A stretch of DNA of 62,403 bases from NCBI GenBank assembly GCA_009784275.1, contig WRCA01000001.1:1-62403 (forward strand), in the 5' to 3' direction. The notes beneath the pieces were generated by a model. That model was given only the letters and a program-made list of their open reading frames with translations. It had not been told where the DNA came from and searched no databases. Within the stretch, counting starts at the first letter, position 1. Every line of letters starts with the position of its first letter. Shown in pieces: positions 1 to 62,403 of the stretch. Source of the DNA: Alphaproteobacteria bacterium (GTDB lineage Bacteria; Pseudomonadota; Alphaproteobacteria; Rs-D84). The position numbers and the translations under genes were made by a program.

Positions 1-1455
1 GAAGAAATTTACAACTTGCGCGTGATATCTGTTCCAACCAATCGTCCGGTTGCGCGCACCGACCATCACGACGAAATATATCGCAACAAGCAAGAAAAAT
101 TCGATGCCATTATTGCGCAGCTGAAAGAATGTATCGAACGAAAGCAGCCCGTATTGGTCGGAACTGTGTCTATTGAAAAATCGGAAGAGTTGGCAGAAGT
201 AGTTGAAAAAAGACTTAAAATAAAACCCGCGGTTTTGAATGCGAAACATCACGAATCCGAAGCGAAAATTGTGGCACAAGCCGGCGCGCCCGGCGCAATC
301 ACCATTGCCACCAACATGGCGGGACGCGGTACTGATATCAAGCTGGGAGGAAACGCGGAAGAGCTAATTGCCGCGCTTGACCCAGAAGCGAAAGATTTCG
401 AAAAGAAGAAAAAACAAATTTATGAAAAAATAGAAGCGGACAAGAAAACTGTTCTTGATGCAGGCGGACTATATGTCATCGGCACTGAACGCCATGAATC
501 GCGCCGTATCGACAACCAGCTGCGCGGACGTTCCGGACGCCAAGGGGATCCGGGTGATTCCAAATTCTTCCTGTCGCTGGATGACGATTTGATGCGTATT
601 TTTGGTGCAGCACGTCTTGACGGAATGCTGACAACACTGGGGCTGAAGACTGGCGAAGCGATAAAGCATCCTTGGATTACAAAGGCTTTGGAAAAGGCGC
701 AAAAGCGCGTGGAAGCCCGGCATTTCGAAGCCAGAAAAGAACTGCTGAAATACGACAATGTTATGAACGAGCAACGAAATGTCATTTACAAGCAACGCAA
801 TGAACTGATGACCAGCGATGACCTGACGGAATTCGTAAAAGAAATCATGGCAGATACGGTTGAAAATATTGCAGAAGTAAACATTCCTGAAAAAGCTCGT
901 CCAGAAGATTGGAACATTGCCAATATACATGATTCGATGCAACGCACATTCGGCATAGATATTACCGATTTGGATTCTTGGAAAACAGATGAAAGTATTA
1001 CGGAACAAAAAGCCTATGAAACCTTGCTGCATCTGGCACAGAATCGCTATGACCATCAAGCACAACGTTTTGGGAACGAGCTGATGCAAATGGCGCAAAA
1101 GCAAATGATGTTAAGCGCGCTGGATAACACATGGCGCAAACATTTGGCGGCTATGGATATGCTGCAGTCTGGAATCGGGTTGCGCGGGTATGCCCAGAAA
1201 AATCCTCTGTATGAATACAAACGCGAAGCATTTGAATTATTCCGCGGAATGATGAGCAACTTTAAATCCATGTCTCTGGCATATCTGTGCAGAATGGAAT
1301 TATCCGCCGCAGATATCGCCGCAACCGAACAGGAACACGAAGCACGCGATGCCGAACTAAACCCATCCGGCGCAAGCGCTGCAACAAATCGCAATGCTGT
1401 CTGCCCTTGCGGTTCCGGCTTAAAGTATAAACACTGTTGTGGAAAACTGAACTAA
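1..1455 (+). CDS. secA: Protein translocase ATPase SecA, C-terminal part (5' truncated by window edge)
   Basis: SecA is the ATP-driven motor that pushes unfolded preproteins through SecYEG at the inner membrane. The reading frame is open from base 1, so the start lies outside the window; about 484 residues remain. Visible are the second nucleotide-binding fold with ATNMAGRGTDIKLGG (near 307-351) and DNQLRGRSGRQGDPGDSKF (near 508-565), the helical scaffold and wing region, and a C-terminal zinc-binding SEC-C tail (CPCGSGLKYKHCC) that in other bacteria binds SecB and lipids. The gene converges on dnaE, and a strong hairpin terminator follows directly. No frameshift is seen. Confidence 0.97.
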   Translation, partial: EEIYNLRVISVPTNRPVARTDHHDEIYRNKQEKFDAIIAQLKECIERKQPVLVGTVSIEKSEELAEVVEKRLKIKPAVLNAKHHESEAKIVAQAGAPGAITIATNMAGRGTDIKLGGNAEELIAALDPEAKDFEKKKKQIYEKIEADKKTVLDAGGLYVIGTERHESRRIDNQLRGRSGRQGDPGDSKFFLSLDDDLMRIFGAARLDGMLTTLGLKTGEAIKHPWITKALEKAQKRVEARHFEARKELLKYDNVMNEQRNVIYKQRNELMTSDDLTEFVKEIMADTVENIAEVNIPEKARPEDWNIANIHDSMQRTFGIDITDLDSWKTDESITEQKAYETLLHLAQNRYDHQAQRFGNELMQMAQKQMMLSALDNTWRKHLAAMDMLQSGIGLRGYAQKNPLYEYKREAFELFRGMMSNFKSMSLAYLCRMELSAADIAATEQEHEARDAELNPSGASAATNRNAVCPCGSGLKYKHCCGKLN

Positions 1456-1457
1456 AC

Positions 1458-1486
1458 AAACGCGTCCACAGGGACGCGTTTTTATT
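1458..1486 (+). terminator. Intrinsic terminator of secA (bidirectional)
   Basis: A perfect 10-bp stem (AAACGCGTCC / GGACGCGTTT) with a 4-nt loop is followed by a short T run. It overlaps the last codons of convergent dnaE and could stop transcription from both sides. Confidence 0.85.
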
Positions 1487-4400
1487 CAATTGTAATTTTT
1501 ACGCCAAGCGCATTGAAATCATTCGTAGTAGTTGGGGAAAGTCTGACCGCACGTGGCAATGCCAGGGTTGTTATTTTTTCGCCGCTGTGTACATTCAAAA
1601 GTATTTTTGTGCTTCCATTCGGCAGGCTATCCATAATTTTCTTTATATCCGCCAAGCGTTCTTGATTAAACATATCTAATGTAATTTTCCGCGCCACATC
1701 CGCAATCCACTGATTTAACGGAATTACGCTGTCTACAAACAACGAAACGCTGTCATCGCGCACTGCTGTCCTGCCCCTTATCAAAATCATGCTTTCATTC
1801 TGCAAGGTTGCCGCGATGGTCGGCACATCGCTGAAACACACAGCATCTATGTTTCCAAAGCTGTCCGCTGCGCTGATTGAAACCATCGGCTTGCCTGCCC
1901 TGGTAGTCCTGCGGTTAAAAGAATTCACCGTTGCCGCAATCATTACATTTTCACGATCGCGTTTCTTTGGCAAGGTTACGCTGGTTGTTAAACCATTTCG
2001 CGCAATCAGATTCTTATACTGGTCGATGGGGTGCGCAGATATATAATAGCCCAGCGCTGAATATTCATTTGCCAGCTGCTCGCCAAAGCTCCATGACGCG
2101 ATTTTGGTCATATTTTTTTCCAGGCGATTTTCCAAGACATCATTTACATTTGTATCTTCAAACAGCGACAGCGTGCTGCTGGCTTCTTTGGATTTTGCCG
2201 CAAACCCCAGTATCAAGTCCGCGTTCATAAATATCTGCGCGCGATTAGGCAGCAAATTGTCAAACACACCGACCTTTGCAAACGATTCCAAGACACGCTT
2301 GTTAATAAACGGCGCGCAACGTTTTGCAAAATCCGTTATGTTCTTGAATTTTCCATTTGCATTCCGTTCAGCAATAATCTGATCCGTCGCAGATTTTCCC
2401 ACGCCTTTTATCGCAGCCAATGCGAATATAATTTTTCCATTACGGACAGAAAACAAAGATTCTGAATTATTTATATCCGGCGGAACTATTTCCAAATTGA
2501 AGTTACTGCGCGCATCATCGATAAATATCGACAGCTGTTCGGAATCATTAAGATTACTGGACATACTGGATGCCAGGAATTCCGCAGGATAATGCGCCTT
2601 GATATACGCGCACTGCGCCGCGATAATCGCATAGGCAACGCTGTGCGATTTATTAAATGCATACTCGGCAAACTTTATAAACTGCTGATACAGATCTTCC
2701 GCTTGGTCGCGATTTAGTGTTTTTTGCGCCTCGCAACCATCTACGAATTTAATGCGCATCTTGTCCATGACTTCTTTAATCTTCTTTCCCATGCCCTTGC
2801 GCAAAGTATCGGACTCGCCGCGCGTAAAGTCCGCAAGGACTCTTGAGAGCTGCATGACCTGTTCTTGATAAACAATAATTCCATATGTTTCTTTTAAAAT
2901 TTCTTCCGCCAAGGGATGCACATATTTCACGGGCTCCTCTTCGTGCATTCTTGCTATATACTGCGGAATATAAGCCATGGGACCTGGACGATTCAATGCG
3001 TTCAACGCCACGATATTTGCAAATACTGTCGGTTTCATCTGACGCAGCCATGGCAGCGCACTGCCATCGTATTGGAATATTCCGATTGTTTTTGCGGCGC
3101 GCCATAGCTCGAAAGTTTTTTCATCTTCCAATGGGATAAAGTCCAGATCAATATTCACGCCATGATTATCCTTAACCATCTTTACCGCGTATTTCAGAAC
3201 AGACAAAGTTTCCAAGCCCAAAAAGTCGAACTTGATCAAACCCACGGACTCCAAGTAATGCCCGTCGAACTGGCATGAAGGCATTTCATTGCCCGGATCG
3301 CGATACACCGGCGCAATTTCGATTGTAGGACGATCGCCGATAACTACACCGCATGCATGCTGGCCCAAATTTCGATATGCACCCTCGATTTCCATCGATA
3401 CATCGATTACCTTTTTAAGGTCAGCGTCACCTTCCAAGACTTCTTGAATTTCATCCGATTTAGAAATAGCATCAGAAATCTTTTTTGCATCTGCAGGGAT
3501 AAGTTTCGCAAATCTGTCAGTTTTAGAATAAGGCATTCCATAGACTCGTCCGATGTCACGGATTGCACCACGCGCTTGTAATGAACCAAAGGTAATAATT
3601 CTGCAGATATGGTCCGCACCATATTTTCCGCAGATATAGTCCATTATTCTGGGAATCTGATCAGGCTCGAAATCAACGTCAAAGTCCGGCATGGAAATTC
3701 GATCCGGATTTAAGAATCTTTCAAATAGCAGCCCATATTCCAGCGGATTTACATTAGTAATTCCCAATGCCCACGCAACGACAGAGCCCGCACCGGAACC
3801 GCGTCCAGGACCGACCAAAATATCATTTTCCCTGCACCAATTGATATAATCCGCGACAATCAGAAAATATCCTGGGAAGCCCATTTTTATAATAACTTCT
3901 AATTCAAATTCTAATTGGTCGAAATATTGTTTTTGTTCGTCCTGCGTGATTTTATTATCCGCCATGCGCCCCGCCAGCCCTTTGCGAGAATCATCACGCA
4001 ACATCTGACACTCTATATCAAAATTTTCACCAAATTTAGGCAGCAAGGGCTTTGATCGTGTATCAACCATAAAAGCACAACGTTGCGAAATTGCGACTGT
4101 ATTCTTCGAAGCTTCTGGTAAATCGGAAAATAATTCCGACATTTCTTCTGACGATTTGAAATATTGCTGGGAATTCTTGCGCGGGCGGTCCGGGTCAATG
4201 ATCTTTGTCTGTTGCAAAACACAACCCAATGCATCCGCAGGCTCATAATTTTCGGCTCCCGCAAAGCACGCGTCATTGGTTGCCACAATTGGGATATCCA
4301 GTTCTTGTGCCAAGCGTAAAAATTCTGGCTCGGTCTTTATTTCTTCTTCTAATCCGTGACGCTGGATTTCCATATAAAACCTGTCTCCAAAAATCTTTTG

Positions 4401-4925
4401 TAAATGCTCCGCCAGAACTTTTGCGAAATCTGGTTGGTTATTTAGGATTGCATGTCCGATTGGCCCTGTATGCGCACCGGAAAGGCATATAATGCCATCT
4501 GAATGCGCCGCCAGTTCTGACAAGCTGACATATGGCCCCAAATGTTGATTTTCCCCACGCATATACTGCTTTGAATTTAACGCCGTCAGGTTTACATAGC
4601 CTTTATGATTCTGCGCCAGTAATACAATCCTCGATAAAGACTCCATACGCAATTGCTTTGGATCTGCACCGTCTTGATGATTCAGCGAAGCTTCTAACCC
4701 TACAATCGGCTGAATTCCAGCGTTGGAAAGAGCTTCTGACATTTCGGCCGTGCCAGACATTAAATTAGTATCCGTCAGCGCACACGCGGGCATTTCGTAT
4801 TTTTTGCAGAGTTTTACGATGGTCTGGCGATTAGGGTCTTTTTTTTCATTTGCGGAAATATAAAGCGTTCCTTCGCCGATGGAATATTTAGAATGCACGC
4901 GAAGATGAACGAATGCCTGGGACAT
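1482..4925 (-). CDS. dnaE: DNA polymerase III subunit alpha
   Basis: Catalytic subunit of the replicative polymerase, 1147 aa, the normal length for DnaE1. The N-terminus has the PHP domain signature VHLRVHSKYS; the palm carries PGRGSGAGSVVAW and the catalytic PDFDVDF motif near residue 410-420. It is followed by the helix-hairpin-helix region (AIKGVGKSATDQII) and a C-terminal OB fold (ENVMIAATVNSFNRRTTRAGKPM). The start ATG at 4925 has no Shine-Dalgarno sequence, but a -10 box TATGTT ends 6 bp upstream, so the mRNA is probably leaderless. It is monocistronic and convergent with secA. Confidence 0.97.
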   Translation of the reverse strand: MSQAFVHLRVHSKYSIGEGTLYISANEKKDPNRQTIVKLCKKYEMPACALTDTNLMSGTAEMSEALSNAGIQPIVGLEASLNHQDGADPKQLRMESLSRIVLLAQNHKGYVNLTALNSKQYMRGENQHLGPYVSLSELAAHSDGIICLSGAHTGPIGHAILNNQPDFAKVLAEHLQKIFGDRFYMEIQRHGLEEEIKTEPEFLRLAQELDIPIVATNDACFAGAENYEPADALGCVLQQTKIIDPDRPRKNSQQYFKSSEEMSELFSDLPEASKNTVAISQRCAFMVDTRSKPLLPKFGENFDIECQMLRDDSRKGLAGRMADNKITQDEQKQYFDQLEFELEVIIKMGFPGYFLIVADYINWCRENDILVGPGRGSGAGSVVAWALGITNVNPLEYGLLFERFLNPDRISMPDFDVDFEPDQIPRIMDYICGKYGADHICRIITFGSLQARGAIRDIGRVYGMPYSKTDRFAKLIPADAKKISDAISKSDEIQEVLEGDADLKKVIDVSMEIEGAYRNLGQHACGVVIGDRPTIEIAPVYRDPGNEMPSCQFDGHYLESVGLIKFDFLGLETLSVLKYAVKMVKDNHGVNIDLDFIPLEDEKTFELWRAAKTIGIFQYDGSALPWLRQMKPTVFANIVALNALNRPGPMAYIPQYIARMHEEEPVKYVHPLAEEILKETYGIIVYQEQVMQLSRVLADFTRGESDTLRKGMGKKIKEVMDKMRIKFVDGCEAQKTLNRDQAEDLYQQFIKFAEYAFNKSHSVAYAIIAAQCAYIKAHYPAEFLASSMSSNLNDSEQLSIFIDDARSNFNLEIVPPDINNSESLFSVRNGKIIFALAAIKGVGKSATDQIIAERNANGKFKNITDFAKRCAPFINKRVLESFAKVGVFDNLLPNRAQIFMNADLILGFAAKSKEASSTLSLFEDTNVNDVLENRLEKNMTKIASWSFGEQLANEYSALGYYISAHPIDQYKNLIARNGLTTSVTLPKKRDRENVMIAATVNSFNRRTTRAGKPMVSISAADSFGNIDAVCFSDVPTIAATLQNESMILIRGRTAVRDDSVSLFVDSVIPLNQWIADVARKITLDMFNQERLADIKKIMDSLPNGSTKILLNVHSGEKITTLALPRAVRLSPTTTNDFNALGVKITIE

Positions 4926-4931
4926 AAGGGG

Positions 4932-4960
4932 AACATAGCCTATAATAGGACGTGATTCAA
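4932..4960 (-). promoter_or_regulatory. dnaE promoter, probably giving a leaderless mRNA
   Basis: TTGAAT (4955-4960) and TATGTT (4932-4937) are separated by 17 bp on the minus strand. The expected transcription start falls on or next to the dnaE ATG. Confidence 0.6.
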
Positions 4961-4974
4961 GAACAGTTTTTTGC

Positions 4975-5002
4975 TTGAAAGGGGAAAATATTTGTGTATA
5001 AT
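4975..5002 (+). promoter_or_regulatory. Promoter of the CAU tRNA gene
   Basis: TTGAAA (4975-4980), a 16-bp spacer and a perfect TATAAT (4997-5002) end 10 bp before the tRNA 5' end. Confidence 0.7.
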
Positions 5003-5012
5003 CCCAGCCGTT

Positions 5013-5089
5013 GGGTCGGTAGCTCAGTTGGTTAGAGCGGAGCGCTCATAACGCTTTGGTCCGGGGTTCGAGTCCCTGCCGACCCACCA
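5013..5089 (+). tRNA. tRNA with anticodon CAU, probably tRNA-Ile(k2CAU), else elongator tRNA-Met
   Basis: A 77-nt cloverleaf: acceptor GGGTCGG pairs fully with CCGACCC, discriminator A, encoded CCA, anticodon loop CTCATAA. The acceptor stem and the run after the anticodon (CGCTTTGGTC) resemble isoleucine tRNAs more than the GGC-starting elongator tRNA-Met of alphaproteobacteria. This favours the isoleucine tRNA whose C34 is changed to lysidine by TilS. The choice between Ile2 and Met is an inference. The antisense strand is read by the end of the neighbouring methyltransferase ORF. Confidence 0.93.
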
Positions 5090-5553
5090 GTTTTTCTCAT
5101 TATTCTGTGGCATTCATATGCAATAGGCGGCACACACACCGACAAGGTCATAAAATTCATTTTCGGGGCCATCGGCAAAACCACCATTTCATCCAGCAAT
5201 TTTTGCTTTGCTGCACAAAGGCCCGATGTTTCTGTTCCAAATACAAACACAGGGTCTATATTTTGCAAATCCAAATCATAAAAATTCTTCTTTGCATTTG
5301 GACTGGTTCCGATCAAAGTTTTACCTTGTTGTTTCAATTTATTTACCAAATTTTCAAACGATTGATCATGAATTATTTTTGGTTCTTCTGTTATGCCCCA
5401 AGACCCTACTTTGCCCCAAATTTTCGGAATTTTATAATTAACACAATTCCCAGTCATATACAGTGTGGCATCCAGGGCCAACGACAGCTGTATCATATTT
5501 GCGATATCAGTTGGCGAACGTATAGCATCAAATAATAGTTCTATGTTTTTCAT
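5032..5553 (-). CDS. Divergent SPOUT (TrmH/SpoU-like) RNA 2'-O-methyltransferase
   Basis: The protein looks like the single-domain SPOUT methyltransferases (TrmL/TrmH class) that use S-adenosylmethionine to methylate tRNA or rRNA ribose. Motif 2 is clear (VFGTETSGL) and motif 3 is recognisable (VVLPMAPKMNFMTLSVCV). However, motif 1 (usually N..G.I.R) reads DIANMIQL without the arginine, and the SLN of motif 3 is degraded, so substrate or activity may differ. I prefer the ATG at 5553 (MKNIELLFDA) over an upstream ATG at 5616, because the family starts at this strand; no good ribosome site decides it. The stop lies inside the antisense of the tRNA, so the last ~18 residues are antisense-tRNA sequence. 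Confidence 0.65.
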   Translation of the reverse strand: MKNIELLFDAIRSPTDIANMIQLSLALDATLYMTGNCVNYKIPKIWGKVGSWGITEEPKIIHDQSFENLVNKLKQQGKTLIGTSPNAKKNFYDLDLQNIDPVFVFGTETSGLCAAKQKLLDEMVVLPMAPKMNFMTLSVCVPPIAYECHRIMRKTGGSAGTRTPDQSVMSAPL

Positions 5554-5655
5554 AGTTTTTCTTTTTATCTGCTTGCTATTATAATAAAAGGATTGGGATG
5601 TACAATAATTTTTCATGCCTTTACGAGGCCTAAAAAAATCCGCAGGATGCAGATT

Positions 5656-6495
5656 TTAATTGGTTTGAACCAGGCCCATGCCTTTGATAGGGGATGTTAA
5701 GGTAACAGCCTCTGCAACCGGGGCAGACAAAGTAAATGATGGAATCCCCTGAACTGCCGTTGCTGTAAATGTTGGTGTTCCGCCGCTGGTTTCAGAGCGC
5801 CCTTTTGCAAAGACACATGATTCAAAGTCAACCTGTGACGAAGATACCGCCCCACAATCTGTAAAAGCAGATGCCGGAATTTTCAATGTAGTTACAGCCG
5901 GCGTAGACGGCGCAGCCGTTACAGTCGGGGTTGCAGTTACAGTAGCCGTAGTCGTGCTAGATGATGAAGTAGTAGTGGCTACACAAGCAGAAGATGAAGT
6001 TGAACCAGCCGGAGAAGTTTTGCCAGAACCACATGATGTACAGCTTGTCGCAGTTCCACCAGTAGAATATGTCCCAGCAACACACGTAGAGCATGAACCA
6101 CCAGAAGCAAATTGTCCAGCAGAACATGTTTTTACGCAGGTTCTACCGCTTTTTTCAAATCCACTATTGCAACTCCAATTCCAGCAGCCGCTCGCCCCCG
6201 TCGTTGTATAATTACCACCGGTCGGTGTGGTTCCCCCATCACATAAAGTTACTTTCTTTTTCCATCTATGGGGACAACCTGTATTACTAGCACCGGTCCG
6301 TAAGCAACATTTTCTCGCCATGGGAAAAGTGAGAAGTTCTATTTTTTCCCCATCTTTTTTATCACAACTGCCATCTTCATCGCCGCCAGAAAACCCGCCG
6401 CTGCAATTATCCCACGAACAGCCACCAAATGCTGTCATCGGAGCAAATGTAACTATAACCAAAAGCGACAAGATTTTAAGGCTTTGTATATTCAT
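5656..6495 (-). CDS. Secreted Cys-rich protein with a GCC2/GCC3-like module
   Basis: 279 aa with a signal peptide (MNIQSLKILSLLVIVTFA...AFGG). The middle has evenly spaced cysteines including CSAGQFASGGSCSTC and CVAGTYSTGGTATSCTSC, the pattern of the extracellular Cys-rich GCC2/GCC3 (ephrin-receptor-like) repeat. A Ser/Thr-rich linker (TTTSSSSTTTATVTATPTV) and a C-terminal domain with two cysteines follow. I place the start at 6495, 5 nt after the stop of the upstream gene, which suggests coupled translation; an upstream in-frame ATG at 6540 would overlap that gene and spoil the signal peptide. Function unknown; probably surface-exposed or periplasmic with disulfides. The large Cys-rich protein at 11155-14172 carries related modules. 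Confidence 0.8.
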   Translation of the reverse strand: MNIQSLKILSLLVIVTFAPMTAFGGCSWDNCSGGFSGGDEDGSCDKKDGEKIELLTFPMARKCCLRTGASNTGCPHRWKKKVTLCDGGTTPTGGNYTTTGASGCWNWSCNSGFEKSGRTCVKTCSAGQFASGGSCSTCVAGTYSTGGTATSCTSCGSGKTSPAGSTSSSACVATTTSSSSTTTATVTATPTVTAAPSTPAVTTLKIPASAFTDCGAVSSSQVDFESCVFAKGRSETSGGTPTFTATAVQGIPSFTLSAPVAEAVTLTSPIKGMGLVQTN

Positions 6496-6500
6496 ATTTT

Positions 6501-9122
6501 TTATCGGGTTACCCAGCATTCGTTTTCTGCCGGCTTCCATACCGCATTACTCAACATCTCGCAGCGTTTCTGGGCGAAGTTCGGACCAAACACGCACCTA
6601 TTCCCATCCCATGACACATGTTCATTCTTGCCGCCAGTTGCAACGTTTTGCAGGTCGCACTTCACCCTTGCATCATTCAAAAGGCACAATCCCCAACCGA
6701 TCTTGGCATCTTCTGATACTGTAATTAGCGGCCCGACAGCTGACAATGGCTGCTGATTGACGGGCTGAAGCGTCAATGTTTGAGGCGAGCTTATAGAAAG
6801 TGTTTGGGGGGCGGCACTGACGGAAAGCGTCTGTGGCGCGCTGACAGAATACGATACAGCTTGCGGTGCACTGACGGAATATGATTGGGCAACGGCATCA
6901 GATATAGTCTGCGCAGCAGATGTTGTCGCAGTTCCGAATACGCTTGCTGTATTTAAGGTTTCGCGCGCGCGCACTGCGCTACGTACCAATGCACTGCGGG
7001 ATGACGAAGATGTTAACGCCCCCAATCTTGTATTAGACGCAAGGTTCGGATCCATCAGGTCTTTTATTTTTGCCAGGCCCCCGAACGCTTTGTTCGCAAA
7101 TGTCGGTTCTATATCTATGCTCCTCATCCCATCTAAATCTCTGGGGTTCAATATCCATATTCCATTATTCTCCGTGCATATTTCTTCCAGCTGACTGCCT
7201 ATTTCAATTTTCACGGTTTCCAGGATACTGTCAATCGATCTTTCCGTGCTGGGATCCAAAGTTTCTGCTTTTTCATCACCCTCGCAGAATATTTTTGCAT
7301 AATTCCGCATACCTTCCCTTAACTTGTCTGGGGTCGTCAAGCGGCATCCATACGGCGCCTTGTGATCTTTATCTGTAGACGCCGGCGCGCAAGTATCGCT
7401 GATAAAGCTTTGCAACGCGTCCTTGCATCCTTCGCCAATTCTAACAGTATCCACAACGCTTACAAACGCCAGCAATTCCTTTAATCCGCAAACATTCGCG
7501 CCTTTGGTATTCGCAAGATTTTTCGCATCCGCACGCACGCAATTAGTAGCCGTCGGATCAGTATACAAATTCGCACAAGCCGCAACTTTGTCCGCGCACA
7601 TAGCAGACGCCGCGCGCGCGCTTAACGCGCCAGTTGCCTGCGCCGTTGTATCGTCAAAATCCCTCATTGCGCCGCTTACATTGTCATAACATTCCTTCAT
7701 CGTCATGATACAAGAATTTTTTACCTCTTCCAATTTCCTGTCTTGCGCCTGCGCGATTTCAATCAAAGCCTGACGACGGAACGCATCCCAAACCGCATTA
7801 GCATCATCGCGGCAGCTGTCGAGCGATGCACGCGCGCGATTCTTGAACCCATCCAAACCATTCAAGAAAGCCTTATTTTCCGGTGCGTTCGGGTTTTCCA
7901 ATATTATTTGATTCGCCAGCTGGAACAAGCGCGGGGAAAAGATTGGCTCGCCCGTTGCATTATTAATATACAGACCAGTGAAGTCCAAGCAACGCTTGTA
8001 ATCCTGACCGCATGCGGCATCATTCATTATATCAGCACGAACCTTCGTTATGCACTCATTCACAGACGCTGAATTATGATCGCGATATTCTTCCAAGCGC
8101 GCTTCGCGCAACAGCTTATTTGCCTCGCGCACTTTTTGCGCAACTTGTTCTTTCTGTGCATCGATTTTTTTAGAATACGCTTGGCAATCTTGGCTGATTA
8201 TCAAACCATACGCGCTGCGCGCCATTTGCAATTGCGCCGCAGTTTCGCAAGAAGATTCCGCCATCTGGCTGCACTGTCTATTAACTTCATCATAAAGTTT
8301 TTTCCCGTCCATATTGGTCAAATCTTTATTGCCGCCACCAAATATTCCATCTCCGCCGCCCCAGACGTCATCCATCGCCGAACCGAAATCCATAAGGTTG
8401 CTGAAATCTAAAGTATTCTGCTGCTGTGTTTGCGGTTTTGTTTTACCAGACAACAAGTCGCCGATTTCTTCCAGCATCTTTGCCGCCGCAGATTTATCCC
8501 TGGTTGCCGCCAATTCACCAGCGGTGGCGGAATACATCGCGCTGACTTCTGCCGCGCTTAAGGTCACATTTTCCAAGTTATTATCAACAAAGCTTTGCAG
8601 CATGCTCTTCGCGCGATCCAGTGCTGCTTCCATATCGCCGAACTCACGAAACTTTTCCGAACATATACAACGGCGATAAGTATCATTAGCGCCCGCACAG
8701 AATTGATCCATACAAGTATTATAAACTTCGCGGCATGCATTATAACCCGTGCCCATTTTTGATAAATCCGAAAAGACCGCAGTTGCCGCGCGTGCTGGAT
8801 TCGCAGATCGCGATACCGTTGCGCTGCGTGCGACAGATGGGCTGGGCAAAAAGGTTGGCTGGGCAAGTGCAGATCGCGCGGAAACTGTTGCACTGCGCGA
8901 CTGTTGTGTTGGTGTTGGCATTGCGGATCGTACGGAAACCTGGGGCGCTGCGCTGCGCGATGACAGTCTTTGTGTCGCCGCCCTGTTTTGGGTTTCGTTC
9001 GATGCACGATCCTCTCGCACAGGCACAGGCGTGCCAGACCGCGGATTTTGCGGCGCAGCCCCGTACGCCAAAGGCGCACAGATCACAGAGAACAGTGCAG
9101 AAAGCAATGTTAGTTTTCTCAT
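6501..9122 (-). CDS. Large secreted protein of unknown function with RSA- and SVSAPQ-type repeats
   Basis: 873 aa with a clear signal peptide (MRKLTLLSALFSVICAPLAYGA). A low-complexity stretch follows with many short RSA/RSAT units (about residues 30-115), then a globular Cys-rich region (CREVYNTCMDQFCAG, CICSEKFREF, YKRCLDFTGLYINN). After a second RSA patch comes a run of SVSAPQ/LSISSPQ repeats and a final Cys-containing tail. I do not recognise a characterised family. A good ribosome site (AAGGAA) precedes the ATG, and a promoter is visible upstream. It forms an operon with the Cys-rich gene at 5656-6495. The paired cysteines imply folding outside the cytoplasm. Confidence 0.85.
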   Translation of the reverse strand: MRKLTLLSALFSVICAPLAYGAAPQNPRSGTPVPVREDRASNETQNRAATQRLSSRSAAPQVSVRSAMPTPTQQSRSATVSARSALAQPTFLPSPSVARSATVSRSANPARAATAVFSDLSKMGTGYNACREVYNTCMDQFCAGANDTYRRCICSEKFREFGDMEAALDRAKSMLQSFVDNNLENVTLSAAEVSAMYSATAGELAATRDKSAAAKMLEEIGDLLSGKTKPQTQQQNTLDFSNLMDFGSAMDDVWGGGDGIFGGGNKDLTNMDGKKLYDEVNRQCSQMAESSCETAAQLQMARSAYGLIISQDCQAYSKKIDAQKEQVAQKVREANKLLREARLEEYRDHNSASVNECITKVRADIMNDAACGQDYKRCLDFTGLYINNATGEPIFSPRLFQLANQIILENPNAPENKAFLNGLDGFKNRARASLDSCRDDANAVWDAFRRQALIEIAQAQDRKLEEVKNSCIMTMKECYDNVSGAMRDFDDTTAQATGALSARAASAMCADKVAACANLYTDPTATNCVRADAKNLANTKGANVCGLKELLAFVSVVDTVRIGEGCKDALQSFISDTCAPASTDKDHKAPYGCRLTTPDKLREGMRNYAKIFCEGDEKAETLDPSTERSIDSILETVKIEIGSQLEEICTENNGIWILNPRDLDGMRSIDIEPTFANKAFGGLAKIKDLMDPNLASNTRLGALTSSSSRSALVRSAVRARETLNTASVFGTATTSAAQTISDAVAQSYSVSAPQAVSYSVSAPQTLSVSAAPQTLSISSPQTLTLQPVNQQPLSAVGPLITVSEDAKIGWGLCLLNDARVKCDLQNVATGGKNEHVSWDGNRCVFGPNFAQKRCEMLSNAVWKPAENECWVTR

Positions 9123-9133
9123 TTCCTTACTAT

Positions 9134-9162
9134 ATTTTATAGACTTTTGAAAATTTACGCAA
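9134..9162 (-). promoter_or_regulatory. Promoter of the secreted-protein pair
   Basis: TTGCGT (9157-9162) and TAAAAT (9134-9139) have 17-bp spacing on the minus strand, about 12 bp before the ATG at 9122; AAGGAA lies between. Confidence 0.5.
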
Positions 9163-9202
9163 GCATATATTCACTCGACTTCGTCTGCACGTATCCTCAT
9201 AG

Positions 9203-10414
9203 TTATTCAATCATCACTACGCTTGATTTCATATACTCGGATTCTTCATCCAAACCAGTTAATTTTACATCCAGGATTTTTTTCGGCGAAATTGCCGCAC
9301 CCCCCAGTTTTACAGGAATATCATCCGGTGTGCGCCCTGTATTATTTTCTTCCATCAAGACCTGGCTTGTTTGCCCGATTTGCGATTGCATAAACCTGCG
9401 CCGGTTTTCTTTCGCCAGCTGGTTTATTATTCGAACTCGGCGCTTTGATTCTGCTCTGTCGACTTGGTTCGGCATAGTCGCGGCAAGCGTTCCGGGCCGC
9501 GGAGAAAAAGGAAAAACATGTATATGTATTGGTTTTAATTCACGCACCAAAGCGCAAGTTTCTTCGAATAATTCTTGCGTTTCGCCCGGAAAGCCACAGA
9601 TAATATCCCAGGAAAAAGTAATTTTATCCGCGTATTCTGTCAGTTCCCTGACCATTTGTGCATTATGACGGCGTCCCATCGCGGCCAATATCTTATCACT
9701 GCCAGACTGCATAGAAAGATGCATATGCGGCAGCATTCTGGGATTTTTATGCATAAGGTCAATAATCGGGCGCAGGTTTACCCCCGGGTCTAATGAAGAC
9801 AGGCGCAAGCGTGCAAGCTTCGGAACATCGCGCAAAAGCGCCGCGCATAAATCAGGCAAAGTTTCCTTGTCCATGCGAAACCCTGCTATATCGACACCAG
9901 TTAAAACGATTTCGTAAAATCCGGCTGTGGTCGCCGCACGAACATCTTCCAAAATTTTTTCATATTGGAAAGACACATTTTTCCCGCGCAGCTTGCTGAC
10001 TATGCAATACGCGCAATTGTGATTACATCCGTTTTGGATTTGAACAAAAGCTTTGGATAAAGAACTGATAACTGATTTTTGATAGCTGACGGCATGTTTG
10101 TAATCGGGAATATAAGCATTTATATTAAACTTATCCTTGTTTGCCACAACGGCAACAACGCCAGGAATTTTTTCATAATCTTTCGGCGCGCGGGTTGCGG
10201 CACAGCCCGTGATATATAGCGGAATGCCTGGGTTTTCACGACTTAATTTTCGTATAGCCTGACGGGATTGCCTTTCTGCCTCACCAGTTACGGCGCAAGT
10301 ATTAACGATAATCGCGTCCTGTGTCCCTGCATTTATCAGCATAGCCTTGATTTTTTCGGCCTCCAGCGCGTTAAGCCGACACCCCATTGATAAAAATTTT
10401 ACTTGATTTTCCAT
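9203..10414 (-). CDS. mtaB: tRNA (N6-threonylcarbamoyladenosine(37)-C2)-methylthiotransferase MtaB
   Basis: A radical SAM methylthiotransferase of 403 aa that would turn t6A37 into ms2t6A37 in ANN-decoding tRNAs. The N-terminal UPF0004 domain shows the three cluster-binding cysteines (SMGCRLNALEAE, VNTCAVTGEAERQSRQ, TGCAATRAP). The radical SAM motif CNHNCAYC lies near residues 130-138, and a TRAM-like C-terminus follows. CAVT and the short N-terminal spacing are typical of MtaB rather than MiaB or RimO. It is divergent from rpoZ. The -10 box is 12 bp from the ATG and no Shine-Dalgarno is seen. Confidence 0.92.
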   Translation of the reverse strand: MENQVKFLSMGCRLNALEAEKIKAMLINAGTQDAIIVNTCAVTGEAERQSRQAIRKLSRENPGIPLYITGCAATRAPKDYEKIPGVVAVVANKDKFNINAYIPDYKHAVSYQKSVISSLSKAFVQIQNGCNHNCAYCIVSKLRGKNVSFQYEKILEDVRAATTAGFYEIVLTGVDIAGFRMDKETLPDLCAALLRDVPKLARLRLSSLDPGVNLRPIIDLMHKNPRMLPHMHLSMQSGSDKILAAMGRRHNAQMVRELTEYADKITFSWDIICGFPGETQELFEETCALVRELKPIHIHVFPFSPRPGTLAATMPNQVDRAESKRRVRIINQLAKENRRRFMQSQIGQTSQVLMEENNTGRTPDDIPVKLGGAAISPKKILDVKLTGLDEESEYMKSSVVMIE

Positions 10415-10426
10415 ATATAGTAGGGC

Positions 10427-10454
10427 ATTATATTCGGGCTAAAAAAAATTGCAA
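10427..10454 (-). promoter_or_regulatory. mtaB promoter
   Basis: TTGCAA (10449-10454) and a perfect TATAAT (10427-10432) are spaced by 16 bp on the minus strand. The predicted RNA start lies only about 6 nt before the ATG. Confidence 0.65.
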
Positions 10455-10468
10455 CAAAGGATTTTCTT

Positions 10469-10858
10469 ATGGCACGCACTACGATCAGCGATACTTTGGA
10501 AAAGATGGATAGTAAGTACGAACTTGGGATGCTTGCCACCCAACGCGTGCGTGACCTGAACGGCGGCGCAGAGCCTGTGGTGCATACAGGCAATGACAAA
10601 CCCACGGTTACCGCCCTGCGTGAAATCGCCAGTGGAAAGCTGGATGTCGGCCATCTGCGTCATGAATTCGTCCAGTCTTATAAGTCCGTTCCTGTTGCGG
10701 ATGATTCTGAAACTTCGGTGGAATCGCAGTCCGAAGATCCGTTGTTGAAAGAGCTGGATGCCGAATTGGAAGACGCCATCGTAGAAAACCCGATGCCCGC
10801 GGAAGAGGAAGAAGATATATTGGAAGAATCATTACCGGAAGAAGGCGAAGCCGAATAA
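10469..10858 (+). CDS. rpoZ: DNA-directed RNA polymerase subunit omega
   Basis: RpoZ helps beta' fold and join the RNA polymerase core. The N-terminal half has the family features: [30 protein letters not shown] and [14 protein letters not shown]. At 129 aa it is longer than the 91-aa E. coli protein because of a strongly acidic tail ([18 protein letters not shown]), as in several alphaproteobacteria. A ribosome site (AAAGGA) lies 8 nt before the ATG. It is divergent from mtaB; tRNA-Ser follows 13 bp after the stop. Confidence 0.93.
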
Positions 10859-10871
10859 TCCCCCAGGTCAT

Positions 10872-10959
10872 GGAGTCGTCGCATAGTGGCCTAGTGCGCT
10901 TGCTTGGAAAGCAAGTATACCGCAAGGTATCCAGGGTTCGAATCCCTGCGACTCCGCCA
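10872..10959 (+). tRNA. tRNA-Ser (anticodon GGA)
   Basis: An 88-nt class II tRNA: acceptor GGAGTCG pairs with CGACTCC, anticodon loop TTGGAAA within CTTGC/GCAAG, a long variable arm (TATACCGCAAGGTA), discriminator G and encoded CCA. It reads UCC and UCU codons. The last 21 nt are repeated downstream at 11098-11118. Confidence 0.97.
10939..10959 (+). repeat. Direct repeat copy 1: 3' end of tRNA-Ser
   Basis: The 21-nt 3' terminus of tRNA-Ser, including discriminator and CCA, recurs exactly at 11098-11118. This pattern is often left at tRNA attachment sites. Confidence 0.9.
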
Positions 10960-10966
10960 TTTATTT

Positions 10967-10992
10967 AAAAGGCCCCGCATGGGGCGTTTTTA
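10967..10992 (+). terminator. Intrinsic terminator after tRNA-Ser
   Basis: The GCCCC/GGGGC hairpin with loop GCAT is followed by TTTTT. It closes the rpoZ/tRNA-Ser transcript and sits between the two copies of the tRNA 3' end. Confidence 0.8.
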
Positions 10993-11097
10993 ATAAATGA
11001 CTGAAGGCGCTGATGAGAACCGGTTCGAATCCGATTATATGAGAACAAGCGAAGCGCAGTTCGAATAAATAGGAGGATACGCGCAGGCGAAGCCGAG
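10993..11097 (+). other. tRNA-derived remnant between the tRNA-Ser 3'-end copies
   Basis: This non-coding stretch has T-arm-like bits (GGTTCGAATCC near 11031) and degenerate units beginning GAGAAC and ending CGAAT, then GCGAAGC-type short repeats. A 23-codon ORF (10997-11068) is present but has no ribosome site. It looks like eroded tRNA or recombination debris rather than a gene. Confidence 0.5.
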
Positions 11098-11118
11098 CGA
11101 ATCCCTGCGACTCCGCCA
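11098..11118 (+). repeat. Direct repeat copy 2: duplicated tRNA-Ser 3' end
   Basis: An exact 21-nt copy of the 3' end of tRNA-Ser (10939-10959), without the rest of the tRNA, 138 bp downstream. A second terminator follows, as after the real tRNA. Confidence 0.9.
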
Positions 11119-11132
11119 CTTTTCAAAAAATT

Positions 11133-11156
11133 AAACGCCCCTTTGGGCGTTTCTTT
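11133..11156. terminator. Bidirectional terminator
   Basis: The stem AAACGCCC/GGGCGTTT with loop CTTT ends next to the stop codon of the minus-strand Cys-rich gene. Confidence 0.75.
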
Positions 11157-14100
11157 ATGGCGCCAGCAGACTATCCTTTACATAATAAATATTCGTGCCA
11201 TCGTTCATTTTAATTTCTTTTCCCGATGGGGCCGGTGTAAGCGAAAGGTTACCATAATAAAGATTAGTTCCATCATAAATACGCAACGCAGGCGTTGTCG
11301 GCGGCAATGCCGTAGCGCGAACCATAACACTTGTAACAGTTGTGCCATCATTAACTTTTAATGTCTTATACGCCGCGCAATGGGTAATGCTGGCCGCGTT
11401 TGACCCGTCGCCAGCAGACTTGGTATTAGCAGGACATGGATATCTGCGGGAATCGAGCGCTGGGCTGTAATAATTGCTGCCCACCGGAGAGCAAACATTA
11501 CCATTAACAATTTCATCATACCACTGCCCTGCGCCGCATGTATCACAGAAAGGCATCAATAATGAAGTATTCAAAAACATTCCAACCTGGCACTGCGATA
11601 GATAACATACACCGTCTTGCAGTATATAGTTATTTTCGCATCCCATGGCAACGCAAGAGCTTTCTTCTTGATAATAATCGCGTCCGGACATCATCGTTGC
11701 ACCATCAATAAGCGAGCAAGTCGCATAGCAAGTATCTTCTGACGGATTTCCAGCAATCGACCATGGGTGCGTATTCGGGCAATCTGCCTCTGGCGCTGCT
11801 GCACCTTCGCAATAATGCCCTGGTGTACAAAGCACACAGGCGCTGTTGGCATAAAAATATCCGGCCGGACAAGCATTAGGATCCGGAACGCACATACCGC
11901 TGACCAGATTAAAGTCATTGTCACAGCTGGTGGCAACGCAAGTGTTCGCTATGCCGAAATAATCAAACCCAGTCCCATCGTCCGTAAGGATCCCTGGGAC
12001 CGAAGTACAAGGCCGTCTGCACAGCATTTGCGACGTGTTGCCCGGATCTGAATCAGGATGGCTGACCGGACAATCAAGCGGCATAGACATAGCGGCATTC
12101 GGGCAATAGGTACCAGCCGGACATATTGTTCTGTTCGGATTATATGGGGGGCTGTAATACCCGTTTCCTGCCAGCGAGCATGATGTAGTACCGCCTGCGG
12201 TATAATATCCGCCAATACAGCTCCACATCGCGTAAAGTGTTCCGCTGCTGCTGATAGTATGCGTTTGTCCCGCCGTATAACATGTACCGCCGCCATTCGG
12301 CTGTGTGCACCATCTGCCATTCGGAAAGTTAGTTCCGCTTGTATCGTATTCATAAGTAGAGTACGCGCGCGATAAAACCCCCAGCGCCGGCAATGTACAC
12401 TGGTCTTGATTACACAAAAGGGTTGCCGATATAGTTCCGATTACGTTCAAGATATTTCCACTTCCGCCGGCCTTGTCCAATGTCAAAACGGTGGTCCCAA
12501 TCACGCATGCACCAGCTATTAATTCATAGCCGCTGACACAGGCTGTGGCCACGCAGGTGCTCCCCCCCCCAAAAAACACCATTCCCATTACAGCCGTAGA
12601 ATTAGGCACAGTGGAAGTACTGCACGCACCCGGAAGAAAGCATTGCGTATTGGCTGATGACAACGGCAACGAGTTCGGATGGGTTAACGGACATTCTGTT
12701 TCTGATGACGAGCCTGCCGGACAAAATCTTCCTTCTCTACAAGGATGTGGATTATCTGGATCATTAGCTGGACACCAATAACCAGCAGGACACTGCGAGC
12801 ATGACAAGCCATCCAGAGTATATTGTCCAGCCGAACAGTTAACTATGCATCGGCCATTTTCGACGTGAAAGCCGCTGACGCAAGTAGCCGCCGCACAAGT
12901 GCTGGGCATGCCAAAATAGAAATATCCGGACATTGTTGCGGCATTCTGTGACAATGCGCAATTCGCATAGCAAAGCGATTGTGATGGATTTAACGGCAAA
13001 GAATTTGGATGAGAACCTGGACAGTCATCCATTGGGAAATGTCCACCAGGACAATACTTTCCAGCCAAACAATCCTGGCATGTATTACCGTCAAAATACT
13101 TTCCGGCATCACATCCCATAACACACATTCCATCAATAAGAGAGTAACCAGAAAGACAAGTCGCGATTTTGCATTCAATTGCCTGGCAACCTGACCCGCC
13201 GCCACTGCAATTCGGATTATAAATGCGCCCTTCCATTGTCGCTGCGTTTGGTTCCAACGGACATCCTCCGTCATATCTGTAATAGCAATCGGTAATTGCA
13301 GATTTTAAGCCATCGGAAACTGTCCAGGGCGCCGGACATGCAATCGGCGCAGCGGCGCAATTTTCCACATCCGGACATGCAGTCGGCTGGAAATTTGGGG
13401 CGGCCGCGGTGCCAGTTGTCGCACTGCTGACGGTTTTGCAATTGGGCTTATTCGGAATCATACTGTTTGCAATATTGGCGGTCAATGTGGGGCAACCCAC
13501 CAGCGCGCCCGGACAATAATTGTTCAGCGGACAAGGATATCGGTCCAGTTCGCGAAACGGGCTGTACCATCCGGCTTCAACAGGTACACAGGAATCATGA
13601 TCGGTGATTAGCGCATTAGATGGCAGCGGCGGCGCATAAAATCCGCCATTACAGCTCCACGCTGCATAAACACCGCCGGAAAATTGCCCGGTGACTTTTG
13701 CTTGCTGCCCGCCCGGAAAGCACATGCCGATTGCCACATTCCCGTATGCTACGTTATTACACCAAATACCCAATTGTTGGGGGACGGCCGATACCCCCGA
13801 TAATGGCGCTGTTCCGCCACTGGGTGTGCCCGGCGGCATCGGGATAGTACGCGTGCCCGGCATATACAATGGCACCCACTGACAAATAGAGCCATACCGT
13901 TCCAGCAAGCAAACGCTTGAAGCATTCATACTGTTTCCGCTAAAGGGAGTAATTGCCACATTAGCCGTTCCGATCGATGTTCCAGAAACACCGGCAACGC
14001 AGCAGGCAGTAGTGCTGCTGCAAGCATTACCACTACATGGTGCACCGTTATGTGCAAGCATCCCATTTTCGATCGTTCCCGATCCGCCCATTTTATAAAA

Positions 14101-14172
14101 TGTCGTAGACGCGGCATGCGCCGAGAGCGGCGCTATCAAAAGTACAATAAAGATGGCGAGGAGTTTTTTCAT
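11155..14172 (-). CDS. Large secreted Cys-rich repeat protein
   Basis: 1005 aa starting with a signal peptide (MKKLLAIFIVLLIAPLSAHA). I chose the ATG at 14172 over 14196 because it begins the signal peptide. The body has many Cys-rich modules of the type CxAGxYCPxG, CPAGYWCPANDPDNPHPC and CPAGTYCPNAAMSMPLDCP, resembling extracellular GCC2/GCC3 and other disulfide-rich repeats. Between them is a recurring sentence of Cys, a SHP/THP(N/D)S motif and a second Cys. The C-terminal ~75 residues hold a different short repeat (IYDGTNLYYG, NDGTNIYYVKDSL). No enzymatic motif is seen; an adhesin or surface-layer role is possible but unproved. It follows the fibre-like operon and the GIY-YIG cassette on the same strand. 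Confidence 0.85.
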   Translation of the reverse strand: MKKLLAIFIVLLIAPLSAHAASTTFYKMGGSGTIENGMLAHNGAPCSGNACSSTTACCVAGVSGTSIGTANVAITPFSGNSMNASSVCLLERYGSICQWVPLYMPGTRTIPMPPGTPSGGTAPLSGVSAVPQQLGIWCNNVAYGNVAIGMCFPGGQQAKVTGQFSGGVYAAWSCNGGFYAPPLPSNALITDHDSCVPVEAGWYSPFRELDRYPCPLNNYCPGALVGCPTLTANIANSMIPNKPNCKTVSSATTGTAAAPNFQPTACPDVENCAAAPIACPAPWTVSDGLKSAITDCYYRYDGGCPLEPNAATMEGRIYNPNCSGGGSGCQAIECKIATCLSGYSLIDGMCVMGCDAGKYFDGNTCQDCLAGKYCPGGHFPMDDCPGSHPNSLPLNPSQSLCYANCALSQNAATMSGYFYFGMPSTCAAATCVSGFHVENGRCIVNCSAGQYTLDGLSCSQCPAGYWCPANDPDNPHPCREGRFCPAGSSSETECPLTHPNSLPLSSANTQCFLPGACSTSTVPNSTAVMGMVFFGGGSTCVATACVSGYELIAGACVIGTTVLTLDKAGGSGNILNVIGTISATLLCNQDQCTLPALGVLSRAYSTYEYDTSGTNFPNGRWCTQPNGGGTCYTAGQTHTISSSGTLYAMWSCIGGYYTAGGTTSCSLAGNGYYSPPYNPNRTICPAGTYCPNAAMSMPLDCPVSHPDSDPGNTSQMLCRRPCTSVPGILTDDGTGFDYFGIANTCVATSCDNDFNLVSGMCVPDPNACPAGYFYANSACVLCTPGHYCEGAAAPEADCPNTHPWSIAGNPSEDTCYATCSLIDGATMMSGRDYYQEESSCVAMGCENNYILQDGVCYLSQCQVGMFLNTSLLMPFCDTCGAGQWYDEIVNGNVCSPVGSNYYSPALDSRRYPCPANTKSAGDGSNAASITHCAAYKTLKVNDGTTVTSVMVRATALPPTTPALRIYDGTNLYYGNLSLTPAPSGKEIKMNDGTNIYYVKDSLLAP

Positions 14173-14187
14173 GTTGTAAATTTTTTC

Positions 14188-14208
14188 AAAAATCACAAAG
14201 TGATTTTT
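14188..14208. terminator. Hairpin between GIY-YIG cassette and Cys-rich gene
   Basis: A perfect 9-bp stem AAAAATCAC/GTGATTTTT with loop AAA overlaps the left inverted repeat. It may end transcription in either direction. Confidence 0.5.
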
Positions 14209-14236
14209 GTCATTGCGGACTTGGTCCGCAACAGGG
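14203..14236 (+). repeat. Left inverted repeat of the GIY-YIG cassette
   Basis: 34 nt containing the internal palindrome TTGCGGAC-TTG-GTCCGCAA. It matches the reverse complement of 14611-14644 at 33 of 34 positions; the only change is C/T at 14232. Confidence 0.95.
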
Positions 14237-14238
14237 TC

Positions 14239-14601
14239 TTAAAAAACTTTTTCTCCTGTCCTTGGATCTATCAAATCCCGCGCCGTCGGCATTCTATAAA
14301 TGTCTATTTTATCCAGTTCTTCCGCCAAATCCTTCCAATCAGGATTCATTGTTTCTATTAACCTATATTTCCATGCGCGATGCCAGTCTTTCAGATTTTT
14401 TTCTCTCCATAATGCTTTATCAATATACTTATAATATTCAAAATATCCCAGTTTATGAATATTTTTTTCTTTTGTAAAGCCTTTTATTAAACCATTCTTA
14501 TGCTCTAACATTCTGCGTTCAAGATCGTTTGTAATTCCTATGTATGTCGCTTTTGCCCGCTCATTAAACAAAATATAAACCCAAAAGTTATATTCTCTCA
14601 T
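14239..14601 (-). CDS. Small GIY-YIG endonuclease-domain protein inside an inverted-repeat cassette
   Basis: About 120 aa from the ATG at 14601 (MREYNFWVYILFN). The fold signature is clear: YIL, then TYIGITNDLERRMLEHKNG, a later conserved lysine and glutamate region, and KAYKY-like WHRAWKYRLIE. Proteins of this size (YhbQ/UPF0213 type) are nucleases or nuclease-like; roles range from repair to mobility. The longer ORF to 14640 would begin inside the inverted repeat, so I reject it. The stop lies 2 nt from the left repeat and the start 9 nt from the right repeat, so gene and repeats form one compact unit of 442 bp. Whether it is mobile is inferred. Confidence 0.8.
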   Translation of the reverse strand: MREYNFWVYILFNERAKATYIGITNDLERRMLEHKNGLIKGFTKEKNIHKLGYFEYYKYIDKALWREKNLKDWHRAWKYRLIETMNPDWKDLAEELDKIDIYRMPTARDLIDPRTGEKVF

Positions 14602-14610
14602 TTTCACAGG

Positions 14611-14644
14611 CCCTATTGCGGACCAAGTCCGCAATGACAAAAAT
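14611..14644 (-). repeat. Right inverted repeat of the GIY-YIG cassette
   Basis: Partner of 14203-14236 in inverted orientation. Its outer end touches the stop codon of the fibre-like gene (14644-14646), so the unit abuts that gene's 3' end exactly. Confidence 0.95.
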
Positions 14645-16584
14645 TACTCTATCCATATAAGTGCTCTTCCTACCGCCGGAGATCCCTGCGGCGCAGTTGT
14701 CGGAATAGTGTCAAACCGCGTATCATTCCCGGCCGCAATCGTACTTACTGCATTCCCAACCGGCAAGCGAGCATAAGCAACCGTGCCGCTGGTAATATTA
14801 TTTGCATTCTGCTGGTCTACATTTGCAACGTTACCCAAACCAACTTGCGCCTTGGTTACCGAATGAGGATTGCCTGTATCAGTAAGATGTGAAACTAAAT
14901 TCGTTTTCTGGGTCGATGTCAGCAGATCGCTTGCCGCTGCGCCTGAATCCACCATTTGACCACTGCTGTTAAACATTCCTATATTGCCGGTTGTCGCGCC
15001 TGGCACTTTATCCATAAACCCGGTTGTATCACTGGCATATACACGGAACGGAGTGTTGCTCCAGGTAATAACACCGCCAGTAACGTCTATGATACGATAC
15101 GAGTCATTATCGCCGTCATGCGTTTCGTCCACCAAAATATCAGCATAGTCGCCTACTGATGGGACTCTTGTAATTCCCCACAGACTCTGTGCCGATGCGA
15201 CTGTTGTCGGCAAGGCAGCCCTGGTTGCTGTCGAACCAAGGAAGTTTCCTAGATTTTCAAGGCTATCAAGTCTGTTGCTTAATGTAGTAATATCACCCGG
15301 TGTCGCCATAGTGCCATATGTTACCGTTACATTATTAGTGCTGGGGTTTTTCGCAACACTGGTAACTACATTACCGCTGCCGCTGTTGCTGAAAGCCTGG
15401 GTTGCGGATTCTGCAAGCAAGCCTTGGGCCGCCGTTGCAAAGAATGCAATATTTTCATATGCCGCGGTTCCCAGGGCAGAAATATCTACTTTATTCGCAA
15501 TCTGTGCAAAGCGGGGATCATTTCCGGCCGCAACCGTATTAACTGCATTTCCAACCGGCAGGCGCGCATAGGCAACCGTGCCGCTGGTAATATTCGCCGC
15601 ATTAGTTTGATCCACATTCACAACATTACCAAGTCCGACTTGCGCTTTGGTCGTCTGATGCGGATTAAGCATGTCTTGAGTATGCGTAAGCAATGCAGTT
15701 TGCAGTCCTTCGATGACATCATCCCCGATCGGTCCACCGCCGCCGCCCGTTGAAAAGCCTTGCGACAAAACCCATGACTGTGTTGCATACCCAGTCAAAG
15801 TTGGAATTTGTGGCTGATTGACCAAATCATCATAATCACCGGTGGTTGCAACCACTGCAAAACTCGGTTTGTTTGACAAATCCGCGTAAGAGCCACTGGT
15901 CGCAACCGTTGATAATGATGGTTTATTTTTTATAAAATCTACTGCCGAACTATTTCCCTGGGTCCAATCTGCTTGAGCTTGTGCCGGAAGTTGAGAAGAA
16001 GGAACTTTTCCGTCAGAGCCAAGTGATGCAACCCCACTATTCGCGCCTTTTTGTGATGCGGCAATGAAGTCCGAAGTAGCCGCCAATGCCGCAGTGCCCA
16101 AGTTTGGTTTGTTCAAGATTTCCGCGGCGCTGGATACAGCGTTCCAATCCGCTTGAACACCAATGTCCGAAGGTAACTGTGATTTTGGAACTGTACCATC
16201 AGAACCAAGCGATGCCACCCCACTGTTCGCACCTTTTTGTGATGCGGCAATGAAGTCCGAGGCAGCCGACAACGCAGCAGTGCCCAGTGTCGGCTTGTTC
16301 AAGATTTCCGCGGCGCCAGATACAGCGTCCCAGTCCGCTTGAACGCCAATGTCACTCGGTAATTGCGCTTTAGGAACTTTGCCGTCAGAGCCAAGTGATG
16401 CAAATCCATCAGACTGGCCCAGCGCCGTCCATATCGCCAACACCGATGCAGTGGATGCTTTTTGAATAAGTCCGCTGTCGACATAAGCCTTTGACGCCGC
16501 CACAACAGGGTCATCCGCATATGCGGATAACACCGGTGATGCCGTCAATGCAACAACTGCAAAGATTTTTATAAAGCGATTCAT
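14644..16584 (-). CDS. Secreted phage-tail-fibre-like repeat protein
   Basis: 646 aa with a signal peptide (MNRFIKIFAVVALTASPVLSAYA), then AASKAYVDSGLIQK, a motif shared with the two upstream fibre-like proteins. Residues ~62-205 hold a tandem repeat of 62 aa (ASLGSDGKVPKAQLPSD... ADWNAVSSAAEILNKP... DFIAASQKGANSGV). Two copies of the classic tail-fibre segment NPHxVTKAQVGLGNVxNV follow, near residues 305 and 600. Such modules normally form trimeric phage fibres. Here there is a Sec signal and no phage structural genes nearby, which suggests a cell-surface fibre. It is the last of four fibre-like genes behind an outer-membrane barrel. The C-terminus ends ALIWIE, unlike the G-Y-T-G ends of its relatives. 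Confidence 0.88.
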   Translation of the reverse strand: MNRFIKIFAVVALTASPVLSAYADDPVVAASKAYVDSGLIQKASTASVLAIWTALGQSDGFASLGSDGKVPKAQLPSDIGVQADWDAVSGAAEILNKPTLGTAALSAASDFIAASQKGANSGVASLGSDGTVPKSQLPSDIGVQADWNAVSSAAEILNKPNLGTAALAATSDFIAASQKGANSGVASLGSDGKVPSSQLPAQAQADWTQGNSSAVDFIKNKPSLSTVATSGSYADLSNKPSFAVVATTGDYDDLVNQPQIPTLTGYATQSWVLSQGFSTGGGGGPIGDDVIEGLQTALLTHTQDMLNPHQTTKAQVGLGNVVNVDQTNAANITSGTVAYARLPVGNAVNTVAAGNDPRFAQIANKVDISALGTAAYENIAFFATAAQGLLAESATQAFSNSGSGNVVTSVAKNPSTNNVTVTYGTMATPGDITTLSNRLDSLENLGNFLGSTATRAALPTTVASAQSLWGITRVPSVGDYADILVDETHDGDNDSYRIIDVTGGVITWSNTPFRVYASDTTGFMDKVPGATTGNIGMFNSSGQMVDSGAAASDLLTSTQKTNLVSHLTDTGNPHSVTKAQVGLGNVANVDQQNANNITSGTVAYARLPVGNAVSTIAAGNDTRFDTIPTTAPQGSPAVGRALIWIE

Positions 16585-16603
16585 TTTATGCTTTCATTCT
16601 TCT

Positions 16604-17578
16604 TTATATTTCAGAATAAGTGCCTGTTTCAATTTCGATGCAATCGAAACCGCCAGATGCGTTAGCAAGCAACATTTGACCGTCGCTGCAAACGAAATCA
16701 GACGCCGCAGCCGCACCAATCGCGGTTCTCGCAGCACCTGCATCAGACGCGGTCATGACAGAACTTCCTGTCCCTGTCGCACCGATTATCGATCTTGCAG
16801 CAGCCGCATCGCTTGCGCCCACCAAAGATATACCCGTAGCACCCGCATCCGTCAGGTCGCTTGAAGCATGCACGTGATCCGATGTAGCATAATCGGCCGC
16901 CAAGCCATCAGCATACAATTTCGCATCTGACAGAGCAATCGCTGCCGCGCCTGCCGCATCAAAGCTGGACGACGAGAAACCAGAATCAGTCAAGTTTCCG
17001 TCGGAATCCAATCCTGCGAAATGGCCAGCCGTAGCGCTTGCGACTTTATCCGCCTTGCCTGATTCAAGGTCAGAAACCCTGATATCAAGGGCGCTGTCAT
17101 CGAACGCTGCCGCTTGGATTGCCGTATAAACTGCTCCTGATGTGATCAGGTTGCTCGAATCGGATGTGACAACTGTATCGTATGCACTTGCCGCGATTTT
17201 TGCAAGCGTAACTGCACTGTTATCAATATCGCTGGTGGTAACGGTGTCTTTTTCCGCCAACTTACCCAGAGAGCCGATTGAGCCAGCAACAACACTTGCA
17301 ATTGCTGTTTGAACAGCACCGGAAGTGACCAAATTATTTGATCCCCCTGTAACTGTTGTATCGACTTCCAGATAACCAGCTGTGTCACCATTGGCGCCCC
17401 ATACGGCTACATTGCCAGACGCCGCACTGGCCGCACTGCCCGTTAGCCTGTTTTGTTTTTGGATAAGACCACTATCAACGTAGTCTTTTGACGCAACGAC
17501 CGGGGCCGCTGCGCTCGCCGCACTGAACGGTGCCATTACGGCGGCTATCAGCGCTAGCTTTTTCATGTTGGTTACCAT
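16604..17578 (-). CDS. Secreted fibre-like protein (YVDSGLIQK family)
   Basis: 324 aa; a strong ribosome site AAGGAG 7 nt before the ATG at 17578 decides for this start (MVTNMKKLALIAAV) rather than the internal ATG at 17566. After the signal peptide comes VVASKDYVDSGLIQKQNR. Alternating beta/coil segments rich in Ala, Ser, Asp and Thr follow (NLVTSGAVQTAIASVVAGSIG, KDTVTTSDIDNSAVTLAKIA), also seen in the next upstream protein. A tail-fibre-like stretch (DYATSDHVHASSDLTDAGATG) precedes the end CIEIETGTYSEI. It probably forms a trimeric fibre on the surface. Part of the operon from 20237 to 14644. Confidence 0.85.
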   Translation of the reverse strand: MVTNMKKLALIAAVMAPFSAASAAAPVVASKDYVDSGLIQKQNRLTGSAASAASGNVAVWGANGDTAGYLEVDTTVTGGSNNLVTSGAVQTAIASVVAGSIGSLGKLAEKDTVTTSDIDNSAVTLAKIAASAYDTVVTSDSSNLITSGAVYTAIQAAAFDDSALDIRVSDLESGKADKVASATAGHFAGLDSDGNLTDSGFSSSSFDAAGAAAIALSDAKLYADGLAADYATSDHVHASSDLTDAGATGISLVGASDAAAARSIIGATGTGSSVMTASDAGAARTAIGAAAASDFVCSDGQMLLANASGGFDCIEIETGTYSEI

Positions 17579-17631
17579 TTTCCTTCTCCTTCTTCTCTTT
17601 TTTGTTTTGTTTTATTTGTTTGTTTAATCTT

Positions 17632-18639
17632 TTAACCACCCGTGTATGTACCTACATATACCGTAGCACAAACCGGGCCATCAGAGCCATACTGTATTAT
17701 CTGTCCTTCCGTGCAATTCAATTTATCTTGTTTTTCATCCAGCAAGTCGCCTATGCGTCCATTTGAATTATAAGAATTCGGCAGCCATCCGTCATCCGAT
17801 CCCCACAAGGTTTCGTTAATCGTATCGACCTGGGCGGACTTATCCATCAAGTGCGTGTTTATTCCAGTAACGGTTTCATTCAGGCCCGTCAATGCCGTAG
17901 CCATTTCGCCGACCGAAGTCGACACATTGGACAGCGACGTATTCGTATTTATAAGCTCTGTATTAATCCCCGATATCGTGGTATTCAACCCGCTTTCGGC
18001 CGTCATGGCACGCTCGGTCTCTGTCGCAACTGCGCCATCAACATAACCTGTTGTAGCATATCCGCTTAACGCTGCACTTGTTATATATCCAGCATCATTT
18101 GTCAGCAACGAAACATTATTGCCGGTCTGCAATGCGGTATCTGCCTTGCCCAGCGATGTAACAATGCCGGACGTCAGTTTACCAGTCGTAACTGCGCCAT
18201 CATCAATGTCAGATGTCGCAACTGTATCCTTCATCGCCAAAGCACCCAGATCGGAAACATTCATGGTTGAAAGTTGGCCAAGTCCAAGACCGCTTATCGA
18301 ACCCGAAACGAAACTATCAAGCGCCGAATAAACCCCGCCTGATGTTACCAGTGCAGTGGAATCTGATGTAACCGAACCGGTAATCGCACGATAATCAACC
18401 ACTCCCGCTGTTCCGGTTGCCATGACAACCTGATTTGCCGTACCAGTAATATTATTCTGTTTGCCCGCCAGAGAAGTTGTAACATCGGTTTTGTTCGCCT
18501 TCTTACCAAGGCCGCTGTCAACATATTCTTTTGACGTAACTATCTCGTCATCTCCCAGTATCGCATGTGCCGCCGCAAAAGGCGTGGTAACCGCGGCAAC
18601 CAATGCAAATCTTGAAAGATTTTTCAATAGTTTGTTCAT
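17632..18639 (-). CDS. Secreted coiled-coil fibre-like protein
   Basis: 335 aa with a signal peptide (MNKLLKNLSRFALVAAVTTPFAAAHA) and the family motif VTSKEYVDSGLGKK. It shares VTSGGVYSALDSFVSGSISGLG and KDTVATSDIDDGAVTTGKL with the downstream paralogue. The second half is a long coiled coil (LNTTISGINTELINTNTSL, then LTGLNETVTGINTHLMDKS), and it ends in VCATVYVGTYTGG. The conserved Gly-x-Tyr-x-Gly type end recurs in two neighbours and may be an anchoring or trimerisation element. Function unknown; a surface fibre is the best guess. Confidence 0.85.
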   Translation of the reverse strand: MNKLLKNLSRFALVAAVTTPFAAAHAILGDDEIVTSKEYVDSGLGKKANKTDVTTSLAGKQNNITGTANQVVMATGTAGVVDYRAITGSVTSDSTALVTSGGVYSALDSFVSGSISGLGLGQLSTMNVSDLGALAMKDTVATSDIDDGAVTTGKLTSGIVTSLGKADTALQTGNNVSLLTNDAGYITSAALSGYATTGYVDGAVATETERAMTAESGLNTTISGINTELINTNTSLSNVSTSVGEMATALTGLNETVTGINTHLMDKSAQVDTINETLWGSDDGWLPNSYNSNGRIGDLLDEKQDKLNCTEGQIIQYGSDGPVCATVYVGTYTGG

Positions 18640-18677
18640 TTTATTTTTTTCTTGTCTCTCTTGTTTATCTTTATTTT

Positions 18678-19391
18678 TTATATTCCGGTGTATTCGCCCG
18701 TAACAATGCCCACAGGCTTCAGGTCTGTTTGTCCGCTCGTCACTTTTATAACATAAAGCCCATCTTCATCGGCGGTTGGGAATGAAATTGATGTAAGCCA
18801 TTCTTCTTCTGTTCCTATAAATCCTTGTCTTACGGCAAGCTCATACGCAGATTCCCCTGTTACACCCTGGGGCCCTTGCGCGCCTTGGAATCCTTGCGCG
18901 CCCTCTGCGCCTTGCGTACCTTGGGCACCTTCTGGGCCTGGGGTTAATTCAATAGCAGAAATAATTGAATCTATCTGGCTTTTTGTATAAGTATCCGATT
19001 CCAAAACATCTATGCGCCCGTCAAGACGTGATTCTGCACTGTCCAACTGCGCAAGAGTTGCATAATCTGATAAATCTTTCGGCGTTACCCCGCCACCCAG
19101 CGACTGTCCTTTGCCGGCCAAAAATTGAGTAGAAGATAATCGTGCATTTGCGCCAGACACCCCCGACTTCCCCAGATTGACAGGTTTAACCGATGGCGCC
19201 GCCGCCAAAGGCTTTGCACCGCTGATCCCCACCGCGCCTGTGGTAGAAAGTCTGGTTCCGGCCCTGGCTGCTGTTGGCGCCGCGACAGGAACACCAGCGC
19301 TGGTACCAATGGCACGCACACTGGACGCCGAATGCGCCGAACCGGTAATAATTGTTATTGCAATAAAACTTGTTACAAAGCTTTTATTCAT
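18678..19391 (-). CDS. Secreted protein with coiled coil and collagen-like repeat
   Basis: 237 aa with signal peptide MNKSFVTSFIAITIITGSAHS. An Ala/Gly-rich N-terminal part leads to a heptad-type stretch (LAQLDSAESRLDGRIDVLES). About ten Gly-X-Y triplets follow (GPEGAQGTQGAEGAQGFQG), then GESAYELAVRQGFIGTEEEWL, a sentence I know from phage tail fibres and bacterial collagen-like proteins. It ends GIVTGEYTGI, like its neighbours. Collagen-like plus coiled coil implies a trimer. It lies 6 nt after the outer-membrane barrel gene, so the two are probably co-translated and may work together. Confidence 0.87.
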   Translation of the reverse strand: MNKSFVTSFIAITIITGSAHSASSVRAIGTSAGVPVAAPTAARAGTRLSTTGAVGISGAKPLAAAPSVKPVNLGKSGVSGANARLSSTQFLAGKGQSLGGGVTPKDLSDYATLAQLDSAESRLDGRIDVLESDTYTKSQIDSIISAIELTPGPEGAQGTQGAEGAQGFQGAQGPQGVTGESAYELAVRQGFIGTEEEWLTSISFPTADEDGLYVIKVTSGQTDLKPVGIVTGEYTGI

Positions 19392-19397
19392 TTTTTA

Positions 19398-20237
19398 TTA
19401 AAACTCTAACCTTAACCCTACCCCGAATGTGTTATTCAAGATCCCGCTTGTTTCAGATATAAATGTATCGACTACGCCACCATTCATAAGCGGGTCAATC
19501 GCTATTTCCTGTTTGTGACCGGTCATATAAGACAATTTATATGTTAGCCCCAAATACAACTGTTCCGCTATCTTTTCTTCTATGCCGATCATTGCCTGGC
19601 CCGCGAATCCCATGGAGGTCTTACTTAATTCGGCATCCGGTGCGAAATATATATCTGCAAACTTGGTTGTAAGCATACCTATTCCAACACCAAAACCAGT
19701 ATATATAGAAGTGGTCGTCCATATATTTATAGTATAAAGTCCATTCAGCATGAAAAATTGACTGGAAAGATCAAAAGTTCCACCAGTATCCTTGTCAGAA
19801 TACTTACCCGTATTAACATAGTTCAATTCCGCACGCCATCTGGGGGCGAACTGATACCCAGCGGCTATATCAAACCCCAGCTGCTGAACAAAAGAAAACG
19901 AATCGGTAAGCTTATCCCTCGTGCCGGATGCATCACTATATTCATTCTGGAAAGAAGCGAGATTGAAATCAAACCGCGCGCCTATATAAAACTTGCTATC
20001 AAATTTTTCGCGGCCGGCACCCACCGCAGTGTACCTTTGGGTCCTAGAATCCAAACCATATATAACATCATTACTTTTTGAAGCAGGGGCCGCAGCTTGC
20101 TTTCCTGTCGCAGTATACACGGGGGTTTCAGAGTCCAGACCGTATATAACATCTTTGCTTTTTGCGGCGGCATTCGCACCATCGACAAAAACGAATGCTA
20201 TTATGGGGAGCGCAAAAATTATTTGGCCGTATTTCAT
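19398..20237 (-). CDS. Outer-membrane beta-barrel protein, first gene of the fibre operon
   Basis: 279 aa with signal peptide (MKYGQIIFALPIIAFVFVDGANA), alternating amphipathic strands (FYIGARFDFNLASF, WRAELNYVNTGKY, IYTGFGVGIGMLT, LYLGLTYKLSYM) and a terminal phenylalanine (GVGLRLEF). All are hallmarks of Omp25/OmpA-type eight-stranded barrels. Before the barrel the mature N-terminus has a direct duplication (SKDVIYGLDSETPVYTATG and SNDVIYGLDSRTQRYTAVG). It heads the operon and is preceded by a ~150-nt leader containing a small ORF and a terminator-like hairpin. Possible anchor for the fibre proteins. Confidence 0.87.
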   Translation of the reverse strand: MKYGQIIFALPIIAFVFVDGANAAAKSKDVIYGLDSETPVYTATGKQAAAPASKSNDVIYGLDSRTQRYTAVGAGREKFDSKFYIGARFDFNLASFQNEYSDASGTRDKLTDSFSFVQQLGFDIAAGYQFAPRWRAELNYVNTGKYSDKDTGGTFDLSSQFFMLNGLYTINIWTTTSIYTGFGVGIGMLTTKFADIYFAPDAELSKTSMGFAGQAMIGIEEKIAEQLYLGLTYKLSYMTGHKQEIAIDPLMNGGVVDTFISETSGILNNTFGVGLRLEF

Positions 20238-20246
20238 TTTTATTCT

Positions 20247-20315
20247 CTATTTTTTCATTTTAAAAACGCGCAAAGGCGCCAATCGACGCCGCTGCGCGTT
20301 AAAAACCGCGTGCAT
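20247..20315 (-). CDS. Putative 22-aa leader peptide overlapping an attenuator hairpin
   Basis: ATG at 20315 is preceded by AAGGGAG at 4 nt spacing and reads 22 codons to a TAG, 9 nt before the barrel ATG. The peptide begins MHAVFNAQRRR and contains three consecutive arginines. Its codons lie across the terminator-like hairpin 20265-20300. The position and size suit a leader peptide of an attenuation system, but there is no direct evidence of translation. Confidence 0.45.
   Translation of the reverse strand: MHAVFNAQRRRLAPLRVFKMKK
20260..20300 (-). terminator. Terminator-like hairpin in the 5' leader of the barrel-fibre operon
   Basis: On the minus strand, AACGCGCA pairs with TGCGCGTT and an inner GGCG pairs with CGCC. 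TTTTT follows immediately, then the barrel ATG about 28 nt later. A terminator inside a leader suggests premature termination control. Confidence 0.6.
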
Positions 20316-20392
20316 AAAACTCCCTTGTGAGCCCGGTTTTCCCGGAACTTTTGCCACAAATTCTGCACAAATTTCTCTCCTATAACATGGGA

Positions 20393-20398
20393 ATTATA
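20393..20398 (-). promoter_or_regulatory. Probable -10 box of the barrel-fibre operon
   Basis: A perfect TATAAT on the minus strand with only a weak -35 (TTCCTA). It predicts a ~150-nt leader. The rest of the gap 20399-20555 is AT-rich; I see no gene in it apart from the leader ORF. Confidence 0.5.
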
Positions 20399-20555
20399 GC
20401 AGATAGTTAAATATTTAGGAAGAGAAAAATTGTTATTTATATATGCAAACAGTTTGGTAATATTAATTAATGATTTGTCAATGGAGATACAGCGATTTTT
20501 TTCCTGATGATTTTTAAAAATTCTTTTCATAAAATGTCCCAAAAAGGAGAGCAAA

Positions 20556-21023
20556 ATGAAAAGAATTTTACTATGGACTATTTGCAGTTTAATGTTCGCA
20601 TTTCCGGCAGGCGCGTTTCTGGGCGTAGATCGCGGCCTTTATCCTTTTGCAGATGCTTGCGGGCCTGAAATAGACGACTATTGCGCGGACACCGACGATC
20701 TGGGCAATTGCATGCTGGCGAACAGGTTTTCGCTTGATGGAGACTGCGGCGATGCTTTTTACTATTGGGCGGGTGATCGATGGGGCTGGCGCGATCCTGA
20801 TATGCGCGGGCGTTGGGATACCATGAATCATATGGACAGGCGCGCTTATGTAGCAAATCACTGGGGGGATTATGACGAAGCCCATCGAGAAATTCGTGAA
20901 GGCCGCGATAGATTTGGCCCCAGTGGCATTATGAACCGTCCGCCAGAGATGGGTGGGTTCCACGGCGATGGAGGCTTTCACGGGGGTGGGAGCTTCCATG
21001 GCGGTGGCGGAATGAGGCGATAA
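20556..21023 (+). CDS. Small secreted protein with Cys-rich repeat and Gly/His-rich tail
   Basis: 155 aa with a signal peptide (MKRILLWTICSLMFAFPAGA) and a strong ribosome site (AAAGGAGAGC). After cleavage comes ACGPEIDDYCADTDDLGNCML...DGDCGDAF, whose cysteine spacing fits one Cys-rich GLG1-type repeat (PF00839). A Trp/Asp/Arg-rich middle (WAGDRWGWRDPDMRGRW) and a tail of GGFHGDGGFHGGGSFHGG follow. The His/Gly tail could bind metal. Monocistronic with its own terminator; function unknown. Confidence 0.8.
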   Translation: MKRILLWTICSLMFAFPAGAFLGVDRGLYPFADACGPEIDDYCADTDDLGNCMLANRFSLDGDCGDAFYYWAGDRWGWRDPDMRGRWDTMNHMDRRAYVANHWGDYDEAHREIREGRDRFGPSGIMNRPPEMGGFHGDGGFHGGGSFHGGGGMRR

Positions 21024-21050
21024 AAAACCCGGCTTACGCCGGGATTTTTA
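21022..21050. terminator. Bidirectional terminator
   Basis: AACCCGGC/GCCGGGATT hairpin with A- and T-rich flanks between the convergent genes at 20556 and rplY. Confidence 0.85.
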
Positions 21051-21746
21051 TTTCTTTTTTGCGGCTGGTTTCGCAGCTGGTTTGGCGTCCTTTGCCGGAG
21101 CCGCTGCTTTTGCCGGAGCCTTGGCGCCTTTTGCACCCTTGGCATCTTTCGCGGCGGCGGCTGGTTTCGCAGCATCCGCTTCTTCGGCCATTTTACCGCC
21201 GATAATCACAAATGCCAGGTCTGCTTGACGCAAGCCCAATTCCACGCCCGCTGGCAATTTCAAAGCAGAACCATGAACCACGTCGCCTATATTCAATGCC
21301 GCCAGATCAACTGTGATTTTTTCTGGGATATCATTAACCTTGGCCACGATTGCAACCTTACGCACAGCAAAGTTCAATGTTCCGCCCATTTTCAAGCCTT
21401 TTGCGGTCTCAAAGTTCAGCAATTCAATAGGCACAACCACGCTTACTGGCTTTGCCACATCGATACGTTTGAAGTCCACATGAATTGGCGCATCGGACAC
21501 CGGATGATACTGGATATCCATCAACATCGCGTTTTCTATGCCATTTGGGGTTTCGATTTCAAATAATTTAGTCCGCAAGCCCGGTTTCTTGATGAGCTCT
21601 ACCCATTCTTTGCCATTCAGCTCTATTGCGATCGGGGTTTTCTTTTCCCCGTATACAACAGCCGGGACTTTTTTGTTATTGCGGACAGAACGTGCGGCCC
21701 CCTTGCCAGCGACATTCCGAATTCCTGCTTTCAGTTTAATTGACAT
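21048..21746 (-). CDS. rplY: 50S ribosomal protein L25/CTC family
   Basis: About 232 aa from the ATG at 21746, which has AAAGGATG just upstream; the longer frame to 21824 lacks support. The N-terminal L25 domain (KAGIRNVAGKGAARSVRNNKKVPAVVYG) binds 5S rRNA. The CTC-type C-terminal beta domain (MLMDIQYHPVSDAPIHVDFKRID) is present as in most alphaproteobacteria. The end is a long Ala/Lys tail (AAAKDAKGAKGAKAPAKAAA), basic and low complexity. Divergent from dacA. Confidence 0.95.
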   Translation of the reverse strand: MSIKLKAGIRNVAGKGAARSVRNNKKVPAVVYGEKKTPIAIELNGKEWVELIKKPGLRTKLFEIETPNGIENAMLMDIQYHPVSDAPIHVDFKRIDVAKPVSVVVPIELLNFETAKGLKMGGTLNFAVRKVAIVAKVNDIPEKITVDLAALNIGDVVHGSALKLPAGVELGLRQADLAFVIIGGKMAEEADAAKPAAAAKDAKGAKGAKAPAKAAAPAKDAKPAAKPAAKKK

Positions 21747-21848
21747 TTTACATCCTTTGTTGTTATGCGACCTCCAAGGGTGTCGCGCGGTGCGGATTAT
21801 GTTATATTTATCTTGAAAATGCAAGTTTTTTGTTGTTATGCTATAAGC

Positions 21849-23018
21849 ATGAAAAAATTTATCTCTTTCTTATTTTGTCTTTTGCCTTTCACAGCGAACG
21901 CCTTTTCAACGACCGCACGCAGCGCATTCCTAATTGACCTGCAATCCGGCTCGGAAATTATTGCAAAGGAAGCAGATACCCTTATGCCGCCTTCATCCAT
22001 GCTGAAGCTGATGACTCTGGCGGTGGTATTTGATGAAATTAAGGCCGGAAAATTAAAGCTGGATGAAAAGATTGTTGTGCCTGATGCCGCGGACTATAAA
22101 AACCCTGTTTGGAAAGATGCCAGCAAAATCTGCTTGGTGAAAGGGCAAAAGATTACTGTGCGCGATGCCATGCTGGGGCTGATTGTAATGAGTGCTGGTG
22201 ATGCCTGCGTTACAATGGCTGAACGAATTGCCGGCAGCGAGCCAGCAATGGTGCAAAAGATGAATGTAAAGTCGCATGAAATCGGCATGCAAAAATCTTC
22301 ATTTGGAAATGTCAGCGGCCTGCCCCATCCTGATAATTTAATGACTTCGCGAGAGCTGGCAATTCTGGCGCAGTATATGATGAACAATCATGCCGATCTG
22401 TATCCGATGTTTGCAACAAAACGCTTTGAGTTTAATGGATATCAAAGCGAGTGGTGCGCCGAGTGGGGACGGTCGAAAACCTTGAATTACAACAAGCTGC
22501 TGTTTATAATGCCGGGCGCAGATGGGCTGAAAACCGGGTATACCGCAGAAGGCGGATATGGTTTGGTAGCAAGTGCAAGCCAAGGCGGACGGCGCCTGAT
22601 TGGTGTTATCAATGGCTTTAAAGCCAAGAATCACGAGGCTTTGGCGGCGGAAATGAAAAAGCTGTTGCTGCACGGATTTACAAATACATACAACAAAATT
22701 TTCTATAAGCCCGGTGATGCGATTGCGGAAATTCCAGTATGGTACGGGCGTCAGCCAACGGTTGTGGCAACAGTCGCAAAACCATTTGCAGTAACATTGC
22801 CAAAAGGCGGCGCGGCGGACGGACTGCGCGTGCTTGCGCGGTACGAGGAGCCTTTGCCCGCACCAATTCGAGAAGGCGAAAAAATCGGGGAAATCATAGT
22901 GCAGCAAGATGGAAAAATCATTGCTCGTGCTTCACTGATTGCAAAGGAACGCGTTGGAAAAGTTCAATTCTTTGCACGCATCATGAAAAATTTACAGATG
23001 ATTTTTGTGAGGAAATAA
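21849..23018 (+). CDS. dacA: D-alanyl-D-alanine carboxypeptidase (PBP5/6 family)
   Basis: 389 aa with signal peptide MKKFISFLFCLLPFTANA; the start is at 21849. It trims the terminal D-Ala of peptidoglycan stem peptides in the periplasm. The catalytic SxxK is S50-M-L-K53 and the KTG box is near residue 228 (GLKTGYTAEGGYGL). The second motif, normally SxN (SGNDA or SANDA), reads S115-A-G-D, so the asparagine is replaced by glycine. A C-terminal PBP5-type beta domain follows (PVWYGRQPTVVATVAKPFAVTLPKG). First of an operon with holB (1-nt gap) and tatD. Confidence 0.92.
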   Translation: MKKFISFLFCLLPFTANAFSTTARSAFLIDLQSGSEIIAKEADTLMPPSSMLKLMTLAVVFDEIKAGKLKLDEKIVVPDAADYKNPVWKDASKICLVKGQKITVRDAMLGLIVMSAGDACVTMAERIAGSEPAMVQKMNVKSHEIGMQKSSFGNVSGLPHPDNLMTSRELAILAQYMMNNHADLYPMFATKRFEFNGYQSEWCAEWGRSKTLNYNKLLFIMPGADGLKTGYTAEGGYGLVASASQGGRRLIGVINGFKAKNHEALAAEMKKLLLHGFTNTYNKIFYKPGDAIAEIPVWYGRQPTVVATVAKPFAVTLPKGGAADGLRVLARYEEPLPAPIREGEKIGEIIVQQDGKIIARASLIAKERVGKVQFFARIMKNLQMIFVRK

Positions 23019-23019
23019 A

Positions 23020-23919
23020 ATGGCGCCGAAAAAAACATCTTCTTATAATTTCCCTGCGCCGATTGATAACGAACAATTGGTTGGACATCGCGCAATCCGT
23101 CGCACATTTGATGACGCTTGGGCACGGCGCAATGAATATCCCCTGCACCCCGTGTGGATGCTGGCCGGCGCACGTGGTATTGGGAAGGCTACTCTCGCCT
23201 ATCAGATTGCACAGAAAGTTTATGGTAACATCGGTGATTTTTTTATTATCGATATGGCGCACAATATCGACAAGGATGGAAAGCCAAAGACAGATGGAAA
23301 AGTTATCAGTGTTTACACCGTTCGCGCGATGATTGAAAAGATGCAATTGTCTTCGTTTAGCGGTGGGTGGCGTGTAATTCTGATTGATAGCGTAGATGAA
23401 TTAAATGCTGCAGCATCGAATGCGATTTTAAAGTTATTGGAAGAACCGCCTGCGAATACTTTATTCTTGCTGGTGGCGCATCAATTGGCAAATGTATTGC
23501 CAACTATACGCTCCCGATCCCGTGTGGAAAAAATGACTCCACTGAACATTTCAGAGCTGCGTGATTTATGCGCGACATTCCTGCCGGGAGAAGAAATATC
23601 TTCGGCTACCTTGCGTTTGGCAAATGGATCCTTTGGAAAAATCGCGAATTTAAAAATCACCGGAGGAGATGATATTTACGAAAGCTTGTTAGAACTGTTG
23701 GAAGATCAGCGCGCTAATTCCGCAGACATCATGCGCATTGCAAAAAAGATCGCGGCAGAACCGCCATTGCATGGAATTCTGCTGGATGCGATTGCTCATT
23801 TCGGCTTGGCGGATTTATACCCAACGGCAACGCGCGACCTGGCGAATATTCGCGAAGTTTATCTGGAACCAGAAATCGGGATTTTCAAAATTATAACGGA
23901 CATCAAAAAATGTTTATAG
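23020..23919 (+). CDS. holB: DNA polymerase III subunit delta'
   Basis: Clamp-loader subunit, 299 aa. Typical features: LVGHRAIRRTF, a degenerate P-loop GARGIGKATLA, the region LIDSVDELNAAASNAILKLLEEPPANTLFLLV, and the arginine-finger motif TIRSRSR. The N-terminal ATPase fold is complete and the C-terminal collar is short. The ATG is 1 nt after the dacA stop, and the last 10 bases overlap tatD. In related bacteria tmk often precedes and metG follows; both are missing here. Confidence 0.93.
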   Translation: MAPKKTSSYNFPAPIDNEQLVGHRAIRRTFDDAWARRNEYPLHPVWMLAGARGIGKATLAYQIAQKVYGNIGDFFIIDMAHNIDKDGKPKTDGKVISVYTVRAMIEKMQLSSFSGGWRVILIDSVDELNAAASNAILKLLEEPPANTLFLLVAHQLANVLPTIRSRSRVEKMTPLNISELRDLCATFLPGEEISSATLRLANGSFGKIANLKITGGDDIYESLLELLEDQRANSADIMRIAKKIAAEPPLHGILLDAIAHFGLADLYPTATRDLANIREVYLEPEIGIFKIITDIKKCL

Positions 23920-24737
23920 ACACTCACTGCCATTTGACGGACAGATATACCAAAGATCCGGATGCAATAGTTATGCATGCGGCAAAGGCTGGCGTTGGCG
24001 CGCTTGTTTGCGCCACAGCGGAACCGGACGACTTTGCGCCTGCGATTGCACTGGCAGAAAAGCACAAGAATGTTTTTGTAACAATCGGCATTCATCCAGA
24101 ATATGCGGGAAAAACAATGCCGGATTACGGACACTTATTGTCGCATCCGAAAGTTGTTGGGGTTGGGGAAATCGGTTTAGATTTTCATTATGAAGACCCA
24201 TTTGTTTCCTTTGCTGATGATGATGCAAAAACAGAAGCAAACAGAGAACCTGTTGCACGCAACGCACAGATAGAACTCTTTCGCAAACAATTGGGAATCG
24301 CGGTTCGGGCGGGTTTGCCGGTTGCGATACACAGCCGCAAGGCACGCGAAGATACAGTGGAAATTTTATGCGCACCTGAATACGCGGGACTGGGTGGCGG
24401 CGGTGCGCCTGGCGTGATGCACTTTCATTGCATGCCATGGGAATTTACAAAAAAATTACTGGATCGCGGATTTTATTTTTCTGCCACTGGAATCATTACT
24501 TTTAAAAATGCGGATGCCGAACGCGAAGTTTTTTCTAAAATTCCGTTGGACAGAATCGTGATCGAAACAGATGCGCCTTGGTGCGCGCCGGTTCCATTTC
24601 GCGGAAAAGAATGTACCCCGGCGATGGTTGTCGAGACAGCGAAAGTTCTGGCAGAAATCAGGAATATTCCATTACAGGAATTAGAGGTTGTTTTGGAACA
24701 AAATACAAAAAAATTATATCCGAAATTATCGGTTTAA
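23910..24737 (+). CDS. tatD: TatD family metal-dependent hydrolase (DNase)
   Basis: 275 aa TIM-barrel hydrolase. Metal ligands are visible: D4-T-H6-C-H8 at the start, GEIGLDFHYEDP, AIHSRKAREDT, MHFHCMPWE and the final ETDAPW. Members act as 3'-5' DNases or in RNA quality control; the exact substrate here is unknown. It starts inside the end of holB, an arrangement common in proteobacteria. It ends by overlapping a small ORF on the other strand by 4 bp. Confidence 0.93.
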   Translation: MFIDTHCHLTDRYTKDPDAIVMHAAKAGVGALVCATAEPDDFAPAIALAEKHKNVFVTIGIHPEYAGKTMPDYGHLLSHPKVVGVGEIGLDFHYEDPFVSFADDDAKTEANREPVARNAQIELFRKQLGIAVRAGLPVAIHSRKAREDTVEILCAPEYAGLGGGGAPGVMHFHCMPWEFTKKLLDRGFYFSATGIITFKNADAEREVFSKIPLDRIVIETDAPWCAPVPFRGKECTPAMVVETAKVLAEIRNIPLQELEVVLEQNTKKLYPKLSV

Positions 24738-24913
24738 TCGCCGTATTTCCGCCCCCGAAGAAAATCACAAATATAATCCCATAAGTTGAATTTAGCTTGT
24801 ACAATTGGCTTTTGGGGATTTGTAGGCTGCATATATTTGGGCGTTCCTGAAAAATGATCCCCCAGCGCTTCCTTAAAGGCAGTTGATAATTCCCATAATG
24901 CTTTAAACTTCAT
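24734..24913 (-). CDS. Small 59-aa protein of unknown function
   Basis: A 59-codon frame with a good ribosome site AGAGGA at 6 nt from the ATG (24913). The product begins MKFKALWELSTAFKEALGDH and ends FLRGRKYGD; it is mixed in charge, with no signal peptide or membrane segment. It lies downstream of the lipoprotein gene on the same strand and after its terminator, and its stop overlaps the tatD stop tail-to-tail. I know no family. The clean reading frame, start site and placement favour a real gene. Confidence 0.55.
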   Translation of the reverse strand: MKFKALWELSTAFKEALGDHFSGTPKYMQPTNPQKPIVQAKFNLWDYICDFLRGRKYGD

Positions 24914-24990
24914 TTAATTCCTCTTGCCAAAAAAACATAGAATATATTTATAGGAAATGCAAGTTTTCTAAATTATGACAGGTTATTAAA

Positions 24991-25022
24991 AACCGCCTGG
25001 GGCAAAGCACCAAGCGGTTGTA
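24991..25022 (-). terminator. Terminator of the lipoprotein gene
   Basis: AACCGC/GCGGTT stem with partly paired interior (CTTGGT/CCAG region), followed on the minus strand by TTTAATAA. Confidence 0.6.
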
Positions 25023-25037
25023 TCCAAAAATGATTTT

Positions 25038-25988
25038 TTAGATTTGTTTCTGATGTTTTGAAAGCCAAGCTTTGGTTGTCTTTGCATTACCATGAAATGG
25101 ATTGCCCTGTCCATGTCGCACCATTGCAAACTCCGTGCCAGCTTTATCAAAGACCCAGGTTAATGTATCTTTGCCTTCCAGCTTATCAAGCCTGTCTTCT
25201 ATTTTCTTTTTCCAAGAATCGCCAGCTGGACCTGTCTTGCCTGAACCAGGATTGGCATTGCCTCTGCCGCTGTTTACTACAATTTTTCTACCCTTGAATA
25301 AATCTTGAATATCTGCTTCAAGATATGGCAGAGTTATTCCGTTTTCTGCCAGAATATCCTTGGCATCTCTCTCAACAAGTCCTTTCCCAAGCGCTGCAGA
25401 AATTTCTGCTTCGGTAAGGTTGCCTTTAAGGATATCGATTTCTCTATCGAATTCCTGTAATTTTCTAATAACTTCAAAATTAAACTCTCTATAGTCTGTC
25501 GATATTTTTCCGAACTTCGAAGTACCCAAAATAGGATCCAGCCCCCTGTAAAAAGCTTTTTCTTGGGCCATGATAAAGTTTAGAAATTCTGGCGTAAATC
25601 CATAATCCGCATACATTTCTTTCCCAAAAAATCCATCCGTGCTTGCAAACCGAAATCCTTCCGGCCCTATGATCACACGTTCTTCCGCCGATATATGATT
25701 GGAAAATTCTTCATAATATCTTTTATTGTATTCCAAGCTTAGGGCCACTTCGGGATGTTTCACATAATTCTTGTGGCCATAATTGTCTATAAAATTTCCC
25801 AGCTCCCACTTGCGTTGGTACAGGTCCGCCAGCTTTTGAATCTCTGCCTGATTCGCCTGATTATAATTATTCGTATTTCTAACAGGCTGTTTTTTCTGGG
25901 GTTTTGAATCATCGCAAGCAATAGACAGCGCAATAAGCGGTATCATCATGCCAGCCAATTTGATATTTCTTAACATATTTTTATTCAT
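25038..25988 (-). CDS. Predicted lipoprotein of unknown function
   Basis: 316 aa with a lipoprotein signal (LIALSIAC lipobox, Cys near residue 25). A charged, helix-rich body follows (EIQKLADLYQRKWELGNFIDNYG, ISAALGKGLVERDAKDILAENG), then a Gly-rich linker (NSGRGNANPGSGKTGPAGD) and a C-terminal domain with HGQGNPFHGNAKTTKAW. No recognised family. The ribosome site AAGGAAATC precedes the ATG, and a strong promoter is upstream. Anchored to the inner or outer membrane on the periplasmic side. Confidence 0.8.
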   Translation of the reverse strand: MNKNMLRNIKLAGMMIPLIALSIACDDSKPQKKQPVRNTNNYNQANQAEIQKLADLYQRKWELGNFIDNYGHKNYVKHPEVALSLEYNKRYYEEFSNHISAEERVIIGPEGFRFASTDGFFGKEMYADYGFTPEFLNFIMAQEKAFYRGLDPILGTSKFGKISTDYREFNFEVIRKLQEFDREIDILKGNLTEAEISAALGKGLVERDAKDILAENGITLPYLEADIQDLFKGRKIVVNSGRGNANPGSGKTGPAGDSWKKKIEDRLDKLEGKDTLTWVFDKAGTEFAMVRHGQGNPFHGNAKTTKAWLSKHQKQI

Positions 25989-26024
25989 TATGATTTCCTT
26001 TTAGAAAATTAACTTTGGACCCAA

Positions 26025-26052
26025 AATATAACATACTTAATATTTTTGTCAA
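26025..26052 (-). promoter_or_regulatory. Strong promoter of the lipoprotein gene
   Basis: A perfect TTGACA (26047-26052), 16-bp spacer and TATATT (26025-26030) on the minus strand. The mRNA has a ~30-nt leader with a ribosome site. Confidence 0.75.
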
Positions 26053-26109
26053 GTGATTTTTCCATATTAAAATTGGCCAGGTTTTTATGGAATTTGCGAG
26101 TTTTATTGG

Positions 26110-26115
26110 TATAAT
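26110..26115 (+). promoter_or_regulatory. smpB -10 box, probably leaderless
   Basis: A perfect TATAAT ends 6 bp before the smpB ATG at 26122; no Shine-Dalgarno is present and the -35 is weak. Confidence 0.55.
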
Positions 26116-26121
26116 TACAGT

Positions 26122-26601
26122 ATGACACGTCAATTAATTAAATCTGGACAGGTTGCTGAAAACCGCAAAGCGCGGTTTAGTTACTCTATCGAAGACACGA
26201 TAGAGGCTGGTGTTTCACTCACTGGCGCAGAGGTTAAATCTATTCGATATGGCATGGTCTCGATTGTCGATGGTTTTGTATCCGTGCGTGATGGAAATTT
26301 GGTCTTGAAAAATGTTGTAATTCAAGCCTTACCCACTGCCGCAAAGATTGTAAATTTTGATGAGCGTCGCGGACGTCAATTATTATTGCACTCTGCACAG
26401 ATTCGCCGCCTTGTTGGAAAGTTGTCGGAAAAAGGCGCGACCATTGTGCCGCTTAAACTTTATTTTAATAATCGCGGAAAGGTAAAAGTCTTGCTGGGCG
26501 TCGGGTTCGGCAAAAGCCAAATCGACAAACGCGAAACAATTAAACGTCGCGAATGGGATAAAGAAAAGGCTCGCATAGTGCGCGGGAAAGTCATAAAATA
26601 A
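26122..26601 (+). CDS. smpB: SsrA-binding protein SmpB
   Basis: 159 aa; partner of tmRNA in rescue of stalled ribosomes. The family core is clear: ENRKARFSYSIEDTIEAGVSLTGAEVKSIR, VLLGVGFGKSQIDKRETIKRREWDKEK. The basic tail enters the empty mRNA channel. The tmRNA gene itself is not in this window. The ATG directly follows a TATAAT, suggesting a leaderless mRNA. lemA follows 21 bp downstream. Confidence 0.96.
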   Translation: MTRQLIKSGQVAENRKARFSYSIEDTIEAGVSLTGAEVKSIRYGMVSIVDGFVSVRDGNLVLKNVVIQALPTAAKIVNFDERRGRQLLLHSAQIRRLVGKLSEKGATIVPLKLYFNNRGKVKVLLGVGFGKSQIDKRETIKRREWDKEKARIVRGKVIK

Positions 26602-26622
26602 TAAAAAACAAAGGAGCAAAAA

Positions 26623-27177
26623 ATGTGGACAACAATAGCAATACTGGCCGTAATAATTTTATATGTCGTTGCGGTTTATAATGGACTGATTGCGCGCCGC
26701 ACCCAAGCGCGCGAAGCTTGGTCGACCATCGATACTCAATTGAAACGCCGTTATGACCTGATTCCGAATTTGGTTAATGCCGTCAAGGGCGCGATGAAGC
26801 ATGAAAAAGGTACGCTTGAATCTGTTATCGCCGCACGCAACAGCGCGATGAGTGCCAGCAGCGTTGCAGATAAAGGCGCTGCAGAAAATCAACTGACCGG
26901 TGCGCTGAAAAGCATCTTCGCACTCGCGGAAAGCTACCCTGCCCTGCGTGCGAATGAAAACTTTTTGGAACTGCAGCAAGAGCTGACCGACACCGAAACA
27001 AAAATTCAAGCCGCGCGGCAATTCTACAATACTGTCGTAATGAGCCTGAATGTGCAGATAAAGCAATTCCCCAGTAACATTGTTGCAAACCTGTTTAAAT
27101 TCGTTCCGGAAAAGTTTTTTGAACTGGATGAGGAAGAAAAAACCGCGGTCAAAAAAGCCCCAAAGATTGAGTTCTAA
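26623..27177 (+). CDS. lemA: LemA family membrane protein
   Basis: 184 aa with one N-terminal membrane helix (TIAILAVIILYVVAVY) and the helical LemA domain (NGLIARRTQAREAWSTIDTQLKRRYDLIPNLVNAVKGAMKHE). LemA proteins are small membrane-anchored helical bundles of uncertain role. They are often paired with an M48 protease, as here, 3 bp downstream. Ribosome site AAAGGAGC is well placed. Confidence 0.95.
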   Translation: MWTTIAILAVIILYVVAVYNGLIARRTQAREAWSTIDTQLKRRYDLIPNLVNAVKGAMKHEKGTLESVIAARNSAMSASSVADKGAAENQLTGALKSIFALAESYPALRANENFLELQQELTDTETKIQAARQFYNTVVMSLNVQIKQFPSNIVANLFKFVPEKFFELDEEEKTAVKKAPKIEF

Positions 27178-27180
27178 AGC

Positions 27181-28107
27181 ATGGCCGGCACAAAGACTGT
27201 TTATGATCACATCAGGGAAAATAACTGGAAGACCGCTGCGTTAGTAGTGGCGTTTCCGTTGATTTTCATTTTGCTTGTTTTTCTGTTTGTTTGGATTGTC
27301 GCGCCATTTGAACAAGCGTTGGAAGTAACCGCGATGGTTGCGATTCCAACAACTATTGCTTGTCTGGTTTGGATGCTGATTTCTTGGGCTTTTGGTGATT
27401 CAATGATGTTGTCATCCGCGGGCGCAAAAGAAATTCACTCCGATGAAAAAGAGTATCGGCAGATTTTCCGCAGCGTCGAAAATGTTGCCCTTGCCGCAGG
27501 GCTGCCTACCCCGCGCGTTTATATTATCGAAGATGACTCATTAAATGCTTTTGCGACTGGGCGCACGCCAAAGGATGCATCTGTTGCCTTGACCCGCGGG
27601 ATAATCAATAAACTCGATAGGCTGGAATTGGAAGGCGTTATCGCGCACGAAATGGCGCATATCGGCAATCGCGATATTCGCCTGGATATGTTGGTCATTA
27701 CAGGTGTTGGCGTTACTGTTTTCGCCGCCGATATAATTTTCCGAATGGCATTATCTGGTGGCAACAGCCGTGACAGCAAGAACAACACTGCCGCAATTTT
27801 ATTCATGGTTTGGGCGGCATTCATGGTCTTTAATTTCTTGATTACTCCGCTGCTGCGCATGGCGATTTCGCGCAAGCGCGAATTTGCGGCAGATGCCACC
27901 GGCGCATTTATCACCCGCAATCCAGCGGCTTTGGCGTCCGCGCTGCGCAAGATTTCCCAGGACTGCCGCGTGGAAATTTTGGACAAGCGTAAATCCATGG
28001 CGGCAATGTGTATTGCTAATCCGCTGTCCACTAAGGAATTTTTCAGCGAAGCCTTTGCCACACATCCAAAGACTGACGAACGTATTCGCAGACTAGAAAA
28101 TATGTAG
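27181..28107 (+). CDS. HtpX-like M48 family membrane metalloprotease
   Basis: 308 aa integral membrane zinc protease. Two N-terminal helices (AALVVAFPLIFILLVFLFVW, VAIPTTIACLVWMLISWAFG), the zinc site H156-E-M-A-H160 (VIAHEMAHIGNRD), two further helices and the third ligand region KREFAADATGAFITRN are visible. Such proteases degrade damaged membrane proteins. The lemA-M48 pair is a conserved two-gene unit. Close to HtpX, but I leave the symbol open because lemA-linked M48 proteins form a side branch. Confidence 0.9.
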   Translation: MAGTKTVYDHIRENNWKTAALVVAFPLIFILLVFLFVWIVAPFEQALEVTAMVAIPTTIACLVWMLISWAFGDSMMLSSAGAKEIHSDEKEYRQIFRSVENVALAAGLPTPRVYIIEDDSLNAFATGRTPKDASVALTRGIINKLDRLELEGVIAHEMAHIGNRDIRLDMLVITGVGVTVFAADIIFRMALSGGNSRDSKNNTAAILFMVWAAFMVFNFLITPLLRMAISRKREFAADATGAFITRNPAALASALRKISQDCRVEILDKRKSMAAMCIANPLSTKEFFSEAFATHPKTDERIRRLENM

Positions 28108-28135
28108 ATAGTCTTCTTTTTCACCAATAAAAAAC

Positions 28136-28163
28136 TTGACAAATAGTATAAATATACTATATT
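28136..28163 (+). promoter_or_regulatory. Promoter giving a leaderless mRNA for the methyltransferase-like gene
   Basis: TTGACA (28136-28141), 16-bp spacer and TATATT (28158-28163). The predicted RNA start lies at or 1 nt before the ATG at 28171. Confidence 0.7.
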
Positions 28164-28170
28164 TCTGTGC

Positions 28171-29004
28171 ATGACACAGAAATCTTTATCTTTACCGGGG
28201 AGCACCTTGGGTTGCGCAGTTGGGCTGAAAGGCGCACAGGAAAAGCATCGCGATATCTTGCCCGAACTGTCGTCCGAATCATTGGCTTTCGTTGATGAAT
28301 GGACATGCGTTTTACTTGATACTGTAAAAAAATCAGGATACAAAAAGCACACAAACTTATACGGGCATTTAATTTTATTTCTCCGCGACCCGAAATATGT
28401 TGCGAATTTTATTGATTTTGCAGATATATCTCATCGCAGTTTTTACTATGCGCTGCGATTTGCCAACGCCCATAACTTTGCTGCGGATAAAATTAAAGAC
28501 AACAATTATGCGAATGTAGTGGATTTTGGCGCGGGATTATCGCCTTTGTTGCCTTTGCTTAAACAAAACAATAATAACATAAACAATTATTCATTGGACA
28601 GTAACAGCCTGATTCAAGATATCCGCAGCGATGTGCTGGCCAAATTGGGACTGCCGCAAGAAAAGGCGTTTGACTGGCCGCCGCAGAATGACATCTTTTT
28701 ATCTCTTGGGACATTTGTTTATATACCCGAAGAGCAACAGAAAGAGCTTTTGGCAAAAGTCAATGAAAACTGCCGTGATTACTATATCGAGTTTGAGCTG
28801 AAAAAAACAACGACCGACAAGATGTTTGTCAAAAAGCAGCATGATAAATATTACCCGTTAGGAGCAGATGCAGTGAAACAAACTCTCTACAATTGCAATA
28901 TCAAACTGATGTCGGATGAAGCGGAAAGAAACTCTAGCGCTGCATACTCGCGATTGAAAAAAACACTGCCCCGCGCAACCGAAGCTTTCGTTTATAGCAG
29001 ATAA
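28171..29004 (+). CDS. Putative SAM-dependent methyltransferase-like protein
   Basis: 277 aa. The best clue is a Rossmann motif I (NVVDFGAGLSPLLPLL, near residues 113-128), followed by an acidic strand end (YSLDSNSLIQDI) and a later strand-turn (NDIFLSLGTFVYIPEE). This order fits class I methyltransferases, but the protein is divergent and the substrate is unknown. The N-terminal ~110 residues are not recognised. It stands alone between its own consensus promoter and terminator, and is richer in A and T than its neighbours, hinting at acquisition. No Shine-Dalgarno; probably leaderless. Confidence 0.7.
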   Translation: MTQKSLSLPGSTLGCAVGLKGAQEKHRDILPELSSESLAFVDEWTCVLLDTVKKSGYKKHTNLYGHLILFLRDPKYVANFIDFADISHRSFYYALRFANAHNFAADKIKDNNYANVVDFGAGLSPLLPLLKQNNNNINNYSLDSNSLIQDIRSDVLAKLGLPQEKAFDWPPQNDIFLSLGTFVYIPEEQQKELLAKVNENCRDYYIEFELKKTTTDKMFVKKQHDKYYPLGADAVKQTLYNCNIKLMSDEAERNSSAAYSRLKKTLPRATEAFVYSR

Positions 29005-29006
29005 TG

Positions 29007-29032
29007 AAATCCCGCATTCGCGGGATTTCTTA
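29007..29032. terminator. Bidirectional terminator
   Basis: AAATCCCGC/GCGGGATTT hairpin with loop ATTC between the convergent methyltransferase-like gene and lysS. Confidence 0.85.
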
Positions 29033-30496
29033 CTTCATCATCGGGAATAATATTGTATCGCGCAGAGTTGGCTGGTCAAAGATTATGCTCGCCAATCTAT
29101 CCACCCCTACGCCCACACCAGAGATTGGCGGAAATCCATGTTCCATCGCACGCACGAAATCATTATCCGGATTGAACGCTTCCTCTGCCCCCGCCGCGAT
29201 ATCTTTCGCTTGTTCTTCAAATGCCGCCAGCTGTTGTATCGGATTTACAAGCTCTGAATACCCTTTGCACATTTCCGCGCCGCATGCCAACAATTGGAAC
29301 ATGTCTATTCGGCGCTCATCATCGTCATTTCTACGCGCCAGAGGCACCATATATGCCGGATAATTATACAAGAATGTCGGCTGGATCAAGCCCGGACGGA
29401 TTTTCTTTTTATATACGAAATCCACTATTTCAGGAATTGACTTATATGGTTCTAAATCATCACGGGAAAACATTTTCTGATCCAGCAATTGCTTGCGTAA
29501 TTTTTCCGCGTCATCAAAGTCCAGAATATTACAGCCAAACAGTTCATTCATTTTCGCCGTATAATCTAACTTATCATACGAGGAAAAATCAAGCTTTGTG
29601 CCTTGATATTCAATCTGCAAAGTCCCGCGTAGGCTCTGTATCAGATGCTGTACCAAGTCCCAAGTAAACTTGATGTTATCATTAAAATCCCAGTATGCGG
29701 CATACCATTCGACCATTGTAAATTCTTGCAAGTGCATCGCATCCATGCCTTCGTTACGAAAGTCTTTGGCGACTTCGAACACGCGATCAAAGCCTGCGCC
29801 GATTGCTATTTTCAACGGAATTTCTGGCGAAATACGCAGCTGGAAATCGGTATCCAATGCATTGTGATGCGTAGTAAAGGGTTTTGCCGCCGCGCCGCTG
29901 GCTACATTTTGCAATATGGGGGTTTCGATTTCCATAAAATTATGATTCCACATAAACTCGCGCCATAGCCGTGTCATCTGAAAACGTCCCAGTAATGCAT
30001 CGCGCGATTCCTTATTAGCGATTATATCCAGATACCGCTGGCGATAGCGGGTTTCGGTATCTGTTAAACCATGAAACTTCTCTGGCAAAGGACGCAGCGC
30101 TTTGGCCAGGATTTCATATTTGGAAACTTTGATTGTCAATTCGCCGGCAGTGGTGTGATATAACTCACCGTCTATCCCAATAAAATCACCCACATCGACA
30201 TTGGTTTTCATGAATTTATATTGCTCTTCACCCAGCTCTTCCTGCGACATGGAAAACTGGATTTCCCCATCGATGTCATAAATACGGCCGAACATCAGCT
30301 TTCCCAACCAGCGAAGCGCCATCACACGACCCGGAACACGAACTTTCGCGCCATCCGCCAAGGCGCGGGTTTCAAGGATCGTACCAGTGCGTTCGAACCT
30401 GTCTTTCCAAACAACGCCATCACGCGCACGGATATTTTCCGCTTTTTGCACGCGCGCTTCCAATTCGTTAGTGGAGATTGCGAGATTTTCTGACAT
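29030..30496 (-). CDS. lysS: Lysine--tRNA ligase, class II
   Basis: 488 aa from the ATG at 30496, which follows AAAGGAACC; the frame runs further upstream but without a start site. An N-terminal OB fold (VRVPGRVMALRWLGKLMFGRIYDIDGEIQ) binds the anticodon. Class II motifs follow: motif 2 FRNEGMDAMHLQEFTMVEWY and motif 3 GVGVGVDRLASIIFD. Some positions usually very conserved in LysRS differ (for example GAGFDRVFEVAKDFRNEGMD), but the match is strong. Confidence 0.95.
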   Translation of the reverse strand: MSENLAISTNELEARVQKAENIRARDGVVWKDRFERTGTILETRALADGAKVRVPGRVMALRWLGKLMFGRIYDIDGEIQFSMSQEELGEEQYKFMKTNVDVGDFIGIDGELYHTTAGELTIKVSKYEILAKALRPLPEKFHGLTDTETRYRQRYLDIIANKESRDALLGRFQMTRLWREFMWNHNFMEIETPILQNVASGAAAKPFTTHHNALDTDFQLRISPEIPLKIAIGAGFDRVFEVAKDFRNEGMDAMHLQEFTMVEWYAAYWDFNDNIKFTWDLVQHLIQSLRGTLQIEYQGTKLDFSSYDKLDYTAKMNELFGCNILDFDDAEKLRKQLLDQKMFSRDDLEPYKSIPEIVDFVYKKKIRPGLIQPTFLYNYPAYMVPLARRNDDDERRIDMFQLLACGAEMCKGYSELVNPIQQLAAFEEQAKDIAAGAEEAFNPDNDFVRAMEHGFPPISGVGVGVDRLASIIFDQPTLRDTILFPMMK

Positions 30497-30601
30497 TACG
30501 GTTCCTTTCTTTTCAAAATAGAGGGCGCGAAAATCGCGCCCGCTGAATTTATCTGCGTGGCGCAATTTAATTGAATTTTTTAGAATACAACTTCATTTTT
30601 T

Positions 30602-30619
30602 GCACCAAAATTTTGGTGC
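30602..30619. repeat. Perfect 18-bp palindrome at the 3' end of tRNA-Gly
   Basis: GCACCAAAATTTTGGTGC is its own reverse complement and includes the discriminator and CCA of tRNA-Gly (30614-30616). No T run follows, so it is a poor terminator. It could block or direct 3'-end processing. Confidence 0.85.
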
Positions 30620-30689
30620 GAGCAAAGGGGCTCGAACCCTCGACCTCAGCCTTGGCAAGGCTGCGCTCTACCAACTGAGCTACGCTCGC
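30614..30689 (-). tRNA. tRNA-Gly (anticodon GCC)
   Basis: A 76-nt cloverleaf on the minus strand: acceptor GCGAGCG pairs with TGCTCGC (one G-T), anticodon loop TTGCCAA on the stem AGCCT..AGGCT, T loop TTCGAGC, encoded CCA. The discriminator is A; bacterial glycine tRNAs usually have U73. Confidence 0.95.
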
Positions 30690-30767
30690 ACAGGCTGGCA
30701 TTTTCGCATAGTTCTATGCTGATTGCAAGTATTTTTTGAACAACTTACATAAAAACAAGCAGTTAAC

Positions 30768-30795
30768 TTGACAAAACCTTATTTTATTGTAGAAT
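30768..30795 (+). promoter_or_regulatory. Promoter of the PrimPol-like gene (leaderless)
   Basis: TTGACA (30768-30773), 16-bp spacer and TAGAAT (30790-30795). The expected start of RNA coincides with the GTG codon at 30802. Confidence 0.7.
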
Positions 30796-30801
30796 CCGCG
30801 A

Positions 30802-33216
30802 GTGAGCCAGAATATTGCGGAAAAATCTTCGAAATTCGACAAAATACGCCAGCTGATACCCCAGGTGACGGACTTGTTAGAGACTGGCGAGTGTCCAGAT
30901 AGCGCACCTGTTTTAAACCTGCCCTTTCGCTTCTTTGCCTATGCGGATAAAAACAATTTAGACAACTTCTTTTTTGAACTATATCAAACACTTGAAGCTG
31001 CAAAAAAGAGCCACCTTCATTATGCCAACGGTCAAGATGTTTGGTTTTTTGATGAAGTGATAAAAATTATCGCCCCAGAATTCCAAAAATCAAGCACCGT
31101 TGAGTCTTTGCATTTCTTGATAAAACACTGCAATATTCCAGAAGGGCATTTAAGAACCGAAATGCATCAAGTAAGTGGTTTGATTGCCGAAACGGACCAG
31201 ATTTACCTGTCGCGATATGCCATGCTTTTATTGACGCGAAAACTGATGCGTGAACAAATGATATTCCGCGAAGACTGGTCTGCGCCCCTGTTTATAAGCG
31301 GTCTCGATGCGAATGCCATTCAAAATAAAATGAATTTTGATAGAGAAATGCGCGCCGCATTCGCCGGATTTTATTTCGCGCATCCTTCTGACAACCTTGA
31401 AAAATTAACGCAAAATGTTTGGGACTGGATTCGCGGTGGGCTTTTAAAATCCCCATATGATCGCACCAATAATAATTTAAAACTTATTTACAAGAAACTT
31501 TTTAATCCAGAAACAATTCCTGATGAAAAACAAAGCTATCATTTAAGACTATATCACGCGTTTGAAAATTTTAAACAGGATTATATTTTTAAACCCTTGT
31601 TCATGGATGAACGATTATTCTGGTCATTTAAAATACAATATGAATCCGCATTGCTGTCGGAAGAATTCGGTTTTTCCAAAAAACCAAATAATAAAGGAAA
31701 AATTCAATGGATAGATGCGGCTGGCAATACTATGCCGCTGTATCCCGGCCCTAATTTTGCCCCGCATATGGACTTCTTTATCAGCTGGACCATCAGGGCT
31801 TTTTGCGAATATTATCAAGAAGAGCAAACAAACTGTCCGGAAGAAAATAAGATGGAATGGCTAGAAGCGTTAACGAAAGATTTCTTTTCTGCTGTACGCT
31901 ATGGATATGACGAAGCAAAAAATAAAAGAAAGTTTTCCACCGAACCTATATTTATTAAACAACACAATTCGGATGCGGTAAAAGTTTTTAAAAATAACAA
32001 GAAAAGAACAGAGCTTGATGAAAACCAATTGCTATTCCGCGATCCTGTCGGCAAGCCTGAAGAATCCGAAATATGGGTATTAAATGCCAGAAAAGGATAT
32101 GAAAGGCTTTTGGCGGAACTTCATGAACAATATCGACAAAACCCCAGCATAGAGCTGGCGCAAAAAATAGACCGGACAGAAATAAATATATCGGATGAAA
32201 ACCGTTGTCTTTATGGGGTTAATTTGGGTCTTTTCAACAGTGTTCCCGAAACTTTGACACAACATGGGCAATTTATTCCACGGCCGGCTGTTTGTAGAAA
32301 GCATCCCTTTCAAAAATTCTATACTTACAAATCAAAACCGGAAAAAGTGGAGTCTCTCGACAAGTCCATTCAGCTGGATATTTTTCAAAAAGAAATTTCA
32401 GATCATCCCGAAGCATTATTCGAAGGGATATATGCAACACGGACAACATCCGAAAGATTTCATCGTTTTACCGGAAAATGGAATCGGGATCCCAACGGCC
32501 CATTCGAATGCATTAACGAATTTATAAGTGAAACCCGCGATGGGAACTGGGTAACAATGGATGGGAAACGTTCGGAAACCGGACGCGTCCGAAAGAACTG
32601 CAGACTGAAATACATGTTGTTCGAATGGGATCATTTGGAATTGAAAGGGCAATGGGAAAAAGTTTTGGCAAACATATCGTATATTTGTCAGGCCGTTTAT
32701 TCCGGCAACAGATCTATTCATGTTAAAATAGCGATCAAGGACGAACCCAAGACCTTGGAAGAATACGATTGGCTGCGCAACCATATTCTCATGAAATTCG
32801 GATTCGTAGACAGCGATCCAATGACAAAAGACAACAGCCGCTGCACACGGGTACCAAACGCTACGAACCCCGATACAAACCGGCGCCAGCAATTACTGCA
32901 TTATGACCCGAATGCTTATTTTTCTGATGACTGGCGGCCGCTGTTTAAAATCGAAAAGCAAAAAGTTCAAACCAAGATAACAGTGCCTTATGAAATTAAT
33001 GACAGTTGGCGTCATTTCTGGATAGCCAGAATTAACGAATTTCGCGCAGAACTGACCGAAGGCAATCGAACTTATATGCTGCCAAAGATCGTTAACTCTG
33101 CGGCATGCAGTGTGGTTACTCCGGACGAATTCCTTAATATACTGGGCGACTTGCTGGATGAAGATAACAAAAGATGGCTGAAGACCCTTTATAAAATGAA
33201 CTCCCGTTCTAATTAA
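30802..33216 (+). CDS. Large protein with a C-terminal primase-polymerase (AEP/PrimPol-like) domain
   Basis: 804 aa starting with GTG, no Shine-Dalgarno. From about residue 600 it shows the three archaeo-eukaryotic primase motifs in order: MLFEWDHLE (metal-binding acidic strand), YSGNRSIHVKI (SxH, nucleotide-binding) and FVDSDPMTKDNSRCTRVPNA. The first ~500 residues are helical and unrecognised (for example LPFRFFAYADKNNLDNFFFELYQ). No helicase or Walker A motif is seen. AEP proteins of this kind occur in plasmids, phages and as lone chromosomal genes and make primers or fill gaps. The gene stands alone, AT-rich, with its own promoter and terminator next to a tRNA gene, so transfer is plausible. 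The activity is inferred only from motifs. Confidence 0.7.
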   Translation: MSQNIAEKSSKFDKIRQLIPQVTDLLETGECPDSAPVLNLPFRFFAYADKNNLDNFFFELYQTLEAAKKSHLHYANGQDVWFFDEVIKIIAPEFQKSSTVESLHFLIKHCNIPEGHLRTEMHQVSGLIAETDQIYLSRYAMLLLTRKLMREQMIFREDWSAPLFISGLDANAIQNKMNFDREMRAAFAGFYFAHPSDNLEKLTQNVWDWIRGGLLKSPYDRTNNNLKLIYKKLFNPETIPDEKQSYHLRLYHAFENFKQDYIFKPLFMDERLFWSFKIQYESALLSEEFGFSKKPNNKGKIQWIDAAGNTMPLYPGPNFAPHMDFFISWTIRAFCEYYQEEQTNCPEENKMEWLEALTKDFFSAVRYGYDEAKNKRKFSTEPIFIKQHNSDAVKVFKNNKKRTELDENQLLFRDPVGKPEESEIWVLNARKGYERLLAELHEQYRQNPSIELAQKIDRTEINISDENRCLYGVNLGLFNSVPETLTQHGQFIPRPAVCRKHPFQKFYTYKSKPEKVESLDKSIQLDIFQKEISDHPEALFEGIYATRTTSERFHRFTGKWNRDPNGPFECINEFISETRDGNWVTMDGKRSETGRVRKNCRLKYMLFEWDHLELKGQWEKVLANISYICQAVYSGNRSIHVKIAIKDEPKTLEEYDWLRNHILMKFGFVDSDPMTKDNSRCTRVPNATNPDTNRRQQLLHYDPNAYFSDDWRPLFKIEKQKVQTKITVPYEINDSWRHFWIARINEFRAELTEGNRTYMLPKIVNSAACSVVTPDEFLNILGDLLDEDNKRWLKTLYKMNSRSN

Positions 33217-33243
33217 AAATCGCGGCAATCGCCGCGATTTTTT
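33216..33243. terminator. Bidirectional terminator
   Basis: A long stem AAAATCGCGGC/GCCGCGATTTT with loop AATC between the PrimPol-like gene and the convergent 317-aa membrane protein gene. Confidence 0.88.
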
Positions 33244-34195
33244 ACATAAACCAATTCCACGGCTTCAACATATTTACAACCATCATGCCCAAGCGTTTCT
33301 TATCCGTAAATGTATGGCCGCAACGTGGGCACACTACGAACGGCTTGGTTAACGATTTTATCTTGCCCAGAACCATAAACCAGATTACCGCACCTGCTAT
33401 CCACGCAGCATAGACAAGCATCCACATAACCAGACCATAATATTGATCAACCAATGCGGTCAAAGAACGCACCACAGAAAGCGACGATTTTTCCAAGTCA
33501 TTATAAATCTTGTTTGTTATTGGCCAAGTGCTGGGCTTCCACGGCATCACATGTTTGATTCCATAGTTCGTCAGCAATGTCGTCCCCAGGCCAGTATAAT
33601 TATCAAGCTGTTCCTTTATAAGCTTATCCATTTCCTTGTCGATTTCCATTTGGGCGACGCGTTCAAGTTCTGTTTTGACCTTATCCAAACGTTCATTCAC
33701 CATTTTCGTAGTATCATCAACCTTGGTAACGACGCCTTCCGCGCTGGCAATTGCTTTATCCGCAGCGCCAGTGTTTACGCCCAGTTTGCTGCCAACAAGA
33801 CCTGTTAGTTTTGATGCCTTGTCAGTTGTCTTTTGCGCTTGCGCGGTTGCGGCTTCGACTTTTTCGATCGGCTTTTCCGCCATCTTTACTTTGTCGATTG
33901 CATACCCGACAGGTTTCTTCAGGTCTATTTTATTTGCGATGCCTTTCAACAGCTTTGCATATTCTTCTTGCATATTGCGCTGCAAATCAAAGAACATCGA
34001 TACTACGATTGATTTTTTTATCTGCTGGCCATAATGGTCTTTGACATAAAGCGGTGCACGCCAGACGAACGGGGCCCATAAAAGCGTAAAAACTGCAAAG
34101 CCCACATAAACCCATCTTATCCACGAAACTTTGCGCTTTACCATCTTAACGCCTTTCATATCGATGACTTCAACTTCTTTTGGTTTCTTGGCCAT
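33242..34195 (-). CDS. Inner-membrane protein with C-terminal zinc-ribbon motif
   Basis: 317 aa. An N-terminal helix (WVYVGFAVFTLLWAPFVW) is followed by a long charged helical or coiled-coil domain (KVEAATAQAQKTTDKASKL, VNERLDKVKTELERVAQ). A second membrane helix (LVMWMLVYAAWIAGAVIWFMVLG) leads to a short tail with CPRCGHTF, a single CxxC zinc-ribbon half. The ATG overlaps the end of tgt by 26 bp, with GGGGGC upstream, so it is the last gene of the era-queA-tgt operon. Function unknown. Confidence 0.82.
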   Translation of the reverse strand: MAKKPKEVEVIDMKGVKMVKRKVSWIRWVYVGFAVFTLLWAPFVWRAPLYVKDHYGQQIKKSIVVSMFFDLQRNMQEEYAKLLKGIANKIDLKKPVGYAIDKVKMAEKPIEKVEAATAQAQKTTDKASKLTGLVGSKLGVNTGAADKAIASAEGVVTKVDDTTKMVNERLDKVKTELERVAQMEIDKEMDKLIKEQLDNYTGLGTTLLTNYGIKHVMPWKPSTWPITNKIYNDLEKSSLSVVRSLTALVDQYYGLVMWMLVYAAWIAGAVIWFMVLGKIKSLTKPFVVCPRCGHTFTDKKRLGMMVVNMLKPWNWFM

Positions 34196-35336
34196 TTTTG
34201 CCCCCTGTATAGGTTTCGATAAATTGATTCTTGAATTCTATAAAATTTCCGCGCTCTATTGCAAGGCGAATGTTTTTCATCAAGTCTTGATAGAATTTCA
34301 AATTATGTTGGGTTAATAAAATCGCGCCAAGAATCTCATCCGCTTTGACCAAGTGATGAATATAAGCCAAGGTTAACCCTGTATCGCCCAGGATAGTCTG
34401 GTCATCGCGGAACTTGGCATTACGTAGGTTGATTGTTCCGTGTTCTGTAAAGGCTTGCGCGGTGCGGCCTGCGCGTGTCGGCATCACGCAGTCAAACATG
34501 TCTATTCCGCGCTCTACCGCACCTAGTATATCCAACGGAGTACCCGCGCCCATTAAATATCGTGGCTTATCAACTGGCAACTGCGCAGTCGTATGAGAAA
34601 TTATATCGAATAATACTTCTTGCGGCTCACCTTGCGTAAGGCTGCCTATTGCAAACCCATCAAAAGGAATTTTTACTAAATCCCGCACAGACATATCTCG
34701 CAAATCTTTATAAACAGAGCCTTGGACGATTCCGAATATACCATATCCCGGCCGATCAATGAATGCATCATAGGAACGCTTTGCCCAACGTGAAACACGT
34801 TCTACATTTGTTTTTACTACATCATGTTCCACCGGATATGGTAAGCATTCGTCAAAAGCCATAGTTATATTACTATCCAACTGATGTTGAATCTGAATTG
34901 ATTTTTCTGGCGTTAAGAAATGTTTTTTTCCGCCGTCAATATGAGAAGTAAATTCTACACCTTCTTCGGTACGCTTTACCAAGCCGCCGTCGGTTTTCGA
35001 TACTGTTGATTTTTGCTCGCTACAGCTCCATCCGGCCAAGGATTTTATTTGAAACCCGCCGCTGTCGGTAAGTATCGGGCCATGCCAGCCGCTGAATTTA
35101 TGCAGCCCGCCCATTTGTTCTACCAGGTCTCCGCCAGGACGCAGCATCAGATGATAAGTATTCCCAAGGATTACTTCGGTACCAGTGTCTCGCACCATAT
35201 CCATAGTAAGGGCTTTTACAGTCGCCGCCGTGCCAACCGCCATAAATGCGGGGGTTTGAAAAGTCCCGTGCGCGGTTTCTACACTGCCCCGTCGAGCACC
35301 GCCACTTGTTGCAATAAGATTGAATTTTAATGACAT
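34170..35336 (-). CDS. tgt: Queuine tRNA-ribosyltransferase
   Basis: 388 aa TIM-barrel enzyme that exchanges G34 of GUN-anticodon tRNAs for preQ1. Key motifs: TPAFMAVGTAATVKALT, GNTYHLMLRPG, ILTDSGGFQIKSL with the catalytic aspartate, GIVQGSVYKDLR, and DMFDCVMPTRAGRTAQAFT, which belongs to the zinc-binding end of the family. Start ATG at 35336 lies 2 nt after the stop of a 45-codon ORF. It cooperates with queA two genes upstream. Confidence 0.97.
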   Translation of the reverse strand: MSLKFNLIATSGGARRGSVETAHGTFQTPAFMAVGTAATVKALTMDMVRDTGTEVILGNTYHLMLRPGGDLVEQMGGLHKFSGWHGPILTDSGGFQIKSLAGWSCSEQKSTVSKTDGGLVKRTEEGVEFTSHIDGGKKHFLTPEKSIQIQHQLDSNITMAFDECLPYPVEHDVVKTNVERVSRWAKRSYDAFIDRPGYGIFGIVQGSVYKDLRDMSVRDLVKIPFDGFAIGSLTQGEPQEVLFDIISHTTAQLPVDKPRYLMGAGTPLDILGAVERGIDMFDCVMPTRAGRTAQAFTEHGTINLRNAKFRDDQTILGDTGLTLAYIHHLVKADEILGAILLTQHNLKFYQDLMKNIRLAIERGNFIEFKNQFIETYTGGKNGQETKRS

Positions 35337-35338
35337 TA

Positions 35339-35476
35339 CTACTTTTTGGGCAGTGGCGGTGTTCCTTTGCCCTTTCCTTCAAGAGTTTTTGGAACATTCG
35401 GTGTGCCTATTCCATCACAAACTCGAACTCTTGCTACTGCTGGTGTCCCGGTTCCTTCTTTAAGTATTTTTACCAT
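35339..35476 (-). CDS. 45-aa basic protein with GTP-type repeats, between queA and tgt
   Basis: A 45-codon ORF with AGAGGAGT upstream of its ATG (35476) and a stop 2 nt before tgt. The product is basic and repetitive: EGTGTPAVARVRVCDGIGTP and then KGKGTPPLPKK; the tripeptide GTP recurs three times. No signal peptide or membrane helix. It could be a true small protein or a translational coupling leader for tgt. Confidence is moderate because of its length. Confidence 0.5.
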   Translation of the reverse strand: MVKILKEGTGTPAVARVRVCDGIGTPNVPKTLEGKGKGTPPLPKK

Positions 35477-35480
35477 ATTT

Positions 35481-35957
35481 TTAATACTCCTCTATATAAA
35501 GATTAATTGCAATTTGTTCTTTGTCAGAATAACTTATATTCTTCTGATTTTCAATATTGAAATACATAAAAAGCGCGAAAGAAATTATGCCAGCAATTAG
35601 GAAATACAAAGCTGCTTGATTAAAACAATCAATCCAACCATATTTTGATGTTTCTGTATCTTCACTAGGATTAGTAGGCTCTAGTTTATCATAGCGAATC
35701 TCTGCATCGCGTACAGCGCAATGAGAAGAATAATATAAAGACAATAAAGAAAAAATCCCAAATATCAAGCTTAGCCCAAAAACCCAAAAAAACATTATCG
35801 TAAGTTTGCTACCCATAAAAACACCGACAAAGGTTATAGCAATTCCCAGCAATCCAATAGCACTATTTTTTACTATTGATACTTTATTAGCATCTTCTCG
35901 CATAATAGTGTCTATGTGTTCTTGACGGCGATTAAAATATTCCTTATTAGTTTTCAC
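35481..35957 (-). CDS. Small membrane protein of unknown function
   Basis: About 158 aa from the GTG at 35957. This start has AAAGGATT a few bases upstream and lies 1 nt after the queA stop (TGA-A-GTG); the longer frame to 36026 overlaps queA and lacks a ribosome site. A helix near residues 32-50 (KNSAIGLLGIAITFVGVFMG) is followed by two more (LTIMFFWVFGLSLIFGIFSLL, AALYFLIAGIISFALFMYF). A charged cytoplasmic-looking loop (RYDKLEPTNPSEDTETSKYG) lies between the second and third. AT-rich compared with queA and tgt, and inserted between two queuosine genes. No family recognised. Confidence 0.72.
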   Translation of the reverse strand: MKTNKEYFNRRQEHIDTIMREDANKVSIVKNSAIGLLGIAITFVGVFMGSKLTIMFFWVFGLSLIFGIFSLLSLYYSSHCAVRDAEIRYDKLEPTNPSEDTETSKYGWIDCFNQAALYFLIAGIISFALFMYFNIENQKNISYSDKEQIAINLYIEEY

Positions 35958-35958
35958 T

Positions 35959-37005
35959 TCAATCCTTTCTAAATAACAAACAGCAATCACCATAGCTGAA
36001 AAATCTATATTTCTCAAGCACCGCATGTGCGTATGCGGATTTCATTTCTGGCAAGCCTGCGAATGCACTAACCAACATAAACAGAGTGCTCTTTGGCAGA
36101 TGAAAATTCGTTAGCAACACATCAACTACTTTGAATTTATAACCCGGAGTAATAAAAATATCCGTCGTTCCGCAGAATGGTTGGACACGAAAAAACGACA
36201 CCCCGGCGCTACGCGCCACCCCTCTTCCAGAGGGGAACTGGTTGGCAGCAGATTCAAGGAGGCGTAGTGATGTTGTACCCACTGCGATTACTCGTTTTGC
36301 GTTATTGATAATTTCGGATTGTTCTGTGGTAATACATCCCCATTCGCTATGCATTTTATGTTCCGATGTATCGTCACCCTTTACTGGCATCCAAGTTCCT
36401 GCGCCCACGTGCAATGTTATATTTATAATTTCTGCGCCTGCCGCGCGAATTGCGTCCAAAAGTTTTGGCGTAAAGTGCAGGCCCGCGGTTGGTGCGGCCA
36501 TGCTGCCCAAAGGATTCGCATATACTGTTTGATAGCGTTCACGGTCTTCATGTTCTTCTTCACGTTTCATATATGGTGGCAAGGGCATTTTGCCGACCCT
36601 GTCCAAGACACCAAAAACATTATCGCAATGAAATTTTATCAACACTCCACTATCATCATTTTTATCTAGGACTTCTATTTTAGTACCATCATCAAGTGTC
36701 AGAATTTCACCGATTTTTAGCTTATTAAATTTTTTTGCAAAGCCCCACCAATTATTATCTGATGCGGTATGTAATGTTATTTCGAATGTCGTGCCGATGG
36801 AATTGTGTGCATCAAATCTTGCAGAGATTACTTTGGAATTATTAAATACCACTACATCGCCAGGTTTCAAATAAAAAACAAAATCAGCGATATGTTTGTC
36901 TTCATTTCCCGGAACAATCAGCATGCGACTGGCATCGCGTTGCTCTAACGGATGTGTTGCGATTAATTCATTCGGCAGGTCAAAATCAAATTCGGAGACT
37001 TTCAT
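35959..37005 (-). CDS. queA: S-adenosylmethionine:tRNA ribosyltransferase-isomerase
   Basis: 348 aa; transfers and isomerises the ribosyl moiety of SAM onto preQ1-tRNA to make epoxyqueuosine. Family signatures: FDFDLPNELIATHPLEQRDASRML, GDVVVFNNSKVISARF, GSMAAPTAGLHFT, TLHVGAGTWMPVKGDD, VGTTSLRLLESAA and TNFHLPKSTLFMLVSAFAG. Normal length. It lies 6 bp downstream of era on the same strand. The usual partner tgt is separated from it by two small genes. Confidence 0.96.
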   Translation of the reverse strand: MKVSEFDFDLPNELIATHPLEQRDASRMLIVPGNEDKHIADFVFYLKPGDVVVFNNSKVISARFDAHNSIGTTFEITLHTASDNNWWGFAKKFNKLKIGEILTLDDGTKIEVLDKNDDSGVLIKFHCDNVFGVLDRVGKMPLPPYMKREEEHEDRERYQTVYANPLGSMAAPTAGLHFTPKLLDAIRAAGAEIINITLHVGAGTWMPVKGDDTSEHKMHSEWGCITTEQSEIINNAKRVIAVGTTSLRLLESAANQFPSGRGVARSAGVSFFRVQPFCGTTDIFITPGYKFKVVDVLLTNFHLPKSTLFMLVSAFAGLPEMKSAYAHAVLEKYRFFSYGDCCLLFRKD

Positions 37006-37011
37006 AAAATT

Positions 37012-37908
37012 TTATTTCTTAAATTCCAAGCCCTGCTCTTCATAATTCTCTCGCTTGTTTTCCCAATCTTTTTCAACGCGGACGAACAGGTGCAGGCGGG
37101 CATTCACACCCCACTGATCCTGCATATCATGACGCGCCGCAGTTCCGATTTGCTGCAGTTGCGCACCGCCCTTGCCCACTACTATTTTCTTATGATTGTC
37201 ATTCGCAACGACGATTTTTTGATATATTTCCAAGACTCCATCCGGCGCAGTTTCAACTTTTTCAGTAACGACATGAATACGATAAGGCAATTCTTGATGC
37301 ACATATTTATAAATTTTTTCACGCGTTAATTCCGCAAGATATAATGTATCCGGCACATCCGTCTGATCACGCGGATCAAATAAATAAGGACTTTCCGGCA
37401 TTACCGTCGCTAATGATTTCAGCAAAGGCGTAATTCCATCATTTTTCAATGCGGAAATCATAAAGATTTCGCGGAATGGTGCAAGCTCTGTTAACTCCGC
37501 TGCAATCGGCAGTAAGGTTTCTTTCTTTACCGCATCAGTTTTATTTATTACCGCGAAAAAGGGCATTTTGCTGTTTGCTAGCTTTCCAGTTAATTCTTTT
37601 ATCGTAGCTGTAATTCCATGCTTTGCATCCACAATTAACAATACTGCATCAGCATCGCCAATCGCATCCATTGCTGCGCCAACCATTGCTCTATCAAGAC
37701 GCCGCGCTGGTTTGAATACTCCGGGGGTATCAACGAAGATAAGCTGCGCATCATTCACCATTTTAACAGCACGGATGCGCGTACGAGTGGTTTGCACCTT
37801 GTGCGACACTATTGATACCTTTTGCCCCATTATTTGATTCAGCAGAGTGCTTTTGCCCGCGTTAGTAGGGCCGATAATTGCTATAAAACCTGAATGCGTT
37901 TTTTTCAT
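37012..37908 (-). CDS. era: GTPase Era
   Basis: 298 aa GTPase for 16S rRNA maturation and 30S assembly. G1 is GPTNAGKST (residues 13-21), followed by QKVSIVSHKVQTTRTRIR, G3 DTPGV and G4 NKTD. A C-terminal KH domain with GKGGAQLQQIGTAARHDMQ binds the 3' end of 16S rRNA. First gene of the era-queA-tgt operon. In many proteobacteria era follows rnc; here rnc lies elsewhere, after lepB. Confidence 0.97.
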   Translation of the reverse strand: MKKTHSGFIAIIGPTNAGKSTLLNQIMGQKVSIVSHKVQTTRTRIRAVKMVNDAQLIFVDTPGVFKPARRLDRAMVGAAMDAIGDADAVLLIVDAKHGITATIKELTGKLANSKMPFFAVINKTDAVKKETLLPIAAELTELAPFREIFMISALKNDGITPLLKSLATVMPESPYLFDPRDQTDVPDTLYLAELTREKIYKYVHQELPYRIHVVTEKVETAPDGVLEIYQKIVVANDNHKKIVVGKGGAQLQQIGTAARHDMQDQWGVNARLHLFVRVEKDWENKRENYEEQGLEFKK

Positions 37909-37945
37909 AAGATTCAGGTTAGCATAGGAAAATCAAAAAGGAAAT

Positions 37946-37973
37946 AAAAAACGCGGCTTTCGCCGCGTTTTTA
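37946..37973. terminator. Terminator at the end of rlpA
   Basis: AACGCGGC/GCCGCGTT hairpin with loop TTTC and A/T flanks, in the gap upstream of era and just beyond the rlpA stop. Confidence 0.8.
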
Positions 37974-38813
37974 GATAGAGTCAGCATTTACCCATCTGCC
38001 ATCTTTCAGCAAGCCTGGGGACATTGCTTCGGTTTGACGCAGGTTATCGATCGTTCTGCGTGCCGCCGGCGCATCCAGACCCAAGATACGGACCTTGAAC
38101 ATGCCGCCTTCGTTAACTATGCGGACATTGCCCATATTCGAGATTCTCTGTGCCAGCATATTCGCATTGTCTTCGGAATAGAATGCCGCCACCTGGACAG
38201 TGTATGGCCCATTCCCGCCAGTTGCAACCGGCTGGTATGTTGATTCCGGTTCTGACGATGCACCTGACAAGCCCAATGTCGCGTTCTTCACCGCTGTGCT
38301 TTCTGCCGCCATGATTTGTATTTGAACCTTTGCTTGTCCGGTCATGCCCAATTTTTTCGCCGCAGCGCTGGAAACATCCATAATTCTAGAGTTCACAAAC
38401 GGGCCACGGTTATTTACACGCAAAACCACCGAATTTCCATTTTCCAGGTTTGTAACCCTGGCGATCGATGGCAAAGGCAAGACCTTGCTGGTCGCGACCA
38501 ACTGGTTCGAATTGAAAATTTCGCCATTCGTTGTCTTTGTTCCATTCAGATCATTCGGAATAATTCCCGCAATGCCAGTCTGGTTATAATTCATGTCTTC
38601 CATCGGGAAGCAATTCATCTCTTCTATCTTATAAGCCGAACCAATATGATATTTCGGTGCCGCCGCCATCAGATACGAAGTGTCTTCGTAGCCGCCGGAC
38701 AAACTTTCCTCGCTCATTTCTCCATACCCTCCAAAACCGTCTTTGTCGGTCGAACCACAAGCCGCAACCGCCAGACAGAGCGGTAAAACTAAAAACGGAA
38801 CATAAATTTTCAT
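37971..38813 (-). CDS. rlpA: RlpA-like septal lipoprotein (double-psi barrel plus SPOR domain)
   Basis: 280 aa lipoprotein (lipobox LAVAAC). The middle is the double-psi beta-barrel domain (TTNGEIFNSNQLVATSKVLPLPSIARVTNLENGNSVVLR). The normally DRGPF motif reads NNRGPFVNSRIMDVS; the aspartate described as important for lytic transglycosylase activity in Pseudomonas RlpA is asparagine here. A C-terminal SPOR domain (GPYTVQVAAFYSEDNANMLAQRIS) binds denuded glycan at the septum. Probably acts in cell separation, perhaps as a binder rather than an enzyme. Confidence 0.9.
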   Translation of the reverse strand: MKIYVPFLVLPLCLAVAACGSTDKDGFGGYGEMSEESLSGGYEDTSYLMAAAPKYHIGSAYKIEEMNCFPMEDMNYNQTGIAGIIPNDLNGTKTTNGEIFNSNQLVATSKVLPLPSIARVTNLENGNSVVLRVNNRGPFVNSRIMDVSSAAAKKLGMTGQAKVQIQIMAAESTAVKNATLGLSGASSEPESTYQPVATGGNGPYTVQVAAFYSEDNANMLAQRISNMGNVRIVNEGGMFKVRILGLDAPAARRTIDNLRQTEAMSPGLLKDGRWVNADSI

Positions 38814-38871
38814 GAAACTCTCCTTCCTTACGCGTATATTTTATCATAAAAAATCAAGAATTCCAAATTAA

Positions 38872-40350
38872 TTATAACTTTCGATTTATAACCCATGCCA
38901 ACGGCAAGTACAAGATCCCGAATGCCCCGATTGCCGCACCCAGCATAAAGATATTTGTAACAGGCAATAACCATATCGCAAACCCCAGCGCAACCGATAA
39001 TACCCCAAACCCAACAATAACTTTTGTTGTTCCCGGTAATATCTTGAATAAATCCCGACGCCGACATTCACGCAGAAGAAGCCAATTACGTAAATATCCA
39101 CTAACTACTGTTCCGACCGGTACCGCCAGATATCCGATCAATGGGAATAATCCAACATAAATCAAGCTGCTTGACCCCAACGCAATTGCCGAAGCTTTTA
39201 CCGGTGTTCTTACATCCTGGGCCGCGAACAGGGTTCTGGAATAAATTTGATTCATTGTCATTGCCGGCAAGACCAATGCTTGGATCATAATCGCCGCCGC
39301 TACCGCCATTGTGCTTTCATGCGTCCAAGCGCCATATTCAAACAAAAACCTTATCATCGGTTCTGCCAGCGCAATCAAACCGATCATGCAAGGCAATGTA
39401 AACAGCATGGTTTGCCGTATAACTGCATTTTGCTGGACATATACTCGCGTCATATTCTTTTCCGCCAGCGCATTCGATATGCTGGTCAGTAACACTGTTC
39501 CCGCCGCCAAGCCGATTATCGCAAATGGCAGCTGCACCATGCGGTCGGAAAAGTAAAGCCAGGATACCGCGCCTGTCTGAAAAGACGCCACCAATGTTCC
39601 GATGATTATATTCAACTGGTAAAACCCGCTGCCCAATATTCCAACGCCCAGACGTTTAAAGGCAGTCTTCATCTGACCATTCCATTTCGGACGAATAATG
39701 CGCAGTCCGAACTTTCGCATGCGCAATCGTCCCCACAGGATCGCCATTTGGACTATGCCCGACAGCACCACCGCAGCAGACAAGATATACAGAATATTAA
39801 CGCTGGCGCCCAGACGCATCGCAATTAACAACGCGCCTATTTGAAACAAGTTAAAAACTACGGGCATGCTGGCCACAAGTGCGAACTGGGAAAAAGCATT
39901 CAGAACACTGCCGATAAACGCCGATCCGCAGATGAATATCAAGTATAGGAACATCCAGCGCGAGATAATTACCGTCATCTGCATTTTGCCCGGGTCGCTC
40001 GCAAATCCTGGTGTTAATATCCATATCAGAATTGGCATTACGATCAAGCCAATCACAGTAATCACCAACAGTATCGCCATCAGCCACGAAAAGAAATTAT
40101 TAGCAAATATGGTCGCGTTATTCGGCGACTTTTTCTTGCTATCCGCAAACATCGGAATAAATACCGCAGATAGCGCGCCTTCGCCCAGCAGATCACGAAA
40201 CAAGTTCGGCAGCCGGAATGCAGCAAGGAAAATATCGGACAACCGCCCCGCACCCAGCACCCTGGCAATCAACACATCACGGACAAAGCCGAAAACTCGG
40301 CTGACCGCCGTCCATCCGCCTACTTTGAAAATATGTTTGCCTAGTTTCAC
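38872..40350 (-). CDS. murJ: Lipid II flippase MurJ
   Basis: 492 aa with about 13-14 membrane helices, a MOP-superfamily flippase that moves lipid II across the inner membrane. Conserved start region: WTAVSRVFGFVRDVLIARVLGAGRLSDIFLAAFRLPNLFRDLLGEGALSAVFIPMF. The start codon is GTG (40350) without a Shine-Dalgarno; a TATAAT ends 7 bp upstream, so it is probably leaderless. Divergent from bamD with overlapping -10 boxes. Confidence 0.95.
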   Translation of the reverse strand: MKLGKHIFKVGGWTAVSRVFGFVRDVLIARVLGAGRLSDIFLAAFRLPNLFRDLLGEGALSAVFIPMFADSKKKSPNNATIFANNFFSWLMAILLVITVIGLIVMPILIWILTPGFASDPGKMQMTVIISRWMFLYLIFICGSAFIGSVLNAFSQFALVASMPVVFNLFQIGALLIAMRLGASVNILYILSAAVVLSGIVQMAILWGRLRMRKFGLRIIRPKWNGQMKTAFKRLGVGILGSGFYQLNIIIGTLVASFQTGAVSWLYFSDRMVQLPFAIIGLAAGTVLLTSISNALAEKNMTRVYVQQNAVIRQTMLFTLPCMIGLIALAEPMIRFLFEYGAWTHESTMAVAAAIMIQALVLPAMTMNQIYSRTLFAAQDVRTPVKASAIALGSSSLIYVGLFPLIGYLAVPVGTVVSGYLRNWLLLRECRRRDLFKILPGTTKVIVGFGVLSVALGFAIWLLPVTNIFMLGAAIGAFGILYLPLAWVINRKL

Positions 40351-40357
40351 GAAAGGG

Positions 40358-40365
40358 ATTATACT
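40358..40365. promoter_or_regulatory. Overlapping divergent -10 boxes of murJ and bamD
   Basis: The 8 bp ATTATACT contain TATAAT on the minus strand (40358-40363, murJ) and TATACT on the plus strand (40360-40365, bamD). The two promoters must exclude each other. Confidence 0.6.
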
Positions 40366-40386
40366 CTTGTCCGTGAGGAAAAAGCT

Positions 40387-41100
40387 ATGAGAAAATTACT
40401 AGCTCTGGGATTGGTAATTGCGCTTTGCGCTTGCGGCGGGTCGTCGGTTGAAGACGAACGCACTCTGCCAGAAATTTACGAGGCCGCGTATACCCAATTC
40501 AATAAAGGCAATTATGAAAATGCTTCGGCGGAATTTATAAAGGCGGAATCTAATTTTCCGGCCAGTCCTTGGGCTTCGGACGCCCTGATTATGGCGGCGT
40601 ACAGCCAATATCTAAAAGGTGATTTTCCGGGCGCATTGCTGACGACCGATCGCTTTATGCGCTTTCACCCTGGACACAAAGATGTTCCTTATGTGCTGTA
40701 CCTGCGCGGGATGAGTTATTACCGGCAAGTATCCGACGTTCGGCGCGAACCTGGCATGTCGGCATTTGCCTTGCAGGTATTTATGCAACTGGTCGACAGA
40801 TTCCCGAATTCTGAATATGCGGAAAACGCGCGCAATAAAATCTTGATTTTGAAAAATTATATCGCGGGCAAAGTAATGTATTCCGCGCGGCGCGATATGC
40901 AGAAAGAAAATTGGACCAGCGCAATAAGCCGCTTGCAATCAATTGTCAGCGGCGCGCAAGAAACGGTTATGACTCCAGAGGCTTTATTTAGATTAACCGA
41001 AGTATATACAGCAATTGGAATGCCAGAACAAGCCGAGGGATACACCAAAATGCTGCGCCTGAATTTCCCAGAGAATGAGTGGACGAAGAAGTTGAAATAA
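40387..41100 (+). CDS. bamD: Outer-membrane assembly lipoprotein BamD
   Basis: 237 aa lipoprotein (lipobox ALCAC) with five TPR-like helical repeats (YEAAYTQFNKGNYENASAEFIKAESNFPASPWASDALIMAAYSQYLKGDFPGALLTTDRFMRFHP). This is the essential BamD partner of BamA in inserting outer-membrane barrels, such as the two encoded in this window. Ribosome site GAGGAAAAAG. Ends in its own terminator, convergent with rpsD. Confidence 0.93.
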   Translation: MRKLLALGLVIALCACGGSSVEDERTLPEIYEAAYTQFNKGNYENASAEFIKAESNFPASPWASDALIMAAYSQYLKGDFPGALLTTDRFMRFHPGHKDVPYVLYLRGMSYYRQVSDVRREPGMSAFALQVFMQLVDRFPNSEYAENARNKILILKNYIAGKVMYSARRDMQKENWTSAISRLQSIVSGAQETVMTPEALFRLTEVYTAIGMPEQAEGYTKMLRLNFPENEWTKKLK

Positions 41101-41126
41101 AAAATCCGCCGTTTGGCGGATTTTTT
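41101..41126. terminator. Bidirectional terminator
   Basis: AAAATCCGCC/GGCGGATTTT with loop GTTT, between bamD and rpsD. Confidence 0.88.
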
Positions 41127-41757
41127 ATCTGGAATAAAATTCGACTATTAATTCCGGTTGCATTTGGACCGGATATGGGACGTCTTCGAATGCAGGAATT
41201 CTTACAAACGTTGCAACGAAGTTCGCGCTGTCTACTTTCACATAATCTGCAAAAGGACGTTCTGCCGATTCCAACGCCAGAACCACCAACGGCATTTGCT
41301 TTGCTTTCTCGCTGACCGTAATTTCATCGCCTGGTTTTACCTGGTATGAAGAAATCTTTACGCGCTTGCCATTAACCATAATATGTCCGTGGCTGACCAG
41401 CTGACGTGCACTAAACACCGTCGGCGCCAATTTTGCGCGATACACGACCGCATCCAAGCGGCGTTCCAACAAGCCGATCATATTTTCGGACGCATTGCCC
41501 TTCATATTGTTAGCTTCGTCATAATATTTATGGAATTTCTTTTCGCCGATATTGCCATAGTAACCTTTCAGCATCTGTTTTGCTTTGTGCTGTTTGGCGT
41601 AATCGGAATTATTTCCGCCACGGCTGGTCGGACCATGCTGACCCGGCTTGTACTTTCTTTTATTAAACGGAGATTTTGCCTGACCCCACAGATTCACGCC
41701 CAAGCGGCGGGAAATCTTCAATTTTCTGGTGCTGCGCTTTGCGCCATCACGTGCCAT
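41125..41757 (-). CDS. rpsD: 30S ribosomal protein S4
   Basis: 210 aa, a primary 16S rRNA binder that starts 30S body assembly. N-terminus [33 protein letters not shown]4 RNA-binding motif [45 protein letters not shown]. Monocistronic, with AAAGGAT before the ATG and a leader of about 160 nt containing hairpins. S4 often represses its own mRNA through the leader; whether that happens here is unknown. Confidence 0.97.
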
Positions 41758-41933
41758 TTTTTATCCTTTTGGTTTTGCGGCGAAGCCGCCGCTGGCTTCT
41801 AGTTTGTTTAGGTACCAGAAAACGGACGCTTCGTCATTAAATCGCCAGCATTAATGCAGAATCCTTATCGCGAATGAGACCAAAAGACATCATTGCTTAA
41901 TCAGTTCTGGCGCGCCAGCTGGGGGATTTTATA
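41758..41933 (-). promoter_or_regulatory. rpsD promoter and structured leader
   Basis: The -10 TATAAA is at 41928-41933, with TTGCAA 15 bp further upstream. Just downstream of the predicted start is a perfect 12-bp palindrome (CTGGCGCGCCAG, 41907-41918). A GCGGC/GCCGC hairpin (41777-41789) lies shortly before the ribosome site. I see no gene here; the leader may be an autoregulatory site. Confidence 0.5.
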
Positions 41934-41990
41934 CTGAAATTTACCAATTTGCAAGCAAAAAGGGCGAATTTTCATTCGCCCCTACATTTT

Positions 41991-42221
41991 TTAATAATTG
42001 CAATAGTTGCATACGGTTCTGCGTTCGCTGTATGTGCCTGCTGGCTGATAAACCGTAACAGGGCGATATGTCTGGTAATGATCAACAACTTCGGTATGAG
42101 TTTTAACCATGACCGCGCCACAGCCATAATCATACGAAGTCTCGCAATAATCTTTCCTGGAAGAACATGCGGACACAGCCAAAGCCGAAACAAGCAATAC
42201 TGGTATGATAATTTTTCTCAT
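41991..42221 (-). CDS. Small lipoprotein with VKTHTEVVDHYQ motif
   Basis: 76 aa with a lipoprotein signal (ALAVSAC). The mature part has Cys pairs (YCETSYDYGCG, CNYCNY) and the sentence VKTHTEVVDHYQTYRPVTVYQPAGTYSERR, nearly identical to one in the gene upstream. Ribosome site AAAGGAAAC. It is 19 bp downstream of its paralogue and co-transcribed. Function unknown; the shared motif is Tyr- and Thr-rich and likely forms a beta structure in the envelope. Confidence 0.8.
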   Translation of the reverse strand: MRKIIIPVLLVSALAVSACSSRKDYCETSYDYGCGAVMVKTHTEVVDHYQTYRPVTVYQPAGTYSERRTVCNYCNY

Positions 42222-42240
42222 TTTTGTTTCCTTTGTTTAA

Positions 42241-42570
42241 TTAATGGTTGCACGGATCCGCCTGCACTACGCGGCGTTCGGAATAAGTTCCCGCTGGTTG
42301 ATAAACAATAACCGGCTGGTACACTTGGTAATGATCGACGATTTCAGTGTGGGTTTTAACCCGAACCGGCGCACCGCAATTCTGGGCACAGTTACGCGCT
42401 GGGGCGGCATATCTGGCTTCATTACGAACCGCATAATTTCCAGTATAATAATTTACGTAATTCATACGATTTGCTTGATAATCTGGGGAAGAATAATTCC
42501 AAGCCCCATCAGATGCGCATGCCGCTGATGCGGTAACCGCGAACAATACAGAACAGATTAATTTTTTCAT
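42241..42570 (-). CDS. Small secreted protein with VKTHTEIVDHYQ motif
   Basis: 109 aa with a signal peptide (MKKLICSVLFAVTASAACA; the Ala-Ala-Cys could also be a lipobox). A Tyr/Asn-rich stretch (NYSSPDYQANRMNYVNYYTGNYAV) precedes a CAQNCG pair and VKTHTEIVDHYQVYQPVIVY, then QPAGTYSERR, shared with the next gene. Own strong promoter upstream. No family recognised; paralogous pair arisen by duplication. Confidence 0.8.
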   Translation of the reverse strand: MKKLICSVLFAVTASAACASDGAWNYSSPDYQANRMNYVNYYTGNYAVRNEARYAAPARNCAQNCGAPVRVKTHTEIVDHYQVYQPVIVYQPAGTYSERRVVQADPCNH

Positions 42571-42597
42571 AAGGAATACCTTTGGTTATATGCACAC

Positions 42598-42625
42598 AAA
42601 ATAGTACAATTTTAACCATTGTCAA
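42598..42625 (-). promoter_or_regulatory. Promoter of the paralogous small envelope proteins
   Basis: TTGACA (42620-42625), 16-bp spacer, TATTTT (42598-42603) on the minus strand. Confidence 0.7.
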
Positions 42626-42647
42626 GTTTTTTATTGGGAATATTAAT

Positions 42648-42673
42648 AAAAATCCGCCGAAGCGGATTTTTTA
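42648..42673 (-). terminator. RNase J gene terminator
   Basis: AAATCCGC/GCGGATTT hairpin with loop CGAA, directly after the RNase J stop on the minus strand; T-rich on both sides. Confidence 0.8.
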
Positions 42674-44527
42674 TTTAAACACAAAATGTACCTGTACCGC
42701 TGGGCTTTTTCGGTCGCCCAGTAATGGACGGATTACCTTTTTCACCGCCATTTGCACGGTATTGCGCAGATTATCTTGACTTTTGCGCTCTGCCTTGCCC
42801 ATATCTTTTATTGCGTTAGTGATTTCGATTTGGACTTGGCGCTTTATCAGGCCTTTTTCATCATGTTCGAACACTCCTGCGCTGGATACTTCTGGGGAAT
42901 CCTTTAAAAATCCGCGCTTGTCCACCGGCAAAGTCACAAATACTGCGCCTTCGGTCGACAATTTTCTGCGGTTCTTCAAGACCGGATCATCGTGTCCCAT
43001 GCGCTCTGTCTCGCCCTCCATCACAATAAAACTCGCCTTGAAACTTTCTACAACTGCTGGTTCTTCGCCCTTACTCAATGCAACTATATCGCCGTTATGG
43101 ATCAGCATCATGTGCTTTGCCCCGCCACGTTCCATCGCCATCTTTGCATTCAGCATTTCAGTCACGTATTCGCCGTGCATTGGAATAATCACTTGCGGAT
43201 GAACCATGTCATAGAACTTTTCATACTCCGGCCTGCCCGCGTGTCCATTTGCATGCAGCTTTGGCGTATCGAAGATAGTTTTGGTCGTAATGCCCATTTT
43301 CGCCAGCTTGTTATACAAGAATGAGACTTGTGATTCGCGGCCCGGGATTATAATAGCACTGAATACCACCGTATCGGTCGGCATCAATTTCAGCTCCTTT
43401 ACATGTCCGCGGCAAAGGCGCGTAAGCATTGCATATTTTTCACCTTGCGAACCCGTCAGGAATATCGCTTGTTTTTCAGCCGGCATATCCTTTATATCGC
43501 GATGCAACAAGATATCTTTCGGTACATATCCCATTTCGATTCCGATTTCTCGGAACTCTGGCAAGCCTACGAATGGAACTGGCCTTGGATTACTGCGTTC
43601 CTTTATACACGGCACACGACCGGCGGCTTGCGCGGCTTTTGTAAATCCATTCATACGCGCCATGCTGCGCGAATACCCCGTAACCAAAACCCTGCCCGGC
43701 GCTTTGCGCATAATTTCCGTCAGAGTCTCTTGCACCTCTAGCTCTGTCGTTTGAACCGGCTGGCGAGTGATTTCTGTAGAATCATTAACGCATGCCAATA
43801 AATTCGGATCGCTGCCGATTTCGCGCAATCTGGCATAATCCGTTGGCTCTTCAATCGGAATCCCATCATTAAAAGTCCAATCGCCTGTATGCAGAATTTT
43901 GCCTGCAGGAGTATTGATTATAATCATCTGGGCTTCTGGCACGCTGTGGCTGACATGGAAAGTTTCAATTCCGAACGGGCCGACATTAAAGTTTGCGCCA
44001 TTATGATCGAATGTCACGATATCGGTTTTTTTGTAACTGACCTCTAACCCATCAAACGTCCGCCTCATTATTTCTGCAACGAACCGAGTGCAATAAATCG
44101 GACACTTAAATTTAGGCCAGATGTATTTCAACGCGCCTATATGGTCTTCGTGTCCATGAGTAATCACAATTCCGACGACGTCTTTTTTACGCTTTTCTAG
44201 ATAAGCAGTATCAGAATACTTTACATCTTCGCCACCAATGTCTTCATCCAAGAAGCCCATTCCGCAATCGACAATCAGATACTTGCCTTTGTATTTATAC
44301 ACGTACATATTTTGGCCGACATGTTCCAGCCCGCCCATTGCGAAAAAGTAAATAATGTCGTCGTCTTTTGACGTTTGTTTTTTCGGCTCTTTTTTCTTTG
44401 CGGTTTTTGCAGCGGCTATCGCGATATCTTTATCATCGTCCATGTCCATATAATCGTCGCCGTTATGTAAGAAAAGAAGATTTCCTATTCTATTTTCTTC
44501 ATTTTTTTGTTTTTTAAGTTTTATCAT
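42671..44527 (-). CDS. rnj: Ribonuclease J
   Basis: 618 aa from the ATG at 44527, chosen because AAGGA lies 9 nt upstream; the frame extends to 44596 without a site. Metallo-beta-lactamase/beta-CASP nuclease with 5'-3' exo- and endonuclease activity in mRNA decay and rRNA maturation. The metal motif HGHEDHIGA is near residue 122, later HVSHSVPEA, HTGDWTFND and PMHGEY. It is longer than the usual ~555 aa owing to an N-terminal extension of about 60 charged residues (DDYMDMDDDKDIAIAAAKTA), probably disordered. Confidence 0.95.
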   Translation of the reverse strand: MIKLKKQKNEENRIGNLLFLHNGDDYMDMDDDKDIAIAAAKTAKKKEPKKQTSKDDDIIYFFAMGGLEHVGQNMYVYKYKGKYLIVDCGMGFLDEDIGGEDVKYSDTAYLEKRKKDVVGIVITHGHEDHIGALKYIWPKFKCPIYCTRFVAEIMRRTFDGLEVSYKKTDIVTFDHNGANFNVGPFGIETFHVSHSVPEAQMIIINTPAGKILHTGDWTFNDGIPIEEPTDYARLREIGSDPNLLACVNDSTEITRQPVQTTELEVQETLTEIMRKAPGRVLVTGYSRSMARMNGFTKAAQAAGRVPCIKERSNPRPVPFVGLPEFREIGIEMGYVPKDILLHRDIKDMPAEKQAIFLTGSQGEKYAMLTRLCRGHVKELKLMPTDTVVFSAIIIPGRESQVSFLYNKLAKMGITTKTIFDTPKLHANGHAGRPEYEKFYDMVHPQVIIPMHGEYVTEMLNAKMAMERGGAKHMMLIHNGDIVALSKGEEPAVVESFKASFIVMEGETERMGHDDPVLKNRRKLSTEGAVFVTLPVDKRGFLKDSPEVSSAGVFEHDEKGLIKRQVQIEITNAIKDMGKAERKSQDNLRNTVQMAVKKVIRPLLGDRKSPAVQVHFVFK

Positions 44528-44596
44528 TTTTTTTCCTTTTTGAATTTTCCCGCCCAGGGCAAATCCATTATCAATAAAGCCTGATGCTTTATTCAC

Positions 44597-44704
44597 AGTG
44601 AATCTGCCGAGATCTGCGGGGGTATTTGCCCGTCATCGGGCGGCGGGCTTTATTCGCCCTGCACACAATAATACACTATAACAAATGGATTTACAACCAG
44701 AAAT
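44597..44704 (-). other. Gap upstream of RNase J with two strong hairpins
   Basis: Contains GCCCG-TCAT-CGGGC (near 44633-44646) and GGGC...GCCC elements; a -10-like TTATAG near 44678 could start RNase J transcription on the minus strand. The hairpins would lie in the 5' leader. No ORF is visible. Confidence 0.4.
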
Positions 44705-45175
44705 TTATAACGACTTTACTACGTTAATTTTTTCAATCAACGTTGGATTCCAGTTTTTCATAAATTTTCCTTCCACAAAACCCAGGAGAGTATGCGGCGA
44801 AGCTGGGTGCGATTCATTGTATTTTTTTATTTTTGCCATAAGAGTAGAATTATTTTCTACCATTCTTACAATTGTCTCATATTCAAACCCCAAGTCCAAT
44901 AGAGTCGCCGTGGCGGAACTGATGCTTTCTTTATGAAAATTATCACCGACGTTATAACAATAAATACCCAGATATTGTAATTTTATGTGGCGAATCAACA
45001 GTTTCCTGGATAATTTTATAGGTTTAAATCTTTCATTGTTTTGCGGTGAAGAAATCAAAAGAAGCACCGCCCAAAATTTATTCGCAGCTTCTTCTAATCG
45101 GCTCATATCTTTCGTAATCATGACCAATCTTTTTTGGTTTGATTTTCTCCCCCTGCCCCATTTATTATTTGCCAA
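44705..45175 (-). CDS. Unknown 156-aa protein downstream of alaS
   Basis: 156 aa, soluble, basic N-terminus (NNKWGRGRKSNQKRL) then helices (RLEEAANKFWAVLLLISS, KLSRKLLIRHIKLQYLGIYCYNVGDNF, TATLLDLGFEYETIVRMVENN). The ATG overlaps the end of alaS by 11 bp, so translation is probably coupled. It does not resemble the missing C-Ala/DHHA1 part of AlaRS. No family recognised; markedly AT-rich. Confidence 0.65.
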   Translation of the reverse strand: MANNKWGRGRKSNQKRLVMITKDMSRLEEAANKFWAVLLLISSPQNNERFKPIKLSRKLLIRHIKLQYLGIYCYNVGDNFHKESISSATATLLDLGFEYETIVRMVENNSTLMAKIKKYNESHPASPHTLLGFVEGKFMKNWNPTLIEKINVVKSL

Positions 45176-46910
45176 TGACAGCCTTTATCCGGCGGATGCC
45201 AGCGGCGATTGATTCTTCTTTTTGAATTTTGAATGTGCCAAGGTCGGCAGTATTACTCGCATGCGGGCCGCCGCAGATTTCTTTGGAATATCCATTTATT
45301 GAATAAACTTTTACCAGATCGCCATACTTGCTGTCGAACACGCCCAATGCGCCTGCGGCATGAGCATCCGCCGGCGACATTTCTTCGCATGTGACTGGCA
45401 CGGCGGCAGCAATGGCTTCATTAACAATACGTTCTACTTCGGCAAGCTCCGCGGGCTCTACACGACGGTCGAATGAGAAATCAAAACGCAGTCTTTCCGC
45501 AGTTATATTGCTGCCTTTTTGAAACACCGTGTCACCAAGGACTTTACGCAATGCGCCTTGCAGCAAGTGCGCCGCAGTGTGCAGCTTTGTCGTCTCCTCG
45601 CTGTTGTCTGCAAGGCCGCCTTTGAAAGTTTGGCTGGAACGGGAACGCTCTTTCTGCTCTGCCATTGCTTTTTCAAAGCCTGGAATATCTACATCGATTC
45701 CACGTTCTTTCAAAATAGTCTGTGTCAAATCCAGCGGAAAGCCATAAGTATCGTAAAGTTTGAACGCAGCCTCGCCCGGCAATACTTTGCCGTTTATATT
45801 CAGCATTTCTTTTTCCAACAGTTTCAATCCGTTGGTCAGCATATCCGCAAATGCATTTTCTTCGCGCTCTATTGTTTTGATAACCAAATCACGCTGCATA
45901 ATCAATTCTGGATAGGCATCACCCATCTGCTCTACCAACGCAGGATAAAGACGCGATAGCAAAGCGCCATTATGCCCCAGGACTTGCCCATGTCTCATCG
46001 CCCGACGCAGGATTCGGCGAATCACATAGCCTCGTTCTGTATTTGATGGAATAATCCCATCTGAAATCGCAAAGCCCACTGCACGCAAATGGTCGGTTAT
46101 AATTTTAAACGACGGCTTATTTTCTGCGGTTTCGCGCACGCCAGTAACATCGCTGACTGCCGACTTTAATGCAACGAACAAATCCGTATCATAATTATCA
46201 CGCACACCTTGCAACATTGCCGCCCAGCGCTCTAATCCTGCGCCTGTATCTACATTCTTTTTCGGCAGTGATGAGAGTTTTCCATTTGCATCACGGTCAT
46301 ATTGCATAAACACGTTATTCCAAATTTCAACATAGCGCCCGCCGTCTTCATCCGCGCTGCCCGGCAGCCCGCCTGACACATCTGCGCCGTAATCATAAAA
46401 AATCTCGGAATTAGGACCGCAAGGGCCAGAGTCGGCCGCGCTCCACCAATTCGATTTATCCCCCAAGCGAATTGCTTCCTTGCCCGCGATTTTTTTCCAA
46501 AGTTCGGTCGCTTCGTCATCCGATGCATGGGTAGTAATAACCAAACGCGCAGGGTCTATTCCCAATTCGCGGGTTAATAAATCCCAAGACATTTCTATTG
46601 CGCCTTCTTTGAAATAATCCCCAAAAGACCAATTGCCCAGCATTTCGAAAAAAGTATGATGCCAGCCGTCATATCCGACATCTTCCAGGTCATTATGTTT
46701 TCCGCCCGCGCGCAAGCATTTCTGACTGTCTGCGACACGCAGGGCCGGCGCAGGTTCCAGGCCTTGCAAAACCTTTTTAAAAGGCACCATGCCTGCGACT
46801 GTGAACATCAATGTCGGATCATCTGGGACAAGCGAGGCGCTGGGCACAATTTTATGCCCATGATTTTCAAAGTATTTCAAAAAAAGAGCACGTACATCAT
46901 TGAAGTTCAT
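45165..46910 (-). CDS. alaS: Alanine--tRNA ligase, compact form without C-Ala domain
   Basis: 581 aa from the ATG at 46910 (AAGGAAAATC upstream); usual bacterial AlaRS is ~870 aa. The class II catalytic core is intact (KCLRAGGKHNDLEDVG, HHTFFEMLGNWSFGDYFKEGAI, GAGLERWAAMLQG, RGYVIRRILRRAMRHG). The editing domain follows with HTAAHLLQ near residue 442 and CGGPH near 545 (usually CGGTH; zinc Cys and His kept). The ~110-residue beta-barrel before HTAAHLL and the whole coiled-coil/DHHA1 C-terminus are absent; the protein ends right after AGIRRIKAVIG. The gene is not broken: the next ORF overlaps it and is unrelated. Confidence 0.93.
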   Translation of the reverse strand: MNFNDVRALFLKYFENHGHKIVPSASLVPDDPTLMFTVAGMVPFKKVLQGLEPAPALRVADSQKCLRAGGKHNDLEDVGYDGWHHTFFEMLGNWSFGDYFKEGAIEMSWDLLTRELGIDPARLVITTHASDDEATELWKKIAGKEAIRLGDKSNWWSAADSGPCGPNSEIFYDYGADVSGGLPGSADEDGGRYVEIWNNVFMQYDRDANGKLSSLPKKNVDTGAGLERWAAMLQGVRDNYDTDLFVALKSAVSDVTGVRETAENKPSFKIITDHLRAVGFAISDGIIPSNTERGYVIRRILRRAMRHGQVLGHNGALLSRLYPALVEQMGDAYPELIMQRDLVIKTIEREENAFADMLTNGLKLLEKEMLNINGKVLPGEAAFKLYDTYGFPLDLTQTILKERGIDVDIPGFEKAMAEQKERSRSSQTFKGGLADNSEETTKLHTAAHLLQGALRKVLGDTVFQKGSNITAERLRFDFSFDRRVEPAELAEVERIVNEAIAAAVPVTCEEMSPADAHAAGALGVFDSKYGDLVKVYSINGYSKEICGGPHASNTADLGTFKIQKEESIAAGIRRIKAVIGK

Positions 46911-46933
46911 TCGATTTTCCTTTTTGTCCCGCG

Positions 46934-46962
46934 ATAATACATCATTAATAATCAATTATCAA
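46934..46962 (-). promoter_or_regulatory. alaS promoter
   Basis: TTGATA (46957-46962), 17-bp spacer, TATTAT (46934-46939) on the minus strand; the -35 sits within ATCAATT direct repeats (46951-46970). Confidence 0.6.
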
Positions 46963-46978
46963 TTATCAATTTTTATGC

Positions 46979-46984
46979 TATAAT
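46979..46984 (+). promoter_or_regulatory. -10 box of the 161-aa membrane protein gene, probably leaderless
   Basis: A perfect TATAAT ends 7 bp before the ATG at 46992; no Shine-Dalgarno fits between. Confidence 0.55.
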
Positions 46985-46991
46985 TAAGGCT

Positions 46992-47477
46992 ATGAAGCCA
47001 GGAATGGTATTTTCAGTGCTTGCCGTTATCGCGATTATTGTCGCGTCTTCTTTCGGGCTGTCTATTTTTCCAAACGCACCCATACATAATCTGCCCGATT
47101 CGTTGGCAAACAATGCGCTTTTCGTTTGTCCGGCTGCTAATTTTACTTTTGATGAGATCGCCCGCCAATTGTCCTATATCCGTACTGCGCTGATGGTTGT
47201 TTTCTTCTTTGTCTTCATGATATGGATAGCAATGGCCGGATGGGCGCTGTATCAGAATTTATTAAAAGACAAATTTGAAGAAAAAAGCTGGCAAAGCATT
47301 GTATTTCTGGCAAAAGTTCTATTTTGGATAACTATTATTATTACTGTCTTGATGCATTCCCCGAACCAATTTCGACGGGTTCAGCTGAAAGGCGCAACCG
47401 GCGAATGGGTGTTATGCGAATCTAATGATCCAGCATCCCGTCCAGTTCGTGCAAGCGCAGTTTCCCGTGCTCCTTAA
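46992..47477 (+). CDS. Membrane protein of unknown function
   Basis: 161 aa with an N-terminal helix (MVFSVLAVIAIIVASSFGLSIF), a periplasmic-looking loop with one cysteine (NNALFVCPAANFTFDE) and two further helices (LMVVFFFVFMIWIAMAGWALY, IVFLAKVLFWITIIITVLM). A short tail (RRVQLKGATGEWVLCESNDPA) carries a second Cys. No recognised family. Divergent from alaS, with only a leaderless start in view; HU follows downstream with its own promoter. Confidence 0.75.
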   Translation: MKPGMVFSVLAVIAIIVASSFGLSIFPNAPIHNLPDSLANNALFVCPAANFTFDEIARQLSYIRTALMVVFFFVFMIWIAMAGWALYQNLLKDKFEEKSWQSIVFLAKVLFWITIIITVLMHSPNQFRRVQLKGATGEWVLCESNDPASRPVRASAVSRAP

Positions 47478-47487
47478 AAAAAAGCCC

Positions 47488-47516
47488 TTGACTCATTTCC
47501 GCAGATTTCTTACGAT
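47488..47516 (+). promoter_or_regulatory. Promoter of the HU gene
   Basis: TTGACT (47488-47493), 17-bp spacer, TACGAT (47511-47516), giving a ~50-nt leader with AAGGAG. Confidence 0.55.
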
Positions 47517-47574
47517 TCGAGCATACCAAGCAGAAGCAAGGTAGGAATAACCAACCCTTCATAAGGAGAAAACC

Positions 47575-47847
47575 ATGAACAAAATGGAATTGATTGAAGC
47601 AATTGCAAACGAAACCGGCGCAACCAAAGCGATGACCGGCGAATTCTTGGACGCATTTATCAACACCGTCACCAAAGTTTTGAAGAAGAAGGGCGAAGTC
47701 CGCTTGGTCGGCTTCGGCACCTTTACAACCGCAAAACGCAAAGCGACCACCGGCCGCAACCCACAGACTGGCGCAGCGATCAAAATCCCAGCGTCAATCC
47801 AGCCGAAGTTCAAAGCTGGCAAAGCGTTGAAAGATGCGTTGAATTAA
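47575..47847 (+). CDS. hup: HU family DNA-binding protein
   Basis: 90 aa nucleoid protein. Typical HU sequence: MNKMELIEAIANETGATKAM, GEVRLVGFGTFTTAKRKATTGRNPQTGAAIKIPAS (DNA-grasping arm) and FKAGKALKDALN. Dimer that bends DNA without strict sequence preference. Strong ribosome site AAGGAGAAAACC. Monocistronic with own promoter and terminator, consistent with high expression. Confidence 0.96.
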   Translation: MNKMELIEAIANETGATKAMTGEFLDAFINTVTKVLKKKGEVRLVGFGTFTTAKRKATTGRNPQTGAAIKIPASIQPKFKAGKALKDALN

Positions 47848-47864
47848 TAGCATTGCATCAAATA

Positions 47865-47891
47865 AAAATCCCGCGAAAGCGGGATTTTTTA
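47865..47891 (+). terminator. HU gene terminator
   Basis: AAATCCCGC/GCGGGATTT hairpin with GAAA tetraloop followed by TTT. Confidence 0.9.
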
Positions 47892-47930
47892 TTAATGCCG
47901 CGACCAACCTTTAGCTTTATTTCTAATTAC

Positions 47931-47958
47931 TTGACAAATATAGTAATTGTATTAATAT
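47931..47958 (+). promoter_or_regulatory. Promoter of the radical SAM gene
   Basis: TTGACA (47931-47936), 16-bp spacer, TAATAT (47953-47958). GCCAC/GTGGC (47959-47977) forms a small hairpin across the predicted RNA start and ATG. Confidence 0.65.
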
Positions 47959-47970
47959 GCCACGTGATAA

Positions 47971-49041
47971 ATGTGGCGTATGATGACTGAAGATTCAAAG
48001 AAAAAAATTATCGAATTTGCTGGGCTTACTTACAATATGTTGTTTCGACATGAATACGACATAGAGCTAGAATTCTACATAACCAACCGCTGCAACCTTT
48101 CATGCAAAAGCTGCTATATGAATGCTTCCCCGGATTGTCCTGATGATCAGATACATATTTCAGATATTAAAAAAATAATTCGCGCTTTTAAAAAAGTACC
48201 AAATTTCCAAGATAAGATACGTATCTCTGGCGGTGAGGCTTCCATCATCGGCGCTCGAAAACTTGGCAATATTCTTCAATCAGTCATAAACATGGGAACT
48301 TCCCCACAATTAAATACTAATATGGCTTGGATCCAAGATAAGCACAAATCCGCCGAGATGCTCAAAATGCTGTCGTCTTTAAAAGTTCCAAAAGTCATTA
48401 CATATAATTATGAAGGCGAGATACAGCAATACATGGAAAAACTGGCGCATGAACTTGATATAACCACTGAACCCGCCAAGCGTAAAAAACTTTTTAACCA
48501 AAAATTCAAGCAAGCATATCCGGAAATTCCAGTGCTGGCCCTTTGCACATCAGTGGATAATCTCCTTCACCCAGCAGAGTCCGCCGAATGGTTCAAACAG
48601 ATGATCAAGATCATTTCCAAAAGCAAAAAGCTTCAGAATAATTTGATCTTTGGCTTAATAACATTAACTATGGATTGGTTCGAAAAAGAAATCTTGCAAG
48701 ATCCAGAAATGAATTGTTCAGATTTCAATCAAACCGGAAGTCGATTTAACTTCAAATGCCACGGACAGAAAATAATGGGCGCACGACATGATTTTTACGA
48801 TCCAAAAACCCTGATTGATGCCGAATCTATGAAGGATATAATATATAAATCGGTAAATAACTATTGTTACGAACTTGTACTACATTTTTATCCGGATAAG
48901 ACAATCGGGTTTGAAGACTTTTGTTTACGCAGCATCGCACGAGTTCCATATCTGACCGAAAAAGGCAATATGAAAAGCTGGAACAGACTGCGCCAAGAAA
49001 TGTTCTCAAAGCTTGTAGAAGAATATGCCGAACGGATTTGA
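47971..49041 (+). CDS. Stand-alone radical SAM protein
   Basis: 356 aa. The radical SAM cluster motif is CNLSCKSCYM (near residues 36-45), followed by the SAM-binding ISGGEAS. Further cysteines (MNCSDFNQ, FKCHG, NNYCYE, EDFCLRS) in the C-terminal half might hold an auxiliary cluster, but no clear SPASM spacing is visible. No precursor peptide ORF or partner enzyme is evident nearby, so the substrate is unknown. ATGs at 47971, 47980 and 47983 are possible starts; none has a Shine-Dalgarno, and the RNA probably starts a few bases upstream. AT-rich. Confidence 0.85.
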   Translation: MWRMMTEDSKKKIIEFAGLTYNMLFRHEYDIELEFYITNRCNLSCKSCYMNASPDCPDDQIHISDIKKIIRAFKKVPNFQDKIRISGGEASIIGARKLGNILQSVINMGTSPQLNTNMAWIQDKHKSAEMLKMLSSLKVPKVITYNYEGEIQQYMEKLAHELDITTEPAKRKKLFNQKFKQAYPEIPVLALCTSVDNLLHPAESAEWFKQMIKIISKSKKLQNNLIFGLITLTMDWFEKEILQDPEMNCSDFNQTGSRFNFKCHGQKIMGARHDFYDPKTLIDAESMKDIIYKSVNNYCYELVLHFYPDKTIGFEDFCLRSIARVPYLTEKGNMKSWNRLRQEMFSKLVEEYAERI

Positions 49042-49109
49042 CATTTTTCCCCTTTACTCTTTCTATTTTCCTATCTATAATGCAAAGCGTCAAACCAAAA
49101 GGAAGGATT

Positions 49110-49520
49110 ATGGCAATTAAAAAAACAACAAAGAAAGTCGTAGCGAAACCTGTGGCCAAGGCCATGCCAAGTGCTGAAATGCCTTGCAAATGCGGCCCGG
49201 GCTGCAAATGCCATGGCGGACATTTCTTTAAAAAATTGATCGTGCTGTTGATCGTATTCGCGGCGGGCTTTGCGGTATGCCACTTTGGATGCCAAAAAGG
49301 CTTTCATGGCAAACGCATGATGATGATGAAGAATATGTTCGTAGAAGGCTGCCTGGACATGTCAAAAATCAAATGTCCTTTGAAAGCAGAAAAAATGGCC
49401 CAGGCCGATCTTAACGGCGACGGCTGCATCACTAAAGAAGAGTTGAGAACTTTCTGGAAAGAAAAACGCAACGCTGTCGAAAATAATGACGCCGAATGCG
49501 AAGGCGAAAGTGAAGAATAA
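49110..49520 (+). CDS. Small membrane protein with Cys motif and an EF-hand
   Basis: 136 aa from the ATG at 49110, preceded by AAAGGAAGGATT; the frame is open further upstream but lies inside the radical SAM gene. A basic Lys/Ala N-terminus leads to a metal-binding-like MPCKCGPGCKCHGGH, then one membrane helix (LIVLLIVFAAGFAVCHFGC). The outer part has paired cysteines and one EF-hand loop (DLNGDGCITKEEL, D-x-N-x-D-x-x-I-x-x-x-E). EF-hand proteins bind calcium; here with a single hand a sensor or stabilising role is possible. The tail is acidic. Function unknown. Confidence 0.8.
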   Translation: MAIKKTTKKVVAKPVAKAMPSAEMPCKCGPGCKCHGGHFFKKLIVLLIVFAAGFAVCHFGCQKGFHGKRMMMMKNMFVEGCLDMSKIKCPLKAEKMAQADLNGDGCITKEELRTFWKEKRNAVENNDAECEGESEE

Positions 49521-49547
49521 AAAATCCCGCGATTGCGGGATTTTATT
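49520..49547 (+). terminator. Terminator of the EF-hand gene
   Basis: AAATCCCGC/GCGGGATTT hairpin with loop GATT, then TTATTTTTTT. Confidence 0.85.
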
Positions 49548-49581
49548 TTTTTACACTTTTTATAAAACACTAATATAAGTA

Positions 49582-49609
49582 TTGACAAACTAATAATGTA
49601 GTCTATCAT
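49582..49609 (+). promoter_or_regulatory. Promoter of the 49.6-kb gene (near-leaderless)
   Basis: TTGACA (49582-49587), 16-bp spacer, TATCAT (49604-49609). The predicted RNA start is ~3 nt before the ATG at 49619. Confidence 0.65.
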
Positions 49610-49618
49610 GTAATACTA

Positions 49619-50233
49619 ATGATAGATAAAAAAGATAATATTTTTACAAGATGCTTATCGTCGATAATTCATACAATATCAGCCGAAATCAAGACTGATT
49701 ATACTAACGCTGAAACGTTTTATAAAAAAATGGGAACAACTGCCCAAGAAATGTCCGTCCCCAGCGCACCAAAATATAATGCGGCAACCGAGCGGTTACG
49801 ATTATTAGCATTAAAAATTGAACCAAATAAACTGGAATTCGCACTGGCCGTAGTTTTGATCCGAAAAAAGTTTTCAGAACCAGGTTATCGCGCAAACGTA
49901 TTTAAACAACAAAAATTTACCGCAAAACAGATTAAAGATCTGAATACAGCATTTGCAAAAAAACAATTCTCTGATAATTTATGCGGCGCAATATCTCAAC
50001 ATGTGAAAATGTACGTCGATGAACATATCCCCAGCATAAAATTCGAAGTGTATCGAGTTACTTATAGCATTGATTCCCGTGGCAATATATCAGGCAATAC
50101 AAACAAACCAGGCGCCAGATATATCGCCCATACATATCTTGTACATAAAAAAACCGGAACCGTATTTGATATGTCCGCAGATCAAGAAAACTACAAGATA
50201 CCATATCACATGGGCAAGATATATTATCATTAA
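49619..50233 (+). CDS. Unknown protein with possible Cys-His-Asp hydrolase arrangement
   Basis: 204 aa, no signal peptide. The N-terminal half is helical (NAETFYKKMGTTAQEMS, ATERLRLLALKIEPNKLEFALAVVLIRKKF). The C-terminal half shows DNLCGAISQHVKMYVDEH, then IAHTYLVHKKTGTVFDMSADQ. A helix-start cysteine followed by His on one strand and Asp on the next is the order of papain-like/transglutaminase folds. This is only a pattern; I cannot confirm a family. The gene stands alone with its own promoter and terminator and is AT-rich, like the radical SAM and PrimPol-like genes. Confidence 0.65.
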   Translation: MIDKKDNIFTRCLSSIIHTISAEIKTDYTNAETFYKKMGTTAQEMSVPSAPKYNAATERLRLLALKIEPNKLEFALAVVLIRKKFSEPGYRANVFKQQKFTAKQIKDLNTAFAKKQFSDNLCGAISQHVKMYVDEHIPSIKFEVYRVTYSIDSRGNISGNTNKPGARYIAHTYLVHKKTGTVFDMSADQENYKIPYHMGKIYYH

Positions 50234-50260
50234 AAAATCCCGCAGTTGCGGGATATTTTA
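50234..50260. terminator. Terminator between the 49.6-kb gene and comM
   Basis: ATCCCGC/GCGGGAT hairpin with loop AGTT and AT-rich flanks between convergent genes. Confidence 0.7.
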
Positions 50261-51778
50261 AACTCCGTACTTACCGCGTTTTATTGGTCTGTATGAGATG
50301 GCTTCTGCCAGGTCTTGCATTTCAACCGTATCAGAACCACGCAGGTCAGCGATTGTACGCGCAATACGTTTTATTCTTTGATATCCACGTGCCGACATTC
50401 CCATTTTCTCGGCCGCGTTATTTAAAAATTCAGTTAATTCATTAGTTAGTGCTACGGCTGCATCCAGTTCTTTTCCATCCAGATGGGCATTCATTTTTCC
50501 CTGTCTTGTCAGCTGTTTTTCGCGCGCCGCAATGACGCGACTGCGCACAGTTGCAGATGTTTCACGCGGAGTTGCGTCCGTTGACATTTCCCAAGGGTTC
50601 ACTGCATCTACATCGACATGCAAATCGATTCTGTCCAACAGTGGTCCGCTGATTTTATTCTGGTACGCTTCCGCGCAACGCGGCGCTTTGCTGCATGCCA
50701 GGGCCGCATTGCCGAGGTGTCCGCAAGGGCAAGGATTCATTGCTGCGATTAACTGAAAACGCGCGGGATAAGTAGTTGTTCGTTTTGCACGAGAGATCAT
50801 AATTTTTCCGGTTTCCATCGGCTGACGCAGAATTTCCAAGGTGCTGCGTTGAAACTCCGGCAACTCATCAAGAAACAATATTCCACTGTGCGCCAGTGAA
50901 ATTTCACCTGGCTTTGCATCTGCGCCGCCACCTGCGAGCGCAACCGCGCTGGCGGTATGATGTACGCTGCGGAATGGGCGAGTTGATACCAAGCTTTGTG
51001 CATTTAATTGCCCTGCAACGGAATAAATCATAGAGGCTTCCAGAATTTCACCAGGTGTCATTTCCGGTAAAATTCCAGCAAGGCGCGATGCTAGCATCGT
51101 TTTGCCAGAACCCGGCGGTCCAACCATCAGCATTGCATGTCCGCCTGCTGCCGCGATTTCCAGCGCCCTTTTTGCGGCCGCTTGTCCGTGAACTTCTGAC
51201 AAATCTCCGCACTTCACCAAGGCTTCGTTCGGCGTAGCTGCCGCCGGCGTCGGTATAATTTGCGTTCCGCGAAAATGATTGATTAATTCCAAGATATGCG
51301 CCGGCGCGAGTATATTTGTATGCCCCGCCCATCTTGCTTCTGTCCCGTTTTCTGCCGGACATATAATTCCCAGATTATTTTTATTAGCCCAGACGCTGGC
51401 CGGCAAGACGCCATTAGTTTTCGCAATTGTTCCACTAAGTCCGACTTCGCCCAATATTACATACTTCGACAATTCTTCTTCGGGCAGAATTCCCATCGCG
51501 CATAAAATTCCGCATAGTATCGGCAAATCGAAATGGCTGCCCGATTTTTCTACATCCGCAGGCGACAGGTTCACAGTCAAACGCTTTGGCGGCAAGGATA
51601 AATTCAACGCCATCAGGACATTGCGAATCCGCTCCGCCGATTCTTTTACCGCGCGATCCGCCAGTCCGATGATATTAAATTCGGGCTTTGACATTCCGGA
51701 TGAAAGTTGAATTTGGACTTCTATTTTTGTTACTGCCAGTCCGTTGAAGATCAAGGAATTTAATGAAATCATGGTCAT
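50258..51778 (-). CDS. comM: ComM/YifB family AAA+ ATPase
   Basis: 506 aa Mg-chelatase-like ATPase. The N-terminal domain starts LNSLIFNGLAVTKIEVQIQLSSGMSKPEFNIIGLADRAVKESAERIRNVLMAL. Walker A is GPPGSGKTML; the second part has FLDELPEFQRSTLEILRQPMETG and a Cys cluster (MNPCPCGHLG). In Vibrio and Legionella ComM is a helicase that drives branch migration in natural transformation; homologues are widespread in non-competent species too. Start is the first of two close ATGs; no Shine-Dalgarno distinguishes them. Confidence 0.94.
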   Translation of the reverse strand: MTMISLNSLIFNGLAVTKIEVQIQLSSGMSKPEFNIIGLADRAVKESAERIRNVLMALNLSLPPKRLTVNLSPADVEKSGSHFDLPILCGILCAMGILPEEELSKYVILGEVGLSGTIAKTNGVLPASVWANKNNLGIICPAENGTEARWAGHTNILAPAHILELINHFRGTQIIPTPAAATPNEALVKCGDLSEVHGQAAAKRALEIAAAGGHAMLMVGPPGSGKTMLASRLAGILPEMTPGEILEASMIYSVAGQLNAQSLVSTRPFRSVHHTASAVALAGGGADAKPGEISLAHSGILFLDELPEFQRSTLEILRQPMETGKIMISRAKRTTTYPARFQLIAAMNPCPCGHLGNAALACSKAPRCAEAYQNKISGPLLDRIDLHVDVDAVNPWEMSTDATPRETSATVRSRVIAAREKQLTRQGKMNAHLDGKELDAAVALTNELTEFLNNAAEKMGMSARGYQRIKRIARTIADLRGSDTVEMQDLAEAISYRPIKRGKYGV

Positions 51779-51841
51779 GATAATAAAGCTTGCGCGGATT
51801 TAATTCAAGGGCTAAAATGCGCGCAAACAAGAGGAATTATA

Positions 51842-52726
51842 ATGGCAAAAAAATCTAATAATACTTTGCGCGAATGGGTCAATACTTTATTTTGGGCAGG
51901 ACTTATCGCCATAGTTTTCCGCAGCTTTTTGCTGGAGCCATTTAATATTCCATCCGGCAGCATGATTCCTTCGTTGCATGTCGGCGATCACTTATTCATC
52001 AAAAAATGGTCTTATGGATATTCCAGATACTCGTTTCCATTTGGCTCTTGGCGTGTGTGGGACGGCCGCTTTCTGGCATCCGAGCCAAAGGTTGGCGATG
52101 TAATCGTTTTCAGAAATCCTGTGAATGAGTCTCTGGATTATGTAAAAAGACTTATCGGCGAACCGGGTGATACCATTCAGATGATTGGGGGACGCCTGTA
52201 TATCAACGGCAAACAAGTAGAACGCGAAAATCCGCGCCGCTATATCATTGCTAACTTACCCAAAGAAATCCGCAGCGTTGGTTTTTACAAGGGCAACATC
52301 GCGATAAAAGGCAACAGGCTGTTTGTTGATAACGCGCCTGCCGATTTCAATTATACGATTCAATATATGACTGAATATGAATGCATGGTGTCGCCTATTT
52401 GCAGCAATGGCGGAATCGATGAATTAACTCAATGGACCGAGATTTTGCCAAACGGTGTTCGCCATGAAATCATAGAACGCAGCGATAACGAGCATTATGA
52501 TAATACTCCATTGTATACCGTACCTGCGGGACATTTCTTTATGATGGGCGATGACCGCGACTGGTCTGCGGACAGCCGCGCAGAAATTGGCATGGTACCG
52601 CGTGATAATTTGATGGGCAAAGTATGGTTTATTTGGTATTCACATAATTACTATTCCATGATGCCGCTGGTTTGGAACTGGTTAGATAAAATGAGATGGG
52701 ATAGATTCGGGCTGGGTATTAAATGA
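51842..52726 (+). CDS. lepB: Signal peptidase I
   Basis: 294 aa inner-membrane protease that removes signal peptides from exported proteins, such as the fibre and barrel proteins here. One N-terminal helix, catalytic Ser near residue 40 (IPSGSMIPSL), catalytic Lys near 102 (DYVKRLIGEPGD) and the closing GDDRDWSADSR are all visible. Long insertion (MTEYECMVSPICSNGG) in the middle. The last codon overlaps rnc (ATGA). Confidence 0.96.
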   Translation: MAKKSNNTLREWVNTLFWAGLIAIVFRSFLLEPFNIPSGSMIPSLHVGDHLFIKKWSYGYSRYSFPFGSWRVWDGRFLASEPKVGDVIVFRNPVNESLDYVKRLIGEPGDTIQMIGGRLYINGKQVERENPRRYIIANLPKEIRSVGFYKGNIAIKGNRLFVDNAPADFNYTIQYMTEYECMVSPICSNGGIDELTQWTEILPNGVRHEIIERSDNEHYDNTPLYTVPAGHFFMMGDDRDWSADSRAEIGMVPRDNLMGKVWFIWYSHNYYSMMPLVWNWLDKMRWDRFGLGIK

Positions 52727-53352
52727 AAAAATTGAAATACAAATTCAAAGACGAATCTTTATTTAATCTGGCGATGACGCAATCGGGTGCTGATGCCGTC
52801 AATAATAACGAACGTCTTGAATTCATCGGCGATCGAGTGCTTGGTTTATCTGTTGCCGCTTTACTTTATGAAATGTTTCCAACAGAGACCGAAGGAGAAC
52901 TGGCGCGTCGCCATGCGGTTTTGGTTTCGACAGAGACGCTTGCAACGGTCGCAAAAGAATTCGGATTTGATAAAAAGATTCGCCATGGACATATGACTGG
53001 TGGCAAGATAAATCACATCGCGGCAAATGCCATGGAATCCGTGCTCGGCGCGATTTATCTGGATAGCGGGTTTGATGCCGCGAATGCAGAAGTTGCGCGA
53101 ATTTGGCGTGATATTGCGGCGAAAGATATAACACCACCAAAAGATGCCAAGACAGCCCTGCAAGAATTCGTTCAGAAAAACAGCAGCGGCGCATTACCTG
53201 AATATGAATTTATTGAAGCAGACGGAAAATCACACAGTCCTGTGTTTAATGTTCGCGTGTCTGCATTGGGACATAGCGCAACTGGCCGCGGGACTTCGAA
53301 AAAATCAGCAACTGCTGCTGCGGCTGCAGAGCTGCTAAAAATCCTCGAATAA
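52723..53352 (+). CDS. rnc: Ribonuclease III
   Basis: 209 aa. Signature NNERLEFIGDRVLGLSVAALL and NAMESVLGAIYLDSGFDAA for the catalytic domain; a C-terminal double-stranded RNA-binding domain (DAKTALQEFVQKNSSGALPEYEFIEADGKSHSPVF...GTSKKSATAAAAAELLK). Processes rRNA and cleaves duplex RNA. Start overlaps the lepB stop (ATGA), indicating coupling; lepB-rnc is a conserved pair, but era, often next, is elsewhere. Confidence 0.96.
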   Translation: MKKLKYKFKDESLFNLAMTQSGADAVNNNERLEFIGDRVLGLSVAALLYEMFPTETEGELARRHAVLVSTETLATVAKEFGFDKKIRHGHMTGGKINHIAANAMESVLGAIYLDSGFDAANAEVARIWRDIAAKDITPPKDAKTALQEFVQKNSSGALPEYEFIEADGKSHSPVFNVRVSALGHSATGRGTSKKSATAAAAAELLKILE

Positions 53353-53385
53353 TAATAGCGTATTGCTGCCGGCTTTCGGTTTTTA

Positions 53386-53410
53386 CTCCCTGTTTTTACA
53401 GGGGTTTTTA
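53386..53410 (+). terminator. Terminator of lepB-rnc
   Basis: CCCTGT-TTTT-ACAGGG stem followed by GTTTTTA. Confidence 0.8.
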
Positions 53411-53435
53411 CAATTAAAATAGGAATAAGCTCGCC

Positions 53436-53464
53436 TTGTAATAACATCTGGGCTCTCATATAGT
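53436..53464 (+). promoter_or_regulatory. Promoter of the His/Cys-tailed gene
   Basis: TTGTAA (53436-53441), 17-bp spacer, TATAGT (53459-53464), giving a ~30-nt leader with AAGGAGTG. Confidence 0.5.
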
Positions 53465-53500
53465 TCGCTGGACTCGCAACACAAACAAAAGGAGTGAGAA

Positions 53501-54025
53501 ATGGACTTGAATAAAATACTTCAAGGCTTTAAAGACGTTGCTGACAACCAAGCCCTTCTTCATGAAGAAGCTATGATCGCAGCGCACAAAATCAACATGA
53601 ATGGTATAAAACGTTTGCACCGACATCATGCAAAAATATTTTTCTTTAAAGGTTTGGGCATAGACTGTTTGGCGCAGGACTTTGGATTTATTGTTAAAAA
53701 GCCACAACTGAAAGGCGGATACACATCATCCAACTTGAAAGATCACCTTACGACATTGCTACCAAAATTGGAAGTGGATTTGGACAAACTGAAAAAGCTG
53801 AATTTCGAATTTATCCAGGCTTGCGGGATGGAATGTGAAGAAGGTATAAAAATGCAGGAATGCTTGACCAAGCAATGGCAAAAGATAAAATTCCGCTGGA
53901 TTCCTCGCTTCGAATATACCAAATGGAGCCCCGAGGATGTTATGGAATGGGATAAGTGGCTGCATGACAAATGTCGTTGCCACGAGTCAGAGCATCATCA
54001 CTATGAACATTATGGAATGAAATAG
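53501..54025 (+). CDS. Unknown helical protein with His/Cys-rich tail
   Basis: 174 aa, strong ribosome site (AAAAGGAGTG). Mostly alpha-helical with an early His/Glu stretch (LLHEEAMIAAHKINMNGIKRLHRHH) and a central Leu/Lys helix region (LTTLLPKLEVDLDKLKKLNFEF). The end is DKCRCHESEHHHYEHYG. The His and Cys tail could bind metal. No signal peptide and no known family. Monocistronic with own promoter and terminator. Confidence 0.75.
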   Translation: MDLNKILQGFKDVADNQALLHEEAMIAAHKINMNGIKRLHRHHAKIFFFKGLGIDCLAQDFGFIVKKPQLKGGYTSSNLKDHLTTLLPKLEVDLDKLKKLNFEFIQACGMECEEGIKMQECLTKQWQKIKFRWIPRFEYTKWSPEDVMEWDKWLHDKCRCHESEHHHYEHYGMK

Positions 54026-54026
54026 T

Positions 54027-54053
54027 AAAAATCCGCCCAACGGGCGGATTTTT
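54027..54053. terminator. Bidirectional terminator
   Basis: AAAATCCGCCC/GGGCGGATTTT with loop AAC, between the His/Cys-tailed gene and tRNA-Thr. Confidence 0.88.
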
Positions 54054-54067
54054 ATTCGAAACATAAC

Positions 54068-54143
54068 TGGTGCCGGATGTCGGATTTGAACCAACGACCT
54101 TCCGATTACAAATCGGGCGCTCTACCAACTGAGCTAATCCGGC
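54068..54143 (-). tRNA. tRNA-Thr (anticodon TGT)
   Basis: 76 nt on the minus strand: acceptor GCCGGAT/ATCCGGC, anticodon loop TTTGTAA in CCGAT..ATCGG, discriminator A, encoded CCA. Reads ACA codons. A TTGCTA-N17-TATAAA promoter (54188-54216) lies upstream on the minus strand. Confidence 0.97.
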
Positions 54144-54330
54144 GATGCGCATCATATTATACATAAACATTGCCAAAGTTCAAGCATTTTATAAGGTTGA
54201 GATAGCTCCATAGCAACTTTTGTCAATACCATTATGATTTTATTTCTCTTGCTTTGGGAGCTTTCATGGTGCACAATTGCCACAGGTGTGGTTTCACCGC
54301 ACCGCAACAAGCATAAAAAAAGGTTAGATT
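54144..54330. other. Gap with divergent promoters of tRNA-Thr and the cold-shock gene
   Basis: On the minus strand TTGCTA and TATAAA (54188-54193), plus an alternative TTGACA (54221-54226), can drive tRNA-Thr. On the plus strand TATGAT (54233-54238) predicts a ~85-nt leader for the cold-shock gene. That leader holds a partly paired CCACAGGTGTGG-type hairpin near 54279-54302, as cold-shock mRNAs often do. No ORF is seen. Confidence 0.45.
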
Positions 54331-54705
54331 ATGCGCCAAGGTAAAGTAAAATGGTATAACGGTAAAAAGTGTTTCGGATTCATTTCTCCGGATACTGCTA
54401 ATGAATCCGGAAACAAGGAAGACGTATTTGTTCATTCATCCGCTCTGCGCGATGCTGACATCAGATTCCTGAATGAAAATGACGTTGTTGAATTCGAAGA
54501 TGAAGTTCGTAATGGAAAACTTTCTGTCACTTCCTTGAAACTTATCAAACGGAATGAAGAAAGCGCCAAAAAATTCCAGGAACGTCGCTCGTCTTTCGGT
54601 GACCGCGGAGATCGCAGAGACCGCTCTGATCGTGGACACGGTGAACGCCGCCCACGTCGTGACGACGGCGAGAAAAAATCCGGATGGGGTTTTTGGAAGA
54701 AATAA
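54331..54705 (+). CDS. Cold-shock domain protein with Arg/Asp-rich tail
   Basis: 124 aa. The N-terminal cold-shock domain has GKVKWYNGKKCFGFIS (RNP1 with Cys for the usual Gly) and DVFVHSSAL (RNP2), then LNENDVVEFE. The C-terminal 50 residues are RGD/RRD-rich (RSSFGDRGDRRDRSDRGHGE), probably disordered and RNA-binding. Acts as an RNA chaperone. Ribosome site AAAGG; own long leader and terminator. Confidence 0.93.
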   Translation: MRQGKVKWYNGKKCFGFISPDTANESGNKEDVFVHSSALRDADIRFLNENDVVEFEDEVRNGKLSVTSLKLIKRNEESAKKFQERRSSFGDRGDRRDRSDRGHGERRPRRDDGEKKSGWGFWKK

Positions 54706-54730
54706 AAAAAACCGGCGAAAGCCGGTTTTT
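54706..54730. terminator. Bidirectional terminator
   Basis: AAAAACCGGC/GCCGGTTTTT with loop GAAA between the cold-shock gene and the convergent outer-membrane protein gene. Confidence 0.9.
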
Positions 54731-55616
54731 AAAACTCGAATCTTATCCCTGCCATTGCCATGCCGTAAAAGGCATTATGCACGCTGAATACATCTTTGGA
54801 CTTTTCCCCGGCTGGACTGTTCGCAAGCTCGTTATTCAAAGCCCACTGTATTTTCGGAACCCAAAGCAATCGAAGTCCCAAATCAAGAAACACATTTTCG
54901 GCCAAGCCATAAGAAAAACCTAATGCGCCAGACAACGCCACATTATTAGTAGTCGTTGTGGATGTATAAAAGCCGCCAAGACCATCCTCGAAATCCGCCA
55001 ATAAAGACTGATTCAACAGCTCCCCTTGGATGTCCGTCAGGTTCAACACTGTTTCCGAATGCGCGTAACCCATTCCAAAGCCTATGTATGGGATGAACTC
55101 CTTTATAGGCTTTTGCAACCCGTCAAAAAAATCATAATATGCCATTGCAGAAAATAATTCCGTAGTCACCGTAGATTGAACCCCGGAAAATTCCGCTTCG
55201 TACAAATCTCCGACAGACGACCTTACGTCACCCCTGAACATAGGCGCAGCATTATAATCCGATTGACCGATATGATCCCAATTCGCTTCCAGCCGCCACT
55301 GTGGGCTTCCGGCCACCGCCCAACCGATACCGACGCCGCCCGCCCAAGTAAAGCTGCTGAAGCTTTTTGCCACAGGCATATCGCCTATATTTATATATCC
55401 GAGGGATGGGTCACCTGGGTCGACTTCAAAAAGTACAAAACCCAAATCATTCTTGATACTGCCTGTGCCAAACGCCATACCGCCGCGCACAGCGATGGTT
55501 AACCGACCGCCATCGTCGCCAAAATATCCGCTCGGCGCACTATATTCCCAATTCGCATGTGCCGCCGGTGCAAGTGATATCAGTAATAAACCAAGAGCAA
55601 TTTTTGTAGTTTTCAT
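54729..55616 (-). CDS. Outer-membrane beta-barrel protein
   Basis: 295 aa with signal peptide (MKTTKIALGLLLISLAPAAHA), alternating strands (LTIAVRGGMAFGTG, WAGGVGIGWAV, WRLEANWDHIGQSDY, FIPYIGFGMGYAHSE, VALSGALGFSYGL, VFLDLGLRLLWVP) and a terminal aromatic (MAGIRFEF). Typical small OmpA/Omp25-like barrel. The architecture resembles the barrel at 19398-20237 (shared YIGFG/GFGVG strand), so they may be distant paralogues. Monocistronic. Confidence 0.87.
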   Translation of the reverse strand: MKTTKIALGLLLISLAPAAHANWEYSAPSGYFGDDGGRLTIAVRGGMAFGTGSIKNDLGFVLFEVDPGDPSLGYINIGDMPVAKSFSSFTWAGGVGIGWAVAGSPQWRLEANWDHIGQSDYNAAPMFRGDVRSSVGDLYEAEFSGVQSTVTTELFSAMAYYDFFDGLQKPIKEFIPYIGFGMGYAHSETVLNLTDIQGELLNQSLLADFEDGLGGFYTSTTTTNNVALSGALGFSYGLAENVFLDLGLRLLWVPKIQWALNNELANSPAGEKSKDVFSVHNAFYGMAMAGIRFEF

Positions 55617-55679
55617 GCTTAAAATTATATCACATTGCGCACAATAGAAAAAGGGAAAAAGAAAAGGAGCAAATGCCCC

Positions 55680-57467
55680 TTATTCCTGAATAAATCCACC
55701 GGATTGCATTTTCCAAAGGCGCGCATATATCCCCTTTTTGCGCAGCAGCTGTGTATGAGTTCCATTTTCAACAATATGGCCTTTATCAATAACAACTATC
55801 CTGTCCATATTACGCAAGGTTGACAGGCGATGCGCGATAGCGATAGTCGTGCGACCATGAGACAATTCTTCGAATGATTTTTGTATCGTCGCTTCGGTTT
55901 CAGAATCCAATGCCGCCGTTGCTTCGTCCAGGATTAATATTGGCGCGTCTTTCAAGAAAGCGCGAGCAATAGCAATACGCTGTCTTTGTCCGCCGCTCAA
56001 TTTAATTCCACGATCTCCGACAAGGGAATCATACTTCTTTGGCGATTCCATAATAAAGCCATCGGCAGATGCCCGCTTTGCAGCGCGTTTGATTTCCGTA
56101 TCAGTCGCATCCGCGCGGCCATATCCGATATTTTCTTTCAGGGTGCGGTTGAACATGGTCGGTTCTTGCGGAATGAATGCGATACTTTCACGCAGACTGT
56201 CTTGTTTTACTTTGCAAATATTCTGCCCGTCTATAAAAATTTCGCCCTTGGCAGGATCATAAAACCGCATCAATAGATTCACCAGCGTAGTCTTTCCTGC
56301 GCCGCTGGTTCCGACCAGACCGACTTTTTCGCCGGGCTTTATAGTCAAAGTCATATTATCCAAAATCAGTTTGCGATTATATTTAAAGCTGACACTGCGG
56401 ATTTCGATTTTACCATGCGACACATGCAAATCCGGTGCATTGGGAACATCCAAAACATCAATCGGTTTCACAAATTCTTTATATGCCCGATTTGCATCGG
56501 CATATACTTGTATAAGGCGTGGCAACCTGTGGTCGAAAATACTCATAAAGCTTCCGATAATCCAATCGTATGCGCTGATAATAAATACTATTTCCGACAC
56601 TGAAAGTTTCCCGTCCTGATAACCAAACACACAGATGAGCAACAGTATCGCATACCCCCCACCCAACATATAATATTGAGAGCCGGAAAAAAGAATTTGA
56701 GTAAAACTGGATTTAATATCGGCCTTTACATATTTTTTCCTATGCATCGCCAAACCACGAATTTCGGCCAACATCATAGAAAACATTTTCACAATAAAAA
56801 TATTAGTTATGGAATCAGTAAGATGTCCGGATAAATTAGAATTTTCTTCTGCCCTGTTCTCTGATGTTACTTTTATTCGCTTTCGCCATAATACAGCCCA
56901 CGATACCCAAAATACAAACAAGCCGGAAAAAAGCCATATTGTGTTTTCATTCAGTCGCGCCATCAGTATCATGCTGATACATGAAACCAAAATTATTATG
57001 GTTATCCATGCGACATCTTTAAAAACTTGAAATGCTCCGTCTGAAATTCTTGATATATACGACAATATGCGGCCGGACATATTGGATACATAAAAATTCA
57101 GCGACTGCCGAGTAGTATAAACAAACAAATCTTCCGATAATTTTTGTTGCATCTTTGGACTGATTGTGGCCAAGATAAAACCTTCGAGGCTGCCTATTAT
57201 TTCCGCCGCTATAAAAAGAATCCCTATAATCAATATGGTTGGCAATGCGAACTCAATAAAAGACATACTGCCTGGGATATAATTTTCAAAAAGCTGCAAA
57301 AACCACTGCAAATACATTGGGCGTAAAACCCTTAACGAAAAATCATAGAGCAATGCAAAAAGGACAAAGACCGAAAGCAGCTTTGCAAACGGGCGCCATG
57401 CAAATTTGGAATAAAACCCCAACAGGGTTTTAGGGAACTGCGAAGATTGTACGTTTTTATCGCTCAT
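55680..57467 (-). CDS. ABC exporter, MsbA/MDR type (fused membrane and ATPase domains)
   Basis: 595 aa from the ATG at 57467; an in-frame ATG at 57497 is an alternative, and neither has a Shine-Dalgarno. Six membrane helices (for example FALLYDFSLRVLRPMYLQWFL, FALPTILIIGILFIAAEIIG) are followed by an ATPase with Walker A GTSGAGKTTLV, Q-loop, signature LSGGQRQRIAIARAF, Walker B ILILDEATAALD and the H-loop. It functions as a homodimer. Substrate unknown: lipid A/phospholipid, peptide or drug export are all possible. Confidence 0.93.
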   Translation of the reverse strand: MSDKNVQSSQFPKTLLGFYSKFAWRPFAKLLSVFVLFALLYDFSLRVLRPMYLQWFLQLFENYIPGSMSFIEFALPTILIIGILFIAAEIIGSLEGFILATISPKMQQKLSEDLFVYTTRQSLNFYVSNMSGRILSYISRISDGAFQVFKDVAWITIIILVSCISMILMARLNENTIWLFSGLFVFWVSWAVLWRKRIKVTSENRAEENSNLSGHLTDSITNIFIVKMFSMMLAEIRGLAMHRKKYVKADIKSSFTQILFSGSQYYMLGGGYAILLLICVFGYQDGKLSVSEIVFIISAYDWIIGSFMSIFDHRLPRLIQVYADANRAYKEFVKPIDVLDVPNAPDLHVSHGKIEIRSVSFKYNRKLILDNMTLTIKPGEKVGLVGTSGAGKTTLVNLLMRFYDPAKGEIFIDGQNICKVKQDSLRESIAFIPQEPTMFNRTLKENIGYGRADATDTEIKRAAKRASADGFIMESPKKYDSLVGDRGIKLSGGQRQRIAIARAFLKDAPILILDEATAALDSETEATIQKSFEELSHGRTTIAIAHRLSTLRNMDRIVVIDKGHIVENGTHTQLLRKKGIYARLWKMQSGGFIQE

Positions 57468-57590
57468 GATGCTATGTCTTGCCAAAAAACTTGACATTTA
57501 ACGAGCATACATTCTAGCGACGCTTTCTTAAAAATCCAGCACTTTTTTATGAAAATGGGGGTTGACGATAGTTTTATTTATATCATGGAG

Positions 57591-59387
57591 CTATTTTACA
57601 ACATCTCTAAAAATTTCTGCGGGGACCGTGCCGCCGGTAATTTTAGAATCCATTGGCGAATTATCGTCATTACCGACCCATACGCCAACTACCATCTCTG
57701 CCACTGACACATCATCATCCGTAGCGCCGACAAACCAAGCGTCCCTATTATCATTGCTGGTCCCTGTCTTTCCGCCCAAAACACCCGGCGCCTTCGCGCG
57801 CGTTCCAGTGCCGCCCATCTTCAGCACATCACCCAGCAATATCTGCATATTCGTTACAGTTTCCAGATGCAGCAAAGGTTCCGGCTCTGTAGAATTACGT
57901 TCGTACAATACCTTTCCTTTCGGCGTTACAATTTTTTCAATCGCGTATGGTTTTAAAGAATATCCTTCATTCCATATCACCGCATTCATAGTCGTCAAAT
58001 CCAGCAGAGACATTTCGCATGCCCCCAACACCGTGGAATATTCGCGTTTCAAATTTGCGCCAACGCCCAGGCGCCGCGCCATTTTCAAGACTTCACTGAT
58101 ACCGAATTTTTCCGTCAGCTTTAATGGCACTGAATTCACGCTTTTCGCAAATGCGGTTGCCAGAGTAATATCGCCATAATATTTCTCGTTATAATTTTTC
58201 GGTTTATAATTTCCAATCACAAAACGACTGTCATTCACTATATCGCCCGGCATCATGCCATGTTCCAATGCGACCAGATATACCACTGGCTTGAATGCGC
58301 TGCCTGGTTGGCGCAGGGCAATTGCGCGATTAAACTGGCTGTCTTGATAATCCGTTCCGCCGACCATTGCGCGCAAAGCGCCATCATGCGACATTGCGAC
58401 CAGCGCGCCCTGCCCCACATTCTTGTCATAAGCATCGGCAACATGACGACGCAATACTGCGGCAGCGCGTTCTTGCAGACCGCTGTCCAGCGTTGTATAA
58501 ACCAGCAAATCGCTGTCGATCTCATCACCAAGACGCGATGCAACTTCGTCCGCGATATAGTCCGTCCAATACCTAAATACATTAGTATCAGGCGGCGGGG
58601 TTAACGCATAAAGCTGGGTTGCCGCCGTGCGTGCTTCATCCAAAGTTATAAACTTTTGCCGCACCATTTCTTTTAATATAATCTTGGCACGCGCGATATT
58701 TCTTTCCGGGTTTTTCACAGGGCTGTATGCGGTTGGCGCTTTCAGCATCGCGGCAATCTGCGCAGATTCCGCCAGAGTTAATTCATTCGCTGTTTTTTGA
58801 AACAGGTCGCGCGCAGCCGCGTCGATTCCGCGCATCCCACGCACCAACGAAATTCTGTTCATGTACAAATCCAAAATTTGATTCTTGGTAAACTTATTTT
58901 CCAACCAATAAGAGAGTATGACTTCTTGAACCTTGCGCGATACCGTTCGCTTTGGAGAAAGGAATATATTTTTTGCCGCTTGTTGAGTTAGTGACGAACC
59001 ACCTGATGCGATATGTCCCGCTTTGAAATTCGCCAGCATTGCGCGTGAGATTCCGCGGACATCAATCGCGCCATGTTCGAAAAAGCGCTTGTCTTCGATC
59101 GCAATAATTGCTTGCCATACATGCGGGGGTAAAGTTTCGGCGCTTACCGGCGTACCCATGATTTTATTATAGCTGCGGATTTCATATCCATCCGTATCAA
59201 TGAAAGTAATTGCTGGCGCACGCGTTTCACGCAGCATAGAATCCAACGGAGGCATCTGCAAAAACACGAACAGAATATATGTCGCGATTGCCGCAATCAC
59301 GGCCAACGCGCCAGTTAATGCGATTGCTGTGGCGCGCAATACCCAAGGCATAGGCTTCTTTTCTTCTGCTTCTTTTGTCCCTTTCAT
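57591..59387 (-). CDS. Class A penicillin-binding protein (PBP1a/1c-like)
   Basis: About 598 aa from the ATG at 59387. One N-terminal helix (TAIALTGALAVIAAIATYILF). The glycosyltransferase domain has EDKRFFEHGAIDVRGISRA and GGSSLTQQAAKN (GT51 motifs). The transpeptidase has SxxK in GSAFKPVVY, SxN in SVNSVP, and KTG in GGKTGTSNDN. It polymerises and cross-links peptidoglycan. It is shorter than E. coli PBP1a (850 aa), lacking the large insertion and tail domains. Divergent from the small acidic secreted protein. Confidence 0.94.
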   Translation of the reverse strand: MKGTKEAEEKKPMPWVLRATAIALTGALAVIAAIATYILFVFLQMPPLDSMLRETRAPAITFIDTDGYEIRSYNKIMGTPVSAETLPPHVWQAIIAIEDKRFFEHGAIDVRGISRAMLANFKAGHIASGGSSLTQQAAKNIFLSPKRTVSRKVQEVILSYWLENKFTKNQILDLYMNRISLVRGMRGIDAAARDLFQKTANELTLAESAQIAAMLKAPTAYSPVKNPERNIARAKIILKEMVRQKFITLDEARTAATQLYALTPPPDTNVFRYWTDYIADEVASRLGDEIDSDLLVYTTLDSGLQERAAAVLRRHVADAYDKNVGQGALVAMSHDGALRAMVGGTDYQDSQFNRAIALRQPGSAFKPVVYLVALEHGMMPGDIVNDSRFVIGNYKPKNYNEKYYGDITLATAFAKSVNSVPLKLTEKFGISEVLKMARRLGVGANLKREYSTVLGACEMSLLDLTTMNAVIWNEGYSLKPYAIEKIVTPKGKVLYERNSTEPEPLLHLETVTNMQILLGDVLKMGGTGTRAKAPGVLGGKTGTSNDNRDAWFVGATDDDVSVAEMVVGVWVGNDDNSPMDSKITGGTVPAEIFRDVVK

Positions 59388-59389
59388 GC

Positions 59390-59418
59390 TTGAATTATAC
59401 CACAAATTTATTTATAAT
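59390..59418 (+). promoter_or_regulatory. Promoter of the small acidic secreted protein gene
   Basis: TTGAAT (59390-59395), 17-bp spacer, TATAAT (59413-59418). Confidence 0.75.
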
Positions 59419-59445
59419 ACACCTATCACCAAAAGGAGGGTAAGA

Positions 59446-59652
59446 ATGAAAAAATTTGCATTGATTGGAATTTTCGCGATGCTGCCATTTGTGGCGGTTG
59501 CCGAAGAAGCTGCTCCGACTGAAGTTGCTGATGTCGAAGTAATAGAAATTGTTGAACCGGCCGCAGAAACCACAGCCGATGTTCCAGAAGCCATAGTTAT
59601 AGAAGAAGTTTCCGAAGAAACCCCGGTGGTCGAAGAAGTAACTGTGGAATAG
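59446..59652 (+). CDS. Small acidic secreted protein
   Basis: 68 aa from the ATG at 59446, with a very strong ribosome site (AAAAGGAGGG). Signal peptide MKKFALIGIFAMLPFVAVA; the remaining ~49 residues are almost only Glu, Val, Ala, Pro and Thr (EEAAPTEVADVEVIEIVEPA). No fold or family is recognised. Strong promoter and terminator make it a highly expressed independent unit. Probably periplasmic or surface, disordered. Confidence 0.78.
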   Translation: MKKFALIGIFAMLPFVAVAEEAAPTEVADVEVIEIVEPAAETTADVPEAIVIEEVSEETPVVEEVTVE

Positions 59653-59670
59653 ATTTTGTTCTTGATCTAA

Positions 59671-61748
<2,078 letters not shown>

Positions 61749-61753
61749 ATCTT

Positions 61754-62403
61754 TTATTCTGCGTCCAGGCCTTTTAGCAGAACATCTTTCAGGTCATTCG
61801 GGATCATGCCAGTGCTGGAATATCCGCAATCCACATGATGCACCTCACCCGTAACCGCGCTGGATAAATCGCTGAATAAATAAACTGCCGCGCCACTGAC
61901 ATCATCCAAGGTCATATTCCGACGAAGCGGAGTCATTTTCGCATTCAATTCCAGGATAGATGCAAACCCACCGACGCCGCTGCTGGCAAGGGTTCTGATC
62001 GGGCCCGCACTGATGGCATTAACACGAATTCCATCTTTACCCAGGTCTGCCGCCAGATAACGCACGCTGCTGTCCAGCGCGCTTTTCGCCACCCCCATCA
62101 CATTATAATTCGGGATAGACTTTTCCCCGCCCAAATATGTAAGGGTTACAATAGAACCACCATTTTTCATCAATTCGCTGACCCTGCGAGTCAGGTCAAC
62201 CAATGAAAAAACTGATACATCCATTGTATTTTTAAAGTTCGCGCGCGTGGTATCCGCATATCGTCCTTGCAACTCATCTCTGTCAGAAAACGCAATGGCA
62301 TGCAGCATGCCATCCAAACCGCCCCAATCTTTTTTAATCGCATCAAACAAGGCGTCAACTTGCGCATCATCTTGAACATTGCATGGCATAATAAACTTTG
62401 CGC
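61754..62403 (-). CDS. fabI: Enoyl-[acyl-carrier-protein] reductase FabI, C-terminal part (5' truncated by window edge)
   Basis: About 215 aa of a short-chain dehydrogenase; the frame is open to the window end, so the N-terminal NADH-binding strand is missing. Visible: DGMLHAIAFSDRDELQGRYADTT, SIVTLTYLGGEKSIPNYNVMGVAKSALDSSVRYLAADLG with the FabI-type Tyr-x6-Lys, GIRVNAISAGPIRTLASSGV, and YLFSDLSSAVTGEVHHVDCGYSSTGM. It reduces enoyl-ACP in fatty-acid synthesis. Confidence 0.95.
   Translation of the reverse strand, partial: AKFIMPCNVQDDAQVDALFDAIKKDWGGLDGMLHAIAFSDRDELQGRYADTTRANFKNTMDVSVFSLVDLTRRVSELMKNGGSIVTLTYLGGEKSIPNYNVMGVAKSALDSSVRYLAADLGKDGIRVNAISAGPIRTLASSGVGGFASILELNAKMTPLRRNMTLDDVSGAAVYLFSDLSSAVTGEVHHVDCGYSSTGMIPNDLKDVLLKGLDAE

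Follow-up and report, generated by a model that had tools for sequence, protein, structure and literature searches.

Why would a gut alphaproteobacterium carry, in one operon, a gene for an outer-membrane barrel followed by genes for exported proteins built from phage-fibre and collagen-like modules? We analysed a 62,403-nucleotide stretch of such a genome (the window) together with related genomes. The family holding this operon is probably GTDB Rs-D84, a group of gut Alphaproteobacteria with reduced genomes. We consider it reasonably likely that the operon encodes surface-displayed, probably trimeric coiled-coil or collagen fibres, specific to this family and used for attachment.

Organization and conservation of the operon

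Five consecutive ORFs occupy positions 14644-20237 of the minus strand, the outer-membrane barrel first, then one collagen-like and three fibre proteins, with intergenic gaps of 6, 38, 53 and 19 bp counted from the barrel end. All five proteins (5/5) have a signal-peptide-like start according to our own heuristic. These ORFs and their starts bear out the preliminary description of the locus as a barrel plus four exported phage-fibre/collagen-like proteins. The motifs quoted there are all found, namely NPHQTTKAQVGLGNV and NPHSVTKAQVGLGNV, ADWDAVSGAAEILNKP and ADWNAVSSAAEILNKP, and GESAYELAVRQGF, as are the YVDSGL motif said to be shared by three proteins (AASKAYVDSGL, VASKDYVDSGL and VTSKEYVDSGL) and the three C-terminal tails of Gly-x-Tyr-x type (TGTYSEI, GTYTGG and GEYTGI). 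From the barrel onwards, the genes and their downstream neighbours are as follows.

19398..20237, minus strand: slot 0, predicted outer-membrane barrel, 279 aa (Pfam, AlphaFold, Foldseek, homologues in the family)
18678..19391, minus strand: slot 1, exported collagen-like fibre, 237 aa (Pfam Collagen, PHROG tail families, [SAPT]-[VIA]-[RK] tag)
17632..18639, minus strand: slot 2, exported fibre, 335 aa, tag VTSKEYVDSGL, tail GTYTGG (ORF, motifs, viral-contig comparison)
16604..17578, minus strand: slot 3, exported fibre, 324 aa, tag VASKDYVDSGL, tail TGTYSEI (ORF, motifs, DNA tag pattern)
14644..16584, minus strand: slot 4, last fibre, exported, 646 aa, tag VVAASKAYVDSGL, repeated phage-fibre modules, tail ALIWIE (PHROG, phage tblastn, IW[VIM][EQ] tail)
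14239..14640, minus strand: gene with a GIY-YIG endonuclease domain (Pfam GIY-YIG 2.5e-15), 3 bp downstream of slot 4
11155..14196, minus strand: large exported Cys-rich repeat protein, in the same position in a congeneric genome (G001, L044:1265-4279)

The GIY-YIG gene is an associated or inserted gene outside the conserved core, and the congeneric genome (L044) has an unrelated gene in its place. The Cys-rich repeat protein has no match in Pfam, PHROG or NCBIfam, and its linkage to the operon is confined to the same genus.

Across the family, the operon runs in the order of barrel, S-V-R-tagged fibre, and then one to several fibres. An exported gene on the same strand lies directly downstream of the barrel in 56/59 strong barrel loci in relatives, with a gap of -22 to 92 bp. 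Because the operon recurs in relatives and the tag described below is strongly enriched in it, the arrangement is not due to chance. The same data bear on whether these are merely a loose set of unrelated exported proteins with low-complexity repeats, whose synteny is incidental. The fibres do have an Ala/Thr-rich low-complexity composition, and distant members have little in common beyond their ends, but across genera the slots keep their order and their specific ends, and the gaps are nearly constant. These conservation data already contradict a loose set, which we regard as very improbable.

The barrel protein

Structure prediction indicates that the co-encoded protein is an OmpA-type 8-stranded outer-membrane barrel. 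The predicted strands span residues 82-278 (nt 19401-20000), and the AlphaFold model has a pLDDT above 90 across most of this range. The model matches OmpA, NspA, OmpW, OmpX and Ail in Foldseek, and the sequence matches Pfam OmpA_membrane above the cut-off (1.1e-5). At the N-terminus, a signal peptide precedes a disordered extension of ~50 aa, which carries two copies of K-S-x-D-V-I-Y-G-L-D-S-x-T-x-x-Y-T-A. The protein thus resembles OmpA/NspA-type barrels in its fold and Pfam match, but it lacks the OmpA periplasmic domain, has the disordered extension and is operon-linked to fibres. Barrel homologues are present in nearly all family genomes sampled; the contig scan for them was built on an alignment of eight closer barrel sequences. 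The pore of an 8-stranded barrel is too narrow for translocation of a fibre, and from the established topology of OmpA both termini of the barrel should be periplasmic.

A short tag behind the signal peptide

YVDSGL is one form of a wider consensus, x-I-A-S-(K/Q)-x-Y-V-D. This tag immediately follows the predicted cleavage site of the signal peptide in 96/123 fibre proteins of slot 2 or later, as against 10/275 other nearby exported ORFs (Fisher p 1e-54), and its Tyr is near-invariant (95/96). Alignment columns are conserved for ~9 residues past the cleavage site, after which the sequence varies. As a DNA pattern, the tag has 136 matches in 60 family genomes versus 1 for the reversed pattern, and 2 matches in 18 genomes from other families of the order. 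In the window it is found at nt 18508-18537 in slot 2, at nt 17465-17494 in slot 3 (genome-wide pattern match 17474-17494) and at nt 16468-16506 in slot 4. The mature N-terminus of slot 1, ASSVRAIG, belongs to a tag type of its own, [SAPT]-[VIA]-[RK], present in 54/56 slot-1 proteins.

A search for co-occurrence of YVDSGL with the barrel, as the preliminary description had suggested, thus reveals strong enrichment in operon fibres, but the tag is also found in genes unlinked to the barrel; some genomes have around a dozen tag sites, the majority so placed. We note a resemblance between the tag and TTKNYVD, a phage fibre module in a viral contig (L181). The rarity of interior copies (90 N-terminal sites versus 12 within 44,504 interior residues) rules out that YVD is simply a phage repeat duplicated throughout the shaft.

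Variable shafts between conserved ends

Slot 1 contains a Gly-X-X run at ~nt 18849-18941, the module GESAYELAVRQGF and the tail GEYTGI; its match to Pfam Collagen (7.9e-5) is under the curated cut-off. Slots 2 and 3 end in similar tails, C-x2-GQ...C...GTYTGG (nt 17635-17715) and C-x2-GQ...C...TGTYSEI (nt 16607-16690), respectively. The tail ALIWIE of slot 4 (nt 14647-14670) is unlike the other three; tails of this IWVE/IWIE type (IW[VIM][EQ]) are on the last tagged fibre in 28/28 operons having one.

Hydrophobic residues in the fibres recur with a periodicity of 3.5 residues (mean z 2.85), the spacing of a coiled coil, with none at 2.0 or 3.0. A monomer AlphaFold model of a fibre, made from six sequences, has a pLDDT of 36.6 and is informative only at a C-terminal hairpin, where the value is ~70. 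The three tagged fibres have no PDB match by sequence search, and no S74 or other tip domain is found in the fibres with Pfam or NCBIfam. A YadA-like trimeric autotransporter was rejected, as the C-terminal YadA anchor domain is absent, with no Pfam match to it in any fibre.

Both fibre ends are conserved, whereas the shafts between them vary and are exchanged among species. Among close relatives, the length of slot 4 ranges between 293 and 724 aa. Between two related loci (L057/L068), the slot-2 core agrees at 96%, compared with 79% for the barrel and 54-58% for the other slots; in another pair (L068/L074), the slot-3 core reaches 89% and the barrel 78%.

Relation to phages

Slot 4 and the collagen-like slot 1 both have matches among PHROG tail-fibre families; for slot 4 the best is at 1.8e-18, and that to tail collar fibre is at 1.6e-13. 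In tblastn against phage, slot 4 matches at 29-44% over parts, and slots 1 and 3 give no match. Residues 57-246 of the slot 2 shaft match viral contigs, whereas its tag and tail do not. Such tail-fibre and short shaft matches would be expected if the operon were a remnant or domesticated prophage tail locus (a decayed phage or tailocin). However, none of the 28 neighbouring proteins scanned in the window is a phage head, packaging or tail protein, the lone "virion structural" match being a LemA-like housekeeping protein, and no phage structural gene is apparent in the ORF lists of related loci. TerL scores above cut-off in 0/60 family genomes, the barrel is encoded by no viral contig in our search, every gene of the operon starts signal-peptide-like, and the operon is conserved family-wide. 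The genome itself has no match to Pfam Phage_fiber_2. The absence of capsid, terminase and tail genes claimed in the preliminary description agrees with these results, and a prophage remnant, which we consider extremely improbable, is rejected on the lack of TerL above cut-off, of phage structural neighbours and of a barrel in viral contigs. What the operon shares with phage tail fibres is the shaft modules; its fibres differ in having signal peptides and bacterial ends, with all other phage genes absent.

Possible location and role of the fibres

Our preferred reading, attachment fibres on the cell surface, is supported by the operon linkage, the tag enrichment, the placing of the IWVE-type tail on the last tagged fibre, the 3.5-residue periodicity, the barrel fold, the shaft swapping and the absence of TerL above cut-off and of the barrel from viral contigs. 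All five proteins would be exported by Sec, and the barrel would fold into the outer membrane. The other four would form elongated fibres whose shafts, of coiled-coil or collagen type, are made from modules also found in phage tail fibres. The N-terminal tag would most likely hold or deliver the fibre at the envelope through a partner there, either the co-encoded barrel or another component; the short conserved C-terminal cap would set the register of the (tri)mer, and the shafts, which are variable and exchangeable, would touch partner cells, mucus or other gut substrates. From the preliminary reading as a bacterial surface fibre system with phage-like parts, we thus retain a non-prophage, family-wide operon of exported fibres with phage-like shafts and an 8-stranded barrel; trimerisation, outer-membrane passage, docking on the barrel and adhesion are what we infer.

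Several points weaken this reading: the barrel is too narrow to pass a fibre and should have both termini in the periplasm, both fibre ends are conserved whereas the C-terminal tip is variable in MAT (mosaic adhesive trimer) and phage fibres, and some tagged proteins are encoded at a distance from any barrel. The fibres may instead be periplasmic spacers, coiled-coil struts that join the barrel to the Pal/peptidoglycan layer and set envelope spacing. This fits the expected periplasmic position of the barrel termini and an operon without a translocator, and in many relatives (L055, L057) the operon lies beside genes for a Pal-like OmpA lipoprotein and FtsE/FtsX-like proteins. However, this neighbourhood is absent in the window's own genus, the widely varying slot 4 lengths are unlike known fixed-length spacers, shafts are exchanged between species, and phage-like receptor-binding modules would be unexpected in struts. 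We find periplasmic spacers a fairly unlikely explanation.

The tag could also be a secretion signal for a type IVb-pilus-type secretin, through which the fibres would exit as secreted or tip adhesins, the barrel being a separate anchor or receptor. TcpF and CofJ carry such an N-terminal signal (T4bP-SS) for secretion by the TCP and CFA/III pili. A T4bP-SS is a short peptide at the mature N-terminus, with a critical aromatic residue at its core, and these signals differ between bacterial families (PMC9565799). The tag follows this pattern, being short, N-terminal and family-specific with a near-invariant Tyr, and like TcpF and CofJ the tagged fibres are Sec-exported in genomes that have a secretin; the signals have no sequence similarity, and here there are many candidate cargoes rather than one. 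The genome encodes a PilN-type secretin (TIGR02520 4.7e-72, under the curated cut-off; PF00263) with a TcpQ partner, a secretin is present in 45/45 good-quality family genomes, and one genome (G004) has a full PilO/ATPase/T2SSF operon. A tagged gene adjoins the secretin in the window's own genome (L127) and in one other (L132 in G003), but this adjacency, seen in 2/12 family genomes, is weak. Elsewhere in the order, the secretin is found in families without the tag, and the resemblance to TTKNYVD also speaks against a secretion signal. We consider this explanation unlikely. Its fuller form, in which the family-wide tag routes Sec-exported phage-like fibres out through the secretin with the dedicated barrel as receptor or anchor, seems to us quite unlikely; if true, a reduced-genome symbiont would show an exchangeable fibre set that leaves by a general secretion-tag pathway.

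Comparison with known fibres

The preliminary description had seen no precedent for such a system, yet bacterial surface fibres with phage-like architecture are already known: the MAT fibres of Bdellovibrio bacteriovorus have signal peptides and are surface-displayed (PMC10769870), and they offer a precedent that supports surface display here. Both are Sec-exported bacterial fibres with phage-fibre-like shafts and a conserved N-terminal end, encoded outside prophages by several paralogues per genome; the MAT features found in the operon fibres are the signal peptide (by heuristic) and a phage-fibre-like elongated body. In MATs, the signal peptide is followed by a conserved beta-rich domain of ~130 aa, and the adhesive C-terminal tips are diverse, often with an S74 chaperone domain (PMC10769870). 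Judged by this description, the operon fibres differ in having a conserved N-terminal end of ~9 residues in place of the beta-rich domain, and a short conserved cap instead of a varied adhesive tip or S74; their variable part is the shaft, and their genes lie in an ordered operon together with the barrel gene. The kind of fibre is thus already known and the operon variant is new, a likeness to MATs minus two of their defining features. A literature search on this kind of operon found no publication that contained every term searched for.

Collagen-like adhesins (Legionella Lcl, streptococcal Scl) also have a short Gly-X-X run in an exported protein and give weak NCBIfam matches to slot 1. These matches are far under the curated cut-offs (21.5 bits for Lcl versus a family cut-off of 500) and limited to the triplets, and slot 1 lacks the Lcl C-terminal domain and LPXTG.

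Bacteria of this lineage, probably the order Rs-D84, to which Ca. Enterousia from animal guts belongs, are predicted to rely on partner cells through contact machinery yet to be described (PMC12306168). The fibre operon, both conserved and diversifying, offers a concrete candidate for this machinery, and its role in these tiny-genome gut bacteria is probably to touch or hold partner cells. It also bears on the open question of what holds MAT fibres on the cell: a candidate partner is co-encoded here, and the tag of about nine residues marks the fibre end concerned. Lying just past the export signal, the tags provide a handle on how such fibres are displayed.

Organization and conservation of the fibre operon

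The five consecutive genes are on the minus strand with gaps of 6, 38, 53, and 19 bp, and their products contain every motif quoted in the preliminary description. The outer-membrane barrel that it proposed agrees with Pfam, which assigns the product of the first gene (slot 0) as OmpA-like, and the phage-fibre resemblance is borne out by PHROG tail-fibre profiles hitting the 646-aa protein (slot 4) and the collagen-like protein (slot 1). Signal peptides were called by a heuristic, not SignalP. The number of phage structural genes among the window neighbours is 0, as had been claimed; by our reading of the ORFs, these neighbours are housekeeping genes, including SecA and DNA polymerase III fragments, ribosomal L25, and a TatD-type hydrolase. 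The genome is 0.89 Mb, and the GC content of the window is 45%.

Features of the window and a second operon copy.
14644-20237, minus strand: fibre operon
19398-20237, minus strand: barrel gene (slot 0)
14239-14640: small gene (GIY-YIG domain)
11155-14196: 1013-aa exported Cys-rich repeat protein, without family match
54729-55616: further exported outer-membrane beta-barrel protein (OMP_b-brl, below cut-off), unlinked to the fibres
L039:9798-14062 (same genome): second, divergent operon copy (barrel, collagen-like, tagged fibre)

The congeneric genome has the Cys-rich protein gene at the corresponding place, but there the small gene separating it from the operon is replaced by an unrelated gene (L044:4279-4632), whose product looks like a four-helix-bundle protein. 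This difference suggests an insertion hot spot.

A barrel homologue was found in 55/60 family genomes, and in 121/124 with a profile search; the best match outside the order was 4e-22, versus <1e-40 for operon barrels. An exported gene follows directly downstream on the same strand at 56/59 strong barrel loci. The gene order is constant: the barrel, then a ASSVRSLGGSGTY-like mature start, then one to several A-x-IASKGYVD-like starts. The final fibre ends in (A/T)-x-IW-V/I-E, and middle fibres carry C-terminal caps such as CVLTYNNSxYxWEVIxR or, in the window's relatives, C-x2-GQ-x-L...C...TGxYTE. In several species of the large genus (L055, L057, and similar loci), genes for a Pal-like lipoprotein and FtsE/FtsX-like proteins adjoin the operon; these neighbours are absent beside it in the window's genus.

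Across 17 operons with four slots, the barrel averages 63% identity and the shafts 38-47%; the N-terminal 48 residues average 50-65%, and the C-terminal 35 residues of slot 4 average 72%. Individual slots are swapped between species. Slot 2 is 96% identical between L057 and L068, against 54-58% for their other slots, and slot 3 of L068 and L074 is 89% identical, while L074 elsewhere groups with L057. We infer that such exchange is typical of surface or receptor-contact loci.

Predicted structure of the barrel and fibres

The confident barrel prediction shows eight strands and, between these and the signal peptide, a disordered extension of ~50 aa; Foldseek matched this model to OmpA, NspA, OmpW, OmpX, and Ail. 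The extension (residues about 26-75) is an internal duplication, KSKDVIYGLDSETPVYTATG / KSNDVIYGLDSRTQRYTAVG, and the barrels of relatives hold a single copy of a similar segment (VVYGGVQSSDG). The predicted fibre monomer model was not usable. Heptad periodicity is evident in the fibre sequences (mean z 2.85 at 3.5 residues).

The tag after the signal peptide

A short tag is present in 96/123 proteins of slot 2 and beyond versus 10/275 other exported ORFs of the same loci, using a regular expression composed after data inspection and run identically on the controls; most of those ten encode fibres that lie close to split operons. Column by column, the tag region reads A-x-A, x, I, A, S, K/Q, x, Y, V, D; cleavage falls immediately ahead of the tag, and 95/96 keep the Tyr. 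Internal copies are rare (12 in 44,504 residues). The tag core was also checked separately at the DNA level: a degenerate pattern matched 136 times in the 60 family genomes and once when reversed. It matched twice in 18 genomes from the order's other families and about 48 times in 237 genomes of the class, most of them larger. Of the 136 matches, 80 are within 12 kb of a barrel (72 downstream on its strand); the remainder include dispersed solitary tagged genes (notably in genome G003) besides contig breaks and split operons. The tag is thus the mark of an exported protein class wider than this operon. The dispersed expansion in G003 (L130-L137) consists of short exported proteins, mostly encoded by solitary genes, with a ARAEIASKSYVDSLA start and a tail that contains Cys (...LFAAP).

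Slot-2 matches in viral contigs are confined to shaft residues 57-246, and neither its tag nor its tail has a match there. A barrel gene was absent from every viral contig. The tag may derive from a phage module, since TTKNYVD occurs inside one viral fibre.

Relation to known systems and possible export route

Of the proposed mechanism, the analysis shows the operon, the starts resembling export signals, the conservation of both ends, the barrel fold (as a prediction), the periodicity, and the exchange. In the further steps, the fibres would trimerise, cross the outer membrane, dock, and mediate adhesion. Crossing is the weak point, because an 8-stranded barrel cannot serve as a channel for fibres. 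Bdellovibrio fibres with signal peptides do get to the surface, and the partner holding them is unknown (PMC10769870).

A secretin is universal in good-quality family genomes; the PilN type is paired with TcpQ across the order, and some genera add PilO, T2SSE ATPase, and T2SSF. At the corresponding locus of the window's genome, TcpQ and secretin alone were seen. The published Rs-D84 description does not mention this type IVb pilus (PMC12306168).

Loci with TcpQ and PilN-type secretin.
G000:C2:28231-28731 (L145:6380-9989): TcpQ and secretin
L148:2896-10136 (G004): full type IVb pilus operon
L158:5705-13266 (G013): TcpQ and secretin locus

Type IVb pili export TcpF and CofJ by means of a short signal at the mature N-terminus that contains a key aromatic residue (PMC9565799). 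Given this precedent and the secretin in the lineage, a comparable secretion-signal role of the tag is a testable alternative, which we consider unlikely.

The fibres resemble the mosaic adhesive trimer (MAT) fibres of Bdellovibrio bacteriovorus in working, but two tested MAT-defining features, the ~130-aa beta-rich N-terminal domain and the varied C-terminal adhesive tip/S74, are missing, so we do not file them as MAT. The preliminary description knew of no description of such a system; bacterial fibres from phage-like parts are a known kind, and the operon here is a variant new to it.

Barrel relatives that bear a name come from metagenome-assembled Alphaproteobacteria, under the labels 'Alphaproteobacteria', 'Rickettsiales', or 'Proteobacteria bacterium'; we read their isolate codes as pointing to termite-gut samples. 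Genome size is 0.5-1.1 Mb throughout the sampled order, and most species belong to one genus. The sampled order appears to fit the GTDB order Rs-D84, which includes Ca. Enterousia and is described as reduced-genome, partner-dependent gut bacteria (PMC12306168).
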